Assembly: GCA_021813905.1 (NCBI GenBank) | Contig: JAKAJH010000019.1 | Location: forward strand, 1 to 51,530 | Length of the DNA: 51,530 nt | Source: Bacteroidota bacterium | GTDB taxonomy: Bacteria > Bacteroidota > Ignavibacteria > UBA10030 | Direction of reading: 5' to 3' | In this document: positions 1 through 51,530 of the stretch, in pieces | How the letters are laid out: every line of letters begins with the position of its first letter | Numbering within the stretch: position 1 is the stretch's first letter | Program-made: the position numbers and the translations under genes | Notes under the pieces: generated by a model | Seen by the model: the letters and a program-made list of their open reading frames with translations, nothing else | Told to the model about the DNA's origin: nothing | The model's database searches: none

Positions 1-306
1 CTCGGTGCCGGCGACCCCCGGCAGATCACTCTCGTTGGCGATGATGTCGCGAACGAGAACTGGCACTTTTCGGTGGGGGACAACGGCGCGAGCATGGTAG
101 GCGATCTGCTCTGGTTCGGGCCCCTGCAGTGGTTCCAGACCTTCTTCTTCAGGACGCCTCTGGTGCATCTGTTCATCATGGGTTCCGAAGTGTATCATGA
201 CTATTACCGATGGCCGATTATGGACCGTCGGGCGTTTCAGCGCTGGCTCCGTGAGTCGCCGTGGGGCCGGTTGTTCGATTCGTATCCATCCGGCACGAAA
301 TCTTGA
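1..306 (+). CDS. C-terminal part of an unrecognised protein (5' truncated)
   Basis: The frame is open from the first base of the window and ends at TGA 304-306, so only the last 101 residues are visible. The tail is rich in Trp, Phe and Tyr: a hydrophobic stretch (roughly residues 34-60 of the visible part, containing LLWFGPLQWFQTFFF) is followed by a basic, aromatic segment (HDYYRWPIMDRRAFQRW). That could be a membrane-contacting or buried hydrophobic element. I do not recognise the family. The next gene begins 22 bases downstream on the same strand, so co-transcription is possible. Confidence 0.6.
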   Translation, partial: LGAGDPRQITLVGDDVANENWHFSVGDNGASMVGDLLWFGPLQWFQTFFFRTPLVHLFIMGSEVYHDYYRWPIMDRRAFQRWLRESPWGRLFDSYPSGTKS

Positions 307-328
307 GTCGGTATCCCGGTTGCCAGCT

Positions 329-1234
329 ATGTCGATGACCCCTCGCTCCAGGGCGGAGTGGATGCTGATCTCCGTCACGATTGTCTGGGGAAGTACCTTT
401 GTCATTTCGAAGGATCTTCTCCAGTATGTCTCTCCGTTCGCGTACATTACGGTCCGGTTCGGTATCGCGTCGCTGCTCTTTGCGGCGCTGGCGTTCCGCT
501 CGTTGCGGACCATCTCGCGGGCGGTGATCCTGCGCGGCAGCATCCTTGGCTTCCTGATGTTCGCCGGCTTCGCAACGCAGACCGTCGGCCTGCAGGTCAC
601 GTCGGCGTCGAAGTCCGCATTCATCACCGGCATGATGGTGGTGTTTACACCGTTGTGTCAGCTCCTGATCGAGCGCCGGGCACCGCGCATCGGCAATGTC
701 ATCGGCATCGGCCTCGTGACGGTCGGGCTGTACCTCCTGACCTCGCCGGAAGGCTCGGAATTCAACTGGGGGGATGGTCTGACCCTTCTCTGCGCGATTA
801 CCTTCGGCCTGTATATCGTGTACCTGGACATTTACGGAAAGCAGTACGACGCGGCACATCTGACGCTCATCCAGTTCGTTTCGACGTTTGTGTTCGGGGC
901 GATCGGTGCGGTGTTGGTGGAACCGATGCGATTTGAATTGACCAACGGGGTCGCGGGTGAGCTTGCGTATCTGATCCTTTTTCCGACGATCGTGGCGTTG
1001 TATGTACAGACGCGATATCAGAAGGACACCACTCCCACGCGCAGTGCCATCATCTTCTCGATCGAACCGGTACTTGCCGCCGGATTCGCGTATGTGCTTT
1101 TGGGAGAACGAATTGGCGCTGTCGGTGCGGTGGGCGCGGCGCTGATCTTTGCTGGATTGCTTGTTTCCGAACTCTGGGACGTCGTGGTCCGCAGGTCCCG
1201 GACGGTGCCGGACGTCGGTGCCTCGAAGGGCTGA
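329..1234 (+). CDS. EamA/DMT-family transporter, 10 TM segments
   Basis: A 301-residue polytopic inner-membrane protein made of two EamA repeats of about five helices each. The first repeat starts near residue 10 with the family-typical WGSTFVISK segment. The second begins around GDGLTLLCAITFGLYIVYLD, and the conserved SAIIFSIEPVLAAGFAYVLLGE stretch lies near the end. Members export or exchange small metabolites such as amino acids, nucleosides or drugs; the substrate cannot be read from sequence. I chose ATG 329 because an upstream ATG at 197 would add 44 non-homologous residues overlapping the preceding gene. A second ATG at 335 is possible. No strong ribosome-binding site is seen. Confidence 0.88.
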   Translation: MSMTPRSRAEWMLISVTIVWGSTFVISKDLLQYVSPFAYITVRFGIASLLFAALAFRSLRTISRAVILRGSILGFLMFAGFATQTVGLQVTSASKSAFITGMMVVFTPLCQLLIERRAPRIGNVIGIGLVTVGLYLLTSPEGSEFNWGDGLTLLCAITFGLYIVYLDIYGKQYDAAHLTLIQFVSTFVFGAIGAVLVEPMRFELTNGVAGELAYLILFPTIVALYVQTRYQKDTTPTRSAIIFSIEPVLAAGFAYVLLGERIGAVGAVGAALIFAGLLVSELWDVVVRRSRTVPDVGASKG

Positions 1235-1254
1235 CAGAAGTCTTCACGGGGGGC

Positions 1255-1283
1255 TTGCGGTTTCAATTCCCGCACCCTATATT
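1255..1283 (+). promoter_or_regulatory. Sigma-70-type promoter of the 1293 gene (leaderless geometry)
   Basis: A TTGCGG -35 (1255-1260) and a TATATT -10 (1278-1283) are separated by exactly 17 bases. Only nine bases lie between the -10 and ATG 1293, so the expected transcription start falls within about four bases of the start codon and there is no room for a Shine-Dalgarno. Inference from sequence only. Confidence 0.6.
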
Positions 1284-1292
1284 TGAGCCACC

Positions 1293-1706
1293 ATGAATCG
1301 GGTTGCCCGTTACACATTTCTCCTCGTGATCTGGGGTTGTTTCTCCGCACCGGCATTCGCGCAGCAACTTCAGGCGTTCTCGGTGAGCGCGGATCCGGCC
1401 GGTGGCGCGATCATCGTCAAGTGGTCGACCACCGATGAGTCCGGCATCGTGAGTTTTGACATCTACCGCCGCGCCGGCGGCCAGGGAGACTTTATCAAGA
1501 TCGGCGCTGTTCCTGCCCGAGGCGTGGCGTCGGATTATGTGTACGCCGACCACTCGGTCTTCAAGGTGGAGGATGGTCGATACGAGTACAAATTGCGCGT
1601 GATGTTATCCGCCGCTCCGCCCGTTGACACGAAGGTTGCCGAAATTTCCTTCCTGAGCTCCACGGCGCGACGAACCTGGGGAAGCATTAAGGCCATGTTC
1701 CGCTGA
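1293..1706 (+). CDS. Exported fibronectin III/Ig-like small protein
   Basis: A 137-residue protein with a clear Sec signal peptide (residues 1-23, hydrophobic core YTFLLVIWGCF, cleavage after AFA). It is followed by a single beta-rich domain of about 95 residues. The pattern SWDxxxGIVSFDIYRR and YEYKLRVM resembles one fibronectin type III repeat: alternating strands, a late Tyr-x-Tyr, and a Ser/Asp-Tyr turn. No catalytic motif is visible. It probably acts in the periplasm or at the cell surface, perhaps by binding. It has its own promoter just upstream and an intrinsic terminator just downstream, so it is monocistronic. Function unknown. Confidence 0.75.
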   Translation: MNRVARYTFLLVIWGCFSAPAFAQQLQAFSVSADPAGGAIIVKWSTTDESGIVSFDIYRRAGGQGDFIKIGAVPARGVASDYVYADHSVFKVEDGRYEYKLRVMLSAAPPVDTKVAEISFLSSTARRTWGSIKAMFR

Positions 1707-1738
1707 GACGCACGTGCGGATGGCGTCACGATAACACC

Positions 1739-1770
1739 AAAGCGATACATTGTTATCGCTTTTTCTGTTT
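1739..1770 (+). terminator. Intrinsic terminator after the FnIII-like gene
   Basis: AAAGCGATA (1739-1747) pairs with TATCGCTTT (1754-1762) around a 6-base loop, followed by a T-rich run (TTTTCTGTTT). It lies 33 bases after the stop of the 1293 gene. The downstream gene maf starts at 1780, so maf needs either readthrough or its own promoter. Confidence 0.8.
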
Positions 1771-1779
1771 CTGGAGGGT

Positions 1780-2421
1780 ATGAAGCGTCTCATCCTTGCA
1801 TCGCAGTCGCCCCGGCGGCGAATTCTGCTGCGTCAGATCGGATGCTCGTTCCGGGTGATGCCCAGCGGCGTGTCGGAGCGGCTCCGGCATTCTGAATCCC
1901 CGGGGCACAATGCGCGGCGGATCGCGTTGGAGAAAGCGCGGGATGTTGCTTCGCGGGTGCGGGAGGGGATCGTGGTTGGTGCCGACACCATTGTCGTGTT
2001 GGGCGGACGTTTTCTGGGAAAGCCGGCCTCGGCGGCCGAGGCCCGACGAATGCTGCGCGCGCTCAGCGGGCGCGAGCACCTGGTGTACACCGGATTTGCA
2101 TTGGTGGATGCCGCGAGCCGTCTTCACATGACGGGTGTGGAGCGGACTCGAGTGCGGTTCCGGAAGCTCGATGCGGCCGAAATTGACGCATACGTCCAAT
2201 CGGGATCTCCCATGGACAAGGCAGGCGCCTACGGCATTCAGGACGACTACGGCGCGGTGTTTGTCGAGCGTGTCAGCGGATGTTTCTATACGGTGGTTGG
2301 ATTTCCCCTGGCCCGATTCCATACCGAGCTTCAGGCGTTCACCCGGAAGCTCGAACACTCCTCTCAACGGGATTCTCATGGAAAGAAAAATTCGCGTACT
2401 GATCGCAAAAGCCGGTCTTGA
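1780..2421 (+). CDS. maf: Maf-family nucleotide pyrophosphatase
   Basis: Maf proteins hydrolyse non-canonical or modified nucleoside triphosphates (dTTP/UTP or m7GTP types) to monophosphates in the cytoplasm. The N-terminus carries the hallmark [10 protein letters not shown] substrate loop (residues 6-15). The catalytic GADTIVVL strand follows, then [12 protein letters not shown] and [14 protein letters not shown], which distinguishes canonical Maf. ATG 1780 is preceded by GGAGG (1773-1777). At 213 residues it is slightly longer than usual. The last 14 codons run into the next gene in another frame and read as a Lys/Ser/Arg-rich tail with no homology pattern. Confidence 0.92.
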
Positions 2422-2782
2422 CGGGCATGATCGCGGCGCCAAAGTGGTGGCTGCCGCGTTGCGAGACGCAGGAATGGAAGTGATCTACACGGGACTGCGG
2501 AAGACGCCGGAAGCCATCGTCGAAGCTGCCCTTCAGGAAGATGTGGATGTAATCGGCATCAGTCTCCTGAGCGGCGCGCATATGACGGTCTTTCCCCGCG
2601 TCCGGAAACTGATGAAAGAGCGGAGGATGGACGATGTGGTTCTGTTCGGTGGGGGGATCATTCCCCAAAAGGACATTGAAGAACTGAAGAGGCAGGGTGT
2701 CGGAGAGCTGTTTACCCCCGGTGCATCGACGCGCGACATTGTCGCGTATCTTGAATCAGTGGTGTCCGCCCGGCAGAGCTGA
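2378..2782 (+). CDS. Solo cobalamin (B12)-binding domain protein, methylmalonyl-CoA mutase C-terminal type
   Basis: A 134-residue protein consisting of just the B12-binding Rossmann-like domain found at the C-terminus of methylmalonyl-CoA mutase (McmA2/MutB-C type). The base-off signature D-x-H-x-x-G is present as DGHDRG (residues 16-21). It is followed by the SLLSGAH and LFGGGIIP segments that contact the corrin tail. In archaea and some bacteria the mutase is split into catalytic and B12-binding subunits, so this could be the small subunit of such an enzyme. The catalytic subunit is not in the window. The start overlaps the end of maf by 44 bases, so the two are probably co-transcribed. Confidence 0.88.
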
Positions 2783-2807
2783 GTCCGGGACCGGGCGACA
2801 GAAAACT

Positions 2808-2845
2808 AAAAACCCCGCCGGGATCGTTTCCGGGCGGGGTTTCTT
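2808..2845. terminator. Bidirectional intrinsic terminator between convergent genes
   Basis: AAACCCCGCC (about 2809-2818) pairs with GGCGGGGTTT (about 2832-2841). An A-run lies on the left side and a T-run on the right, so it can stop transcription from both the B12-binding gene (plus strand) and the cold shock gene (minus strand) that converge here. Confidence 0.88.
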
Positions 2846-2862
2846 GTTCGGGTAGAGCGGAC

Positions 2863-3066
2863 TTATGCGACCTTCGCCACTTTTACCGCCTGAAGTCCTT
2901 TCGGACCCTGCTCAACCTCAAACTCGACCTTGTCGCCCTCGTTGAGCGTCTTGTATCCGTCCCCGTTGATGGATTTGTAATGCACGAACACGTCTTCACC
3001 GGTACTTCGCTTGATGAAGCCGTATCCCTTCGCATTGTTGAACCACTTCACTGTACCCTGTTCCAT
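2863..3066 (-). CDS. csp: Cold shock protein (CspA family)
   Basis: A 67-residue single CSD/OB-fold protein that binds single-stranded RNA and DNA and acts as an RNA chaperone. Both nucleic-acid-binding motifs are intact: RNP1 as KGYGFIK (residues 13-19) and RNP2 as DVFVHY (residues 25-30). The length is standard for CspA-type proteins. An AGAAGGA ribosome-binding site lies just upstream. The upstream gene on this strand ends at 3330, leaving about 260 bases that probably hold its promoter and 5' UTR. Confidence 0.97.
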
Positions 3067-3329
3067 AAGGTCCTTCTACCCTTATAGTGTTGAACATGGA
3101 CACCGGGTCTTTGTTCCCAAACGCAGCAGACGTGCTGTTCGTGGACTATCGCGTCTGCCTTGTTCAGCTCGGTACAGTTCTCCGGATGGGCGGCTGTCGA
3201 ACATCCGATGACACAACCGTGCGTATCCCGGGGCGACCTGAAGCTAAAACGGCGATGAAACAAAAACGGTGTGTTGGATTACGGCCGTAACTTACGATTT
3301 GACCCAGTAAAAAGCAAGCGAACCGGGGT
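3067..3329 (-). other. Intergenic region upstream of csp
   Basis: 263 bases with no credible gene. It should hold the csp promoter and 5' leader (CspA-type genes often have long regulatory leaders), but I could not find a convincing -35/-10 pair. A 12-base perfect palindrome, TTACGGCCGTAA, lies at 3279-3290, shortly after the stop of the PolB-like gene. No U-tract follows it. Confidence 0.4.
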
Positions 3330-5657
3330 TCACGGCTCCTCGTCAGAATCTGCAAGCCAGATGCTGAATTCGTCGGCGCTTGCGGAGCGGATCGGGGATG
3401 GTTCTGATGCCGCCGGCTCAGCCACCCGGACGGGCACCTCGATTCCCTCGGCGGTGAAGCCGAAAAGATCATCCATTGAGAAAATTCGCTCAAAATGGCC
3501 TTCCCGAAAGAAGTCCCGGAAACGGGAAGCCGCCTCACGGAGGCGATGAAGATAGTACGCAGTGTTCTCGTCCGGGAGGTTCGGGTCCCACTCCTCGGCG
3601 ATCCGGCTGCTCTCGGCGATGCGCACATCTTCGTCCGTGCCGGTGACGTAGTATGAAATGCGCATGCCCGGCGTGACGTACAGGCTCGCGCGTCGCGCGG
3701 CTTCGTGCGCCGCGGAGGCGTTTCGATCCCCGGACGACATGGCTTGCTGATATTCATCGAACGATTCGTGTGCGATCTCCGAGCGGCAGAAGTCAGCTAC
3801 CTGCCACCGGTGAGTCCGAATCATTGTGTGGAAGGATGCAAAGGTGTGGTGAAGCCGGTTGAGATCCTCCATCAGAAGGCACTCGAGGCAGCGCTGCACG
3901 AATAGACGGACGAAGCGCTCAGACGTGCGTGGAATGAGCGATGCTCCGTGTACGACAAGCCGACCGTGCTCATCGAGAAGCGCGAATGACCGTTCGTTGT
4001 ACGAGAGCATCGCGCGGAATCGCTCACCGTTTTCCGGTTGAACCGCCGAAGGACACGCTTCCGCGATGCGCTGCACAAACAGCTCTTCGTTGGAGCGCCC
4101 GACAATATTGTCCGGGATGACCAGGTAGGTGCCGTCGATGCCGGATTGGATCGGCACGCCGTTGAACCGTTCCGCCGTCCGCGCAAGTTGCGTCAGCGAA
4201 TCGGTCAGCGCGGCGGTGAAGGCATCCGCCTGAATGCGGTCGCCGAACAGCAGGCGCGGATTTCCGATGTAGGCCGGAATGGCTCGAAGCAACGCCCGGA
4301 TGGCCACCGGATCAGAGGTCTTCCGCTCACGGTGGGCTGACAACAAGGCATCGGCAAACTGGCGGACGACGCCCAGCACATCGGAACGGCTGTGGGCGGT
4401 GCGTTCCAGCACCAGCCGGGCTCCAAGTGCATCATGACTGACACGCAGGACGTTTCGAAAGAGGCCGGTTCGGAACAGGATGCCGGGAGCGGAGGCGCCG
4501 CCGGGAATTTCCGGCCGGGGAATTGAATGCTTTTGCCGGATATACTCACGCAGCAGGATCGACTCGATCCTGGCCGACATCCCCAACTGCACGGTCACGG
4601 GGAGGGTCAGCGGGCACATTTTCGTGTGTTCGAACGGGACGGGGAGAAGGCGCTCGGCTATGGCGCGGGCACATCGGGCGCGCTGCAGCGCGAATGCGGC
4701 AGCCTCACCCCGACCGGACGTCCACAGCGCTTCCTGATCCGCCGCGGAGAGTGGCGGAGGCAACTCCGCGCTGAGGCCGAGATCGTCCGCAATCGACCGG
4801 AGTGTCGGCGGATCGGCGAGCCGGAGCGTCGCGGCGTGGTCACGGATGAGGTGGGACAGGTCGATAAGATGACGACCCGGCGCTTCGTACTGGATCCTTT
4901 CTGTTTCTCCCGTCGGCGACCAGCCGCGAACCATTCCTTCGCGGAGAGGCCTGGCGTCGCGGCCCAGGACGAAGCCATCGACGGTGTCCTCCGCCAGCGC
5001 ATGCAGGAAGGGGAGGATCCGGTCGGTCAGGCCGATCCCTTCGACCACATCGGCATCTGCCCCGGCGATCCATTCCGCCACTTCATGCAGGATGCCGTCG
5101 GGGGGATTCACTCGGCTGTCGAACGTCTTCTCCGTACCTCCGGACGAGGTGAGGGCGAGGATCCAGTCCGATGGTTCCTTCGAGGCGGATCGCCTCACCG
5201 GAGCGCGCGGGCGGAGGAAGAGCTCCATCTGCACTCGCCGGAGATCGGCGAATGTCATTCCCTTGAACAACGTCACGCCGGACTGCGCGAGATACTGTCG
5301 GATGGGATCCGGGCGAAGGAAGAGTGCGTCGACCTCGTAGAATGCCGAGGCCTTGGAAGCACGTGTCTTGTTGTACTGCCGGAGGACGCGATGCACCGCA
5401 TCCCACATATCGCTCCAGCGCGAAAAAGCCACGAGCGTCCGGCAGGCGTTTGCGCCGGCAAGCTCTTTCATCCAGTACTTGCCGGGAACGTCGCGTAGAA
5501 GGTCGGGATCGGTCAAAAAGAAAAACGGGAAGAACTCCACATCGCGATGGAGCGTCTTCCCGTCTTCCCGCCGGTGCAGCCGGACCGTCTGGTCATCCAG
5601 CAGCGACGCGGCGACGATCCGTTCGTCCGGATTATGTCCGAACAGGATGGGATTCAT
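3330..5657 (-). CDS. Family B DNA polymerase homologue with degenerate catalytic motifs
   Basis: The 775-residue frame matches the PolB layout end to end. An N-terminal domain comes first, then an exonuclease-like region (DVVEGIG...LGRD, residues 204-234; GRHLIDLSHLI, 261-271). The palm approach follows (TVQLGMSARIESILLREYIRQ), then finger and thumb regions with a KKRYA-like segment (MLSYNERSFALLDEHGRL, 550-567). The active-site motifs are lost. Where motif A should read DxxSLYPS there is SHDALGAR (407-414). The motif B lysine and NSxYG are gone (RALLRAIPA, 454-462). Motif C DTD reads GID (506-508). The exonuclease acidic residues are missing too. The frame is long and intact, so it is probably a selected, non-catalytic protein. 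It starts 6 bases after the SPFH gene. Confidence 0.75.
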   Translation of the reverse strand: MNPILFGHNPDERIVAASLLDDQTVRLHRREDGKTLHRDVEFFPFFFLTDPDLLRDVPGKYWMKELAGANACRTLVAFSRWSDMWDAVHRVLRQYNKTRASKASAFYEVDALFLRPDPIRQYLAQSGVTLFKGMTFADLRRVQMELFLRPRAPVRRSASKEPSDWILALTSSGGTEKTFDSRVNPPDGILHEVAEWIAGADADVVEGIGLTDRILPFLHALAEDTVDGFVLGRDARPLREGMVRGWSPTGETERIQYEAPGRHLIDLSHLIRDHAATLRLADPPTLRSIADDLGLSAELPPPLSAADQEALWTSGRGEAAAFALQRARCARAIAERLLPVPFEHTKMCPLTLPVTVQLGMSARIESILLREYIRQKHSIPRPEIPGGASAPGILFRTGLFRNVLRVSHDALGARLVLERTAHSRSDVLGVVRQFADALLSAHRERKTSDPVAIRALLRAIPAYIGNPRLLFGDRIQADAFTAALTDSLTQLARTAERFNGVPIQSGIDGTYLVIPDNIVGRSNEELFVQRIAEACPSAVQPENGERFRAMLSYNERSFALLDEHGRLVVHGASLIPRTSERFVRLFVQRCLECLLMEDLNRLHHTFASFHTMIRTHRWQVADFCRSEIAHESFDEYQQAMSSGDRNASAAHEAARRASLYVTPGMRISYYVTGTDEDVRIAESSRIAEEWDPNLPDENTAYYLHRLREAASRFRDFFREGHFERIFSMDDLFGFTAEGIEVPVRVAEPAASEPSPIRSASADEFSIWLADSDEEP

Positions 5658-5663
5658 TCATGG

Positions 5664-6428
5664 CTACTTTTTGAGCTTGTCGCCGCTCAGGAACGGAGTC
5701 AACAGGTCAATCGGAACCGGGAAGATCGTCGTGGAGTTGTTCTCGGTGGCGATCTCACGGAGCGTCTGCAAATAACGAAGTGTCAGCGCGCTCGGCTGCT
5801 CGCTGAGGATCTTCGCCGCTTCCGAAAGCCGCTGTGACGCCTGGAATTCTCCCTCCGCCGCGATGACCTTCGAGCGTCGTTCCCGTTCGGCTTCGGCCTG
5901 CTTGGCCATGGCACGCTGCATTTCCTGCGGCAGGTCGATCTGCTTCACCTCCACGGTGGAGACCTTAATGCCCCACGGCTCCGTGTGGTTGTCGATAATC
6001 TGCTGGAGCTTCTGGTTGATCTTGTCGCGCTGCGAGAGCAGATCGTCGAGCTCGGATTGACCCAGGACGCTCCGCAGCGTGGTCTGGGACAGCTGGGACG
6101 TGGCGAAGAGGTAATTTTCCACCTCGACGATGGCCTTTTCGGGATGCATCACGCGGAAGTAGATGACTGCGTTTACCTTGACAGAAACGTTGTCCTGCGT
6201 GATGATGTCCTGCGGCGGCACATCCATGGCGACGGTGCGCAGCGAGACCTTCACCATCCGCTCGATGAACGGCCAGAGCCAGATGATGCCGGGTCCCCGA
6301 ACCCCCTCCAGCCGACCGAGCCGAAACACCACGCCACGCTCGTACTCGCGGAGAATCTTTACTGAATTGGCGATCAGAAGAACCAAAAAGAAGACGGCGA
6401 TCGTCATGAGGACTCCAAACGGTTCCAT
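5664..6428 (-). CDS. SPFH/stomatin-like membrane protein (slipin)
   Basis: A 254-residue protein with an N-terminal membrane hairpin (residues 6-24) and a stomatin/prohibitin SPFH domain ([20 protein letters not shown], then [23 protein letters not shown]). It ends in an Ala/Glu/Arg-rich helix ([19 protein letters not shown]) used for oligomerisation. Slipins form ring-like scaffolds that organise membrane microdomains. They are typically encoded beside an NfeD protease that cleaves the slipin C-terminus, and here the nfeD gene lies 16 bases upstream. ATG 6428 was chosen over an extended frame because it has an AAAGGA site and begins at the membrane helix. Confidence 0.95.
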
Positions 6429-6444
6429 AACGGTTCCTTTCGTT

Positions 6445-7812
6445 CTACCGCGGTGAGAACTCTTCCACTCGAAGAGAGAGATTGCGGATCTCGACCACCC
6501 GTACGGGCCGGCCTTGGGCAATGCGTGCTCCTGCGGATTCGGCCTGCCACAGTTCACCATGGACCCGGACCGTCCCGGCCGGGTCGAGCGTGCTGACGGC
6601 CTCGCCGACCTCGCCAACAAGGCCTTCGATGCCGGTGGTGGGCTTTCTCCGCTGCACGCGGAGGCCGAGGGTCAGGATGACGGTGAAGAACAACGTTGTG
6701 ACCACGACGCCGGAGATGATGACGGTCCACGAGAGCTGAACAACCTCGAGGACCGACGGAGTGCGGATGAGCATAACGGATCCCAGAAACAGGGAAATGA
6801 CGCCGCCGATCGCCAGCAACCCGTGACTGGTGATCTTGATTTCCAGCAGGAAAAGCACGACGGCGAACACGATCAGGGCAAGTCCGGCATAGTTGATGGG
6901 GAGCGTATGCAGGGAATAGAACGCCAGGATGAGGCTGATCACGCCCACGACGCCCGGGAAGATCGAGCCGGGATTGTACAGCTCGAACAAAAGGCCGTAC
7001 AGGCCGAGCATGAACAGCACGTAGGCGATGTTCGGATCGCTCAGAAGATCCAGCAGCCGTTCCGTCCAGGTCATCTCTTCAATCTCGATCCGGGCTCCGC
7101 GCGTCGCCAGTCGCACCGTGTCCTCCGCCAGCGCGATCGTCTGTCCGTCGATGCGATCCAGCAACTCGGTCGGAGAACGCGCGATCAGATCGATCACGTG
7201 CAGATTGAGCGCTTCGGTCTCCGTGATCGACAGACTCTGCCGCACGGCATCTTCAGCCCAGGTCAGATTCCGGTTCCGCTTCTCAGCGATCGAACGGATG
7301 AAGGCGGCGGCATCGTTGGTGGCCTTCTCGTTCATGATCGAGTCGGGACCACCCTGCAGGGACACGGGATGCGCGGCACCGATGTTCGTTCCGGGAGCCA
7401 TGGCGGCAATGTGGGCGGCCATCGTCACGAACACACCGGCCGATCCGGCCTGCGCTCCGCCGGGAGCCACATACACGATGACCGGCACTCGCGCGGCCAG
7501 AATGGCGCTGACGATCACGCGCGTGGACTTCAGCAATCCGCCCGGCGTGTTGAGCTCGATGACGAGGCACTGGGCGTTGCGTTCGGCCGCATCGCGGATG
7601 CTGCGTTCGAGAAATTCCGCGGATGAAGGATTGATGGCGCCGTCGAGCTTCACCAGAAGGACGGACCGTGCCGGCTGGGGCGCAAGGCTGGCAGAGCACA
7701 GGAAGAGCGTCAGACAGGCAACGACAACCCGCCGGACAAGCGTGGCACCCGCCCGGGGGAATCGGGAGGCCGGCGCGGTTACCGGAGTCCGGCTCATTGG
7801 TGAAGGTTTCAT
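6445..7812 (-). CDS. NfeD-family membrane-bound serine protease (ClpP-like domain plus NfeD OB fold)
   Basis: A 455-residue long-form NfeD. A signal-anchor ([15 protein letters not shown]) leads into a ClpP-class periplasmic protease domain. There, PGGLLKST and the nucleophile-containing GGAQAGSAG fit the family, with a Lys in the following helix region as general base. Four or five TM helices come next ([21 protein letters not shown] onward), then a C-terminal NfeD OB-fold domain of about 65 residues ([27 protein letters not shown]). It probably cleaves or regulates the SPFH partner just downstream. The open frame continues upstream through the tRNA-Ser, but translating a tRNA is not credible, so I used ATG 7812 (7797 also possible). 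Confidence 0.93.
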
Positions 7813-7859
7813 GATTGGTCGCAGGGGCACTGCGTCCGGTGTGGATGGCACCACTTGCG

Positions 7860-7948
7860 CGGAGAGGGAGGGATTCGAACCCTCGGTCCCGCGTAAACGG
7901 GACACACGCTCTCCAGGCGTGCCAGTTCAACCACTCCTGCACCTCTCC
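7860..7948 (-). tRNA. tRNA-Ser (anticodon GGA)
   Basis: An 89-nt class II tRNA on the minus strand. It has acceptor GGAGAGG/CCTCTCC with discriminator G, and anticodon stem CACGC/GCGTG with loop CTGGAGA giving anticodon GGA. A long variable arm (GTCCCG...CGGGAC) and a T-arm GAGGG-TTCGAAT-CCCTC follow. It reads UCC/UCU codons. No CCA is encoded. nfeD begins 48 bases downstream and could share its transcript. Confidence 0.96.
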
Positions 7949-7965
7949 GGATGAGAACGTGTCGC

Positions 7966-7994
7966 ATGATAGGAAACAATCGCCGGAAATGCAA
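7966..7994 (-). promoter_or_regulatory. Promoter of tRNA-Ser(GGA)
   Basis: On the minus strand TTGCAT (complement of 7989-7994), 17 bases, then TATCAT (complement of 7966-7971). The expected start lies about 10 bases before the mature tRNA 5' end, the normal layout for a tRNA gene. Confidence 0.7.
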
Positions 7995-8062
7995 CGCATT
8001 GATTTTCACTCGTTTTTTTGACAGCTTGCACGCGACCACCACCGCGGACGAAGACTCCGGAA

Positions 8063-8440
8063 ATGAAAACCACCATCCTCATCGCCGAAGACCAGCAGCA
8101 TATCCGGCGATTGATCGAATACAAGCTGACCAACAGCGGCTACGAGGTCGTGGCGGTTGAGGATGGATCGCAAGCGCTTGCGACGGCGAAGACTCTGAAG
8201 CCGGCGCTCATCCTGCTCGATGTTATGATGCCGTTAATGACAGGGTTCGAGGTGTTGGCTGCCCTGAAGCAGGATGCGGTGACGAAGCAGATCCCGGTGC
8301 TCCTGGTGACGGCGCAGAGTAAGGAGGACGAAGTGTTGAAGGGACTCGAGATGGGGGCGGAGGATTACATCACGAAGCCGTTCAGTCCCAATGAGCTTGC
8401 CGCGCGTGTCCACAAGGCGCTGATGCGCTCCACCCGATGA
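8063..8440 (+). CDS. Single-domain response regulator (CheY-like receiver)
   Basis: A 125-residue stand-alone receiver. The acidic pocket is in ILIAEDQQ, the phospho-acceptor Asp in ILLDVMMP, the conserved Thr in LLVTAQS and the Lys in YITKPFSP. It has no DNA-binding or enzymatic output domain, so it must act by protein contact. ATG 8063 gives the standard receiver N-terminus; an upstream GTG at 8018 would add 15 unrelated residues. It precedes the HEAT-repeat protein and glycosyltransferase on the same strand and may control them post-translationally. No histidine kinase is encoded nearby. Confidence 0.93.
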   Translation: MKTTILIAEDQQHIRRLIEYKLTNSGYEVVAVEDGSQALATAKTLKPALILLDVMMPLMTGFEVLAALKQDAVTKQIPVLLVTAQSKEDEVLKGLEMGAEDYITKPFSPNELAARVHKALMRSTR

Positions 8441-8451
8441 GCCGGTTCGTT

Positions 8452-8469
8452 GCGGACGGCGCCGTCCGC
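8452..8469. repeat. 18-bp perfect palindrome between the response regulator and HEAT gene
   Basis: GCGGACGGC-GCCGTCCGC is perfectly self-complementary. It sits 11 bases after the response regulator stop and 35 before the HEAT gene start. It could be a hairpin in the mRNA or an operator for a dimeric regulator. No U-tract follows. Confidence 0.6.
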
Positions 8470-8504
8470 CGACCGCTTCCGGCACCCTCCGGAGGTTCGG
8501 ACGG

Positions 8505-9626
8505 ATGCATGTCGAGTTGCTGATCATTCTGACGCTCACCGCAGCCGCCACGTTCGTGGTGGTCGTCGCATCCGTCGGCCTTGTGATCCACAAGGCGGTG
8601 AATGCGCGGGTGCTCCGCCATCGGCAGCGCCTCTACGCGCACTACTCAGAGATACTCACCCGGATCCTCCTGGCCGAACTCCCCGAACTCCCGCCCGGAA
8701 CCCGTTCCGCCAGCCAGTTCAAGCAGTACGAGCAGCTGCTCACGCCGCTGAAAGAGCAGTTGGCCCAATTGCCGCGTTCGCGCCGGGCATTCCATCGCCG
8801 GGCACTGCGCCAGGCGATGGTGGACTTCGCACGCGATCTGACCGGCGAAACGGCCACTCGCCTCGTTTATTTCTTCTACGCGCTCGATTTTGTGGATGAA
8901 CAGATCGCGCTGGTGCGCGACCGGCGCTGGTGGATTCGCGCACAGGCGGCACGCGATCTGGGATTGCTGCGGACGCGACGTGCGCTGGCGGCGCTCACGG
9001 CGGCGCTGGAAGATCCCCACCCGGACGTTCGCGAGCAGGCGATGAAGTCGATCATCATGATGGCCGGGGTCGATTCACTGCGGACCATCTTCCGGCTGAT
9101 GCATTCGCTGTCGACCTGGACCGCGGTGGAGCTTTCGGTCGTTGTCATGCAGTACAAGGATCAGGCTGTACCGTGCCTCGCGGAGGGCCTGAGCGCTCCG
9201 GACGAATCGGTCGTGCTGTTTTGTATCGAGATGCTTGCTGAGATCGGTTTCGTCTCCGGCGTTGAACCGCTCCGCGCCCTCGCAGAGAACTATCCCAACG
9301 TGTCCGTGCGGGCGAAAGCGATCGAAGCGCTGGGCCGCCTCGGCGACGAGCGGGCGGAAGGACTCCTGCTGCACGCGGCGGCGGGAACCAATGTGCGTCT
9401 TCGACTCAAAGCGATGGAAGCGCTGGGGCGGATGGGGGTGCCTCGATCGGTGCCCGTGCTCAAACGGCGCCTCCTGAACGGGGCGATACCGGAAAAGCTC
9501 GTCGCCGCGCGGGCGCTGGCGGCGAACGGGCCGGATGGATTGCGCGTGCTCAGCGAGGTCGCCGCTGCCCATCCGGAGCCGGTCCGGGCGGTGTGTGAAC
9601 AGGCGATTGAGGAAGCGGAGGGCTGA
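8505..9626 (+). CDS. Membrane-anchored HEAT-repeat protein
   Basis: A 373-residue protein with an N-terminal TM helix (residues 4-27, LLIILTLTAAATFVVVVASVG) followed by a cytoplasmic alpha-solenoid. From about residue 140 there are repeated HEAT/PBS-like units (WWIRAQAARDLGLLRTRRAL, HPDVREQAMKSIIMMAG, NVSVRAKAIEALGRLGDERA, NVRLRLKAMEALGRMGVPRS). These solenoids scaffold protein-protein contacts. GGAGG at 8491 supports ATG 8505. It ends 4 bases before the glycosyltransferase start and is very likely its partner. Function is inferred from context. Confidence 0.88.
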   Translation: MHVELLIILTLTAAATFVVVVASVGLVIHKAVNARVLRHRQRLYAHYSEILTRILLAELPELPPGTRSASQFKQYEQLLTPLKEQLAQLPRSRRAFHRRALRQAMVDFARDLTGETATRLVYFFYALDFVDEQIALVRDRRWWIRAQAARDLGLLRTRRALAALTAALEDPHPDVREQAMKSIIMMAGVDSLRTIFRLMHSLSTWTAVELSVVVMQYKDQAVPCLAEGLSAPDESVVLFCIEMLAEIGFVSGVEPLRALAENYPNVSVRAKAIEALGRLGDERAEGLLLHAAAGTNVRLRLKAMEALGRMGVPRSVPVLKRRLLNGAIPEKLVAARALAANGPDGLRVLSEVAAAHPEPVRAVCEQAIEEAEG

Positions 9627-9630
9627 TCCG

Positions 9631-11067
9631 GTGCTCGAGACCCTGCAGATTATCTTCTCGCTGCTTCTCGAAACGTACATCATCGGGACCATCCTGTTCT
9701 TCGTTTGCGTGAACCTCACGTACACGATCCTGCTCGTTCTGTCCCTTCGGGAAATCCTGCGGTACATGCGTCACAACTCCTTCAGCGACTACCGGACGCT
9801 TGTGCAGACGGAACTCGCCCCGCCGATCTCCGTGCTGGCCCCGGCGTACAATGAAGAGCCGACCGTCGTGGAAAGTGTCCGCAGCCTCCTTAAGCTGAAT
9901 TACGGGGAATACGAAGTCATTGTCATCAACGACGGCTCGCGCGACAACACCCTGGGCCGGCTTGTCACGGAATTCCAGCTGTATCTCTCGAAGCAGGTGT
10001 ACATTCCGTCAATCCCGGCCAAGCCGGTCCGGGGGATCTATCGCTCGCGGTTGCCGGCATATCGTAATCTCATTGTGATCGACAAGGTGAACGGCGGAAA
10101 GGCCGATGCGCTGAACGCCGGCATCAACGCGGCGCGGCATGAGTTCATCTGCGCGATCGATGCCGACTCCATCCTCGAGGAAGACGCCCTGCAGAAGGTG
10201 GTCAAACCGTTCCTTGAGGACTCCCGCGTCGTCGCATCGGGCGGGATCATTCGAATCGCGAACGGTTGCGAGATCGTGAACGGCCGCGTGGTGTCCGTGG
10301 GGTTGTCCCGCAAGATGCTGCCGCTGTTTCAGGTGGTGGAGTATTTCCGCGCCTTTCTTTCCGGTCGGATGGCGTGGCAGAGCGTGAACGGGCTGCTGAT
10401 CATCTCCGGTGCGTTCGGCATGTTCCGCCGGCAAGCCGTCGTGGATGCAGGCGGGTACCGCACAGACACCGTTGGTGAGGACATGGAACTGATCGTGCGT
10501 ATTCATCGCGCGAAACGGGAATTGCACGAGCCGTACCGCGTGGTGTTCGTTCCCGATCCCGTCTGCTGGACGGAGGCACCGGAATCGCTGAAGATCCTGG
10601 GGCGCCAGCGCAACCGGTGGCACCGCGGACTGCTGGACGTCTTCAAATTCCACGGAACGATGCTGCTGAATGAGAAGTACGGCGTGGTCGGTCTGGCCGC
10701 GATGCCGTATTTTTTCTTCATTGAGTTGCTGGGTCCGGTCTTTGAATTCGTGGGCTACCTGGCCACGGCCATCATGTTCGCCATGGGGCGACTGCAGGTC
10801 GACGTGGCGGTCCTGTTCTTCATCGTCTCCCTGTTCTACGGGGTAATGTTTTCGGTGGGCGGTGTTCTTCTGGAGGAAATTTCGTTCCGGCGATATCCGA
10901 ATCCGAAGCACCTCGCATTGTTGCTGGCGATGGGCGTGATTGAGAATTTCGGCTACCGGCAACTGACGGCCTGGTGGCGCATCAGGGCATTCGTCGATTA
11001 TTTCCGTGGAAGAGGCGACTGGGGAAGGATGCAGCGGACGGGATTCGGCACCGCAAAGACCGCATGA
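9631..11067 (+). CDS. Processive family 2 glycosyltransferase (PgaC/BcsA-like, polysaccharide synthase)
   Basis: A 478-residue membrane GT2. An N-terminal TM pair (residues 7-35) precedes the catalytic GT-A domain. That domain has SVLAPAYNEEPTV, VIVINDGSRD, the metal-binding DAD (AIDADS), the acceptor GED (TVGEDME) and the processivity QRNRW (Q-x-x-R-W) motif. Three to four C-terminal TM helices form the export channel. No PilZ domain is present. It should polymerise and extrude a beta-linked exopolysaccharide; the sugar is unknown. GTG 9631 is chosen because GGAGGG lies 8 bases upstream; an earlier ATG would run through the HEAT gene. The response regulator-HEAT-GT2 set looks like one operon. 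Confidence 0.92.
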   Translation: MLETLQIIFSLLLETYIIGTILFFVCVNLTYTILLVLSLREILRYMRHNSFSDYRTLVQTELAPPISVLAPAYNEEPTVVESVRSLLKLNYGEYEVIVINDGSRDNTLGRLVTEFQLYLSKQVYIPSIPAKPVRGIYRSRLPAYRNLIVIDKVNGGKADALNAGINAARHEFICAIDADSILEEDALQKVVKPFLEDSRVVASGGIIRIANGCEIVNGRVVSVGLSRKMLPLFQVVEYFRAFLSGRMAWQSVNGLLIISGAFGMFRRQAVVDAGGYRTDTVGEDMELIVRIHRAKRELHEPYRVVFVPDPVCWTEAPESLKILGRQRNRWHRGLLDVFKFHGTMLLNEKYGVVGLAAMPYFFFIELLGPVFEFVGYLATAIMFAMGRLQVDVAVLFFIVSLFYGVMFSVGGVLLEEISFRRYPNPKHLALLLAMGVIENFGYRQLTAWWRIRAFVDYFRGRGDWGRMQRTGFGTAKTA

Positions 11068-11075
11068 ACAGCAAG

Positions 11076-11163
11076 CGGAAGGGGAGGGATTCGAACCCTC
11101 GATCCCGCGCAGCGGGATACCGGTTTTCGAGACCGGCCGATTCAACCACTCTCGCACCCTTCC
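11076..11163 (-). tRNA. tRNA-Ser (anticodon CGA)
   Basis: An 88-nt class II tRNA on the minus strand. It has acceptor GGAAGGG/CCCTTCC with discriminator G, and anticodon stem CCGGT/ACCGG with loop CTCGAAA giving anticodon CGA for UCG. A long variable arm and a T-arm GAGGG-TTCGAAT-CCCTC follow. Its 3' end lies 8 bases from the convergent glycosyltransferase stop. No CCA is encoded. Confidence 0.96.
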
Positions 11164-11173
11164 GAGGCCTGAC

Positions 11174-11202
11174 AATATACAAAACAGAGTCGTTCATTTC
11201 AA
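11174..11202 (-). promoter_or_regulatory. Promoter of tRNA-Ser(CGA)
   Basis: On the minus strand TTGAAA (complement of 11197-11202), 17 bases, then TATATT (complement of 11174-11179). It is placed so that transcription starts a few bases before the tRNA 5' end. One of the best sigma-70 matches in the window. Confidence 0.78.
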
Positions 11203-11317
11203 CGCATTCGTGAAACCTTCCATCATCCGAGGATGTTGAGATTCATCAGACGGCGCTCCCGCTCGTTCGCGGTGCCGTTCGCAATCATCACTCACACTTG
11301 TCATCGGAGAAGTCATC

Positions 11318-11782
11318 ATGTCAATTACGGTCGGTCAGAAGGCACCTGAGTTCAAGCTGGTGGATACGGAAAGGAAGGAACGGTCCCTGAGCGAGTTCCT
11401 CGGCAAAAAGACCGTCCTCGCTTTTTATCCGGGCGCGTTTACCGGAGTCTGCACGAAGGAGATGTGCGCTCTGCGCGATTCGATGACGCGCTTCAGCGAT
11501 CTGCACGCGCAAGTGGTCGGCATCAGCGTGGACGCGCCGTTTGCCACAAAAGCTTTCGCCAAACTGAACAACCTCGAATTTCCATTGTTAAGCGATTGGA
11601 CCCGACAGGTGAGCAAGACGTACTGCGGGCTCCACGAGGATTTCGCCGGTCTGAAGGGTTACTCCACCTCCAAACGGGCAGTGTATGTTCTGGATGCGCA
11701 GGGCATCGTGCGATATGCCTGGGTGTCTGAGAACCCCGGCGTTGAACCCAACTACGACGAGCTCACGGCGGCCCTCGCCTGA
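11318..11782 (+). CDS. Thiol peroxidase of the AhpE/BCP type (peroxiredoxin)
   Basis: A 154-residue thioredoxin-fold peroxidase that reduces H2O2 and organic hydroperoxides in the cytosol. The active-site loop FYPGAFTGVCTKEMC holds the peroxidatic Cys (about residue 45) preceded by the Thr of the PxxxTxxC motif. A second Cys five residues later is typical of atypical 2-Cys BCP/PrxQ enzymes. GGAGAAG lies 8 bases before the ATG. It is followed 42 bases on by a second peroxiredoxin. Confidence 0.93.
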   Translation: MSITVGQKAPEFKLVDTERKERSLSEFLGKKTVLAFYPGAFTGVCTKEMCALRDSMTRFSDLHAQVVGISVDAPFATKAFAKLNNLEFPLLSDWTRQVSKTYCGLHEDFAGLKGYSTSKRAVYVLDAQGIVRYAWVSENPGVEPNYDELTAALA

Positions 11783-11824
11783 CGGCGGCTTCGCCGGTCA
11801 CGTTGCCATTCGAAGGAGAATGCT

Positions 11825-12277
11825 ATGCTCACCGTGGGAGAGGCAGCCCCCGCGTTTGCGCTGCCGGACGCGACGGGATCGATTGTTCGGCTGAAAGATC
11901 TGCGGGGGCAAAAGGTCATCCTTTATTTCTATCCAAAGGACAATACCTCCGGATGTACTAAAGAGGCCTGCGCATTTCAGGAGGCACAGCCGAGGATACG
12001 CCGGAAGAGCGCTGTGGTCGTCGGCGTGAGTGCAGACAGCACGTCCTCGCATGCATCGTTCGCGGCGAAATTCGGTCTCCGGTTTCAGCTGCTCAGTGAC
12101 GAATCGAAGGGAACCCTTCAGGCCTACGGCGTCTGGAAGCGCAAGAGCATGTACGGCCGATCGTATATGGGCATCGAACGGACGACGTTTGTGATTGATG
12201 AGAAGGGGAAAATTCAGCACATTTTTCCGAAGGTGTCTGTCGACGGCCATGTCGACGACGTGCTTGCAGTCCTCTGA
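11825..12277 (+). CDS. bcp: Peroxiredoxin Q / bacterioferritin comigratory protein
   Basis: A 150-residue PrxQ. The loop FYPKDNTSGCTKEACAFQ carries the PxxxTxxC peroxidatic Cys and the partner Cys five residues downstream. The Trp/Arg surroundings of the active site (GIERTTFVIDEKG) are standard. An AAGGAGAA site precedes the ATG. It detoxifies peroxides with thioredoxin as electron donor. It is likely in one operon with the first peroxiredoxin and, 20 bases on, the PTPS gene. Confidence 0.95.
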   Translation: MLTVGEAAPAFALPDATGSIVRLKDLRGQKVILYFYPKDNTSGCTKEACAFQEAQPRIRRKSAVVVGVSADSTSSHASFAAKFGLRFQLLSDESKGTLQAYGVWKRKSMYGRSYMGIERTTFVIDEKGKIQHIFPKVSVDGHVDDVLAVL

Positions 12278-12297
12278 GATCACCAACAGAGGTGTCT

Positions 12298-12708
12298 ATG
12301 GTCTCCGTGACCCGTCGTGAGACGTTCAGTGCTTCCCATCGGCTGTACAATCCGGTGTTCAGTGAAGAGCAAAATCGGGCGGTGTTCGACAAGTGTGCGA
12401 ATCCGAACGGACACGGGCACAACTATGTGCTCGAAGTGACCGTGACCGGCACACCCGATCCGGCCACCGGCTATGTTGTTGATCTGAAGGAACTGAAACG
12501 GATCATCCGTGCCGAGGTCACGGACAAGCTCGACCACCGGAATCTGAACATGGACGTCGAGTTCCTGCGAAATGTCATCCCCACAGCGGAAAACATCGCC
12601 GTGGCGATCTGGCGGGTGCTTGAATCGAAGATCCCTTCCGGAGTGCTGTCCTGTGTGCGTCTGCGGGAAACGGAGAACAACGTGGTGGAATACCGGGGTG
12701 GACAATGA
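12298..12708 (+). CDS. 6-pyruvoyl-tetrahydropterin synthase / QueD family
   Basis: A 136-residue T-fold enzyme acting on 7,8-dihydroneopterin triphosphate. The zinc site uses the His in FSASHRL and the two His in GHGHNY. The catalytic Cys is in [10 protein letters not shown], four residues before the first His, and the C-terminal Glu of RETENN anchors the pterin. The family splits into PTPS (tetrahydrobiopterin) and QueD (queuosine precursor). The neighbours, GTP cyclohydrolase I and a sepiapterin-reductase-like SDR, favour the former, though QueD remains possible. ATG 12298 is preceded by an AGAGG site; a GTG at 12292 is too close to it. Confidence 0.9.
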
Positions 12709-13277
12709 AGAAAGCACGACGAGAATCGGAGCGTCTTCTGGAACGGTTCCTTGCCGAGATCGGTGAGGATCCGCGCCGGGAAGGACTGCGCAAAACTCCC
12801 CAACGGGTCGCCGAGATGTACGATGTTCTGACCTCCGGATACCGGCAGGACCCCCGAAAGATCCTGAACGATGCGGTGTTCAATGAGAAGTACAGTGAAA
12901 TGGTGATCGTGCGCGATATCGATTTCTTCTCGCTGTGCGAGCACCATCTGATCCCGTTCTTCGGCCGGTGTCACATTGCGTACATCCCGAATGGTCGCAT
13001 CGTGGGCCTGAGCAAGTTGCCGAGACTGGTGGAAGTCTTTGCGCGCCGGCTCCAGGTGCAGGAGCGCATGACCCAGCAGATCGCCGAGACACTGGACGAA
13101 TTGCTGCATCCTCAGGGCGTGGCGGTGGTGATGGAGGCACGTCATCTGTGCATGATCATGCGGGGCGTGCAGAAGCTCAACTCGGTGGCGACGACGAGCG
13201 CCATGCTGGGTGTCTTCCGCGACGACGCGCGAACGCGCACCGAATTTCTCAAGCTCATCAACCGGCCGGAGGCGTGA
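12705..13277 (+). CDS. folE: GTP cyclohydrolase I
   Basis: A 190-residue T-fold enzyme converting GTP to 7,8-dihydroneopterin triphosphate, the entry to folate, queuosine and biopterin. The zinc ligands are visible: Cys and His in [12 protein letters not shown] and the second Cys in [12 protein letters not shown]. The substrate-binding stretches [13 protein letters not shown] and [14 protein letters not shown] are intact. The ATG overlaps the PTPS stop (ATGA), so translation is coupled. Confidence 0.97.
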
Positions 13278-13279
13278 TC

Positions 13280-14002
13280 GTGCCCCGCGATCCTCGTATC
13301 GTCTGGATCACGGGAGCCGGCACCGGCATTGGTCGCGCGCTGGCACTCGAATACGCCCGACGGGGCGAGATGGTGCTTGCCGCCGGTCGCACGCCGGGGC
13401 GGCTCGATGACCTGCGCCGGTCGATGGCCGATGAACGCTTGACGTGTGAAACTGCCGTCTGCGATGTCCGCGATGAGGCGTCCGTGCGTCACGTTGCGGA
13501 GGAGGTATTGAACCGTCACGGCAGGGTCGACGTTCTGGTGAACAATGCGGGCGTGACCTACTTCCGGGATTTCCTCGACACGACCACCGAACAGTTCGAT
13601 CACGTGGTCTCCACGAATCTGCGCGGACTCTTTCTGACGACGCGGAGTGTCCTCCCCGCCATGATCCGGTCCGGACGGGGCATGGTCGTGAACATCCTCT
13701 CGTTTGCCGCCAAGGCTGTCTACACGGGTTCATCGGCCTACGCGGCCTCGAAGGCCGGTGCGGAAACCATGATGAATGTGGTGCGGGCGGAAGTGCGTGA
13801 AAAAGGCATCCATATCGTGAACGTCTACCCCGGGGCGGTTCGCACGCCGATCTGGCATCCCAAGCACCAGCAACGGTACGGGGAACGGATGCTGGCGCCG
13901 GAAGTGGTGGCAAACGCAGTTTGTGATCTGACGATGCAACCGGATTCTGTGATGATCGAGGAACTGATCCTGCGGCCACAGATGGGCGACCTCCAGGTCT
14001 GA
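13280..14002 (+). CDS. Short-chain dehydrogenase, sepiapterin-reductase-like
   Basis: A 240-residue classical SDR. It has the NAD(P)-binding TGAGTGIGRA, NNAG, catalytic Ser in NILSFAA, and YAASK (Tyr-x-x-x-Lys). The PGAVRTPIW segment and the C-terminal EELILRPQMGDLQ ending resemble bacterial sepiapterin reductases such as the Chlorobium enzyme (recalled, not searched). The operon context with PTPS and folE supports a pterin role. A generic 3-oxoacyl reductase is the alternative. GTG 13280 is chosen because GGAGG (13268-13272) lies 7 bases upstream; GTG 13274 overlapping the folE stop is too close to it. Confidence 0.82.
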   Translation: MPRDPRIVWITGAGTGIGRALALEYARRGEMVLAAGRTPGRLDDLRRSMADERLTCETAVCDVRDEASVRHVAEEVLNRHGRVDVLVNNAGVTYFRDFLDTTTEQFDHVVSTNLRGLFLTTRSVLPAMIRSGRGMVVNILSFAAKAVYTGSSAYAASKAGAETMMNVVRAEVREKGIHIVNVYPGAVRTPIWHPKHQQRYGERMLAPEVVANAVCDLTMQPDSVMIEELILRPQMGDLQV

Positions 14003-14180
14003 CGTTCCCTCGCCGGAGGATGTCTCCTCCGCCGTGGAGTTTGCAATCACCACGCCGGAACGGGCGTTGGTGAGCGAACTCGATATTCTCCGACCAAACC
14101 GAGCTCGATGATCGATTGCTACCTCGTAGAGTTGCAGTGACGATAGCCGGATCCGCTTCAGGATCCGGCTGCTGCATGTC
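14003..14180 (+). other. Structured intergenic region with three hairpins
   Basis: After the SDR stop there are three hairpins in a row. CGGAGGA-TGTC-TCCTCCG lies at 14014-14031. An imperfect TCACC..CGCC/GGCG..GGTGA stem lies around 14050-14078. AGCCGGATCC/GGATCCGGCT lies at 14145-14170 with a 6-base loop. None has a clear U-tract. They may end the upstream transcript with Rho or protect RNA ends; an RNA gene is possible but unsupported. Confidence 0.45.
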
Positions 14181-14209
14181 TTGAACGACACGCGATGTTT
14201 CTCTATATT
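14181..14209 (+). promoter_or_regulatory. Promoter of the TPR lipoprotein operon (leaderless geometry)
   Basis: TTGAAC (14181-14186), 17 bases, then TATATT (14204-14209). The start codon ATG 14219 follows after only nine bases, the same spacing as at the 1293 gene, so the mRNA should begin at or next to the AUG. Confidence 0.65.
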
Positions 14210-14218
14210 GAGGCAGCA

Positions 14219-16285
14219 ATGAAACCCCCGTTTGACGTCCGTCCCGCGCTTCCGATCCTCGTCTCCGCCGTTGTGCTGTTTCATGGATGTGCAATCTTCA
14301 CTCCGGTGGGAAACGCCATCACGACTCAGTACGAGAATACGGTTTCGTATTTCAACGCCTACTACAACGCCAGCCGATTATTCTCCGACGCGGAGGAAGA
14401 GATCCGTGTCGCCCGTCTCGCCGCCCGGGGAAAAGAGGCCCAGTACGGCAACATCGTGCCGATCCCCAGTACCGCGCGGCAGAAGCTGAACATGGTCATC
14501 GACAAGTGCTCGAACATCCTGGCGTTCCATCCGGAAGGGAGCCTTGTCGATGATGCGCTGTTCCTCATCGGCAAGTCGTTCTTCTACCAGGGGGACTACG
14601 TTCGCGCGGAACGCAAGTTCACCGAGATGCTCGTCCGCTATCCCGGGAGCAGTCTGGCTCTGGAAGCGCAGATGTGGCTTGCCAGCACGTTCGAGAACCT
14701 GAACAAGCCGGACGAAGCGCTGGAAAGCAGCCAACGGGTGATGTCCGCGGCAGAAGAAGAGGGTGAGGATGCGCTCGATATCGATGCGCGGATGGAAGCG
14801 GCGCGCATGTATCGGAAGAAGGAAGATGATGACCGGGCCCTTGCGATGCTGCAGGAGGCGCTGGCGCATGCGGGGAACGCCGCCGACCGTGCGCGCATTC
14901 ACGCGTTCCAGGGCGATGTACTCTCCGAGCAGGGGAAGTTTGACGCGGCGGCCGACGCGTATCTGCAGGCGGCCGATGAAACTGCCGATCTGTATGACCG
15001 GTACTATGCGTTGCTCCACGCGGCAACCGCCCGGCGCGACGCCGGACAATTTGACGACGCACAGCGGATTCTGGAAGACATGCGGGAGGATTTTCGCTTC
15101 AAGGCATACCTCGGTTCCATCGGCTATGAGCTGGGACGCACGCTGGCTGCGGCGGGGAAGACACCCGAGGCGATCGAGATCTATCGACAACTCGACACGT
15201 CGTTCGTCCGCACCAATTACGGATCGCTGGCCTCCATTGAACTGGCACGACTGTACGAGCACACACTTCTGGATTACCAGCAAGCGCGTGTCTTCTATGC
15301 CCGCGCAGCTGCATTCCCGACCCCCGCGATCTTCCAGGAAGCACGGAGCATGTCGGCCTCCTTCGACCGGTACTTTGCGGATCACCGAAAGCTGGTTCAG
15401 ATCGACTCGCTGGCGCGCGTACTTGCCGATACCGCGCGTGTCACGCCGCCGGATTCTGCGGGCACAACCCTTGCGGATTCCCTGCGGGCCAAGCCCGTCG
15501 CGGCGCCGCCTCCGCCGTTCCCGATGCAGGCTGATTCACTCCGGTTCGCACGGTCGCGGACTGAGCAGGAGCTCGGTGACATCTTCTACTCGGAGATCGA
15601 GGTACCCGATTCGGCGGTGTTCTGGTACACCCGTTCGATGCAGGATGCGGTGGACTCGGTCCGGACACCCCGCGTACTCTACATTCTCGGAGAGATCGCC
15701 CGGACGTATCCTGACCGCGGCTATGTACCCATGGAAGAGCGCTATCGTGAGCTGATCACGCGCTATCCGGGATCAGAGTATTCCCTGGCAGTGCGGCGGG
15801 CACGGGGAGAGGCAGTCGATTCGGCACGTGCAGACTCCGCGGCGGTGCGCTATCATGCGGCGGAACGGCTCATCGATACCGACCGTTCCGACGAAGCAGT
15901 AAATGAGATGAAATCGCTCATCCACGATTATCCCGGCTCGCCGGCAGCCGCGCGCAGTGCCTATGCGATCGCCTGGTTGTATGAATGGCGTCTCAATACT
16001 CCCGATAGCGCAATTGCCTGGTATCGGACCATCCTCCAGACGCAGCACAACACTCCGTTTGCCGCGGTGGCGAAAGTGAAGGTGGGGAGTATTCCGACGC
16101 CGGCCGATTCCGCTGCGGCGGCAGCGGATAGCAGTCGCACAAAGGAAGTGAACGACGAGACGCCGGTGATTCGTCGGCCTGGCGGCGCTCTGCAGCCGGG
16201 TGCGAAACTCCCGGCCGATGCGGAAACGAAACAGCCCGCCAAGCCCGCCGAAGAACCGATCAAGAAGCGCGAGGACCTCCAATAG
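14219..16285 (+). CDS. TPR-repeat outer-membrane lipoprotein, PorW/SprE-like
   Basis: A 688-residue lipoprotein: a hydrophobic leader (PALPILVSAVVLFHG) is followed by Cys at residue 23. The mature N-terminus, with NAITTQYENTVSYFNAYYNA, resembles the start of the PorW/SprE gliding and type IX secretion lipoproteins. TPR/BamD-like units follow across most of the chain (LVDDALFLIGKSFFYQGDY, GSSLALEAQMWLASTFEN, PRVLYILGEIARTYPD). The C-terminal tail is low-complexity, Pro/Lys-rich and probably disordered. An exported type-IX-like substrate in this window is consistent with the assignment, which is inference. The gene leads an operon with pyrK, pyrD and folC. Confidence 0.75.
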   Translation: MKPPFDVRPALPILVSAVVLFHGCAIFTPVGNAITTQYENTVSYFNAYYNASRLFSDAEEEIRVARLAARGKEAQYGNIVPIPSTARQKLNMVIDKCSNILAFHPEGSLVDDALFLIGKSFFYQGDYVRAERKFTEMLVRYPGSSLALEAQMWLASTFENLNKPDEALESSQRVMSAAEEEGEDALDIDARMEAARMYRKKEDDDRALAMLQEALAHAGNAADRARIHAFQGDVLSEQGKFDAAADAYLQAADETADLYDRYYALLHAATARRDAGQFDDAQRILEDMREDFRFKAYLGSIGYELGRTLAAAGKTPEAIEIYRQLDTSFVRTNYGSLASIELARLYEHTLLDYQQARVFYARAAAFPTPAIFQEARSMSASFDRYFADHRKLVQIDSLARVLADTARVTPPDSAGTTLADSLRAKPVAAPPPPFPMQADSLRFARSRTEQELGDIFYSEIEVPDSAVFWYTRSMQDAVDSVRTPRVLYILGEIARTYPDRGYVPMEERYRELITRYPGSEYSLAVRRARGEAVDSARADSAAVRYHAAERLIDTDRSDEAVNEMKSLIHDYPGSPAAARSAYAIAWLYEWRLNTPDSAIAWYRTILQTQHNTPFAAVAKVKVGSIPTPADSAAAAADSSRTKEVNDETPVIRRPGGALQPGAKLPADAETKQPAKPAEEPIKKREDLQ

Positions 16286-16286
16286 C

Positions 16287-17060
16287 ATGACGATGCGACA
16301 CGAACTTGCGCGCGTCATCACCTCCCGCGAAGTCGCTCGGGGAATCATTCGCCTTGCGGTGCGTTCGCCGCTGATCGCGGCAACGGCTCTTCCGGGGCAG
16401 TTCGTCAACGTACGCGTCGATCATCGGAGTTTGTACCCCCTGCTTCGTCGTCCCTTCAGCGTTTCGCGCACCGACGGAGAGGTCTGTGAGTTGCTCTTCA
16501 ACGTCGTCGGCCCTGGCACCGAACGACTCGCCGCGAAGCGTGCGGACGACACCATTGACATGATCGGACCGCTGGGCAAGCCGTTCTGTCTCGATCATGA
16601 AATCGGCACGGCGGTCATCGTTGCGGGGGGACTGGGAGTGGCGCCGTTTCCGTTCCTGACAGCGGCGCTTGAGAAGAAGGGTGCCCGCATCCTCACGCTT
16701 CTGGGCGCCCGAACCCGTGCCATGGTTATCCGTGATCATCTGACAGATGTGCGCGTGGCGACGGATGACGGAAGCGAAGGTCTCAAAGGAACAGTGGTTG
16801 ACCTGTTGGAACGGACGCTCAGTGGCGGACAGACGCCGAATCCAAAGATCTTTGGCTGCGGTCCGACGCCGATGCTGCGGGCGCTCTCAGCCGTTGCGGC
16901 TGCGCGCGACATCCCGTGCGAGCTTTCATTGGAAGGATCGATGGCGTGCGGTGTGGGGCTCTGTCAGGGATGTCCCGTCGAGCGAACCGCCGGCGGCAGG
17001 AAGTACGCGCTGGTGTGTACGGACGGTCCGACTTTTGAATCGACGGAGATCACCCTGTGA
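16287..17060 (+). CDS. pyrK: Dihydroorotate dehydrogenase B electron transfer subunit
   Basis: A 257-residue ferredoxin-reductase-type flavoprotein that passes electrons from PyrD's FMN to NAD+. The FAD-binding RRPFSVS lies near residue 50, the nucleotide-binding GGLGVAPFPFL near 113, and a C-terminal [2Fe-2S] site uses four Cys (ACGVGLCQGC and a later ALVC). It starts one base after the TPR gene stop and overlaps pyrD by GTGA. The pairing with a class 1B PyrD is the standard arrangement. Confidence 0.95.
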   Translation: MTMRHELARVITSREVARGIIRLAVRSPLIAATALPGQFVNVRVDHRSLYPLLRRPFSVSRTDGEVCELLFNVVGPGTERLAAKRADDTIDMIGPLGKPFCLDHEIGTAVIVAGGLGVAPFPFLTAALEKKGARILTLLGARTRAMVIRDHLTDVRVATDDGSEGLKGTVVDLLERTLSGGQTPNPKIFGCGPTPMLRALSAVAAARDIPCELSLEGSMACGVGLCQGCPVERTAGGRKYALVCTDGPTFESTEITL

Positions 17061-18022
17061 GTGCGACGGCCGAACCTGCGGTGAAGACCTCCTTCCGCAT
17101 CCGGGATGTGGAATTCCGGAATCGCGTGTTCGTCGCGTCGGGGACGTTCGGCTACGGGGATGAGACGCGCGACCTGATCGACATCTCCCGCCTGGGCGGG
17201 ATCTTCACCAAGTCGCTCTCCTGGAAAGCGCGCGACGGAAATCCGCCGGGCCGGATCGTCGAGACAGCGGGCGGCATGCTGAACTCGATCGGGCTCGCGA
17301 ACATCGGCGTGCATCGGTTCATCGAAGAGAAACTCCCGAAACTACGCACCTGCGGAACGGCGGTCATCGCCAACATCGCCGCAAGCTCCGTGGATGAATA
17401 TGCGGATGTGCTGCGATTGCTCGAGGAGCAGGAGGGGATCGCGGGCTACGAGATCAATGTCTCCTGCCCGAACGTCAAGGAGGGGGGACTCAATTTCGGT
17501 ACGTCGTGCGAACGGACGGGGGAAATCACTCGCCGCCTGCGGCCGCTGACCAATCGTCCCCTCATTGTCAAACTGACCCCGAACGTTACCCATGTCTCGG
17601 AGTTCGCCCGCACCGTCGAAGGCGAAGGTGCTGACGCCATCTCGCTCATTAACACGCTGATCGGCATGTCCGTTGACGTGCGTACGCGCCGGCCTCGGCT
17701 CTCCACAGTGACCGGCGGTCTCTCCGGGCCGGCGATCAAGCCGGTCGCTCTCGCCAAGGTGTACGAAGCCGCACGAGCGGTTGCGATCCCGGTCTTCGGC
17801 GTCGGCGGGATCACGTCGGCGGAGGACGCGATCGAATTCCTCCTGGTCGGTGCGACGGCTGTCCAGGTAGGGACCATGAACTTTGTCGACCCCGGCATCT
17901 CCGCGACGATCGCCGCCGACATGGCGACGTTCGCCCGTGCGCAGGGAGTGCGGGACATGAACGAGTTTGTGGGCGCGGTGCGTGCCAATCCGGACGCCTC
18001 GGTGATCCAGTCCTGGTTGTGA
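17057..18022 (+). CDS. pyrD: Dihydroorotate dehydrogenase, class 1B catalytic subunit
   Basis: A 321-residue TIM-barrel FMN enzyme oxidising dihydroorotate to orotate in pyrimidine synthesis. The active-site Cys typical of class 1 enzymes is Cys137 in NVSCPNV. FMN- and substrate-binding segments include ASGTFGYG, KSLSWKARDGNPPGRI, IVKLTPN, NTLIGMS and GVGGITS. The GTG start overlaps the pyrK stop. Class 1B needs PyrK, which is present. Confidence 0.97.
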   Translation: MSATAEPAVKTSFRIRDVEFRNRVFVASGTFGYGDETRDLIDISRLGGIFTKSLSWKARDGNPPGRIVETAGGMLNSIGLANIGVHRFIEEKLPKLRTCGTAVIANIAASSVDEYADVLRLLEEQEGIAGYEINVSCPNVKEGGLNFGTSCERTGEITRRLRPLTNRPLIVKLTPNVTHVSEFARTVEGEGADAISLINTLIGMSVDVRTRRPRLSTVTGGLSGPAIKPVALAKVYEAARAVAIPVFGVGGITSAEDAIEFLLVGATAVQVGTMNFVDPGISATIAADMATFARAQGVRDMNEFVGAVRANPDASVIQSWL

Positions 18023-18035
18023 ACCCCGCGATGGT

Positions 18036-19364
18036 ATGCGCTCTCCGATGAACCGCCCCATGACCTACCGTGAGGCCGTTGCGTTCCTGTATGGCCTTCA
18101 AACCTTCGGAATGAAATTCGGACTCACCGGCATCCGGCGACTGCTCCGGGAACTGGGGAATCCGCACGAACAGTTTCCGGCGATCCATATCGCCGGTTCC
18201 AACGGCAAAGGCTCTGTCGCTTCGATGCTGGCCGCTATCCTCACCGCCGCGGGATACCGGACGGGCCTGTATACCTCTCCGCATCTCATGCGCGTCAACG
18301 AACGCATCCGCATTGACGGATGTCCGATTCCGTCGGGCGCACTCACGCGGCTGGTTCAACGCGCCGCGCCGACGGTTCGCGTGCGGCACGCAACTTTCTT
18401 TGAAACAATGACCGCGGTGGCGTTTCGGTACTTTGCGGATGCGAATGTCGACATCGCGGTGATCGAAACGGGACTGGGCGGACGGTTGGACGCCACGAAT
18501 GTGCTGCGCCCCCTGGTGTCGGTAATCACGTCCATCGATCTCGAACACACTCAGATCCTCGGCTCCACGCTTTCCCGCATTGCGCGGGAAAAAGGCGGGA
18601 TCATCAAACCGGGAATTCCGTGCGTGACCGGATCGCTCGCGGCGGGGCCGGCGCGGACCATTCGACGCATCGCCCGGTCGCTGGAAGCGCCGCTGATCGA
18701 GGTCGCGAATCCCCGATGGAACATCCGGGAGAGCAGTCTGACGGGCTTCCGGGGCGACGTGCGAATCGGAAGAGCGGTTTGGAGCGATCTGTGCGTGTCT
18801 CTGTCGGGTCCGCATCAGTCCTCCAATGCGGCGATCGCGTTGCAGACCGTGCAGGTGCTCCGTGCCGCAGGGGATGTCAAAATCCCGGATCGGGCGGTGC
18901 GAACCGGTCTGGCGGGTGTAGAAAAACTCAGCGGATTGCACGGACGGCTCGAACGTGTTCGACGACGCCCGTTCATTGTGGCTGATGTTGCGCACAATCC
19001 GGCGGCCATGCGTGCGCTGGCGAGCGCTGCGGAAACCTTTGGCCTCCGTCCGGCGTTTGTTATGATGGGTGTCATGAAAGACAAGGCGTATGTCCCGATG
19101 ATTGAGGTGCTTGCGCCGGTGACGGGCAAAGCGTTTGTGGTCACCGCGAGGACATCTCGCTCACGTGATGCGGGGGATCTCCGCCGTGTATTTGCCCGTC
19201 TGCAGGTTCCGGTTGAGTCGTTCGCGACCGTGCGGGAAGGGTTGCGTGCGGTGCTGCGTGAAGTGCCCCGGGGAAGATGTGTGCTCATCACCGGTTCTCA
19301 CTTCGTCGTCGGCGAAGCCCTCGCCGAGCTCACCCGGAAAATCTACTTGACAATAAATCAATAA
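18036..19364 (+). CDS. folC: Folylpolyglutamate synthase / dihydrofolate synthase
   Basis: A 442-residue Mur-ligase-type enzyme that adds glutamate to (dihydro)folates using ATP. The P-loop reads GSNGKGSVA; the folate-site TSPHLMRVNERI follows, then ETGLGGRLDATN with SIDLEHTQILG (metal and carbamylated-Lys region). The C-terminal domain has DVAHNPAAM and GVMKDKAY. ATG 18036 is used; internal ATGs at 18048 and 18060 are equally plausible because no strong ribosome site is visible. The last codons overlap the -35 of the rho promoter. Confidence 0.95.
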   Translation: MRSPMNRPMTYREAVAFLYGLQTFGMKFGLTGIRRLLRELGNPHEQFPAIHIAGSNGKGSVASMLAAILTAAGYRTGLYTSPHLMRVNERIRIDGCPIPSGALTRLVQRAAPTVRVRHATFFETMTAVAFRYFADANVDIAVIETGLGGRLDATNVLRPLVSVITSIDLEHTQILGSTLSRIAREKGGIIKPGIPCVTGSLAAGPARTIRRIARSLEAPLIEVANPRWNIRESSLTGFRGDVRIGRAVWSDLCVSLSGPHQSSNAAIALQTVQVLRAAGDVKIPDRAVRTGLAGVEKLSGLHGRLERVRRRPFIVADVAHNPAAMRALASAAETFGLRPAFVMMGVMKDKAYVPMIEVLAPVTGKAFVVTARTSRSRDAGDLRRVFARLQVPVESFATVREGLRAVLREVPRGRCVLITGSHFVVGEALAELTRKIYLTINQ

Positions 19365-19375
19365 TGGACTATCAT
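19347..19375 (+). promoter_or_regulatory. Promoter of rho
   Basis: A perfect consensus -35 TTGACA (19347-19352), 17 bases, then TATCAT (19370-19375). The -35 lies inside the end of folC. The predicted start near 19382 gives a 5' UTR of about 149 bases. Confidence 0.8.
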
Positions 19376-19381
19376 GCATTT

Positions 19382-19530
19382 AAGGGACGGCAGTTCTAAT
19401 CGAGTATTTTCCATCCGGTACACTCCAAACATCTGATTTGCATCCAATCCTGTCGCGGTTCACGATTGCTTCGTGAGTGGTTCGTCTCTTTCGCGCTTCT
19501 CTTTTTCCTTTCATGTAAGGTCTCACTTCC
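19382..19530 (+). promoter_or_regulatory. Pyrimidine-rich, G-poor leader of rho mRNA (possible autoregulatory rut region)
   Basis: The untranslated leader is visibly rich in C and T with few G (for example 19415-19460 and 19484-19530, the latter containing TCTCTTTCGCGCTTCTC and TTTTTCC). Rho binds unstructured C-rich RNA, and rho leaders are known sites of autoregulation in several bacteria. No intrinsic terminator is seen. A weak TAAGG (19516) could serve as ribosome site. Regulatory role is inference. Confidence 0.45.
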
Positions 19531-20784
<1,254 letters not shown>

Positions 20785-20814
20785 CCGGCTCCGGCTGCCC
20801 GCGTCGCCTGACCT

Positions 20815-20851
20815 GCTCCCCGTGTCGATCCACTCCTGCCCGGCGGGGAGC
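20815..20851 (+). repeat. Inverted repeat downstream of rho
   Basis: GCTCCCCG (20815-20822) and CGGGGAGC (20844-20851) are perfectly complementary with a 21-base loop. It follows the rho stop by 30 bases and has no U-tract. It may stabilise or end the rho transcript. Confidence 0.4.
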
Positions 20852-20910
20852 GCCAACTGTCGTATGGCCGCTGTGCCGCACACGAACCCTCATCTATTCC
20901 GGTGAAGACC

Positions 20911-22086
20911 ATGAACGACGCCGTCATTGTCAGCGCCTGCCGCACTCCTGTTGGATCATTCCTCGGAACGCTTGCTTCGGTTCCTGCTCCCCGCTTGGGA
21001 GCCGTGGTGATCGCAGAGGCGGTTCGCCGCGCAGGTATCGATCCTTCCATCGTCAACGAAGTGATCATGGGCAACGTGCTGACCGCGGGCGAGGGACAGG
21101 CACCGGCTCGGCAGGCGGCCCTGTTTGCCGGCTTGCCTGAGTCCGTGGAATGCCTCACCGTGAACAAGGTCTGCGGCTCCGGACTGAAAGCGGTCATGCT
21201 GGCGGCGCAGGCGATCCAGCTCGGCGACGCGGACGTGATCGTGGCCGGCGGTATGGAAAGCATGTCGAACGTTCCGTTCCTCCTGGACCGAGCGCGGACC
21301 GGCTACCGCATGGGGCACGGGCAGCTCGTGGACGCCATGATCCGGGACGGACTGTGGGATGTCTACAACGATTTCCACATGGGGAATGCGGCCGAGCTCT
21401 GCGCGAAGGAATGCGCGATCCCGCGCGACGCGCAGGACGCGTTCGCAGTGATGAGCTACAAACGTGCGCAAGCCGCGTGGGCCGAAGGGCGTTTCACGGA
21501 AGAGATCGTGCCCGTATCGGTCAAGACCCGCCAGGGGGATGAGCTCGTCACCAAAGACGAAGAGCCGTTCAAGACGAACTTTGACAAGATCGCGACATTG
21601 AAGCCGGCATTCCTGAAGGACGGCACCGTTACGGCCGCCAACGCGTCCAAGATCAACGACGGAGCCGCCGCGGTGCTCGTCATGTCCGCCGGTCGGGCAA
21701 AAGAACTTGGTCTGACCCCGCTGGCCCGGATCGTCGGATTCGCGTCCTCCGCGAAGAAGCCGGAATGGTTCACGACCGCCCCCGCCGACGTGATCGCCAA
21801 GACCCTCCAGCGCGCACACCTCTCGCTTGACGACATCGATCTGTTCGAGGTCAACGAGGCGTTCGCCGTTGTGACGCTTGCGGTCAACAAGTTGCTCAGC
21901 CTGGATCCGGAGCGTGTCAACGTCAACGGCGGCGCGGTTGCGCTGGGTCATCCGATCGGCGCCAGCGGTGCCCGCATCCTGGTGACACTGCTGCATGCCC
22001 TTCGTCAGCGCAAGCGGACGCGCGGACTCGCCACGCTCTGCATCGGCGGCGGTGAGGCGGCCGGCATGATCGTGGAGCGGTCATAA
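20911..22086 (+). CDS. Acetyl-CoA acetyltransferase (thiolase)
   Basis: A 391-residue thiolase II-type enzyme catalysing condensation or thiolysis of acyl-CoA. The acyl-accepting nucleophile is Cys88 (NKVCGSG), the His is in GHPIGASG and the second Cys in [14 protein letters not shown] is also present. It is followed by a 3-hydroxyacyl-CoA dehydrogenase and an acyl-CoA dehydrogenase, so the trio probably serves short-chain fatty acid or butyrate-type metabolism. ATG 20911 is preferred to GTG 20902 because a GGTGA lies 5 bases before it. Confidence 0.95.
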
Positions 22087-22114
22087 CTTTCTGAACACCC
22101 GGAGAACAGCACGT

Positions 22115-22990
22115 ATGGGCGACATCCGAACAATAGTCGTCGTCGGCTCAGGGACGATGGGCAACGGCATCGCGCACGTCTTTGCGCAATACGGATTGAC
22201 CGTGCGCCTGAATGACCTGTCCGACGAACTGCTGAAGCGCGCGCTCGGAACGATCACCTCCAATCTTGACCGGCAGGTGAAGAAAGGGACGCTGACGGAG
22301 GATCAGAAGCGCGAGACGCTTTCCCGGATCATGCCGACGACCCGTCTCGTCGAGGCGTGCGCGGACGCGGATCTGGTGGTGGAGGCGGCCACCGAGAATG
22401 AGACCGTCAAGATGGAACTCTTTCGCACGCTCGATACTTCCACCCCGGCGCATTGCATTCTGGCGTCCAACACTTCCTCCATCTCCATTACGGCGCTGGC
22501 CGCGGTGACGAAACGGCCGGATCGGGTGATCGGCATGCACTTCATGAACCCGGTCCCGGTGATGAAGCTGGTGGAGGTCATCCGCGGGCTTTCGACGTCG
22601 CAGGACACGTTCGAGCTCGTGCGCAGCACCGCCCAGCGGCTGGAGAAAGTCGCGGTCGAGGTGAACGACTATCCGGGATTCGTGTCGAACCGTGTGCTGC
22701 TGCCGATGCTGAATGAGGCGATGTACGCCGTGATGGAGGGCGTCGCCACGCCGGAGGCGATCGACACGGTGATGAAGCTGGGGATGAATCATCCGATGGG
22801 GCCGCTGCAGCTGGCGGACTTCATCGGTCTGGACGTGTGTCTTTCGATCATGGAAGTGCTTTACAACGGCTTCGGCGATTCGAAATATCGTCCCTGTCCG
22901 CTGCTGAAGAAAATGGTTGCGGCGGGGCACCTCGGCCGAAAATCGGGCCGCGGATTCTACGACTACTCCAGCCCATCACCGGCGCGCTGA
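22115..22990 (+). CDS. 3-hydroxybutyryl-CoA dehydrogenase
   Basis: A 291-residue NAD-dependent enzyme oxidising (or forming) 3-hydroxyacyl-CoA. The Rossmann start reads [14 protein letters not shown]. The catalytic His is in HFMNPVP and the C-terminal domain has [14 protein letters not shown] and [16 protein letters not shown], which are family landmarks. It lies 28 bases after the thiolase and 25 before the acyl-CoA dehydrogenase on the same strand, consistent with an operon. Confidence 0.96.
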
Positions 22991-23015
22991 CGCGTCTCAC
23001 AGGAGGCTCTGCACG

Positions 23016-24158
23016 ATGGATTTTCAACTCACCGAAACACACATGATGATCCGCGACATGGCGCGGAAGTTCGCCGACGAGGAACTCGCACCGTCGGCCG
23101 ATGTACGGGATGAACGCGAGGAGTTTCCCGCCGAGCAGGTGCGGCGCATGGGCGAGCTGGGAATGCTCGGCATGATGGTCTCCGAAAAGTACGAGGGGGC
23201 GGCACTGGATACGCTGTCGTACGTGCTGGCGGAAGAAGAAGTATCCCGGGTCGATGCATCGGCCGGCGTGATCATGTCGGTCAACAACTCGCTGGTGTGC
23301 TGGGGGCTGGAGCAGTTCGGCAGCGACGAGCAGAAGGATCGGTATCTGGCGGATCTGGCGACGGGCCGGAAGCTGGGCGCCTTCGCGCTGTCAGAGCCCG
23401 AAGCCGGAAGCGATGCCACGAATCAGCGCACGACCGCTCGTCGGGATGGCGATGGGTACGTCCTCAACGGGACGAAGAATTTCATCACGAACGGTGCGCA
23501 CGCGGACGTGACGTTGGTGATGGCGGCCACCGATCGCGAGAAAGGCGCACGGGGTGTCTCCACCTTCATCGTGGAGAAGGGTACGCCGGGATTCGCGGTG
23601 GCAAAGAAGGAACGGAAGCTCGGTATTCGAAGCTCCGACACGGTGTCCCTGGCATTTCAGGATTGCCGGGTGCCGGCGGCGAACCGGATCGGAGACGAAG
23701 GCTTCGGCATGAAGTTCGCACTGAAGACGCTGGATGGCGGGCGCATCGGTATTGCCGCGCAGGCGCTCGGGATCGCGCAGGCCAGCCTTGACGCGTCCAT
23801 CCGATACAGCAAGGAGCGGAAAGCATTCGACAAGCCGATCGCGGATCTGCAGGGCATTCAGTTCAAGTTGGCGGAAATGGCGACGGATATTCAGGCCGCC
23901 CGCGCGATGATCTGGCATGCCGCCTGGCTGAAGGACCAGGGACAGCCGTACGGTCCGGCGGCCGCCATGGCCAAACTGATGGCGTCGCGGGTGGCGGTCC
24001 ATGCCGCCCTCGAGGCGATCCAAATCCATGGCGGATACGGATACATCCGGGAGTACAAAGTGGAGCGGTTCCTGCGCGACGCGAAGATCACGGAGATCTA
24101 TGAGGGGACGTCGGAGATCCAGAAGATCGTGATCGCGCGGTCGTTGTTGCACGAGTAG
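23016..24158 (+). CDS. Acyl-CoA dehydrogenase (short-chain/butyryl-CoA type)
   Basis: A 380-residue FAD enzyme introducing the alpha-beta double bond into acyl-CoA. The signature ALSEPEAGSDA lies in the middle of the chain, followed by NGTKNFITNG and the FAD-binding QIHGGYGYIREYKVERFLRDAKI. The catalytic Glu is in IYEGTSEIQ near the C-terminus, as in short-chain enzymes. An AGGAGG site precedes ATG 23016. Electron-transfer flavoprotein genes are not in the window. A bidirectional terminator follows. Confidence 0.96.
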   Translation: MDFQLTETHMMIRDMARKFADEELAPSADVRDEREEFPAEQVRRMGELGMLGMMVSEKYEGAALDTLSYVLAEEEVSRVDASAGVIMSVNNSLVCWGLEQFGSDEQKDRYLADLATGRKLGAFALSEPEAGSDATNQRTTARRDGDGYVLNGTKNFITNGAHADVTLVMAATDREKGARGVSTFIVEKGTPGFAVAKKERKLGIRSSDTVSLAFQDCRVPAANRIGDEGFGMKFALKTLDGGRIGIAAQALGIAQASLDASIRYSKERKAFDKPIADLQGIQFKLAEMATDIQAARAMIWHAAWLKDQGQPYGPAAAMAKLMASRVAVHAALEAIQIHGGYGYIREYKVERFLRDAKITEIYEGTSEIQKIVIARSLLHE

Positions 24159-24176
24159 CAGCAGCTGCGGTCCATG

Positions 24177-24206
24177 AAAAAAGGCGATCCTCGGATCGCC
24201 TTTTCT
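24177..24206. terminator. Bidirectional intrinsic terminator
   Basis: GGCGATC (24183-24189), loop CTCG, then GATCGCC (24194-24200). It is flanked by six A on the left and TTTT on the right. It serves the convergent acyl-CoA dehydrogenase and panD genes. Confidence 0.92.
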
Positions 24207-24227
24207 TTTCTCCGGAGGGAGGGACGC

Positions 24228-24605
24228 TCAGCAGCCGTCAGTATCCCGCATTTCGGCGGTCTCTCTCAGGTACTTCATGAACCGGTTCTGCTTGTCGACG
24301 AGGATGTTGAGCGGCTTCCGGGCATGCTCCGCGAGATGGAAGGCCATGATGATGACTTCGTCGCCGGCATGGATCAGGTGGGATGCGGCGCCGTTCATCG
24401 CGATGATGCCTGAATCGCGCGGCCCCCGGATGACGTACGTCTCCAGCCGCTGGCCGTTGGTGTTGTCCACGACCAGCACCTTTTCGTATTCAGCGATGTC
24501 CGCCTTCTCCATCAGGGCCTCATCGATGGTGATGGAGCCGACGTAGTGCAGGTTGGCTTCGGTGACGGTCGCCTTGTGGATTTTTGATCGCAGGAAGACG
24601 CGCAT
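24228..24605 (-). CDS. panD: Aspartate 1-decarboxylase
   Basis: A 125-residue pyruvoyl-dependent enzyme making beta-alanine for pantothenate and CoA. The self-cleavage site is Gly24-Ser25 in HYVGSITID, which yields the pyruvoyl group. [11 protein letters not shown], the catalytic Tyr ([11 protein letters not shown]) and NGAASHL are conserved. ATG 24605 gives the canonical N-terminus [10 protein letters not shown]; a longer frame upstream is not needed. A short acidic C-terminal tail ends in Cys. Confidence 0.97.
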
Positions 24606-24633
24606 ACGCTGGGATGCTCCGTGATTCAGCGGA

Positions 24634-24662
24634 ATAATACGGTGAAGTCCGCTGAGTTGCAA
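24634..24662 (-). promoter_or_regulatory. Promoter of panD
   Basis: On the minus strand TTGCAA (24657-24662), 17 bases, TATTAT (complement of 24634-24639). The predicted leader is about 22 bases with a CGGAG site. It is back-to-back with the lemA promoter: the two -35 boxes lie 11 bases apart. Confidence 0.7.
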
Positions 24663-24673
24663 AGCAGCGGACA

Positions 24674-24702
24674 TTGTTTTTCGGTCGAAGTTTTGGTACT
24701 AT
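24674..24702 (+). promoter_or_regulatory. Promoter of lemA-TPM operon
   Basis: TTGTTT (24674-24679), 17 bases, TACTAT (24697-24702). Start near 24709, about 75 bases before the lemA ATG. Divergent from the panD promoter. Confidence 0.65.
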
Positions 24703-24783
24703 CGAACCATTCGCGTGCGGCCGGTGCCACGGTGGTGACCCGCTGTGCGCCGGGATCCGTTCCTCAACGCAGAAGGAGGCAGT

Positions 24784-25389
24784 ATGAGCAAGGGACTCAA
24801 AATCACGCTTGGCATTCTTGCGGCAATCGTCCTGCTGGCCGTGATGACCATCGGCTGGGCGGTCGGCACGTACAACAAACTTGTCCGAGCGGACGAGGGC
24901 GTGCGAGGCGCGTGGAGTCAGGTGGAGAACCAGTACCAACGCCGTTTCGATCTGATTCCGAACCTTGTCGAGACTGTCAAGGGATACGCAAAGCAGGAAC
25001 GGGAGGTACTCGAGAACGTCACGGCGGCCCGGGCCAGTGTCGGCCAGCTGAAGGTCACGCCGGAACTCATCCGGGATCCGCAGGCGTTCTCGCGATTCCA
25101 GCAGGCGCAGGATGGCCTTGGCTCCGCGCTGTCGCGGTTGCTCGTGGTCACGGAGAACTATCCGAACCTGAAATCCAACGAGAACTTCCTGACGCTGCAA
25201 TCCCAGTTGGAGGGGACGGAGAACCGCATCGCGGTCGAACGTCGGCGGTTCAATGAGACTGTTCAGGCGTACAACATTTCGATCCGCACGTTCCCCACGT
25301 CGATGATTGCGGGATTCGGGAATTTCCGGGAAGCGCAGTACTTCAAGTCCGCTGCCGGGGCCGAACAGGCGCCGCAGGTGAAGTTCTGA
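24784..25389 (+). CDS. LemA family protein
   Basis: A 201-residue protein with an N-terminal TM helix (residues 7-27) and a long helical LemA domain. The landmarks are TYNKLVRADEGVRGAWSQVE, YQRRFDLIPNLVETVKGY, and the later NRIAVERRRFNE and YNISIRTFPT. LemA proteins are membrane-anchored and of unclear biochemical role. They are commonly encoded with a TPM-domain protein, as here, where the next ATG overlaps the stop (TGATG). An AGAAGGAGG site precedes ATG 24784. Confidence 0.95.
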   Translation: MSKGLKITLGILAAIVLLAVMTIGWAVGTYNKLVRADEGVRGAWSQVENQYQRRFDLIPNLVETVKGYAKQEREVLENVTAARASVGQLKVTPELIRDPQAFSRFQQAQDGLGSALSRLLVVTENYPNLKSNENFLTLQSQLEGTENRIAVERRRFNETVQAYNISIRTFPTSMIAGFGNFREAQYFKSAAGAEQAPQVKF

Positions 25390-26111
25390 TGTTCGCCGTG
25401 CGGCTGAGCCGGCTCGTCGCGCTCGCGTCGGCCGTGCTTGTGCTGGCCGGACGCGCCGGGGCGCAGGCGCCGGTCCCGCCGATCGAATCGCCGGTTACGG
25501 ATTTCACGAACTCCCTCAGCTATGTCGAGTGGAGTGAACTGCAGAAGATGTTGGGGCGCTTTGAAGATACGTCCGCGGTGGCCGGCCGGGTAGTGATCGT
25601 GGCCGGGACGGGGCCGATGAAGGTGGATGAGTACGCCCGTCGCCTCTTTGACACGAATCGCATGGATACACTCGCCCGGGGGCGATCATTCCTGCTGCTT
25701 GTCGTTGCGGGAGACAATCGCGCAGCCATCCACGTGGGTACGGGCATCACCGGTGTTCTGAGCGGACCGGTCTGCGATCGTATCGTGGAGGAAGATGTCG
25801 TTCGCCGTCTTCGCTCGGAGACGGTGTTCTCCGGAGTTGTCGCCGGACTTGACGCGGCGATGAGCGCATTCAACGGGCGGCAACCGCGTGTGGAACCGGT
25901 GTCGATTGCGCCGACGGTCGCTCTTGTGCTTGTACTGGTGGTGGTGGGAGGGTATCTGCTCATTGTCCGGCCCGCGCTTCACGCCCGTCGCCGACAGATC
26001 GTCGGCCCGGGAGGAGAGCAGGACGACGCCGGCTGGGGATACCGTCCGCCGGCGAAGAAGAGCGATGGCGATTCCGACCGGACGTCGGGACCGTTGTCCG
26101 GATCGTGGTAG
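25389..26111 (+). CDS. TPM-domain exported protein (YgcG-like)
   Basis: A 240-residue protein: signal peptide (residues 1-25, cleavage near GAQA), a TPM domain of about 140 residues (VTDFTNSLSYVEWSELQKML, VAVHVGTGITGVLSGPVCDRIVEED-like segment), and one TM helix (residues about 176-195). The short basic, Gly-rich cytoplasmic tail lacks the usual long Gly-rich repeat. TPM domains have been linked to acid phosphatase activity and photosystem or membrane protein repair; the role of the bacterial membrane forms is not settled. It is translationally coupled to lemA. Confidence 0.88.
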   Translation: MFAVRLSRLVALASAVLVLAGRAGAQAPVPPIESPVTDFTNSLSYVEWSELQKMLGRFEDTSAVAGRVVIVAGTGPMKVDEYARRLFDTNRMDTLARGRSFLLLVVAGDNRAAIHVGTGITGVLSGPVCDRIVEEDVVRRLRSETVFSGVVAGLDAAMSAFNGRQPRVEPVSIAPTVALVLVLVVVGGYLLIVRPALHARRRQIVGPGGEQDDAGWGYRPPAKKSDGDSDRTSGPLSGSW

Positions 26112-26156
26112 TGGGGGGATGAATTGTTGTACGCGCCCGGGAGGCACGAGAATCAC

Positions 26157-26834
26157 ATGGAAGAGACGCCCACCGTCCGGATCCTGATGATCGAAGATTC
26201 GGATGACAGCGCACGGATGCTCGACGCGTTCCTGAAGCGGTTCGAAGGGGCCCGCTTCGAGATCGTGCAATGCCGGACCGCGGAGGAAGGGATTCGTGTC
26301 GCAACCGCGCGGTCGGATCTTGACATCATCCTCGTCGATTACTTCCTGCCGGACCGCAACGGACTGGAAGCGACACGCGAACTGAAAGAGAAGAAGGTCG
26401 ACGTTCCGCTCGCGTTCCTGACGGTCAACACGGATGTCTCCGTCGCCGTGGAAGCGATGAAGCTCGGCGTTGCGGACTACTTCCTGAAGGACGATCTTGC
26501 GTCCCACGTCTTCCCCCAGGCCATCATGAGCATCCTGGAGAAGCACAAGCTTCGGAAGGAATACGCCGCGCTGGAGATCAAAAAGCGACGACTGGAGGCG
26601 ATGCAGGAACTCGTGGTCGACATCTCACGTCAAATTACCGAACCGCTTGCCGAGATGAAGCGCGTCGTGGACAGCCTCCTTGCGCATGAGAACGCCGCAC
26701 AGTACATGCGCTTTCTGACGCTGATCAAGGAGAACGTCGAGCGGATGGACCGGAAGCTGGAGAAGCTGAAGAATCTGAAGGACGACAAGACGGTCCAGTA
26801 CATCAAAGACATTCGCATGATCGATCTCTCCTGA
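26157..26834 (+). CDS. Response regulator with a C-terminal helical tail resembling a His-less HisKA domain
   Basis: A 225-residue protein. Its receiver domain (residues 1-125) has acidic pair IEDSDD, phospho-acceptor Asp in IILVDYFLPD, Thr in FLTVNTD and Lys in FLKDD. The remaining 100 residues are purely helical. The segment VVDISRQITEPLAEMKRVVDSLL followed by FLTLIKENVERMDRKLEKLKNL has the two-helix layout of a HisKA dimerisation domain, but the phospho-acceptor His position is Arg. There is no ATPase domain. ATG 26157 is a best guess because no good ribosome site is nearby. Confidence 0.82.
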   Translation: MEETPTVRILMIEDSDDSARMLDAFLKRFEGARFEIVQCRTAEEGIRVATARSDLDIILVDYFLPDRNGLEATRELKEKKVDVPLAFLTVNTDVSVAVEAMKLGVADYFLKDDLASHVFPQAIMSILEKHKLRKEYAALEIKKRRLEAMQELVVDISRQITEPLAEMKRVVDSLLAHENAAQYMRFLTLIKENVERMDRKLEKLKNLKDDKTVQYIKDIRMIDLS

Positions 26835-26872
26835 GGCGCGCGCTTCCCGGTGACCCGGTCCGTGCGCATCCT

Positions 26873-27271
26873 ATGACCTTTCTCTCTTCCGTTCAACAGC
26901 GTGAACTCCGTGACGTGCTGGAGGATTTGCATCGGACACACGATGTCAGCCTGGAAGTCCGCATTCACGGCGCACGTGAACGGAACGAGCGTCGCATGCC
27001 GGTGGCGGCGATTGCGCAACGGGAACTGGCCGGACGGCGACCGGAGTCTCCGGGTGCGACGGATGCGCTGTTGCTGATCATCCTTCGCACGCATGAATTT
27101 GCCGTGGCCGTCGACGCCGTGCGATGGTTTCCCGACCCGGTCGCGGCTCGATGGAACGATGCCGGTGCGGTGCTCTCGACGGCGTTCGCGGCCGGACATC
27201 CGGTGGAAGGAATGCGTGGACTGGTTCGTCGCCTCCCCGAACTCCTCGTGCGCCAATCGCAATCCCATTGA
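26873..27271 (+). CDS. Small TPM-fold-like protein without signal peptide
   Basis: A 132-residue soluble protein. Its pattern of an N-terminal helix (VQQRELRDVLEDLHRTH), a strand (SLEVRIHG), a middle strand pair (DALLLIILRTHEFAVAVDA) and a C-terminal helix (PVEGMRGLVRRLPELL) matches a reduced TPM domain like that in the protein at 25389. No TM or signal sequence is seen. The assignment is by pattern only; it could equally be an unrelated alpha/beta protein. It ends 13 bases before the nitrilase start. Confidence 0.6.
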   Translation: MTFLSSVQQRELRDVLEDLHRTHDVSLEVRIHGARERNERRMPVAAIAQRELAGRRPESPGATDALLLIILRTHEFAVAVDAVRWFPDPVAARWNDAGAVLSTAFAAGHPVEGMRGLVRRLPELLVRQSQSH

Positions 27272-27284
27272 TCAGGAACCCCCC

Positions 27285-28133
27285 GTGGACGTTCAAACGG
27301 CCGTTGCTCAAATCGACAGTCGTGTCGGCGATGTCAAAGGAAATCTCGAGCAGCACTGCGCCGCGGTGGATGCGGCGGCGGCAGCCGGTGCGCAGCTGGT
27401 GGTGTTTCCGGAACTCAGCCTGACCGGCTACACGCTTCGCGATCTCGCCTGGGAGGTCGCCATCAACCTGCGTTCGCCCGATGTGCTTGCACCGCTCCTC
27501 GAGCGAAGCAAGCGTACGTCGATCGCGCTCGGACTTGTGGAGAGCGGATCGAACCACGCGATCTACAACAGCGGGGTGTTCCTGGAAGATGGCGCGGTCC
27601 GCCACACGCATCGCAAACTGTATCTTCCCACGTACGGCATGTTCGAAGAGGGCCGATACTTCAGCCCCGGTCAGCAGGTCGCGGCGTTCGACTCCCGGTT
27701 CGGACGATTCGGCATGCTCATCTGCGAGGATCTGTGGCACATCTCGCTGCCGTATCTTCTCGCCATGGACGGGGCGGAGGCGATTCTTTCGCTCACGGCA
27801 AGCCCGACCCGCATGACCGGCAACGGACCGGTGCTCGAGACCCGGAAGACGAACGAAGAGCACCATCGCTCTTATGCGCGACTGCTCAACGTGTATGTCG
27901 TGTTCAGCAACAGGGTCGGATTCGAGGACGGCGTGAACTTCTGGGGCGGATCTTCCATCACGGCCCCCTCCGGAGACCAGTTGGCATCCGCCCGGCTGAT
28001 GCAGGATGATCTGATTACCGCACGGATGCATTCGGGTGAAGTGGAGCGCGCACGGCGATTTTCCCGCCATTTTCTGGACGAACGCCCGGAAGTCGTTCTT
28101 CGCACGCTCAACCGCCTTTCTGCTCGTCCCTGA
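27285..28133 (+). CDS. Carbon-nitrogen hydrolase (nitrilase superfamily amidase)
   Basis: A 282-residue nitrilase-fold enzyme that hydrolyses amide C-N bonds. The catalytic triad is Glu43 (FPELSLTGY), Lys111 (HRKLYLPTY) and Cys147 (LICEDLWH). The LPTYGMFEEGRYF and ICEDLWH sequences resemble the glutaminase domain of glutamine-dependent NAD+ synthetases, but no synthetase domain is attached. GTG 27285 is chosen because an AGGAA lies just upstream; the longer frame would overlap the preceding gene. Confidence 0.9.
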   Translation: MDVQTAVAQIDSRVGDVKGNLEQHCAAVDAAAAAGAQLVVFPELSLTGYTLRDLAWEVAINLRSPDVLAPLLERSKRTSIALGLVESGSNHAIYNSGVFLEDGAVRHTHRKLYLPTYGMFEEGRYFSPGQQVAAFDSRFGRFGMLICEDLWHISLPYLLAMDGAEAILSLTASPTRMTGNGPVLETRKTNEEHHRSYARLLNVYVVFSNRVGFEDGVNFWGGSSITAPSGDQLASARLMQDDLITARMHSGEVERARRFSRHFLDERPEVVLRTLNRLSARP

Positions 28134-28160
28134 TCCCCGCGCCCGCCGGCCTGCTGCGGC

Positions 28161-28189
28161 TTTCAGATCTCCCCATTTCTTCGTAAATT
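28161..28189 (+). promoter_or_regulatory. Possible weak promoter of htpX
   Basis: TTTCAG (28161-28166), 17 bases, TAAATT (28184-28189). The spacing matches the other promoters here but the -35 is poor. Confidence 0.35.
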
Positions 28190-28217
28190 TCATTGTGATG
28201 CTGAGAGAAAGACGACG

Positions 28218-29072
28218 ATGACGAATACATTCAAAACGATCCTGTTGATGTCCCTGATGATGGGCCTCCTGCTCGTCGTCGGCGATGCGATCGCCGGTGA
28301 ACGGGGATTACTTATGGCCTTTGCGTTCTCTGTGCTGATGAATTTCGGTATGTACTGGTTCTCGAGCAATATCGTACTCATGTCCTACGGTGCCAAGGAA
28401 GTGACCGAAGCGGAGGCGCCGCGGCTGGTGGCGACCGTTCGTCGGCTTGCGACGCAGGCGCAACTGCCGATGCCGCGGGTGTACATCATTCCCACGGAGG
28501 CGCTGAACGCGTTCGCGACAGGGAGGGATCCCGGGCATGCGGCCGTTGCGGCAACTGAGGGTATCCTGCGGGTGCTCAGCGACGACGAGCTCGAAGGCGT
28601 TCTGGCGCATGAACTGGCCCACGTCCGCCATCGGGATATCCTCATCTCCACGCTCGTGGCGACACTGGCGGGAACGATCACGGTGCTGGCGCGGATGGCG
28701 ATGTACGCCACGATGTTCTCCGGCGGCCGCGACCGCGAGGATCCAAATCCGTTGGGCGGCCTCTTGATGATGATTCTGGCGCCGATTGCCGCCATGCTGA
28801 TCCAGATGGCCGTGTCGCGCTCGCGTGAATTTGCCGCCGACGCGGGAGGAGCGGAGATCAGTCAGCGCCCGCTCAGCCTTGCCAATGCCTTGCGCAAGCT
28901 CGAGCGCGGTGCCGAGCAGATCCCCCTCGAACAGGCGGGGACTGCCACGGCGCATCTCTTCATCGTCAATCCGCTCCGTGGGGGCGGCATCTCCCGGCTG
29001 TTCTCAACCCATCCACCCGTCGAGGAGCGGATCGCGCGTCTCGAACGGATGGCCATGGGCGGAACGGCCTGA
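28218..29072 (+). CDS. htpX: Membrane-bound zinc metalloprotease HtpX
   Basis: A 284-residue M48-family inner-membrane protease that degrades misfolded membrane proteins. Two N-terminal TM helices (residues 5-50) precede the zinc site HELAH (131-135). Two further hydrophobic segments follow, then the third ligand Glu in [10 protein letters not shown]. Length and order match HtpX. Heat or envelope stress control is usual in the family, but no stress promoter is recognised here. Confidence 0.97.
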
Positions 29073-29087
29073 GCGCGGAGCCGGCGG

Positions 29088-29663
29088 GTGGACCTGGGGA
29101 GATCGATCCGAACGATCGTCGCCGTCGGGCTCGGGCTCAGTGCAGGATTTGCCCAGAGCCTGCGTCCACCGACCACCCCGGAGGTGTTTCGCACGCAGGC
29201 GGATTCGCTGGCCGCGGATATGGTGTCCCACATTCAGCTCGACCCTCCGGGTCGAGTTGCTGTTTTTGTGGAAGGCGCCGGGCAGCGGGTCGTGGTGGAA
29301 AATGCGATGCTGGATATGCTTCAGCGCCGGGGGATCTCAGCGTGGCTGTATGATTCCACCGCGTTCGCGGGGGCCGTGCTCCGCGTCGTTGTGCTGGAGC
29401 AGCGTGCGGACGAGCGAGCGGTCAGCGACACCACGGCGCTCCGCACCGCGTCCACACGGCTTGAAGCGCGTTTGGAGCAACCGGGCAGAGCGGTGCAGAT
29501 GCTTGGCATGTACCGTCGCACAACGGTCGATACGGTGGATGCGCTGACCGTCCGCGGTCCGGAGACCGATGAGCCGTCGGTCATCAGCAAGCTTCTCATC
29601 CCGCTCGTCATGCTGGGGAGCGCGGTGCTCATGGTGTACTTGTTCTTTACAGTGCGAAGCTGA
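29088..29663 (+). CDS. Unrecognised exported protein with C-terminal membrane anchor
   Basis: A 191-residue protein starting at GTG 29088. It has a signal-like hydrophobic stretch (residues 8-22), a soluble alpha/beta domain with strands such as RVAVFVEG and VLRVVVLE, and a C-terminal TM helix (residues about 168-187, LLIPLVMLGSAVLMVYLFF). I recognise no family or motif. It overlaps the next gene by TGATG, so it is translated with the CapA-like protein and may act with it at the envelope. Confidence 0.7.
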   Translation: MDLGRSIRTIVAVGLGLSAGFAQSLRPPTTPEVFRTQADSLAADMVSHIQLDPPGRVAVFVEGAGQRVVVENAMLDMLQRRGISAWLYDSTAFAGAVLRVVVLEQRADERAVSDTTALRTASTRLEARLEQPGRAVQMLGMYRRTTVDTVDALTVRGPETDEPSVISKLLIPLVMLGSAVLMVYLFFTVRS

Positions 29664-30706
29664 TGCTGCGCCGGGTGCGATTCTGGACGTTTGTGCTCGC
29701 CTGGGCACCGGGGACGGTGCTGGCGCAGGCGGCGGACACGTCAGCGACGCTGCGTCTTATTGCGGTCGGCGACGTCAATCTGGGACGTTCGCTGGGGCAG
29801 CGGATTCTGCGGGGAGAAACGGACTACCCGTTCCATGCTCTGCGGGACTGGTTCAGCGGGGCGGATGCGGTGTTCGCGAATCTCGAGAGCCCGATCTCCG
29901 ATCAGCATGGTGAGACGGAAAGTCCGCGCTCAAACGTGGTGTTCTGTGCGCCTCCGGTAGCCGCCGACGTGTTGCGCGCTGCCGGCATCAGTGTGGTGTC
30001 GACGGCCAACAATCATGCAGCCGACTACGGAGCGACAGGAATCGCCGAAACGATTGCATTTTTGCATCAGGCCGGCGTTCAGCCTGTCGGCACGACCGTT
30101 GATGCTGCCGGAACGTTCGCACCGGCCATCCTCGATCGGCATGGAATTCGCGTTGCGATTGTCGCCTTTACCCAGTTTGTGAACGGTCGCGCCGCGTGGG
30201 AGCAGAGCATCTCGCTGTTCGATTCGTCCGGAGTCAGGCGACAGATTGATTCCGTGCGTTCACACGCGGATGTGGTCATTGCCAGCTTTCACGGCGGACG
30301 TGAGTACGCCTCGGATGCCGATACCGTGACGGAGCAGCAGATGCGGTACCTGATCGACGCCGGCGCGGATATCGTTCTGGCGCACCATCCGCATGTCGCG
30401 TGGGGCGTGGAAGAGTATCGGGGACATTTGATATTCCGGTCGCTGGGCAACTGCGTCTTTTACCAGCCGCAGCGACGCTGGGCCGATGTCGGACTGGCTG
30501 CGGAGCTGGTATGGACGCGGCGGGATGGCCGGGTGGTCCTGCGGTCCGCACGGTTTCAGCCGCTGCGCACGGGTTTTCAGCCGACGCGGGATGTCTCGCC
30601 ACAACGGCAGCGGGCATTGTTTGAGCGTTTGCGGCGCCGATCGACGGTGCCGCTCATTCAGGAACAATCAGCATATGCGGTGGATCTCCATGGAATTCAT
30701 TCGTAG
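29663..30706 (+). CDS. CapA-family (PgsA-type) exported calcineurin-like protein
   Basis: A 347-residue protein with a signal peptide (residues 1-22, TVLAQA) and a CapA domain. The order is AVGDVNLGRS, FANLESPIS, STANNHAADYG, VASFHGG and HHPHVAWGVEEYRG, the metallophosphatase-like metal-ligand series of the CapA/PGA_cap family. Such proteins take part in poly-gamma-glutamate or capsule synthesis, though many genomic copies have unknown roles. No pgsB/C partner is present. Confidence 0.9.
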   Translation: MLRRVRFWTFVLAWAPGTVLAQAADTSATLRLIAVGDVNLGRSLGQRILRGETDYPFHALRDWFSGADAVFANLESPISDQHGETESPRSNVVFCAPPVAADVLRAAGISVVSTANNHAADYGATGIAETIAFLHQAGVQPVGTTVDAAGTFAPAILDRHGIRVAIVAFTQFVNGRAAWEQSISLFDSSGVRRQIDSVRSHADVVIASFHGGREYASDADTVTEQQMRYLIDAGADIVLAHHPHVAWGVEEYRGHLIFRSLGNCVFYQPQRRWADVGLAAELVWTRRDGRVVLRSARFQPLRTGFQPTRDVSPQRQRALFERLRRRSTVPLIQEQSAYAVDLHGIHS

Positions 30707-31529
30707 CAGGAAGTGGTGGATGATTGTGGTGGCGGTCGGCATTGCCGTGTGGGTGGCCGGGTGCGCCCGCGAGGAAACGACCAAGAATCTCACGGCGGAA
30801 GAGCGCTATGATCTCGGCATGAAGAAGTTCGCCGATGAGGATTACGAGGGCGCGATCGAAGACTTCAAGGTGATTACCCTGCAATTTCAGGGAACCTCGG
30901 TCGCTGACAAAGCGCAGTTCTACATGGGCGAGTGCCGGTTCCGTCGCGAAGAGTATATCCTGGCGGCATATGAGTACGAGATGCTGATCCGCACGATGCC
31001 GACGAGCCCGCTCGTGCCGCGGGCACGGTTCCAGCGGGCCACATGTTATGACCGGCTGTCACCCAAATACTATCTTGATCAGGACTACACGCACAAGGCG
31101 ATCGACGAATATCAGGCGTTCCTCGAATACTTCCCGACAGACAGCCTTGTTCCGGCAGCGGAAGCGCGCATCTCGGTGCTCAACACCAAGCTGGCGCAGA
31201 AGATGTTCGAGAACGGAATGACCTATATGAAGCTCGAGTACTACCGCGCCGCGACGTATTACTTCGACCTGGTACTCGAGAAGTATCACGACACGCCGTT
31301 CGCGGAACCGGCCTTGTTCCGCAAGGCACAGGCGCTCCGGCTGCGCAAACGGTATGATGAAGCCCGCGAGCAATTGGCACGCTTCTCGGAGCGGTATCCC
31401 AACAGTTCCCTGAAGCCCGATGTGGATGCGCTCCGCAAGGATATCGACGAAGAGACGGCCGCACTCCAGAAGGCCGCCCGAAAGAAACTCTCCGTCCAGC
31501 CGGAACCTCACCCGGAGACAGGACAATGA
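30690..31529 (+). CDS. bamD: Outer membrane assembly lipoprotein BamD-like
   Basis: A 279-residue lipoprotein: signal sequence ending VWVAGC (Cys at about residue 25), then five TPR-like units (ERYDLGMKKFADEDYEGAIEDFKVI, DKAQFYMGECRFRREEY, AEPALFRKAQALRLRKRYDEAREQ). This is the BamD/ComL layout used to dock onto BamA for beta-barrel insertion. The start overlaps the CapA-like gene by 17 bases; ATG 30675 is an alternative. It overlaps the thioesterase gene by ATGA. BamA is not in the window. Confidence 0.88.
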   Translation: MEFIRSRKWWMIVVAVGIAVWVAGCAREETTKNLTAEERYDLGMKKFADEDYEGAIEDFKVITLQFQGTSVADKAQFYMGECRFRREEYILAAYEYEMLIRTMPTSPLVPRARFQRATCYDRLSPKYYLDQDYTHKAIDEYQAFLEYFPTDSLVPAAEARISVLNTKLAQKMFENGMTYMKLEYYRAATYYFDLVLEKYHDTPFAEPALFRKAQALRLRKRYDEAREQLARFSERYPNSSLKPDVDALRKDIDEETAALQKAARKKLSVQPEPHPETGQ

Positions 31530-32005
31530 AACGACCGCCGTCGCGCCCCGTCAGCGATTCGAAAGTCGAAATGACCGAACTGGTGCTTCCCAATGACACG
31601 AATCGCCTCGGAAACCTCCTGGGCGGACGTCTGATGCAGTGGATCGACATTGCGGCGGCGATCGCGGCGTCCCGGCACACCCATCGCGTCTGCGTGACCG
31701 CCTCGGTCGACGAGTTGAATTTTCATCATCCGATCCATACGGGCGAGGTCGTACGTCTTCAGGCTTCCGTGAACCGGGTCTTCCGAACGTCGCTGGAAAT
31801 CGGTGTCCGGATTACGAAGGAAAATCTGCTGTCCGGTGAGCGCACACACACGAACACGGCATTCCTGACGTTTGTGTCCATCGATGAGAGCGGCAAGCCT
31901 GTCCCGGCGATCCCGGTGCGGCCGGTGACGCAGGATGAGAAGCGGCGCTATCGCGACGCGGCCCGTCGGCGGGAGCGCCGACTGCTGCACCGCCGGCAAG
32001 TCTAG
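31526..32005 (+). CDS. Acyl-CoA thioesterase (hotdog fold, YciA/BACH type)
   Basis: A 159-residue hotdog thioesterase that hydrolyses acyl-CoA. The family hallmark PNDTNRLGNLLGGRLMQWIDIAAA carries the catalytic Asn/Asp region, followed by VDELNFHHPIHTGEVV and the later HTNTAFLTFVSID. Position after bamD (ATGA overlap) suggests transcriptional rather than functional linkage. A basic C-terminal tail (RRRERRLLHRR) is unusual and possibly RNA- or membrane-contacting. Confidence 0.93.
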   Translation: MKRPPSRPVSDSKVEMTELVLPNDTNRLGNLLGGRLMQWIDIAAAIAASRHTHRVCVTASVDELNFHHPIHTGEVVRLQASVNRVFRTSLEIGVRITKENLLSGERTHTNTAFLTFVSIDESGKPVPAIPVRPVTQDEKRRYRDAARRRERRLLHRRQV

Positions 32006-32031
32006 AGTGTCGGAATCATACGGGGATTGCG

Positions 32032-34263
32032 TTGCGGAGCGTAGCTCGAACAACAGGCATCGGACGCGCCGTCCGGTGGGCGTGCGTCGTCTGCTGGACC
32101 GTCGCCGGGTCCGCCGACGCGCAGGTGCGTCAGGCGTCGCTCGCCGAGATACGTCATCTTCCGATCCCGCATCCCGTCGACCGCACGGTGGTCTATCGAA
32201 ACGACCCCGATCACTGCGTTCTCCTGGCCTGGTCCGCCGGTCACCCGGATATCGATCTCATCGACGTCAGCAGCAGCCCGGCCGTGCGGAATGTGCGCCG
32301 GCTCGTGTCGCCGGTGTCTTTTACGGATGTCATCGCTGCCCCGTCCGGGCCATTTCCCGCACCGATCTTCCTTCTTGACCGCTCCCGGCGATCCATCGCC
32401 GTCATCCCGGCGCTCGGCACGGACACGCTCCGCGTGATGCAGACGCTCACAGTGCCGTTCGATCCGACCAGCTTTGTCGCGGCGGATTTCACCGGCGATG
32501 GCCGGCTGGACCTCCTGCTCGCCAATCGGGATGTCCCCGGCATCCTTCCGTTCGTTGGCACCGCGACCGGACGATTGGTGGAGCGCCCCGTGATCGCACC
32601 GGATGATCCCGTCGGCGCCTTCGCGCTCGTCGATCTGAACGGCGACGGCATCGAGGACCTGGTGCTCTTTGATTGGGTGAAGAACGATCTCCACCTGCTG
32701 TACGGCGTCGGCCGCGGTCGGATGATCGAGCAAAGCGTATTTCCGGTGCGTGGAGACGTCACGTCGATCGTCCCCGGCCACATCTCGCCCGGTCTGCCGT
32801 TGACGATGCTCCTCGGCATGCGCAACGCGCCCGAAGCGCAGGTGTGGACCGGAAACGATTTCGGCGAGTTCTCGCTGGCAGGAACTCTCGCGATGACGGG
32901 TCGTCCCATCCGGTTGGATTTTGCGGATGTGAATGGCGACCGACTCGCCGATTTCGTGGGCCTGACAGATGCCGGGACTCTGGAAATCCTCTCATACGAA
33001 TATGCGGCGGGATTCGTGAGCCGCGTGCGCTTTGCGGTACCGGACGGTACGACGAGCTTTGCTGTCAGCGCCGGTGAAGACCGTTCGCCCAGCGGCATCA
33101 TTCTCATGACGCCGGGAGCCAGCGAACTCGCGTTCTATCGGACCGGCTCAGTCACACTGCAGGACGTGGACTCGGTCGATCTGGCGGTTGGACCGCAGCC
33201 GGTGGACGTGGCGACGTCCGATCTGAACCGGGATGGATGGGCCGATCTTGTCACCGTGTGTGCGCGGACGCAAACGTTGCTCATCTCCTGGGGCGACGGA
33301 CGGGGCAAATGGCAGGGGATGACGTCGGTCGGCATCGCGATCTCGCCGGAGGAGTTTTCCGTGTTCTCTACCTCCGATTCGTCGGCACGATTCCTCATCG
33401 GTTCCGGTGACGCTCGCCAGGTGGCGCTGGTGACATTCGATCCAAAAGATACCAGTGTGGCTGAAGCGGTGATTCCGACGGAAGGGAAGCCGTCATTCGT
33501 CGACGGCAGGCCGGGAGACACGCATCCGTCCGATTTCGGAGTGCTGAACCGGCTCACGACTGAGGAGCGAAATGCCCTCAGCCTCTTCCAGGACGCCGGC
33601 CAATCGCGTTACATCGAACGAAGTTTCCGTCTTGCGCCGCCGAACGTGCTCCTCGGCGCCTCGATCGCTGACGTGAATGCGGACAGCCTGCCCGACATCC
33701 TGTACGCGTATCGCCCCGGCGACTCCGCGGTGGTGGAGCTGGGACTTGCCCTGGGCGACTCGGCGCTCTCGATGAAAACCCGTGCCATCATCGGCGATAT
33801 TCCGGACAGCACCGCCACGGAAGCATCGGTGTGGCCACTGGGTTCCACCGGGCGCATGACACGCGGGCTCATCGTCTGGAGGTCCGGTCCGCCCCCGCAA
33901 TTCTGGTTCGTCCCGGCGGCGACGGATTCGACCTGGAAACCAGCTCAGCCGCTGCGTTCCGCTTTTCAGCTGCCGCGTGCACCTCGTGTGCGGCTCGGCG
34001 ACATCGACGGGGACGGACGTGCCGATGTAATCGTCGGTGCACCGGCGCTCGGGGGCGTGGGCGTCTTCCGAACGGACGGCGACGGCTTTGACGAGTTCCG
34101 TCCGCTCGTGACCGTTGCGGGACTGGTGAATTATGATACGGGAGACATGAGCCATGGCGGCGAGACGGACGTCGTGACGGTTTGCCGAAATCCGGATCGG
34201 CTTCGGCTGTATCGCGGACGCTGGATCCGGGAACAGCTGGCGCACGAAGGGGAGACGCGATGA
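32032..34263 (+). CDS. Exported FG-GAP/VCBS beta-propeller protein
   Basis: A 743-residue protein with a signal peptide (residues 9-30, ending SADA) and a predicted seven- or six-bladed beta-propeller. At least six calcium-binding-type D-x-N/D-x-D-G-x-x-D motifs are spaced through it (DFTGDGRLD, DLNGDGIED, DVNGDRLAD, DLNRDGWAD, DVNADSLPD, DIDGDGRAD). Such propellers bind ligands or carbohydrates outside the cell. The start is a TTG at 32032 with a weak site, so the exact N-terminus is uncertain. It overlaps the metalloprotease gene by ATGA. Confidence 0.88.
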   Translation: MRSVARTTGIGRAVRWACVVCWTVAGSADAQVRQASLAEIRHLPIPHPVDRTVVYRNDPDHCVLLAWSAGHPDIDLIDVSSSPAVRNVRRLVSPVSFTDVIAAPSGPFPAPIFLLDRSRRSIAVIPALGTDTLRVMQTLTVPFDPTSFVAADFTGDGRLDLLLANRDVPGILPFVGTATGRLVERPVIAPDDPVGAFALVDLNGDGIEDLVLFDWVKNDLHLLYGVGRGRMIEQSVFPVRGDVTSIVPGHISPGLPLTMLLGMRNAPEAQVWTGNDFGEFSLAGTLAMTGRPIRLDFADVNGDRLADFVGLTDAGTLEILSYEYAAGFVSRVRFAVPDGTTSFAVSAGEDRSPSGIILMTPGASELAFYRTGSVTLQDVDSVDLAVGPQPVDVATSDLNRDGWADLVTVCARTQTLLISWGDGRGKWQGMTSVGIAISPEEFSVFSTSDSSARFLIGSGDARQVALVTFDPKDTSVAEAVIPTEGKPSFVDGRPGDTHPSDFGVLNRLTTEERNALSLFQDAGQSRYIERSFRLAPPNVLLGASIADVNADSLPDILYAYRPGDSAVVELGLALGDSALSMKTRAIIGDIPDSTATEASVWPLGSTGRMTRGLIVWRSGPPPQFWFVPAATDSTWKPAQPLRSAFQLPRAPRVRLGDIDGDGRADVIVGAPALGGVGVFRTDGDGFDEFRPLVTVAGLVNYDTGDMSHGGETDVVTVCRNPDRLRLYRGRWIREQLAHEGETR

Positions 34264-35942
34264 TCCGCCGTGCATGTCCGCAACGCCGGTTCGGCTCGGG
34301 GATGATGTCGCTCTTCGTTCTCGGGGCGCTTCTGGGAATGCCGCCGCAACGCGCGGCAGGGCAGGACGCGCGAATGATTGCCGCTCAATTCCGTGCGGTG
34401 CGGGCAGGAGAACGTCCTTCGCTTGCGGACGGAAAGTGCGGATTCAGCTGGGCTGCACGAATGGCCACCGCGGCCCGGCGGGCAACCCCGGCGGACGCTC
34501 AGGCACTCTTCTCGCTGATGCAGCCCGCGGCCATGCAAGCGGATACGGTAATCGGGCACTTCCGCATCGCATTCGACTCGACCGGCATTGATGCGCCGGC
34601 GCTGCTGGATGGCTCGGGTCAGCGGATCCCGGGATCGGCGCTCGCGTTCGTCGATTCGGTCGGCCGCATCTTTAACGAGGTGTGGTCCGTCGAGGTCGAC
34701 CGGATGGGATTCGATCCGCCCCCGCTGGCGGTGGACGGATATTACCATCTCACGATTCGGGAAGAGGGGACGTCCTACTACGGCATGACGAACTTCGAAG
34801 ATCCGCCGATCAATCCGGGCGCAACGCCGCTTCGATACAACACCAACATAGAGATCGACAACGACTTTAAAGGATTCTACAGCAGCGGCATGAAAGGCCT
34901 CGAGGTAACAGCCGCGCATGAATTCAATCATGCCATTCAGGTTGGTGCATACGGTTTCTGGGATGCGGATGTGTACGCCTACGAGCTGACCTCCACCTGG
35001 CTGGAGGACGCAGTCTATCCCGGCGTGAACGACTACTTCCAGTACCTGAACGACTTCTTCACGGGCTTCCGGGCGGGACGATCATTTTACGACCCGACGT
35101 ATCCCGGCTACGAGCGATGTGTGTGGGGACATTTTCTGGCGCGGGAATTCGGCGTGCGCACCATGCCGTCCGTCTGGAAACGGATGGCGGAGGAACGTTT
35201 TCTGCCGGCGACCGACGCCGCGCTGCGCGCGCTGGGCAGCGATCTCGCAGACGCATTTGCGGAATTTGCGTACTGGAACTACTATACCGCCGATCGCGCC
35301 GACACGGCACGGTTCTACCCCGAAGGATGGGCCTATCCGCGGTTCGTGCCCGCGCAGGAGGTCGATTTCATCGGCGGATCGGCAAGCGCGCAGGTGAGCG
35401 CATTTCCGTTGTCCCTGACGATGGACGCATTCGCGGTTCAGGGTGACACGCTCACGACGCTCGTGACGAACACGGACGTAGCCTCGGCTCTTGCCGCCTC
35501 CACCACGGCGTCCGCCGTCACGATCAAGGTCTCGACGGGGAATCCCGGGGTGCCGTATCAGGTGCTCGGTGACGGCTTGCGCGTGGGAATCTCCGGCACG
35601 GACACGCCGAACTGGCGTTCCGAATACTTCAGCGCCTCGCTGCGCGGTGATGCTCCGCGGATGGCCGGTGATCCGTTTCCCAATCCGGTCGTGGTAAATC
35701 GTGACCGGCAACTGTTTCTCCCGGTCGACGGGGCCGCGGTCGGGCAGTCGGCGGAAGTATTGATGCTTTCCACGTCCATGAATCGAGTGTTGCAGCGTGA
35801 ATTTCCCGTGGTTGCCGACCGCGGAAGGTCGGGGATCATCGTGCCGACGGATCTGCTCGATGGCGCGTCGAGCGGAGTTCATTTCGTGACCGCCCGGATT
35901 GCCGGGAAAGCATATCTCTGGAAGGTGGCAGTGATCCGATGA
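34260..35942 (+). CDS. Exported HEFNH zinc metalloprotease with type IX-like C-terminal domain
   Basis: A 560-residue protein resembling the MXAN_6640 family of putative metallopeptidases. A signal peptide (to AAG near 34) is followed by a protease domain with HEFNH (residues 220-224), then NFEDPPINPG and the Trp-rich YELTSTWLED segment. After a beta-rich region the last 90 residues begin with DPFPNPV and end in GVHFVTARIAGKAYLWKVAVIR, the pattern of a type A sorting domain used by the type IX secretion system in Bacteroidota. It is translationally coupled to the propeller protein. Family recognition is from memory. Confidence 0.82.
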   Translation: MIRRACPQRRFGSGMMSLFVLGALLGMPPQRAAGQDARMIAAQFRAVRAGERPSLADGKCGFSWAARMATAARRATPADAQALFSLMQPAAMQADTVIGHFRIAFDSTGIDAPALLDGSGQRIPGSALAFVDSVGRIFNEVWSVEVDRMGFDPPPLAVDGYYHLTIREEGTSYYGMTNFEDPPINPGATPLRYNTNIEIDNDFKGFYSSGMKGLEVTAAHEFNHAIQVGAYGFWDADVYAYELTSTWLEDAVYPGVNDYFQYLNDFFTGFRAGRSFYDPTYPGYERCVWGHFLAREFGVRTMPSVWKRMAEERFLPATDAALRALGSDLADAFAEFAYWNYYTADRADTARFYPEGWAYPRFVPAQEVDFIGGSASAQVSAFPLSLTMDAFAVQGDTLTTLVTNTDVASALAASTTASAVTIKVSTGNPGVPYQVLGDGLRVGISGTDTPNWRSEYFSASLRGDAPRMAGDPFPNPVVVNRDRQLFLPVDGAAVGQSAEVLMLSTSMNRVLQREFPVVADRGRSGIIVPTDLLDGASSGVHFVTARIAGKAYLWKVAVIR

Positions 35943-36586
35943 ACGATTTGATCCTCAGCGTTCACGGTCTCGCCCGATCCTTCAACCGACGACTGGTCTT
36001 CAAGGACCTCGACTTTTCGGTCGCGGCGCCGGGATCGCTTGCGATCACCGGAAAGAACGGCGCGGGCAAATCCACCCTCGTCAAGATCCTTGCCGGCATT
36101 GCCAGCCCCACGAAGGGCCGGGTCACGTATACGGCCGACGGGAAGGCCGTCGACGCCGACGCGCTCCGGGAGCGCATGGGATTTGTGGCACCGTACTTGA
36201 ACCTGTATGAAGAATTCACAGCCTGGGAGAACCTCGCCATCCTCGGGCGCATCCGTACCGGGACGGTACCGTCTGCGGAGCAGATCGGTGACACGCTGCG
36301 GCGCGTCGATCTCTGGCAGCGCCGGGACGATCTGGTGGCCGGCTTCTCCTCCGGGATGAAGCAGCGACTGAAGTATGCGATGGCGATTCTCGATGCGCCC
36401 GCGATTCTGTTTCTCGACGAACCGACGGCGAATCTGGATGCCGACGGCATCGCGATCGTGGAGACGGTGGTGCGGGATCAGCAGCGTCACGGGATCCTGA
36501 TCCTGGCCACGAACGATGAAAGTGAAGCGTCGTGGTGCCGGGAGCGGATTCATCTCGCCGGTCGCGGAACGGACGCACGGCCGTGA
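35939..36586 (+). CDS. ccmA: ABC transporter ATPase CcmA (heme exporter, cytochrome c maturation)
   Basis: A 215-residue ATPase with Walker A GKNGAGKST (residues 38-46), a signature-type GFSSGMKQRLKYAMAI and Walker B ILFLDEPTANLD. It energises release of heme-loaded CcmE from CcmC with CcmB in System I cytochrome c biogenesis. It begins inside the previous stop (ATGA) and is followed by ccmB, ccmC, ccmD and ccmE in the canonical order. A generic ABC ATPase is unlikely given that context. Confidence 0.92.
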   Translation: MNDLILSVHGLARSFNRRLVFKDLDFSVAAPGSLAITGKNGAGKSTLVKILAGIASPTKGRVTYTADGKAVDADALRERMGFVAPYLNLYEEFTAWENLAILGRIRTGTVPSAEQIGDTLRRVDLWQRRDDLVAGFSSGMKQRLKYAMAILDAPAILFLDEPTANLDADGIAIVETVVRDQQRHGILILATNDESEASWCRERIHLAGRGTDARP

Positions 36587-36590
36587 TACC

Positions 36591-36619
36591 TTGCTGTTCG
36601 GACAATATTTCGGTAGGTT
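36591..36619 (+). promoter_or_regulatory. Possible internal promoter before ccmB (leaderless geometry)
   Basis: TTGCTG (36591-36596), 17 bases, TAGGTT (36614-36619). It begins 5 bases after the ccmA stop, and ATG 36628 follows only eight bases after the -10. This third example of the same geometry strengthens the leaderless reading, but the -10 is imperfect. Confidence 0.45.
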
Positions 36620-36627
36620 GACCGTTG

Positions 36628-37299
36628 ATGAACGCTTTGACGCAGACGGCGGCGCTTGTGGCCAAGGACGTGCGGTCGGAACTCCGCACGCGTTACGCGC
36701 TCAACGCCCTCCTGATGTTCGTGATCACGTCGGTGGCCACCATTCTGTTCGCCCTGCGCGAAGATCCGGCATCGCCGGAGGTGCTCGGCGGCATGTTCTG
36801 GGTGGTGGTGTTCTTCAGCGCCATGTCGGGACTCTCGCGCATTTTTGTCAGTGAGGAGGAAAAAGGGACGGCGCTGACGCTGCAACTCATTGCCCGGCCG
36901 ACGGTGGTGTACTTCGGCAAGCTGCTGTTTAATTGCGGTCTGACGCTGATCCTGACGACCGCGATCACGGTGCTTTACGTGCTGATCTTTCCGCAGTTCA
37001 CGGTCCAGTCCGTTCCGATCTTTGCGGCGACAGTCGTGCTGGGAAGCCTCGGATTTGCCTCGGCGGCGACGATCATTGCGGCGATCATCGCGAAAGCGAA
37101 CACGAGAGGAACTTTGTATCCGGTGCTGTCGTTCCCAATCCTGATTCCGCTCCTGATGACCGTGATGAAATCCACCGCGCGGGCCCTGGCCGGCGAACCG
37201 TTGGTGAGCGCCCTCGGCGAATTGCAGGTGCTTGTGTCGTACGTGCTCATCATGACCGGCGGATCATTCCTCCTTTTTGATTACGTGTGGAAGGACTGA
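36628..37299 (+). CDS. ccmB: Heme exporter membrane protein CcmB
   Basis: A 223-residue protein with six hydrophobic segments. The N-terminal KDVRSELRTRYALNALLMF and the following SEEEKGTALTLQLIARPTVVYFGKLLFN are CcmB landmarks. It forms the membrane subunit of the CcmAB complex. TTG 36625 just before it is an alternative start. Its C-terminus ends two bases from the ccmC ATG. Confidence 0.92.
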   Translation: MNALTQTAALVAKDVRSELRTRYALNALLMFVITSVATILFALREDPASPEVLGGMFWVVVFFSAMSGLSRIFVSEEEKGTALTLQLIARPTVVYFGKLLFNCGLTLILTTAITVLYVLIFPQFTVQSVPIFAATVVLGSLGFASAATIIAAIIAKANTRGTLYPVLSFPILIPLLMTVMKSTARALAGEPLVSALGELQVLVSYVLIMTGGSFLLFDYVWKD

Positions 37300-37300
37300 C

Positions 37301-38005
37301 ATGCGCGCTGTGAAGATCCTCTCCGTCACTTTGATCACACTCGTGCTGATCGGGGGCATTGCCATTCCGCTGTCGCCGGTGCCGCAAAGCTGGTTTGAAT
37401 TCCCGGTGATTCCGGGGCTCGAAGACAAGGCGCGGAACATCCTGTTCCACGTGCCGATCGCCTGGACGACGGTGCTGGCGTTCCTGGTCTCGCTGTGGTA
37501 CGGCATCCGGTACCTGCGGACGAAGGACCTGGCGTACGATCTCCGCTCGGTGTCTTCGGCGGGACTGGGGCTGATGTTCTGCATACTGGCGACGATCACG
37601 GGTTCGCTGTGGGCGAAGTTCAACTGGGGCTCGTTCTGGAACTGGGATCCGCGTGAAACGTCGATCTTCGTGCTGCTGCTGATCTACGGCGCATATTTCG
37701 CCCTTCGGTCGGCGCTGGGATCGGACGAAGTGCGGGCGCGTCTGTCGGCGGTGTATGCCATCATCGCGGGGCTGACCGTGCCGTTCTTCGTCTTCGTGCT
37801 TCCCCGGATGGTGTCGGGACTGCATCCGGGCGCAAAAGGCGATGTAGAAGGAAGCGGTCCCGTGGTCCAGTTCAAGATGGCGCCGAACATGCGAGTGCTG
37901 TTCTTCGCCGGACTGATCGGATACTCGCTGCTGTTCGTATGGCTGTTGAACCTGCGCGTTCGCACCGCTCAGCTCGAAGAGCGCGCGGACGGCCAATCGG
38001 AATGA
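37301..38005 (+). CDS. ccmC: Heme lyase/export protein CcmC
   Basis: A 234-residue six-TM protein of the HemeHandling family that presents heme to CcmE. The tryptophan-rich periplasmic WWD-type motif is present as WGSFWNWDPRETS (near residue 108). The flanking His of FHVPIAW and the late LPRMVSGLHPG fit the heme-binding His pair. ATG 37301 follows the ccmB stop by one base. Confidence 0.93.
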   Translation: MRAVKILSVTLITLVLIGGIAIPLSPVPQSWFEFPVIPGLEDKARNILFHVPIAWTTVLAFLVSLWYGIRYLRTKDLAYDLRSVSSAGLGLMFCILATITGSLWAKFNWGSFWNWDPRETSIFVLLLIYGAYFALRSALGSDEVRARLSAVYAIIAGLTVPFFVFVLPRMVSGLHPGAKGDVEGSGPVVQFKMAPNMRVLFFAGLIGYSLLFVWLLNLRVRTAQLEERADGQSE

Positions 38006-38012
38006 GGTGACC

Positions 38013-38150
38013 ATGCTCGAATTCATGGCGCAGCATCAGATGTACATCGTCCTGGGCATTGTGCTGCTCATCTGGGCGGGGATCGTGTCGTATCTCGTCC
38101 GGCTCGACGGACGGTTGAAGAGGCTTGAACAACGGTTCAAAAAGGACTGA
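38013..38150 (+). CDS. ccmD: Small membrane protein CcmD-like
   Basis: A 45-codon frame missed by length cut-offs. It has an N-terminal residue set MLEFMAQHQ, one hydrophobic helix (YIVLGIVLLIWAGIVSYLV) and a basic, charged tail (RLDGRLKRLEQRFKKD). CcmD proteins have just this form and help release holo-CcmE from CcmC. It lies between ccmC and ccmE with a GAGGTGA site upstream. Sequence conservation in CcmD is low, so the call rests on position, length and topology. Confidence 0.8.
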   Translation: MLEFMAQHQMYIVLGIVLLIWAGIVSYLVRLDGRLKRLEQRFKKD

Positions 38151-38154
38151 AGCG

Positions 38155-38544
38155 ATGAATGTGAAGGTGATCGTGGGGGTGGTTGTGGTGGTGGCGGGGA
38201 TTGTCCTGGGAGCGGTGAACTTTCTGGAGTCGAACGTCGAATACGGCGACTTCGCGGCGGCGCGGAAGACGCACAAGAAGATTCAGGTCAAGGGCGAATG
38301 GATGCGGGACATGGAATCGAACTTTGACGCGCAGAACGTCCGGTTCGCCTTCTTCATGAAGGATGACAACAACGAAGTCGTCAAAGTCGTCCTGGACGGC
38401 GCGCGGCCGAACAATTTCGAGCTGGCGACCAGCCTGGTCGCCAAAGGCACGTTTCAGGACGGATATTTTCATGCGACGGAGATCCTCACGAAGTGTCCGT
38501 CCAAGTACGAAGGAACCGCGCAGGATGTGAAGAAAACCTCCTGA
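38155..38544 (+). CDS. ccmE: Heme chaperone CcmE, Cys-type variant (CxxxY)
   Basis: A 129-residue protein with an N-terminal TM anchor (residues 4-22) and a periplasmic OB-fold. The canonical heme-attaching motif H-x-x-x-Y is replaced by Cys114-Pro-Ser-Lys-Tyr118 (EILTKCPSKY). This CxxxY form characterises the System I* variant found in archaea and some sulfate reducers, which also lacks CcmH. The other hallmark segments (VKGEWM, FKAEVVVLDGARP-like VVKVVLDGARPNNF, VAKGTFQDGYFHATEIL) are intact, so it should still bind heme covalently, probably via Cys. ATG 38155 lies 4 bases after ccmD. Confidence 0.9.
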   Translation: MNVKVIVGVVVVVAGIVLGAVNFLESNVEYGDFAAARKTHKKIQVKGEWMRDMESNFDAQNVRFAFFMKDDNNEVVKVVLDGARPNNFELATSLVAKGTFQDGYFHATEILTKCPSKYEGTAQDVKKTS

Positions 38545-38554
38545 GGAGAAGGCC

Positions 38555-38830
38555 GTGGTCGGTGGGTGGATCGTGAGGTTGGGATTTCTCGCCGCACTCA
38601 GTGCGGCGTTCTTTTATTATCGGGCACATCGGTCGCCGGGGGAACGGGATCTGCAGATCGCCCGTTGGTCGTATTTCGTGCTGGTCGTGGCGCAGCTGAC
38701 CGCAAGCGCGCTGCTGCTCTTTTTCATCCTCGATCATCGCTTCGAATAGACGAACGTCTGGAGCTATAGCTCCACGACGCCCTCGCTTGAATTTCTGCTG
38801 ACGATGCTCCGGCGTGCCTCGGAGGCGCGC
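38555..38830 (+). pseudogene. ccmF: ccmF fragment, interrupted by an in-frame amber and truncated
   Basis: A GTG start with AGGAG upstream opens a 64-codon frame that reads like the CcmF/CcsA N-terminus: TM1 (IVRLGFLAALSAAFFYY), TM2 (YFVLVVAQLTASALLLFFIL) and DHRFE. TAG at 38747-38749 stands where the family has an aromatic residue. The same frame then continues TNVWSYSSTTPSLEFLL, matching CcmF's periplasmic YVWxYSSxxLP region. Similarity dies out after about 20 codons and a stop follows. The remaining 600 or more residues of CcmF are absent. A sequencing error could explain the TAG but not the missing rest. Confidence 0.7.
38759..38774. repeat. 16-bp perfect palindrome in the ccmF fragment
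   Basis: TGGAGCTA-TAGCTCCA is perfectly self-complementary. It starts 9 bases after the amber codon, in the stretch that still aligns with CcmF, so it may be coincidental codon choice; an operator or recombination scar is possible. Confidence 0.45.
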
Positions 38831-38879
38831 CGCGGACTCCACCCGGTCGAGTGACCTGGTTGCCGTTCACGGGGTACCG

Positions 38880-38913
38880 GAATGTCGCCGGAGGTTGATC
38901 CCCGGCGACATTC
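38880..38913. terminator. Hairpin terminator-like structure at the convergent ccm/cus junction
   Basis: GAATGTCGCCGG (38880-38891) and CCGGCGACATTC (38902-38913) form a perfect 12-bp stem with a 10-base loop. It lies 7 bases beyond the cusA stop. The right side is followed by GCGTTTCTC, a weak T-tract only, so termination strength is uncertain. Confidence 0.6.
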
Positions 38914-38920
38914 GCGTTTC

Positions 38921-41900
38921 TCATCCCTCCTTCAGCCACCCGGCCATGCTGGACAGCTTCAGGCGACCGTGCTTGAGCGCGGATTCCTTCATCAGCCGGA
39001 AGAGTACCGGAGTCACGATCAGCACGTGAATGGTCGATGTGATCAAACCGCCGATCATAGGCGCCGCAACCGGACGCATCATGTCGGCGCCAACGCCCGT
39101 GGACCACATGATGGGGATCAATCCGATGAGGCTGGTGGCGACGGTCATCACCTTGGGGCGCAGCCGAAGCACCGATCCCTCGATCGTGGCTTCGCGGATA
39201 TCCTCGACGGTGATCGGACCGCGGAGCCCCTGCTCGGCGGCGTGAATGCGGCGGTCCAGCGCTTCGTGCAGATACACCACCATGACCACGCCCGTTTCCA
39301 CCGCCAGTCCGTAGAGCGCGATGAACCCCACCCAGACGGCGACCGAGAAGTTGTATCCGAGCGCGTATATGAAATATACGCCGCCGATCAGCGCGAAGGG
39401 GACGGACAGCATAACGACGCCGGCTTCCGAGAAATCCTTCGTCACAAAGTACAGCATCAGAAAGATCACGACGAGTACGATCGGCATGATGAGCGCGAGC
39501 CGGTCACGTGCGCGGATCTGATTTTCCCACTGACCGCTCCACAGGACCGTATACCCGGCCGGAAGGCGCAGCGATGCGTCCAGCGCCTGTCGGGCGTCAT
39601 GCACAAAGCTTCCCATGTCGCGTCCCCGCACGTTGAGATACACGATGGAACGCAATTGCGCGTTCTCGCTCGAGATCATCGGGGGACCGGACGTCACAGA
39701 AATGCGTGCGAGCTGTCCCAGCGGGAGGTAGGTCCGTTTCCATTGCGGAAAGACGGAGGACGTTCTTGTGCTCGTGGAGGATGTCGGCATCGCTGCGGAC
39801 GACGCGTCCCCCATGGTCATTCCCGCACTCCGCGACGTCTGTGGTTCCGTTCCCGCAGTCAGGCCGGCGGATGTGCCCGCAGGGATGTTGACCGGGACCA
39901 GGAGATTCCGGAGCGCTTCCGGGCTGCTCCGCCAGTCTCGCGCATAGCGCACGCGGATGGGGAACCGTTCCCGGCCGTCGATCACGGTCCCGATGTTTTC
40001 GCCGCCGATGGCCGTCTCGATCACATCCTGCACGTCTCCCACGTTGATGCCGTATCGTGCGACGGTCTCGCGGTCCACATCGATATCAATGAATTGTCCT
40101 CCTTCGATGCGTTCCGCGTACAGGTCCGCGGCGCCAGGGACGGTGCGGAGGATCTGTTCGGCCTTCACCGCGAGCTGCTCGAGCGTGTCAAGATCCGGTC
40201 CGAAGATCTTGACGCCGAGGTCGGTCCGCACACCGGTGGACAGCATGTTGATCCGGTTGATGATCGGCTGCGTCCAGCCGTTGCGGACGCCGGGGATCTG
40301 CAGCTTCGCGTCCAGTTCCGCGATGATGTCATCCTTGGTGATTCCCTTGCGCCACTGGTCGCGCGGCTTCAGCATGATGATGGTTTCGATCATGCTGACC
40401 GGCGCGGGATCGGTCGACGTCTCGGCCTTTCCGGCCTTGCCGAGCACCGTCTCCACCTCCGGTACGGATCGGATGATCGCGTCCTGCACCTGCATGATCC
40501 GGTTGACTTCCGTGATCGAGGCGGAGGGAAGAGTGACCGGCATGAACAGCAGGCTCCCTTCGTCCAGCGGCGGCATGAACTCCGATCCGGTGTGCATGAT
40601 CATCGGGATGGTGATCAGCAGGGCGACCACGTTGATGGCCAGCGTCGTCTTGGGCCAGCGGAGGACCCAGTGGATGATCGGGGCATACAGCCGGTGCAGC
40701 ACGCGGCTGATGGGATTCTGATCCTCCGTGCGAAAATGTCCGCGGGTGAACAGCGTCATCAGCACCGGCACGAGCGTGATGGCGATGATCGCGGAGCCGG
40801 CGAGAACGAACGTCTTCGTGTAGGCCAACGGACGGAACAACTTTCCTTCCTCTCCGTCCAGCAAAAAGACAGGGAGGAAGGAGACCACCATGATGGCGAC
40901 CGAGAAGAAGATTGCCGGCCCGACCTGGCGGGCCGAACGGATCGAGATGTCCACATAGTCCTGCGATGCCAGATGCCCTTTTTCGGCCTGGACGCGGGCG
41001 ACATTGCGGTAGGCGTTCTCCACCATGACAATGGACGCGTCGACGATGACTCCGATGGCGATGGCAATTCCGCCCAGCGACATGATGTTGGATGTGATCC
41101 CGAGCGTCTTCATGCCGATGAACGCAATCAGCACGGCGACCGGAATCTCGATGATGACCCGCAGGACGCTCCGCACATGCAGCAGGAACAGCATGACGAT
41201 AAGACTGACGACGATGGCTTCCTCGATGAGCGTGCCGCGAAGCGTCTTGACCGCGGCCATGATCAGAGAAGACCGGTCGTACGCCGTGTGGATCGTCACG
41301 CCGGGAGGCAGGCCGGGTTTGATCTCTTCCAGCCGCTGCTTCACACGCGCGATCACGTCCGCGGCGTTCTCTCCCTGCCGCATCACGACGATGCCGCCGA
41401 CGACTTGGCCTTTGCCGTCTTTCTCAAGCGAACCGCGTCGGATGTCCCCTCCCAGCTGGACGGTGGCGATGTTCCGGACGAAGACCGGAACGCCGCTCGG
41501 ACTTGTGCCGACGACGATGTTGTCAATGTCAGTTATCGATGTGATGTACCCCTGACCGCGCACGAAGTATTCGGCGCCCGACATTTCGAGCAACTTGCCG
41601 CCAACCTCGTTGTTGGATCGCATCACGGCCGTGCGGATGGCGGCGATCGTGACGCCGTATGCCTTCATCTTGATCGGATCGACGTCGATCTGATACTGAC
41701 GTACGTATCCTCCCACGGACGCCACTTCCGCCACGCCGGGGACGCCCTGCAGATTGAGCTTGATATACCAGTCCTGGACGGCTCGGAGGGTGCCGAGATC
41801 CTGCGGCCCTTCGACCGTGTACCAGTAAACATGTCCGACGCCGGTGCCGTCAGGGCCGAGCGTGGGTGTCGCGCCGGGCGGGAGGGTGGACTGGACAGTC

Positions 41901-42244
41901 GCAAGCCGCTCCAGCACGCGGCTGCGCGCCCAGTACAGATCGGTCGATTCGTTGAAGATGATGTAGACGAAGGACATGCCGAACATGGACTGCGCCCGGA
42001 TCGCCTGCACCTCCGGTACGCCCTGGAGCGCCGTCACCAGCGGGAAGGTTACCTGGTCTTCCACCAGTTTCGGAGAACGTCCCATCCATTCGGTGTAGAC
42101 AATGACCTGATTCTCCGAGAGATCGGGGATCGCATCCAGCGGCGTGTGGTACACCGCCCAAATGCCCCAGGCGGCAACGGCGACGAACACGATCAGAATG
42201 AGGAACCGGTTCTTCGCGCTGAAATCGATGATGCGTTCGATCAT
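38921..42244 (-). CDS. cusA: Cu(I)/Ag(I) efflux RND transporter CusA
   Basis: A 1107-residue heavy-metal RND pump. TM4 reads GGIAIAIGVIVDASIVMVENA, the Cus-type proton-relay sequence. The three methionine-relay segments match CusA: LLFMPVTLP, SMIETIIMLKP and NRINMLSTG. It pumps metal from periplasm/membrane to the outside through CusB and CusC. It is 60-70 residues longer than usual because of a Ser/Thr/Met/Gly-rich insert at residues about 783-831 (SAGMTMGDASSAAM). It overlaps cusB by ATGA. AAGGGG lies 7 bases before the start. Confidence 0.95.
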   Translation of the reverse strand: MIERIIDFSAKNRFLILIVFVAVAAWGIWAVYHTPLDAIPDLSENQVIVYTEWMGRSPKLVEDQVTFPLVTALQGVPEVQAIRAQSMFGMSFVYIIFNESTDLYWARSRVLERLATVQSTLPPGATPTLGPDGTGVGHVYWYTVEGPQDLGTLRAVQDWYIKLNLQGVPGVAEVASVGGYVRQYQIDVDPIKMKAYGVTIAAIRTAVMRSNNEVGGKLLEMSGAEYFVRGQGYITSITDIDNIVVGTSPSGVPVFVRNIATVQLGGDIRRGSLEKDGKGQVVGGIVVMRQGENAADVIARVKQRLEEIKPGLPPGVTIHTAYDRSSLIMAAVKTLRGTLIEEAIVVSLIVMLFLLHVRSVLRVIIEIPVAVLIAFIGMKTLGITSNIMSLGGIAIAIGVIVDASIVMVENAYRNVARVQAEKGHLASQDYVDISIRSARQVGPAIFFSVAIMVVSFLPVFLLDGEEGKLFRPLAYTKTFVLAGSAIIAITLVPVLMTLFTRGHFRTEDQNPISRVLHRLYAPIIHWVLRWPKTTLAINVVALLITIPMIMHTGSEFMPPLDEGSLLFMPVTLPSASITEVNRIMQVQDAIIRSVPEVETVLGKAGKAETSTDPAPVSMIETIIMLKPRDQWRKGITKDDIIAELDAKLQIPGVRNGWTQPIINRINMLSTGVRTDLGVKIFGPDLDTLEQLAVKAEQILRTVPGAADLYAERIEGGQFIDIDVDRETVARYGINVGDVQDVIETAIGGENIGTVIDGRERFPIRVRYARDWRSSPEALRNLLVPVNIPAGTSAGLTAGTEPQTSRSAGMTMGDASSAAMPTSSTSTRTSSVFPQWKRTYLPLGQLARISVTSGPPMISSENAQLRSIVYLNVRGRDMGSFVHDARQALDASLRLPAGYTVLWSGQWENQIRARDRLALIMPIVLVVIFLMLYFVTKDFSEAGVVMLSVPFALIGGVYFIYALGYNFSVAVWVGFIALYGLAVETGVVMVVYLHEALDRRIHAAEQGLRGPITVEDIREATIEGSVLRLRPKVMTVATSLIGLIPIMWSTGVGADMMRPVAAPMIGGLITSTIHVLIVTPVLFRLMKESALKHGRLKLSSMAGWLKEG

Positions 42245-43803
42245 GGCCGTTCCCCTTTGTCCAGCACGACGAGCGATCCTTCGATCATGTCCATGCCGCA
42301 CGAGAAGCGGAAGGTGCCGGCGTGTTCGGGCCGGAGTACGATCGTGGTGGTCTGATAAGCCGGCAACTCCTTGCGGATGCCGAAATCGCGAAACACCACT
42401 TCACGGGAGCAGTCGGCATCCTCGTCGCGGAAGAAATGCAGCCGAAGCACCTTCCCGGCGTGCGCATGGATCGTGGACGGCGAGTATCCGTCCCGCACAA
42501 CGATGGTCACGTCTTCCGTATCGCTCACGGTCGTCGCGGCAGCAGCCGATGATTCGGCCCGGCCCTCCTGGGCGGCGAGCAGCGGAGCCTGAAGCTGGCT
42601 CTCCGAATCGATCAGAAATCCTCCGGTCGCCGCCACGCGATCCCCGTCGTTCAATCCGCGAAGTATCTGGATGTCGGAGCCGGCTTGCGCCCCGGGGACA
42701 ACGTCACGCGGTTCGAAGACACCCGGCCGGATCTCGACCCACACCACACTCCGATCTCCGGTCCAGAGGACCGCGGATGACGGTACGGTGAGCGTCGGCT
42801 CCAAGTGCGCGATCAGGCGGGCCCGGACAAACATGCCGGGGAGCAGTTCCGCGTCGCGGGCATGGAATTCCGCCCGTGCACGCACCGTGCGTGTGTTCTG
42901 ATCGACCGTCGGCTCGATGAACGTGACGGTCCCTTCCTCCTCCGTGCCCGGATCGGAAATGCTCGCCACGGCCACGGGCATGCCGAGCCGCAGCCACCGC
43001 AGATCCTGTTCATACACGTCCAGATACACCCACGCGCGGGAGAGGTCGGAGATTTCGTAGAGGACCGTGCCTTGGTTCACATATTGTCCTTCGACGACCG
43101 GCCTGGTCAGCACGGTGCCGGTGATGGGAGATTCAAATACCATGGTCGAACGCACTGTCCGCTTCTCCTCGAGCCTGCGCACCTGCTGGTCCGTGAGTCC
43201 ATAGTGGATCACCAGGCGTTCCCGGGAGGCACGCAAGAGTTCCTCCTGAGTGCGGGCCATGCCGCTGTCGGCGGAAGATCGCGCGCTGCGCAGATGCTCC
43301 AGTGCGAGCAGATATTCCTGTTGTGCGGTCACGAGGTCGGGACTGTAGAGCTCGAGTAAAGGCTGTCCTTTCGTGATGCGCTCGCCGGTGACGTTGACCA
43401 GCAAACGCTCGATCCGGCCACTGAATCGCGCCGTGACGGTCGCCTGGCGTGTTTCCGGCACAGCCACCGTGCCGCTGACGTCGATGGATTTCTGCAGCGC
43501 TGTCCGGCGGGCAATCGCCGTCGATACGTTCGCCAGCACTTGCTGCGTGGGGGAGAGAGAAACAGACTCGAGCGATTTCAACTCCGTGGCGCTCATGCCG
43601 GCCACGGCGGATTTGCGCACCAGCGCCATACCGCAGATCGGGCAGACGCCGGGATGATCCGAGATTACCGTGGGATGCATCGGACAGGTGTAATAGTCGC
43701 CCTGCGCCGTTGCCTTCGTGTCCGGTGAGGGAGTGCTTTTCGACGAGCAGCCGGCCACGAAGAGTGCGGCGGCAAGGGCAGCAATGGAAATGAAATATTT
43801 CAT
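42241..43803 (-). CDS. cusB: CusB-type membrane fusion protein with N-terminal metal-binding and C-terminal cupredoxin domains
   Basis: A 520-residue lipoprotein (VAGCSS, Cys near residue 19). It carries an N-terminal heavy-metal-binding YTCPMHP...GVCPICGMAL segment (residues about 38-62). The CusB core follows: barrel-sandwich halves, a hairpin with QEYLLALEHLRSA, and beta-barrel and membrane-proximal parts. The last 85 residues are a cupredoxin-like domain (GYSPSTIHAHAGKVLRLHF, DADCSREVVF, FRFSCGMDM) with Cys/Met/Asp metal ligands. That domain could store or hand on copper in place of CusF. ATG 43803 (GGAG 7 bases upstream) is preferred to ATG 43809. Confidence 0.93.
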   Translation of the reverse strand: MKYFISIAALAAALFVAGCSSKSTPSPDTKATAQGDYYTCPMHPTVISDHPGVCPICGMALVRKSAVAGMSATELKSLESVSLSPTQQVLANVSTAIARRTALQKSIDVSGTVAVPETRQATVTARFSGRIERLLVNVTGERITKGQPLLELYSPDLVTAQQEYLLALEHLRSARSSADSGMARTQEELLRASRERLVIHYGLTDQQVRRLEEKRTVRSTMVFESPITGTVLTRPVVEGQYVNQGTVLYEISDLSRAWVYLDVYEQDLRWLRLGMPVAVASISDPGTEEEGTVTFIEPTVDQNTRTVRARAEFHARDAELLPGMFVRARLIAHLEPTLTVPSSAVLWTGDRSVVWVEIRPGVFEPRDVVPGAQAGSDIQILRGLNDGDRVAATGGFLIDSESQLQAPLLAAQEGRAESSAAAATTVSDTEDVTIVVRDGYSPSTIHAHAGKVLRLHFFRDEDADCSREVVFRDFGIRKELPAYQTTTIVLRPEHAGTFRFSCGMDMIEGSLVVLDKGERP

Positions 43804-43805
43804 GG

Positions 43806-45074
43806 TCATTCTCCTGCCGCAAGAAGCGCGGCTGGTGTGAGTACCCCGACGGCCTGTGCCAGGGCGGCAAGTTCGCGTTCGTAGTTCATTCGTGTCATGA
43901 CGGCATCGAGCCGCATGCTGAGATCCATCCGGGCGGCATCCAGCAGCATGAGATAGCTCGACTTGCCGGTCTGATATTCCGCCAGCGACGATCGCACCGA
44001 CAGCGCGCTTTGCGGCAGGATGCGATTCTCCAGGGCGTCCAGCCGTACGGCGAGTCCGCGCAGGCGTGCGCGGGCGCCTGTAATGTCGCCGGCGGTTCTC
44101 AACCGGCTGGCCCGAAGATCGGCCTCACGCATGGAGCGTTCCGCGACTGCTTCCTGCACGCGGCCGGCTGTTCTGCCCAACGTCCACGGGGCGAAGGGGA
44201 GGGAAATGCCCGCCGAGATGTTCCATGCCGTCATGTCTGTGCGCGGCATGACGACCCGCTCGATGCCGAGGGTGATGTCCGGAAGATATTCCTGTCGGGC
44301 CAGATGTTCTGTCAGTTCGCCCTGCACGGCGGCAATGGAGTCCCGGAGCAGGAGAGGATTGACCCGCCCGGCCATGGCGACAAGGTGGTCTGCGGAACGA
44401 TCGATCGTGATCAGCGTGTCGAGGACGGCCGTTCCAACGGGCGCTTCGGCGGGGCGGCCGAGAATCGTCCGAAGCATCGCAACCGCTGCATCGACGTCCT
44501 GCCGAGCAACCGCTTCGGAGGCGGAGACGTCCTCCAGTTCGATCGAAGTCGTCAGCACCTCCTGCTGAGATGCGCGATCGACCTGCAGTCGTGTCGTCGC
44601 TGCGTCAGCGATCTGGCGCAGCAGGCTTCGCATGTCGCCGAGAATGCGCAGCCGGTGCTGTGCTTCCCAGAGCATTGCGAGAGCGGTATGAACCTGCGCG
44701 GCGATCTCCACGCGGCGGCGGCTGACGTCATACTCCGCGGACTGAACGCGCGATGCGGCGAGGTCACTCTCGGCGAACAGCTTTGTGGGAAAGGCCACCA
44801 TCTGCATCAGTCCGATGTTGACCGATGCCGGATCCCCGAGGGAGAGTGTGGGGACCTCCATGCGTGTATATGTGAGCTGCGGCGGGCCTACCGTCCCCGC
44901 CTGCCGGGCAATTCCCTTGTTCCGATCCACATTGGACCGCTGGACGGCGAGATCAGGATTGTGGTCGAGCGCCTCCCGGAGGAGGGCGTCGAATGTCTCG
45001 TGCTGCTGTCCCCACAATGCAGAGGTCAGCAGGAGTGTCAAGATGCCCGAGGGCATCAGGTGCCGGACCTTCAT
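43806..45074 (-). CDS. cusC: Outer-membrane channel protein CusC/TolC family
   Basis: A 422-residue outer membrane factor. The signal peptide ends SALWGQ near residue 23. Two helical OEP repeats follow: LLREALDHNPDLAVQRSNVDR with TRMEVPTLSLGDPA in the first half, and a second long coiled-coil half (READLRASRLRTAGDITGARARLRGL, YQTGKSSYLMLLDAAR). It forms the trimeric exit duct of the CusCBA pump. AGGAG lies 10 bases before ATG 45074, and it overlaps cusB by four bases (ATGA). Confidence 0.92.
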   Translation of the reverse strand: MKVRHLMPSGILTLLLTSALWGQQHETFDALLREALDHNPDLAVQRSNVDRNKGIARQAGTVGPPQLTYTRMEVPTLSLGDPASVNIGLMQMVAFPTKLFAESDLAASRVQSAEYDVSRRRVEIAAQVHTALAMLWEAQHRLRILGDMRSLLRQIADAATTRLQVDRASQQEVLTTSIELEDVSASEAVARQDVDAAVAMLRTILGRPAEAPVGTAVLDTLITIDRSADHLVAMAGRVNPLLLRDSIAAVQGELTEHLARQEYLPDITLGIERVVMPRTDMTAWNISAGISLPFAPWTLGRTAGRVQEAVAERSMREADLRASRLRTAGDITGARARLRGLAVRLDALENRILPQSALSVRSSLAEYQTGKSSYLMLLDAARMDLSMRLDAVMTRMNYERELAALAQAVGVLTPAALLAAGE

Positions 45075-45155
45075 GGTCACTGAACTCCTGAGTACGTGAA
45101 TACGATCGGCCGTGCGCGATGGCACGGTCGGGTTCCGTCAGAGAAGTCCGGACGA

Positions 45156-45557
45156 TCAGATCAGCAGCGAAGAGTGCAGCAGGAAGAGAGGGGGATCACT
45201 CGTGGAACCGCGTGCCGGTGCATTCGGAAATGCGGACGCGGAAACTGTCGGGGAACTAACGTCAATTGCGGGAATGACGTAGACCAACGCAGTGAAATCG
45301 GGAGAACCGTGTTCGGATGCGCCGGAGACGAACGGCGTGGTATTCCGTTCCGCGACGATGGAATGCGCACAGCAAGCCGGCGCGGGTGGTACGAACGCGG
45401 TGCCGGGTCCCTGATGGTGAATGGACATCGGACAAACGGGCTGATCATCCGACATCAATGGGCACGCATACCGGACGACAGGAATGCCGACGATGAAGGC
45501 GGCAAACACGCCCAGAAGAGCGGCAGTACTCAGCGTATGGATGATCGAACGGTGCAT
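45156..45557 (-). CDS. Cys/Met/His-containing exported protein leading the cus operon
   Basis: A 133-residue protein with a signal or TM segment (residues 7-27, TLSTAALLGVFAAFIVGIPVV). It is followed by potential metal ligands: YACPLMSDDQPVCPMSIHH and APACCAHS, then a Ser/Thr/Pro-rich tail. Small proteins of this shape are often the first gene of copper-resistance operons in FCB bacteria and may act as periplasmic copper binders. No enzyme motif is seen. It is 81 bases upstream of cusC and probably in its transcript. Confidence 0.72.
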   Translation of the reverse strand: MHRSIIHTLSTAALLGVFAAFIVGIPVVRYACPLMSDDQPVCPMSIHHQGPGTAFVPPAPACCAHSIVAERNTTPFVSGASEHGSPDFTALVYVIPAIDVSSPTVSASAFPNAPARGSTSDPPLFLLHSSLLI

Positions 45558-45703
45558 CAGTCTTCTAACACGCATTCAGCGCGACATCGTTCCCGCAAAT
45601 CCCATGCCGTCCGGACGATCCTCCAAACAAAGCTGAATCGGCATACGGAAGTTGGACATGGCTGGAAATTCAGCAGACGATTCGCAGATTCGCGAACGCT
45701 CCA
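45558..45703 (-). promoter_or_regulatory. Likely promoter region of the cus operon
   Basis: 146 bases between bshB1 and the first cus gene. No clean 17-spaced TTG/TATATT pair was found. The only matching spacing is TTTCCA with TATGCC, which is weak. CGTCCGGACG (45608-45617) is a 10-bp perfect palindrome that could be an operator. If the operon is copper-induced a CueR/CsoR-type site is expected but was not recognised. Confidence 0.35.
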
Positions 45704-46432
45704 TCAGCCGCGGGAAAGAACCAGGTCGAACGGACTCTTCACACCGAGCGGAACGGAAGCATGGAATGGCTCCCCGTACCGGACGCCGATCATCTGTCCG
45801 AAGTACTCTGCGCGGATGCGGATGTGGTCGAGAAATTCCGGCTTGCTCAACAGTGTCTCAGGGTCCTTGCTGTGTGGATTGTGGAACTGTGAGGCATGGG
45901 CTCGGATGGCAGCCATGCGCACGTCGAATTCATCGGTCACGTCCACGATGAAGGAGGGTTGAAATTCGAACTTCTGCATGAAGGTGATATAATTGTCGGG
46001 CCGGAACGGCTTCTGGGGAACACCGTGAATCCGTGTCTCGAGTTTCCTCAGACCGGCATAGAACCATGCCTCCTTGCACAGGAAGTGCGTATGCTCGTGG
46101 TCCGGGTGCCGCTCGCGAGAGTGGGGAATGATCAGCAGCGACGGCCGCAACTCCCGGATGAGCGTGATGACCTTCAGAAGATTCTTCCGGTTCAGCTCGA
46201 CGCGGCCGTCCGGAATGCGGAGGTTCCGTCGGATTGTCACGCCGAGAATCCGTGCGGCCGCAGCGGCCTCGCGGCGCCGGATGATCCGGTTCCCGCGGGT
46301 GCCCAACTCACCTTCCGTCAACTCCGCCATGGCCACGCTCCGGCCTTGCCGTACCAGCTTTGCCACTGTGCCTGCGCACGACAACTCGATGTCGTCGGGA
46401 TGTGCACCGATCACCAGAACATCTGCATGCAT
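45704..46432 (-). CDS. bshB1: Bacillithiol biosynthesis N-acetylglucosaminyl-L-malate deacetylase BshB1
   Basis: A 242-residue LmbE/PIG-L deacetylase making GlcN-malate, a step toward bacillithiol. Metal ligands are in HPDD (residues 11-14) and HPDHEHTH. The segments AELTEGELGTRG, IPHSRERHPDHE and ILGVTIRRNLRIPDGRVE, with C-terminal EPFHASVPLGVKSPFDL, are typical of BshB1. Its promoter at 46453-46481 is separate, and AGGTGATT precedes ATG 46432. Bacillithiol is a metal and thiol buffer, which fits a copper-efflux neighbour, but the adjacency may be incidental. Confidence 0.93.
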   Translation of the reverse strand: MHADVLVIGAHPDDIELSCAGTVAKLVRQGRSVAMAELTEGELGTRGNRIIRRREAAAAARILGVTIRRNLRIPDGRVELNRKNLLKVITLIRELRPSLLIIPHSRERHPDHEHTHFLCKEAWFYAGLRKLETRIHGVPQKPFRPDNYITFMQKFEFQPSFIVDVTDEFDVRMAAIRAHASQFHNPHSKDPETLLSKPEFLDHIRIRAEYFGQMIGVRYGEPFHASVPLGVKSPFDLVLSRG

Positions 46433-46452
46433 AATCACCTCTCGATACGACA

Positions 46453-46481
46453 ATATAGACAAGAGAGGTCCGAAAGACAAG
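46453..46481 (-). promoter_or_regulatory. Promoter of bshB1
   Basis: On the minus strand TTGTCT (complement of 46476-46481), 17 bases, TATATT (complement of 46453-46458). The predicted leader of about 14 bases contains the AGGTGATT ribosome site. Confidence 0.75.
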
Positions 46482-46600
46482 AAATCGCGGGGACCACCGG
46501 GCAGTGCGCCGCACCCTGATCACGCTGAGGCGCGAAGATAGCGGGATGATGAGCAGATGTCCGGAAGTATCGCTATTTTGATGCAAGGGATTGTCCCCGA

Positions 46601-47839
46601 ATGCAAAACGACGACAACGACGATAGTGCCGCCGCCATGTCCGACGACGTCAGCGTTCTGTCCGTTACTGAGCTGACGCGACGGATCAAATTCTCTCTCG
46701 AAACCACGTTTCCCCGCGTCTGGGTCCGGGGTGAGCTGTCGAACGTCAAGCATCATACGTCCGGCCATCTCTACTTTACAATCAAGGACGAAGGAGCGCA
46801 GCTGTCCGCCGTGCTGTGGCGCAGTCGCAAAGGCGCGCTGTCGTTCATCCCGGCAGACGGCATGAAGGTGCAGGCGCGCGGCTCCTTGACCGTCTATCCG
46901 CCGCGGGGCAACTATCAGATCGACGTCGAACAGCTGCAGCCGCTGGGCATCGGCGAGCTGCAACGGGCGTTCGAACTGCTCAAGCGGAAGCTCGACGCGG
47001 AGGGGTTGTTCGACGCGGAGCGGAAGAAGCCGCTGCCTGAATTTCCCTCCTGCATCGGCATCGTGACGTCGGAGACCGGTGCGGCGCTCCAGGACATGCG
47101 CAGCGTCCTGGCGCGGCGCATGCCGTCGGTCGAGGTGATTCTTGCCCCGGTGCGCGTGCAGGGCGAAGGGGCGGCCGAAGAGATTGCGGAAGCCATCCGG
47201 ACGCTCAATCGTCTCGGTGGCATCGATGTGATGATCGTGGGGCGGGGCGGAGGTTCGCTGGAGGATCTGTGGCCGTTCAACGAGGAAACGGTTGCGCGTG
47301 CGATCGCCGCTTCGCGAATTCCGGTCGTCAGTGCGGTTGGACACGAAATCGATTTCAGTATCGCGGATTTCGTGGCGGATCTGCGTGCACCGACGCCGTC
47401 GGCTGCGGCGGAACTGGTTGTGCGCGACCGGACTGAGATCCTTGAAAATCTTCGTTCAATGTGCTATACTGTGCAGGAAAGTGTGACAACGCGAGTGGAG
47501 ATGCTGAGGGAACGGGTGCGCTCGCTGACCGGCAGTTATTCATTCAACCGTCCGCGTGACGTGCTTCGGGAATTCGTTCAACGTCTCGACGAGCTTGACC
47601 GGGGTCTCTCCCGGTCGTTTTCCCGCCTGCAGGAAACCGTTCATCAGCGCCATGACTCCCTGGGACATCGCCTGGAGGCCCTCAGTCCCCGCAACGTGCT
47701 CGCGCGGGGCTACGCCATGGTGCACATGGATGGGCGCGTGATCTCCCAGGCTGCACGATTGCAAAGCGGGGATCGAACGACCATTGAATTTGCAGACGGC
47801 ATCGTGCCGGCCACCATCGAGGGGAAGGGACGTTCATGA
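46601..47839 (+). CDS. xseA: Exodeoxyribonuclease VII large subunit
   Basis: A 412-residue protein with an N-terminal OB-fold (VSVLSVTELTRRIKFSLE, WVRGELSNVKHHTSGHLYFTIKDE). The catalytic domain has GIVTSETGAALQDMR, VQGEGAAEEIAEAI, GRGGGSLEDLWPFNEE and SAVGHEIDFSIADFVAD. A coiled-coil region follows and the C-terminal ARGYAMV segment closes it. It degrades single-stranded DNA with XseB. The ATG is followed by xseB with an ATGA overlap and then dxs. No convincing promoter was found in the 168 bases upstream. Confidence 0.97.
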   Translation: MQNDDNDDSAAAMSDDVSVLSVTELTRRIKFSLETTFPRVWVRGELSNVKHHTSGHLYFTIKDEGAQLSAVLWRSRKGALSFIPADGMKVQARGSLTVYPPRGNYQIDVEQLQPLGIGELQRAFELLKRKLDAEGLFDAERKKPLPEFPSCIGIVTSETGAALQDMRSVLARRMPSVEVILAPVRVQGEGAAEEIAEAIRTLNRLGGIDVMIVGRGGGSLEDLWPFNEETVARAIAASRIPVVSAVGHEIDFSIADFVADLRAPTPSAAAELVVRDRTEILENLRSMCYTVQESVTTRVEMLRERVRSLTGSYSFNRPRDVLREFVQRLDELDRGLSRSFSRLQETVHQRHDSLGHRLEALSPRNVLARGYAMVHMDGRVISQAARLQSGDRTTIEFADGIVPATIEGKGRS

Positions 47840-48075
47840 CAGCAAAGAAACCGGCGCGCAACAGCATCGAGGAGGGTCTCCGGCGCCTCGAGCAGATCGT
47901 CGAATCCCTCGAAGGGGGAGCGGTTCCGTTGGACGATGCGGTGAATCTGTATGAGGAGGGGATCCGCCTCTCAAAGGAATGCGCCGACCGACTGAAACAG
48001 ACGGAACTCCGTATCCGCAAACTGACGAAGAATCTTGATGGTCAGTTCGAGCTGACCGACCGCGACGACGAATGA
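47836..48075 (+). CDS. xseB: Exodeoxyribonuclease VII small subunit
   Basis: A 79-residue helical-hairpin protein (SIEEGLRRLEQIVESLEGGAVPLDDAVNLYEEGIRLSKECADRL begins the family pattern of two helices). It binds the XseA coiled coil to form exonuclease VII. The ATG overlaps the xseA stop and the stop overlaps dxs (ATGA), so all three genes are translationally coupled, a common arrangement. Confidence 0.96.
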   Translation: MTAKKPARNSIEEGLRRLEQIVESLEGGAVPLDDAVNLYEEGIRLSKECADRLKQTELRIRKLTKNLDGQFELTDRDDE

Positions 48076-50012
48076 GCAATCCCTCCTACAAGTTTCTTGA
48101 CCGGATCGATACGCCCGCCGACCTCCGGCGGTTTTCGGTGCATGACCTGCGTCATGTCGCGGCCGAAGTGCGTGAATTTCTGATCGACAGCGTATCCCGG
48201 ACAGGCGGGCACTTCGGCGCCGGGCTCGGTGCCGTGGAACTGGCGGTCGCCCTCCACTATGTCTTTCAGACGCCGGAGGACAGACTGGTCTGGGATACCG
48301 GTCATCAGGCGTACCCGCACAAGATCCTCACGGGGCGCAAGGACCGGATGCACACCATCCGGCAGCTGGGAGGCCTGAGCGGCTTCCTGAAGCGCACGGA
48401 GAGTGAGTACGATGCGTTTGGCGCCGGTCATGCCAGCACGGCCATCTCGGCTGCCCTCGGAATTGCCACGGCACGGGATTTCGCCGGCAAGAAATTCCGT
48501 GTGGTGGCGATCGTGGGAGACGGATCCATGACCGGCGGGATGGCCTACGAGGCGATGAACAACGCCGGCGTCCTCCAGAAGGACATGATCGTCGTCCTCA
48601 GCGACAATCAGATGATTTCCCTTTCATCCATTCAGCCCCGGGTGTGGTCGTTCCACAACTACTTCACGGAGATCCTCACCCATCCCACCTACAACAAGTT
48701 CAAGTCGAATGTGTGGGAGCTGACCGGGAAGCTGGATGTATTCGGTGATCGCCTCCGCGATGTGGCGCGCCACGTCGAGCGCGGCCTCAAAGCCATCATG
48801 ACGCCCGGGATGCTGTTTGAGGCGCTGGGATTCCGGTACTTCGGTCCGGTGAACGGGCACAATGTGGTGAAACTCGTTGAGATCTTCGAACACGTGCGCG
48901 ACCTTCCGGGACCGATCCTGATCCACGCGATCACGGAGAAGGGAAAGGGATACGCTCCCGCCGAGCGGGAAGCGACGCGTCTGCACGGTGTGACGCCGTT
49001 CGACAAACTGACCGGCGTCGAAGTCAGGAAGGAGCTGAAACCTTCCTTCACTGCCATCTTCGGGAACGCCATGGTGGAGATCTGCCGGGCGAATCCGAAG
49101 GTCGTCGGCATTACCGCGGCCATGCCGGATGGCACGGGGCTGATCAAACTGCACAAGGAGATGCCGGAACGGTTCTTCGATGTGGGGATCGCCGAGCAGC
49201 ACGCGGTAACGTTCGCCGCCGGCATGGCGACGGAAGGATACGTCCCTGTCGTGGCGATCTACTCCACGTTCCTCCAGCGGGCGTTCGACCAGATCGTTCA
49301 CGACTGCGCCATTCAGAAACTGCATGTGGTCTTTGCCCTCGATCGGGGAGGACTGGTGGGCGCGGATGGGGCGACTCACCACGGAGCACTTGATTTGTCC
49401 TACCTCCGGTGCGTGCAGGGCATGGTGGTGATGGCGCCGAAGGATGAGCAGGAGCTTCGCGACATGCTGTACACGGCCGTGACGTCGGTGGACGGACCTG
49501 TCGCGCTGCGGTATCCGCGGGGCGTCGCCCTGGGTGTTCCCCTGCGCGAAGGATTCCAGGCACTCCCGATCGGAAAGGCGGAGCTGCTCCGTGTCGGCAA
49601 GGACGTGACGCTGTTGGCGATCGGCAACATGGTCCCGAATGCGGTGGCTGCGGCCGAACTGCTTCGGGCCGACGGCGTTGACGCCGGGGTGGTGAATATG
49701 CGCTTCGTCAAGCCGATTGATGAGGAGCTTCTCCGCTCGGTTGCGTCGCAATGCGACGCCATCGTGACCGTGGAGGACAACGTCGTTCAGGGCGGGTTCG
49801 GATCCGCCGTCCTCGAAGCGCTGACGCGAATCGGTGCGCCCCGGATCCCCGTCCATCTTCACGGCTTGCCGGACACGTTCGTTGAGCATGGCTCTCCGGC
49901 CGAGCTGCATCGGCAGGTTCATCTGGATGCTGCAGGAATCGCCGAGGTGACGCGCAAGTTTCTTCGCTCGAATCCGAGTACTCACCGGCCGCAGATCGCG
50001 GCCACTCCCTGA
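48072..50012 (+). CDS. dxs: 1-deoxy-D-xylulose-5-phosphate synthase
   Basis: A 646-residue thiamine-diphosphate enzyme making DXP from pyruvate and glyceraldehyde 3-phosphate, the first MEP-pathway step. TPP-binding GDGSMTGGMAYEAMNNAG lies in the N-terminal domain. The central domain holds FDVGIAEQHAVTFAAGMA, with the catalytic Glu and His, and the C-terminal transketolase domain has TVEDNVVQGGFGSAV. The usual NDNxMSIS loop reads SDNQMISLSS, an FCB-type variation. It overlaps xseB by four bases. Length is normal. Confidence 0.97.
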   Translation: MSNPSYKFLDRIDTPADLRRFSVHDLRHVAAEVREFLIDSVSRTGGHFGAGLGAVELAVALHYVFQTPEDRLVWDTGHQAYPHKILTGRKDRMHTIRQLGGLSGFLKRTESEYDAFGAGHASTAISAALGIATARDFAGKKFRVVAIVGDGSMTGGMAYEAMNNAGVLQKDMIVVLSDNQMISLSSIQPRVWSFHNYFTEILTHPTYNKFKSNVWELTGKLDVFGDRLRDVARHVERGLKAIMTPGMLFEALGFRYFGPVNGHNVVKLVEIFEHVRDLPGPILIHAITEKGKGYAPAEREATRLHGVTPFDKLTGVEVRKELKPSFTAIFGNAMVEICRANPKVVGITAAMPDGTGLIKLHKEMPERFFDVGIAEQHAVTFAAGMATEGYVPVVAIYSTFLQRAFDQIVHDCAIQKLHVVFALDRGGLVGADGATHHGALDLSYLRCVQGMVVMAPKDEQELRDMLYTAVTSVDGPVALRYPRGVALGVPLREGFQALPIGKAELLRVGKDVTLLAIGNMVPNAVAAAELLRADGVDAGVVNMRFVKPIDEELLRSVASQCDAIVTVEDNVVQGGFGSAVLEALTRIGAPRIPVHLHGLPDTFVEHGSPAELHRQVHLDAAGIAEVTRKFLRSNPSTHRPQIAATP

Positions 50013-50022
50013 GAAAGCAGCC

Positions 50023-51033
50023 ATGGAGAAAGCACGCATCGGCATCATCGGACTCGGTACGATCGCACAGACCATCCACCTTCCGATCCTCACCCGGATG
50101 ATGGACGTGGAGGTCGTAGCCGTCTGCGATATCGACCGCGCGAAGGCGCAGTTCGTGGCACAGAAGTACGGGATCCGCCGCTATTACAACAGCTATGAGC
50201 GCATGCTCGCGGCGGAGCAGGAGCTGGACGGTGTCAATATCTGCACGCCGACGATCAGCCACGAAGAGGTCGCAGTCTCGGCGCTCGAGTCCGGACGGAA
50301 CGTCCTCGTGGAGAAGCCGCTCGCCCGGACGCAGAAGGAATCGATCGCCATCGCGGCCGCGGCGAAGAAACATCACCGCATGGTCATGGTCGGCATGAAC
50401 AACCGCTTCCGTCCCGACGCCATGATCCTGAAGAGTTTCATTGAAGAAAATGCGCTCGGGGAAATCTTCTACGTCAAGGCCGGGTGGTTCAAGAAATTGA
50501 ATCCGCAAAGCGCATGGCTCGCGCGGAAGGCCCAGTCGGGCGGCGGCGTGGTCATGGACCTCGGCATCGTCATGTTCGACCTGGCGTTCTGGATGATGGG
50601 CTATCCGGAAGTCAAGGAGGTCACAGCGACCAACTATTCGCACCACACCAGGGACGTCGAAGATTCCTCCATCGTCTATCTGAAAATGCGGAATGGGTCC
50701 ACGCTGACGATCGAAGCCAGCTGGTCCTACGAGTCGAATTCGGACTTCTTCTATTGTGATTGCTTCGGCACGGCGGGCAGCGGTTCGCTCAACCCGTTCC
50801 GGATCCTCAAGCGCGTCCATGACAACCTGATCAACGTCGCGCCTGTCTCGACGGACACGCCGCAGATGCTCTACCGCAAGTCGTACGAGAACGAGCTCAA
50901 GCACTGGGTCGGCGCCCTGCGCGGGCTGCATCCCGTCATCTCGACGGTCGACGATTCGGTCCACCGGATGCAGATCGTGGACACGATCTACAAGGCCGCC
51001 AAACGCGGAAAGACCGTCAGCATCCCCGCCTGA
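50023..51033 (+). CDS. Gfo/Idh/MocA family oxidoreductase
   Basis: A 336-residue NAD(P)-dependent sugar or cyclitol dehydrogenase-type protein. The N-terminal Rossmann motif reads GIIGLGTIAQ, with the cofactor Asp in AVCDID. The EKP motif (VEKPLARTQKES) is near residue 105, and the second domain has GGGVVMDLGIVMFDLAFWMMG, carrying the conserved Asp/His-type catalytic region. Substrate unknown. It follows dxs by 10 bases, so co-transcription is likely without an obvious functional link. Confidence 0.92.
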   Translation: MEKARIGIIGLGTIAQTIHLPILTRMMDVEVVAVCDIDRAKAQFVAQKYGIRRYYNSYERMLAAEQELDGVNICTPTISHEEVAVSALESGRNVLVEKPLARTQKESIAIAAAAKKHHRMVMVGMNNRFRPDAMILKSFIEENALGEIFYVKAGWFKKLNPQSAWLARKAQSGGGVVMDLGIVMFDLAFWMMGYPEVKEVTATNYSHHTRDVEDSSIVYLKMRNGSTLTIEASWSYESNSDFFYCDCFGTAGSGSLNPFRILKRVHDNLINVAPVSTDTPQMLYRKSYENELKHWVGALRGLHPVISTVDDSVHRMQIVDTIYKAAKRGKTVSIPA

Positions 51034-51052
51034 CGCGCCGCCACGCAACTCC

Positions 51053-51530
51053 ATGCCCGCTCTCCTGAAACGGGTCCTTGGCCTCTCCGGTTCATCTCCC
51101 CGCGTCGTCGCATTGCTGACTGATTTCGGGGCAAGGGATCAGTATGTCGCTGTCGTCAAGGGCGTCTTGCTGACCCGCAATCCACGGCTCACGCTCGTCG
51201 ATATCTCGCATGACGTGACTCCGCAGGGGATCGGGCAAGCCGCCTATCTCCTGTGGGCAGCCTACCGGTATCTTCCCCCCGGGACGGTCTTTCTCGTCGT
51301 GGTCGATCCCGGCGTCGGCACGGATCGGCCGATCCTGATCGTGCGGACGGACCGGTACACGTTCGTGGCACCGGACAACGGCGTGCTGGACATGGTCATG
51401 AGTGAGGAATCGAGGGTCGAGTGCTTTCAGGGAACCGAAGGCTCCCTGCGGTGGCTTAGTCCCGGGCGGGCCTCGCGGACGTTCCCCGGGGGCGACGTGT
51501 TCGCTCCGGTCGCTGCAGAGGTTTCGCGCG
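51053..51530 (+). CDS. S-adenosyl-L-methionine hydrolase (DUF62/SAM hydroxide adenosyltransferase), 3' truncated
   Basis: The first 159 residues of a DUF62 (SAM_HAT) protein are visible before the window ends. LLTDFGARDQYVAVVKG and the following DISHDV are the family signature, with the later VVDPGVGT and FVAPDNGVLD. These enzymes hydrolyse SAM to adenosine and methionine. The family also contains the fluorinase and chlorinase, which are distinguished by loops not decidable here. ATG 51053 has no strong ribosome site and follows the previous stop by 19 bases. Confidence 0.85.
   Translation, partial: MPALLKRVLGLSGSSPRVVALLTDFGARDQYVAVVKGVLLTRNPRLTLVDISHDVTPQGIGQAAYLLWAAYRYLPPGTVFLVVVDPGVGTDRPILIVRTDRYTFVAPDNGVLDMVMSEESRVECFQGTEGSLRWLSPGRASRTFPGGDVFAPVAAEVSR

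Follow-up and report, generated by a model that had tools for sequence, protein, structure and literature searches.

A predicted G3-type pseudo-polymerase retained beside a slipin/NfeD gene pair in a Bacteroidota bacterium

The window (the whole 51,530-nucleotide stretch of contig JAKAJH010000019.1 that was analysed) encodes a family B DNA polymerase (PolB) orthologue that appears to have lost both of its activities and nevertheless to have been retained. Our main reading, which we hold with a probability of about 0.7, is that this protein is the sole G3 orthologue of its lineage, has turned into a pseudo-polymerase and is kept by a second, non-catalytic function. G3 is the second most common group of bacterial PolB proteins and, to our knowledge, is experimentally uncharacterised. 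The features on which the analysis rests are listed in Table 1.

Table 1. Features of the window PolB and of the two genes upstream of it (positions in the window; domain bounds were taken from the alignment, not from superposition).
Feature	Residues	Position	Strand	Observation	Basis
Predicted inactive G3-type family B DNA polymerase orthologue	775 aa	3330..5657	(-)		frame, homology, AlphaFold model
N-terminal domain	1-138	5244..5657	(-)	17/17 columns conserved in active orthologues kept	alignment bounds
ExoI position	145-147	5217..5225	(-)	DIE -> ELF (D145E, E147F)	alignment to intact orthologues
ExoII Asp position	214	5016..5018	(-)	D -> I	alignment to intact orthologues
ExoIII Asp position	326	4680..4682	(-)	D -> R	alignment to intact orthologues
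Motif A position	407-414	4416..4439	(-)	DVESLYPS -> SHDALGAR, D -> S407	alignment
Motif B position	454-462	4272..4298	(-)	KILINSFYG -> RALLRAIPA	alignment
Motif C position	506-508	4134..4142	(-)	DTD -> GID	orthologue and KOD-type alignments
Thumb	573-727	3477..3941	(-)	20/23 conserved columns kept	alignment
Tail motif SIWLA	765-769	3351..3365	(-)	common across the order	alignment; predicted disordered
Slipin (SPFH/Band_7)		5664..6428	(-)	directly upstream of PolB, same operon	PF01145 match
NfeD1b-type membrane protein		6445..7812	(-)	with a ClpP-like domain; next gene upstream from slipin; inferred start codon	Pfam

The PolB frame started with ATG and contained no internal stops. A sequencing or assembly frameshift was rejected as none was present in it. 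A preliminary description, made from the letters alone, had read the frame as a full-length PolB homologue; its coordinates and residue readings were correct, and the homology was confirmed by the profile search and structure comparison that it had proposed, as well as by orthologues. The Pfam DNA_pol_B profile matched residues 561-712 (E 3e-4, slightly below the curated cut-off). From 72 orthologues, AlphaFold gave a model (pLDDT 87.9, pTM 0.84) that showed the complete family B fold of N-terminal domain, exonuclease, palm, fingers and thumb, and superposed on solved PolB structures with Z scores of 23-28 (KOD-type PolB 28.4, E. coli Pol II 24.5 and Pol epsilon core 23.8, with approximately 650 residues aligned). 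Orthologues were present in 49 of 61 related genomes (best E 3e-179) and in 75 of the 98 genomes of the taxonomic order, and extended to further families of the class. No match to the gene was found in genome G001 of the window's own genus, which is 55% complete. A paralogue standing beside an intact G3 copy was rejected since no second G3 copy was found in the window's genome; the sole other PolB found there was of the PolB2/G2 type. At individual loci, an apparent gene split (L033/G017) was a run of N, and a second C-terminal gene fragment lay at a contig end beside a full copy (L083, G021:C34), being either a duplicate or contamination. An Armatimonadetes MAG contig carried an intact G3 PolB ending in QPGLFD (L034, 2031-4157), possibly by transfer or misbinning.

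In intact orthologues the exonuclease reads LDIET, NFD and YALDD, and the polymerase DVESLYPS, KILINSFYG and EVDTDG. The preliminary claim that both active sites are gone from the window PolB was borne out. All four exonuclease acids were replaced (E145, F147, I214 and R326), leaving none of the ExoI-III acids of a proofreading enzyme. Substitutions had likewise removed the Asp of motif A and the first Asp of motif C (G506), with the second motif C Asp retained (D508), and the Lys and NSxYG of motif B were lost (K to R454, N to R458, Y to P461, G to A462). Also lost were KxY and those residues of the fingers that would be expected to contact dNTP. An alignment restoring the catalytic aspartates in another register would have overturned this result, and none was found: GID fell on DTD in a separate phmmer alignment to the KOD-type polymerase (1wns/6wya), and a scan of the other two frames of the PolB strand contained no catalytic motif. 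A perfect-looking clamp pentapeptide, QMELF (residues 143-147, 5217-5231), occurred where ExoI stood; its residues form part of the predicted ExoI strand, relatives do not have it there, and it was judged to be due to chance.

A rebuilt active site could in principle keep such a protein working as a polymerase. Archaeal PolB2 proved to be active despite a missing motif C Asp (PMC7544198, PMC11791011), and the window protein keeps D508 and has D409 two residues past the lost motif A Asp. We nevertheless regard continued polymerase activity as highly improbable: the PolB2 of this same genome retains motif A (DFVSMYPS), whereas the window PolB has lost the motif A Asp and Tyr, the motif B Lys, Asn, Tyr and Gly, and the basic residues of the fingers.

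The assignment to G3 came from the active relatives. An intact orthologue had its best phage matches in Salinibacter and Nostoc/Anabaena phages, which have been named within group G3 (PMC7544198), and intact orthologues carried E-V-DTDG at motif C, matching the E-x-DTDG pattern whose Glu has been described for the Pol-epsilon-N-like clade (PMC7544198). The window PolB would be a single-copy orthologue of bacterial G3 (Pol-epsilon-N-like) polymerases, an indirect assignment made through these phages and this pattern. It shares with G3 proteins the orthologous lineage, the fold and the length. Published G3 proteins are described with conserved exonuclease and polymerase sites, as a 2026 survey also states (PMC12926913), together with a clamp motif (PMC7544198, PMC12926913). 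In contrast, both sites were lost in the window PolB, the orthologues varied and the loss was recurrent. The window protein thus appears to be a G3 orthologue deprived of the activity of its group.

Three states were found among same-locus relatives: both sites were intact in 47 rows, only the exonuclease was lost in 26 and both were lost in 18, while polymerase loss without exonuclease loss occurred in none (rows scorable at both sites; the exonuclease count is made less sharp by some incomplete rows and by the broken frame of L078). Among families beyond the order, two had lost the exonuclease, and no examined row had lost the polymerase. Besides the window's family, inactive members occurred in three others (f2, f3 and f5). 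On the tree of neighbouring genes, polymerase loss required 8 changes, or 11 if irreversible, and the replacement residues differed from lineage to lineage. The PolB gene tree grouped all inactive rows of the window's family and thereby suggested a single inactivation there, yet these rows had the longest branches, for which the program warns of an artefact. A single clade of them was rejected by the neighbouring genes (AU p 5.75e-6); a smaller clade without g4 and g15 was not (p 0.09). About five or six independent polymerase losses are a cautious minimum. Judged by these motifs, loss recurs in the order, always with exonuclease loss; neither this pattern nor the orthology to an active polymerase figured in the preliminary description. 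Dependence on PolB2 was considered and rejected: PolB2 was present in 76 of 98 genomes of the order but was not found in the inactive genera g2 and g14, so there is no simple link of inactivation to it.

Selection on the inactive proteins was uneven along the chain. The window PolB kept 37 of 40 conserved columns in the N-terminal domain and thumb, compared with 31 of 78 in the palm and fingers (Fisher p 1.2e-8). With the topology fixed by neighbouring genes, the terminal branch of the window, long as terminal branches were in general, measured 0.48 substitutions per site for the N-terminal domain and 0.36 for the thumb, compared with 2.04 for palm and fingers and 1.83 for the exonuclease. The ratio of palm and fingers to N-terminal domain and thumb had a median of 2.53 in dead rows and 0.93 in intact ones (p 4e-6, with rows that are not independent). 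The dN/dS values, obtained by a simple counting method from genera other than the window's own, were 0.11-0.15 in the inactive sister genus g9 (close species with unsaturated dS), 0.125 in inactive g19, 0.03-0.08 in intact genera and 0.09-0.17 in exonuclease-dead genera. Purifying selection without catalytic residues is therefore seen as domain retention and branch lengths in the window and as dN/dS in g9 and g19.

Slow decay, in which a dispensable enzyme under relaxed selection is due for loss, would fit the 23 of 98 genomes of the order that lack the gene. It would also fit genus g15 (L054 and L055, at the same locus), in which the proteins are so divergent that Pfam barely detects them and dN/dS reached 0.29; these kept an IWLD tail. 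We consider it quite unlikely for the window gene, as complete dead copies were free of frameshifts, the N-terminal and thumb columns are kept to the extent given in Table 1, and dN/dS in g9 was far from the value near 1 that the preliminary description had named as a counter-sign. Its claim that selection maintains the gene was upheld on the same grounds. Given the constraint on the N-terminal domain, thumb and tail and the low dN/dS in the inactive sister genus, the window gene is, as far as its sequence can tell, a retained pseudo-polymerase and not a decaying one.

The two genes upstream of PolB form an NfeD1b-SPFH1b (slipin) pair as surveyed in PMC2636767, with matches to PF25145 (NfeD1b_N), PF24961, PF01957 and PF01145; that survey mentions no polymerase, which is the extra gene here. 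A report of PolB in an NfeD-slipin operon was not found in the open-access literature. The distance of 6 bases from the slipin stop to the PolB start, noted before, was confirmed in the window, and in almost all loci, across five families, it ranged from -26 to +28 bases. The gene order, which had been proposed as a check, recurred throughout the order as NfeD-slipin-PolB-(Csp)-MCM_C-Maf in most of the 75 genomes. Elsewhere in the window were genes for tRNA-Ser(GGA) (7859-7948) and tRNA-Ser(CGA) (11075-11163) and two tandem peroxiredoxin-like genes (11318-12277). The operon is real and conserved, yet it does not explain the inactivation, since it also houses fully intact polymerases. The earlier suggestion of a tie between the SPFH/NfeD context and the loss of activity was therefore not supported, all the more as family f5 has an intact PolB with MCM_C/Maf but no adjoining slipin/NfeD.

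A membrane-linked role with slipin/NfeD, for example as a DNA tether or as a regulator of the SPFH assembly, would make catalysis dispensable. The tight stop-to-start spacing, through which PolB is probably translationally coupled to slipin, and a C-terminal I-W-L tail found mainly in families having the slipin neighbour are consistent with such a role. The active-looking enzymes in the same operon and the f5 arrangement speak against it, and a literature link was not found; on balance we regard it as unlikely. Similarly doubtful is the broader proposal that G3 proteins of this order have a structural, slipin/NfeD-linked role as their conserved task, with DNA synthesis an option that was repeatedly dropped, proofreading first. 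A role in anti-phage defence was rejected, as the only match was to the PolB-like stretch of a homing endonuclease model.

The I-W-L-[DA] tail followed a disordered linker in most loci of the order, and its Ile was kept in 17 of 17 dead rows and its Leu in 16. Proteins of f5 mostly ended in I-E-F-D or I-S-L-D, and QxGLF occurred near the C-terminus in L034 and L104 only. Such a tail could represent a clamp peptide that has diverged, or it could bind something else.

The N-terminal domain and thumb of PolB proteins hold template and duplex. A second, non-copying job for the G3 protein probably exists; it would reside in the N-terminal domain, thumb and tail, and alone would now maintain the gene. 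DNA binding or scaffolding, which the preliminary description had offered as examples, is plausible. Most likely the window PolB would bind a nucleic-acid structure, a partner (for instance the sliding clamp or a different polymerase), or both. During replication or repair of DNA it might serve as a scaffold or placeholder, much as ImuB does and as does Pol epsilon with its C-terminal half. DNA binding may also be gone, because several basic residues near DNA were changed (reference palm positions K572, K574 and K588) and because yeast Pol epsilon no longer binds DNA through its inactive half (PMC6265327). A dead fold that only joins protein partners, for which that half is the precedent, would agree with the loss of motif B, KxY and several basic contacts and with the retained tail motif. 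We find it rather unlikely, given that the thumb was among the best conserved parts and that its conserved arginines were mostly still basic in the window PolB.

Compared with known systems, the window PolB resembles archaeal PolB2 and bacterial G2 in the lost exonuclease and altered motif C. PolB2, however, forms a separate clade, retains motif A and carries out translesion synthesis, and its iRadA-PPB2-PolB2 operon was represented in this genome by a different gene: at L109 (3918-7227, G000:C35), an iRadA-like protein (230 aa), a PPB2-like protein (93 aa) and PolB2 followed in order, matching predicted PolB2 mutasome operons, and a likely clamp motif, QELPLF, lies close to the C-terminus of this PolB2. 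Inactive PolY proteins, ImuB among them, are dead polymerases kept as mutasome platforms; ImuB belongs to the Y family and is associated with ImuA/DnaE2, an association not seen for the window PolB. In eukaryotic Pol epsilon, the C-terminal half (C-Pol2) has a PolB fold that is catalytically dead and has been kept in a structural role. It is fused to an active half, whereas the window PolB is a protein of its own, in a genome where no active G3 copy was found. Dead polymerases as platforms are thus of a known kind (ImuB, C-Pol2); we found no report of inactive G3 proteins in the open-access literature, where this form appears to be unreported. The series from intact through exonuclease-dead to fully dead at one locus separates the required parts (N-terminal domain, thumb and tail) from the losable catalysis, and this natural set of orthologues makes a non-catalytic function directly testable. 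The window PolB would also be a bacterial counterpart of the dead half of Pol epsilon; the active half of that enzyme falls in the same clade as G3.

Follow-up and report, generated by a model that had tools for sequence, protein, structure and literature searches.

Probable recent loss of the operon-borne heme lyase gene ccmF1 in an Ignavibacteria genome with an intact second CcmF

Escherichia coli possesses two paralogous heme lyases, CcmF and NrfE (PMC12285233). According to PMC9084895, with reference to Goddard et al. (2010), the CXXXY form of CcmE is known from systems without CcmH. A Ccm variant with CXXXY-type CcmE and without CcmH is described there for D. desulfuricans and archaea. 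A literature search on ccmF in Ignavibacteria yielded a single mention only, a CcmF protein in Melioribacter roseus.

The window, a stretch of 51,530 nucleotides, belongs to the genome of a Bacteroidota bacterium (G000; 3,081,359 bases in 90 contigs, completeness 100, contamination 0.15). It carries a ccm operon on the plus strand. The intact ccmA (35939-36586) encodes a heme exporter ATPase (TIGR01189, E = 2.7e-34) and is syntenic in relatives. It is followed by an intact ccmB (36625-37299; Pfam CcmB, E = 9.9e-17) and an intact ccmC (37277-38005; TIGR01191, E = 8.2e-26), whose coding start may be located slightly downstream. Between ccmC and ccmE, reading of the sequence revealed a ccmD-like small membrane protein, MLEFMAQHQMYIVLGIVLLIWAGIVSYLVRLDGRLKRLEQRFKKD (38013-38150). 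The ccmE gene (38155-38544; Pfam CcmE, E = 1.1e-13) is intact as well, and its heme-binding motif is CPSKY, i.e. CXXXY, not HXXXY. No match to CcmH was obtained in a search of the window genome. The system looks like the Ccm variant of the CXXXY type, here in a lineage of Bacteroidota/Ignavibacteria, sharing the CcmE motif and the missing CcmH match with the D. desulfuricans and archaeal variant. It differs in the host, a member of the Bacteroidota in place of sulfate reducers or archaea, and in a CcmF that comes from a distant locus.

Directly 5' of ccmA, the window contains genes for an FG-GAP-repeat protein and a putative metalloprotease of the MXAN_6640 family (32032-35942). This pair precedes ccm in nearly all examined family and order relatives with a sufficiently long contig; in G005, a search for the metalloprotease upstream of ccm gave no match. 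The conserved position suggests that the pair may be functionally linked to cytochrome c maturation or export.

The gene following ccmE is a remnant of ccmF, here termed ccmF1. The classes CcmF1 and CcmF2 were assigned in this analysis by identity to the CcmF1 of G001 (isolate Prado069, JALONE010000036.1; L036:1465-3819), the one other genome sampling the genus, which is 55% complete. The ccmE stop codon (38542-38544) precedes the remnant, whose start codon is the GTG at 38555. Directly 5' of this GTG, the sequence GAGGAGAAG (38543-38554, plus strand) resembles a ribosome-binding site. Codons 1-78 (38555-38788, plus strand) represent the N-terminal part, with 44-52% identity to intact CcmF1 N-termini, and in an alignment with the intact CcmF1 of 13 relatives residues 1-78 track the CcmF1 N-termini. 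The 95-codon stretch matched the N-termini of intact CcmF from relatives over residues 1-86 (44-52% identity; e.g. E = 6.7e-24 and 4.9e-22, the former being the best among relatives in the protein search). Identity to the same-genus protein was 52% over residues 2-85. In the protein search of 60 related genomes and the own one, 58 of the 61 genomes had CcmF-type proteins to whose N-terminus the frame corresponded. Pfam and NCBIfam searches with the short frame returned no match above the curated cut-offs. The CcmF-like N-terminus proposed in the first-pass annotation is confirmed, and so is the amber codon. An in-frame TAG (38747-38749, plus strand) occupies a position where CcmF1 of relatives has Tyr, once Phe, and CcmF2 has Tyr. 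Past the TAG, the CcmF match goes on in frame.

The similarity had been thought to fade about 17 codons past the amber. Only part of this description holds. About 13 codons are truly N-terminal, and the remainder is the start of a C-terminal piece. The tail EFLLTMLRRASEARRGLHPVE with the in-frame TGA at 38852-38854 (38789-38854, plus strand) corresponds to the end of CcmF1. Within the remnant, FLLTMLRRASEARR aligns to the last residues of the 13 intact CcmF1 proteins, which read FLLTMYRRLTER in G001 and FFLTILRRVSEARE in G013. A profile was built from the last 50 alignment columns of CcmF1 from the 13 relatives. The tail scored 19.6 bits against it, while the best of 20,000 tail shuffles reached 9.6 bits, and it was the top six-frame match of the profile across the whole window. 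Near FLLTM, GAATTTCTGCTGACGATG of the window and GGATTTCTGCTTACGATG from the 3' end of the G001 gene share 16 of 18 bases when compared by eye. Loss of similarity thus does not describe the tail.

Since the N-terminal match stops and the C-terminal match starts there, the deletion breakpoint was estimated near 38788/38789. The range 38783-38794 (plus strand) was derived from both alignments and the G001 ccmF1 DNA. By arithmetic on the alignments, the gene lacks about 680 codons, or about 2 kb; in the G001 protein of 785 residues, these correspond to residues 79-760. The first 78 and the last 21 or so codons share one frame. The remnant has the operon position after ccmE, the N-terminal 78 and C-terminal roughly 20 residues, and the start and stop in one frame in common with the G001 gene; it differs by the missing middle and by the TAG that breaks its N-terminus. 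The Cytochrom_C_asm domain with the WWD motif is not found in 38555-38854, where Pfam gave no match and the region is deleted. The CcmF_C domain and the conserved histidines are likewise not in the remnant, the sole genome match being on another contig, C54.

These data agree with a truncated ccmF carrying an amber, as originally noted. In the remnant, the two ends of the gene that is intact in relatives can be recognized in their original order, and the disabling changes in the coding frame are the TAG and the deletion of about 2 kb. The remnant occupies the syntenic site of the relatives' intact gene, after ccmE and before a convergent cusA. The favored reading, held with considerable confidence, is a fairly young ccmF1 pseudogene with an internal deletion and an amber, tolerated in the presence of CcmF2. 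The locus is presumably non-functional. Divergence of the retained N-terminus from G001 was as expected from CcmB, CcmC and CcmE (z = -0.19, a low-power test). The mean residual in this low-power comparison was -5.8 for G000 versus -7.8 for the intact G001 protein. The apparent lack of excess divergence would be in keeping with a recent event, and decay alone is no proof of lost function.

This conservation, together with a frame and ribosome-binding-like site that outlast the deletion, could also be expected of a small protein in use. The remnant would then be kept as a functional two-helix membrane peptide of 64 residues, or as a mini-CcmF of 99 residues by readthrough of the amber. Such a retention is very improbable, as the WWD domain and the heme ligands are gone and the forms in the relatives examined are either long or absent, short ones being only pieces cut by contig ends. 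The conservation itself is accounted for by a recent deletion. That the short frame is still expressed, its membrane peptide acting on the CcmABCDE-CcmF2 machinery instead of being a dead gene, is equally hard to credit.

The young-pseudogene reading presupposes that the deletion exists in the organism and not in the assembly alone. The 90 contigs and the appearance of a metagenome-assembled genome, shared with the named relatives, would allow for a population with a full ccmF1, in which the assembler left out the central part of ccmF1 or took a deleted minor variant. This artefact is considered unlikely. The join lies within a single gene, whose own two ends retain their order and frame. A random contig join would not supply the gene's own C-terminus. 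An independent TAG is present about 40 bases from the join, and the missing middle is on no other contig. The deletion is inferred to be real in the organism.

Downstream of the remnant, a perfect 12-bp inverted repeat, GAATGTCGCCGG / CCGGCGACATTC (38880-38913), was identified from sequence and fold between ccmF1 and cusA. It is probably a bidirectional terminator shared by both genes. The convergent neighbor is an intact cusA-type RND heavy-metal efflux pump gene (38921-42301, minus strand; TIGR00914, 1151.9 bits), found at the same position in relatives. Its stop codon at 38921-38923 shortly follows the amber, as the first-pass annotation had noted. A rearrangement or an assembly join at the ccm/cus edge had also been suspected there. 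The comparison of relatives argues otherwise, and the join is located inside ccmF1, between its own ends and in frame. In L039, L045 and L046, which represent three further genera of the family, ccmF1 and cusA are immediate convergent neighbors; a single small gene separates the two in L047 and L048. Because the order of ccmE-ccmF1 and convergent cusA is native in relatives, the edge does not appear to be rearranged.

In G001 (L036 1-3819), ccmF1 is adjoined by the bshB1-like deacetylase gene that is located beyond cusC in the window. G001 thus lacks the cus operon at this site, between ccmF1 and the bshB1-like gene, where other genera carry it. Judged from these gene orders, the cus block seems to come and go at the site between ccmF1 and the bshB1-like gene. 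Such a variable neighborhood, with the bshB1-like gene in place of cusA, is what an arrival of cus DNA beside a cut ccmF by rearrangement at the boundary would draw on. That scenario has very little probability in view of the several family genera with convergent ccmF1 and cusA, and of the ccmF1 C-terminus and stop still present ahead of the intergenic hairpin.

The rest of ccmF was expected to be missing and System I to be incomplete, unless ccmF existed elsewhere. The caveat proved to apply in a genome-wide search. With the CcmF_C and Cytochrom_C_asm families, one further CcmF was detected in G000, the stop-free CcmF2 (C54:12399-14660). This protein of 756 residues contains the PF01578 and CcmF_C domains and aligns with the solved CcmF of Thermus thermophilus (6zmq, E = 1.8e-53). 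The WWD motif WGGWWGWDPVEN is found at 236, and the four conserved histidine positions are kept (HPPVLFIG 174, LLHT 259, SVHSF 303, IAHAGLA 490). Full length, with WWD motif and four histidines and without a stop, CcmF2 is predicted to be a functional CcmF. CcmABCDE and a CcmF, the components required of System I, would thus be available in the genome. The CcmF2 cluster (L035 1-10667) comprises a cytochrome b gene and several genes for multiheme cytochromes (Cytochrome_C7 / Paired_CXXCH). A similar CcmF2 neighborhood with the same downstream gene pair is present in G001 (L037). The third Cytochrom_C_asm match (L003), immediately 5' of a hemA-like glutamyl-tRNA reductase frame, resembles HemX, as judged by reading the sequence.

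Other pieces of CcmF1 were sought in the 3.08-Mb genome with E values up to 10. Only the intact CcmF2 and one insignificant match were obtained, so the missing middle was not found on another contig. Replacement by System II (ResB) was also considered, and no ResB match was found in the genome.

It is proposed that the operon heme lyase gene ccmF1 lost about 2 kb by an internal, in-frame deletion, and that the N-terminal part left behind also carries a TAG at a position that is otherwise aromatic. With only the first 78 and the last 21 or so codons left, neither a WWD heme-handling domain nor heme-ligand histidines could be made from the remnant. Heme from holo-CcmE, provided by the intact ccmABCDE of the window, would be received in trans by CcmF2, which would attach it to all cytochromes c of the organism. 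CcmF2 presumably takes over the function of CcmF1. With CcmF2 in charge, CcmF1 would be free to decay, and its loss is proposed to be tolerated because CcmF2 is present.

The distribution of both proteins was compared across the family. A CcmF1-type protein, with 57-100% identity to that of G001, is present in 23 of 32 genomes; in the other nine, G000 among them, nothing closer than a protein of the CcmF2 type or a more distant one was detected. CcmF1 alone was detected in G023 (95% complete) and G011 (97%). Seven genomes of the genera g5 and g9 (94-99% complete) possess the ccm operon with CcmF2 as the only CcmF, i.e. these relatives live with ccmABCDE and CcmF2. In the six of them with an operon end, unrelated genes follow ccmE, and tblastn found no trace of ccmF1; in the seventh, G021, the operon runs off the contig. 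Throughout genus g9 and in G005, ccmABCDE is directly followed by other genes and ccmF1 is absent. In a tree of CcmABCE, G000 groups with G001 as its sister (support 0.995), with g5 and g9 adjacent (0.998 for the joint clade). Since G001, the sister of G000, keeps ccmF1, CcmF1 appears to have been lost at least twice in the family. The window seems to capture an intermediate, a CcmF1 loss in progress or just completed. An order-level relative (G034:C26:35-2362) showed a CcmF1-type match with one in-frame TAG in the genome search; either a further case of a damaged ccmF1 or an alignment overrunning the gene end could account for it.

As in E. coli, a single genome can code for two CcmF-type proteins, of which one belongs to the ccm operon. 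CcmF1 as a specialist for NrfA (CXXCK), lost after NrfA loss, was rejected on the basis of co-occurrence. CcmF1 occurs without full-length NrfA, e.g. in G010, G011, G013, G022 and G025, and G002, G021, G024, G033, G047 and G059 have proteins of the NrfA family but no CcmF1. The presence of CcmF1 here has no tie to that of NrfA, and a simple NrfE-like specialization of CcmF1 for NrfA is therefore not supported.

The locus gives no indication that the cytochrome c pathway is broken or the ccm/cus boundary scrambled, and a false alarm is thereby removed. It appears to be a case of ordinary gene loss, in which the intact second ccmF should keep cytochrome c assembly going. The family offers a small natural experiment, as either CcmF paralogue can be the sole one detected. 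Because either can be detected alone and CcmF1 was apparently lost at least twice, it looks as if one heme lyase could stand in for the other with some sets of cytochromes.
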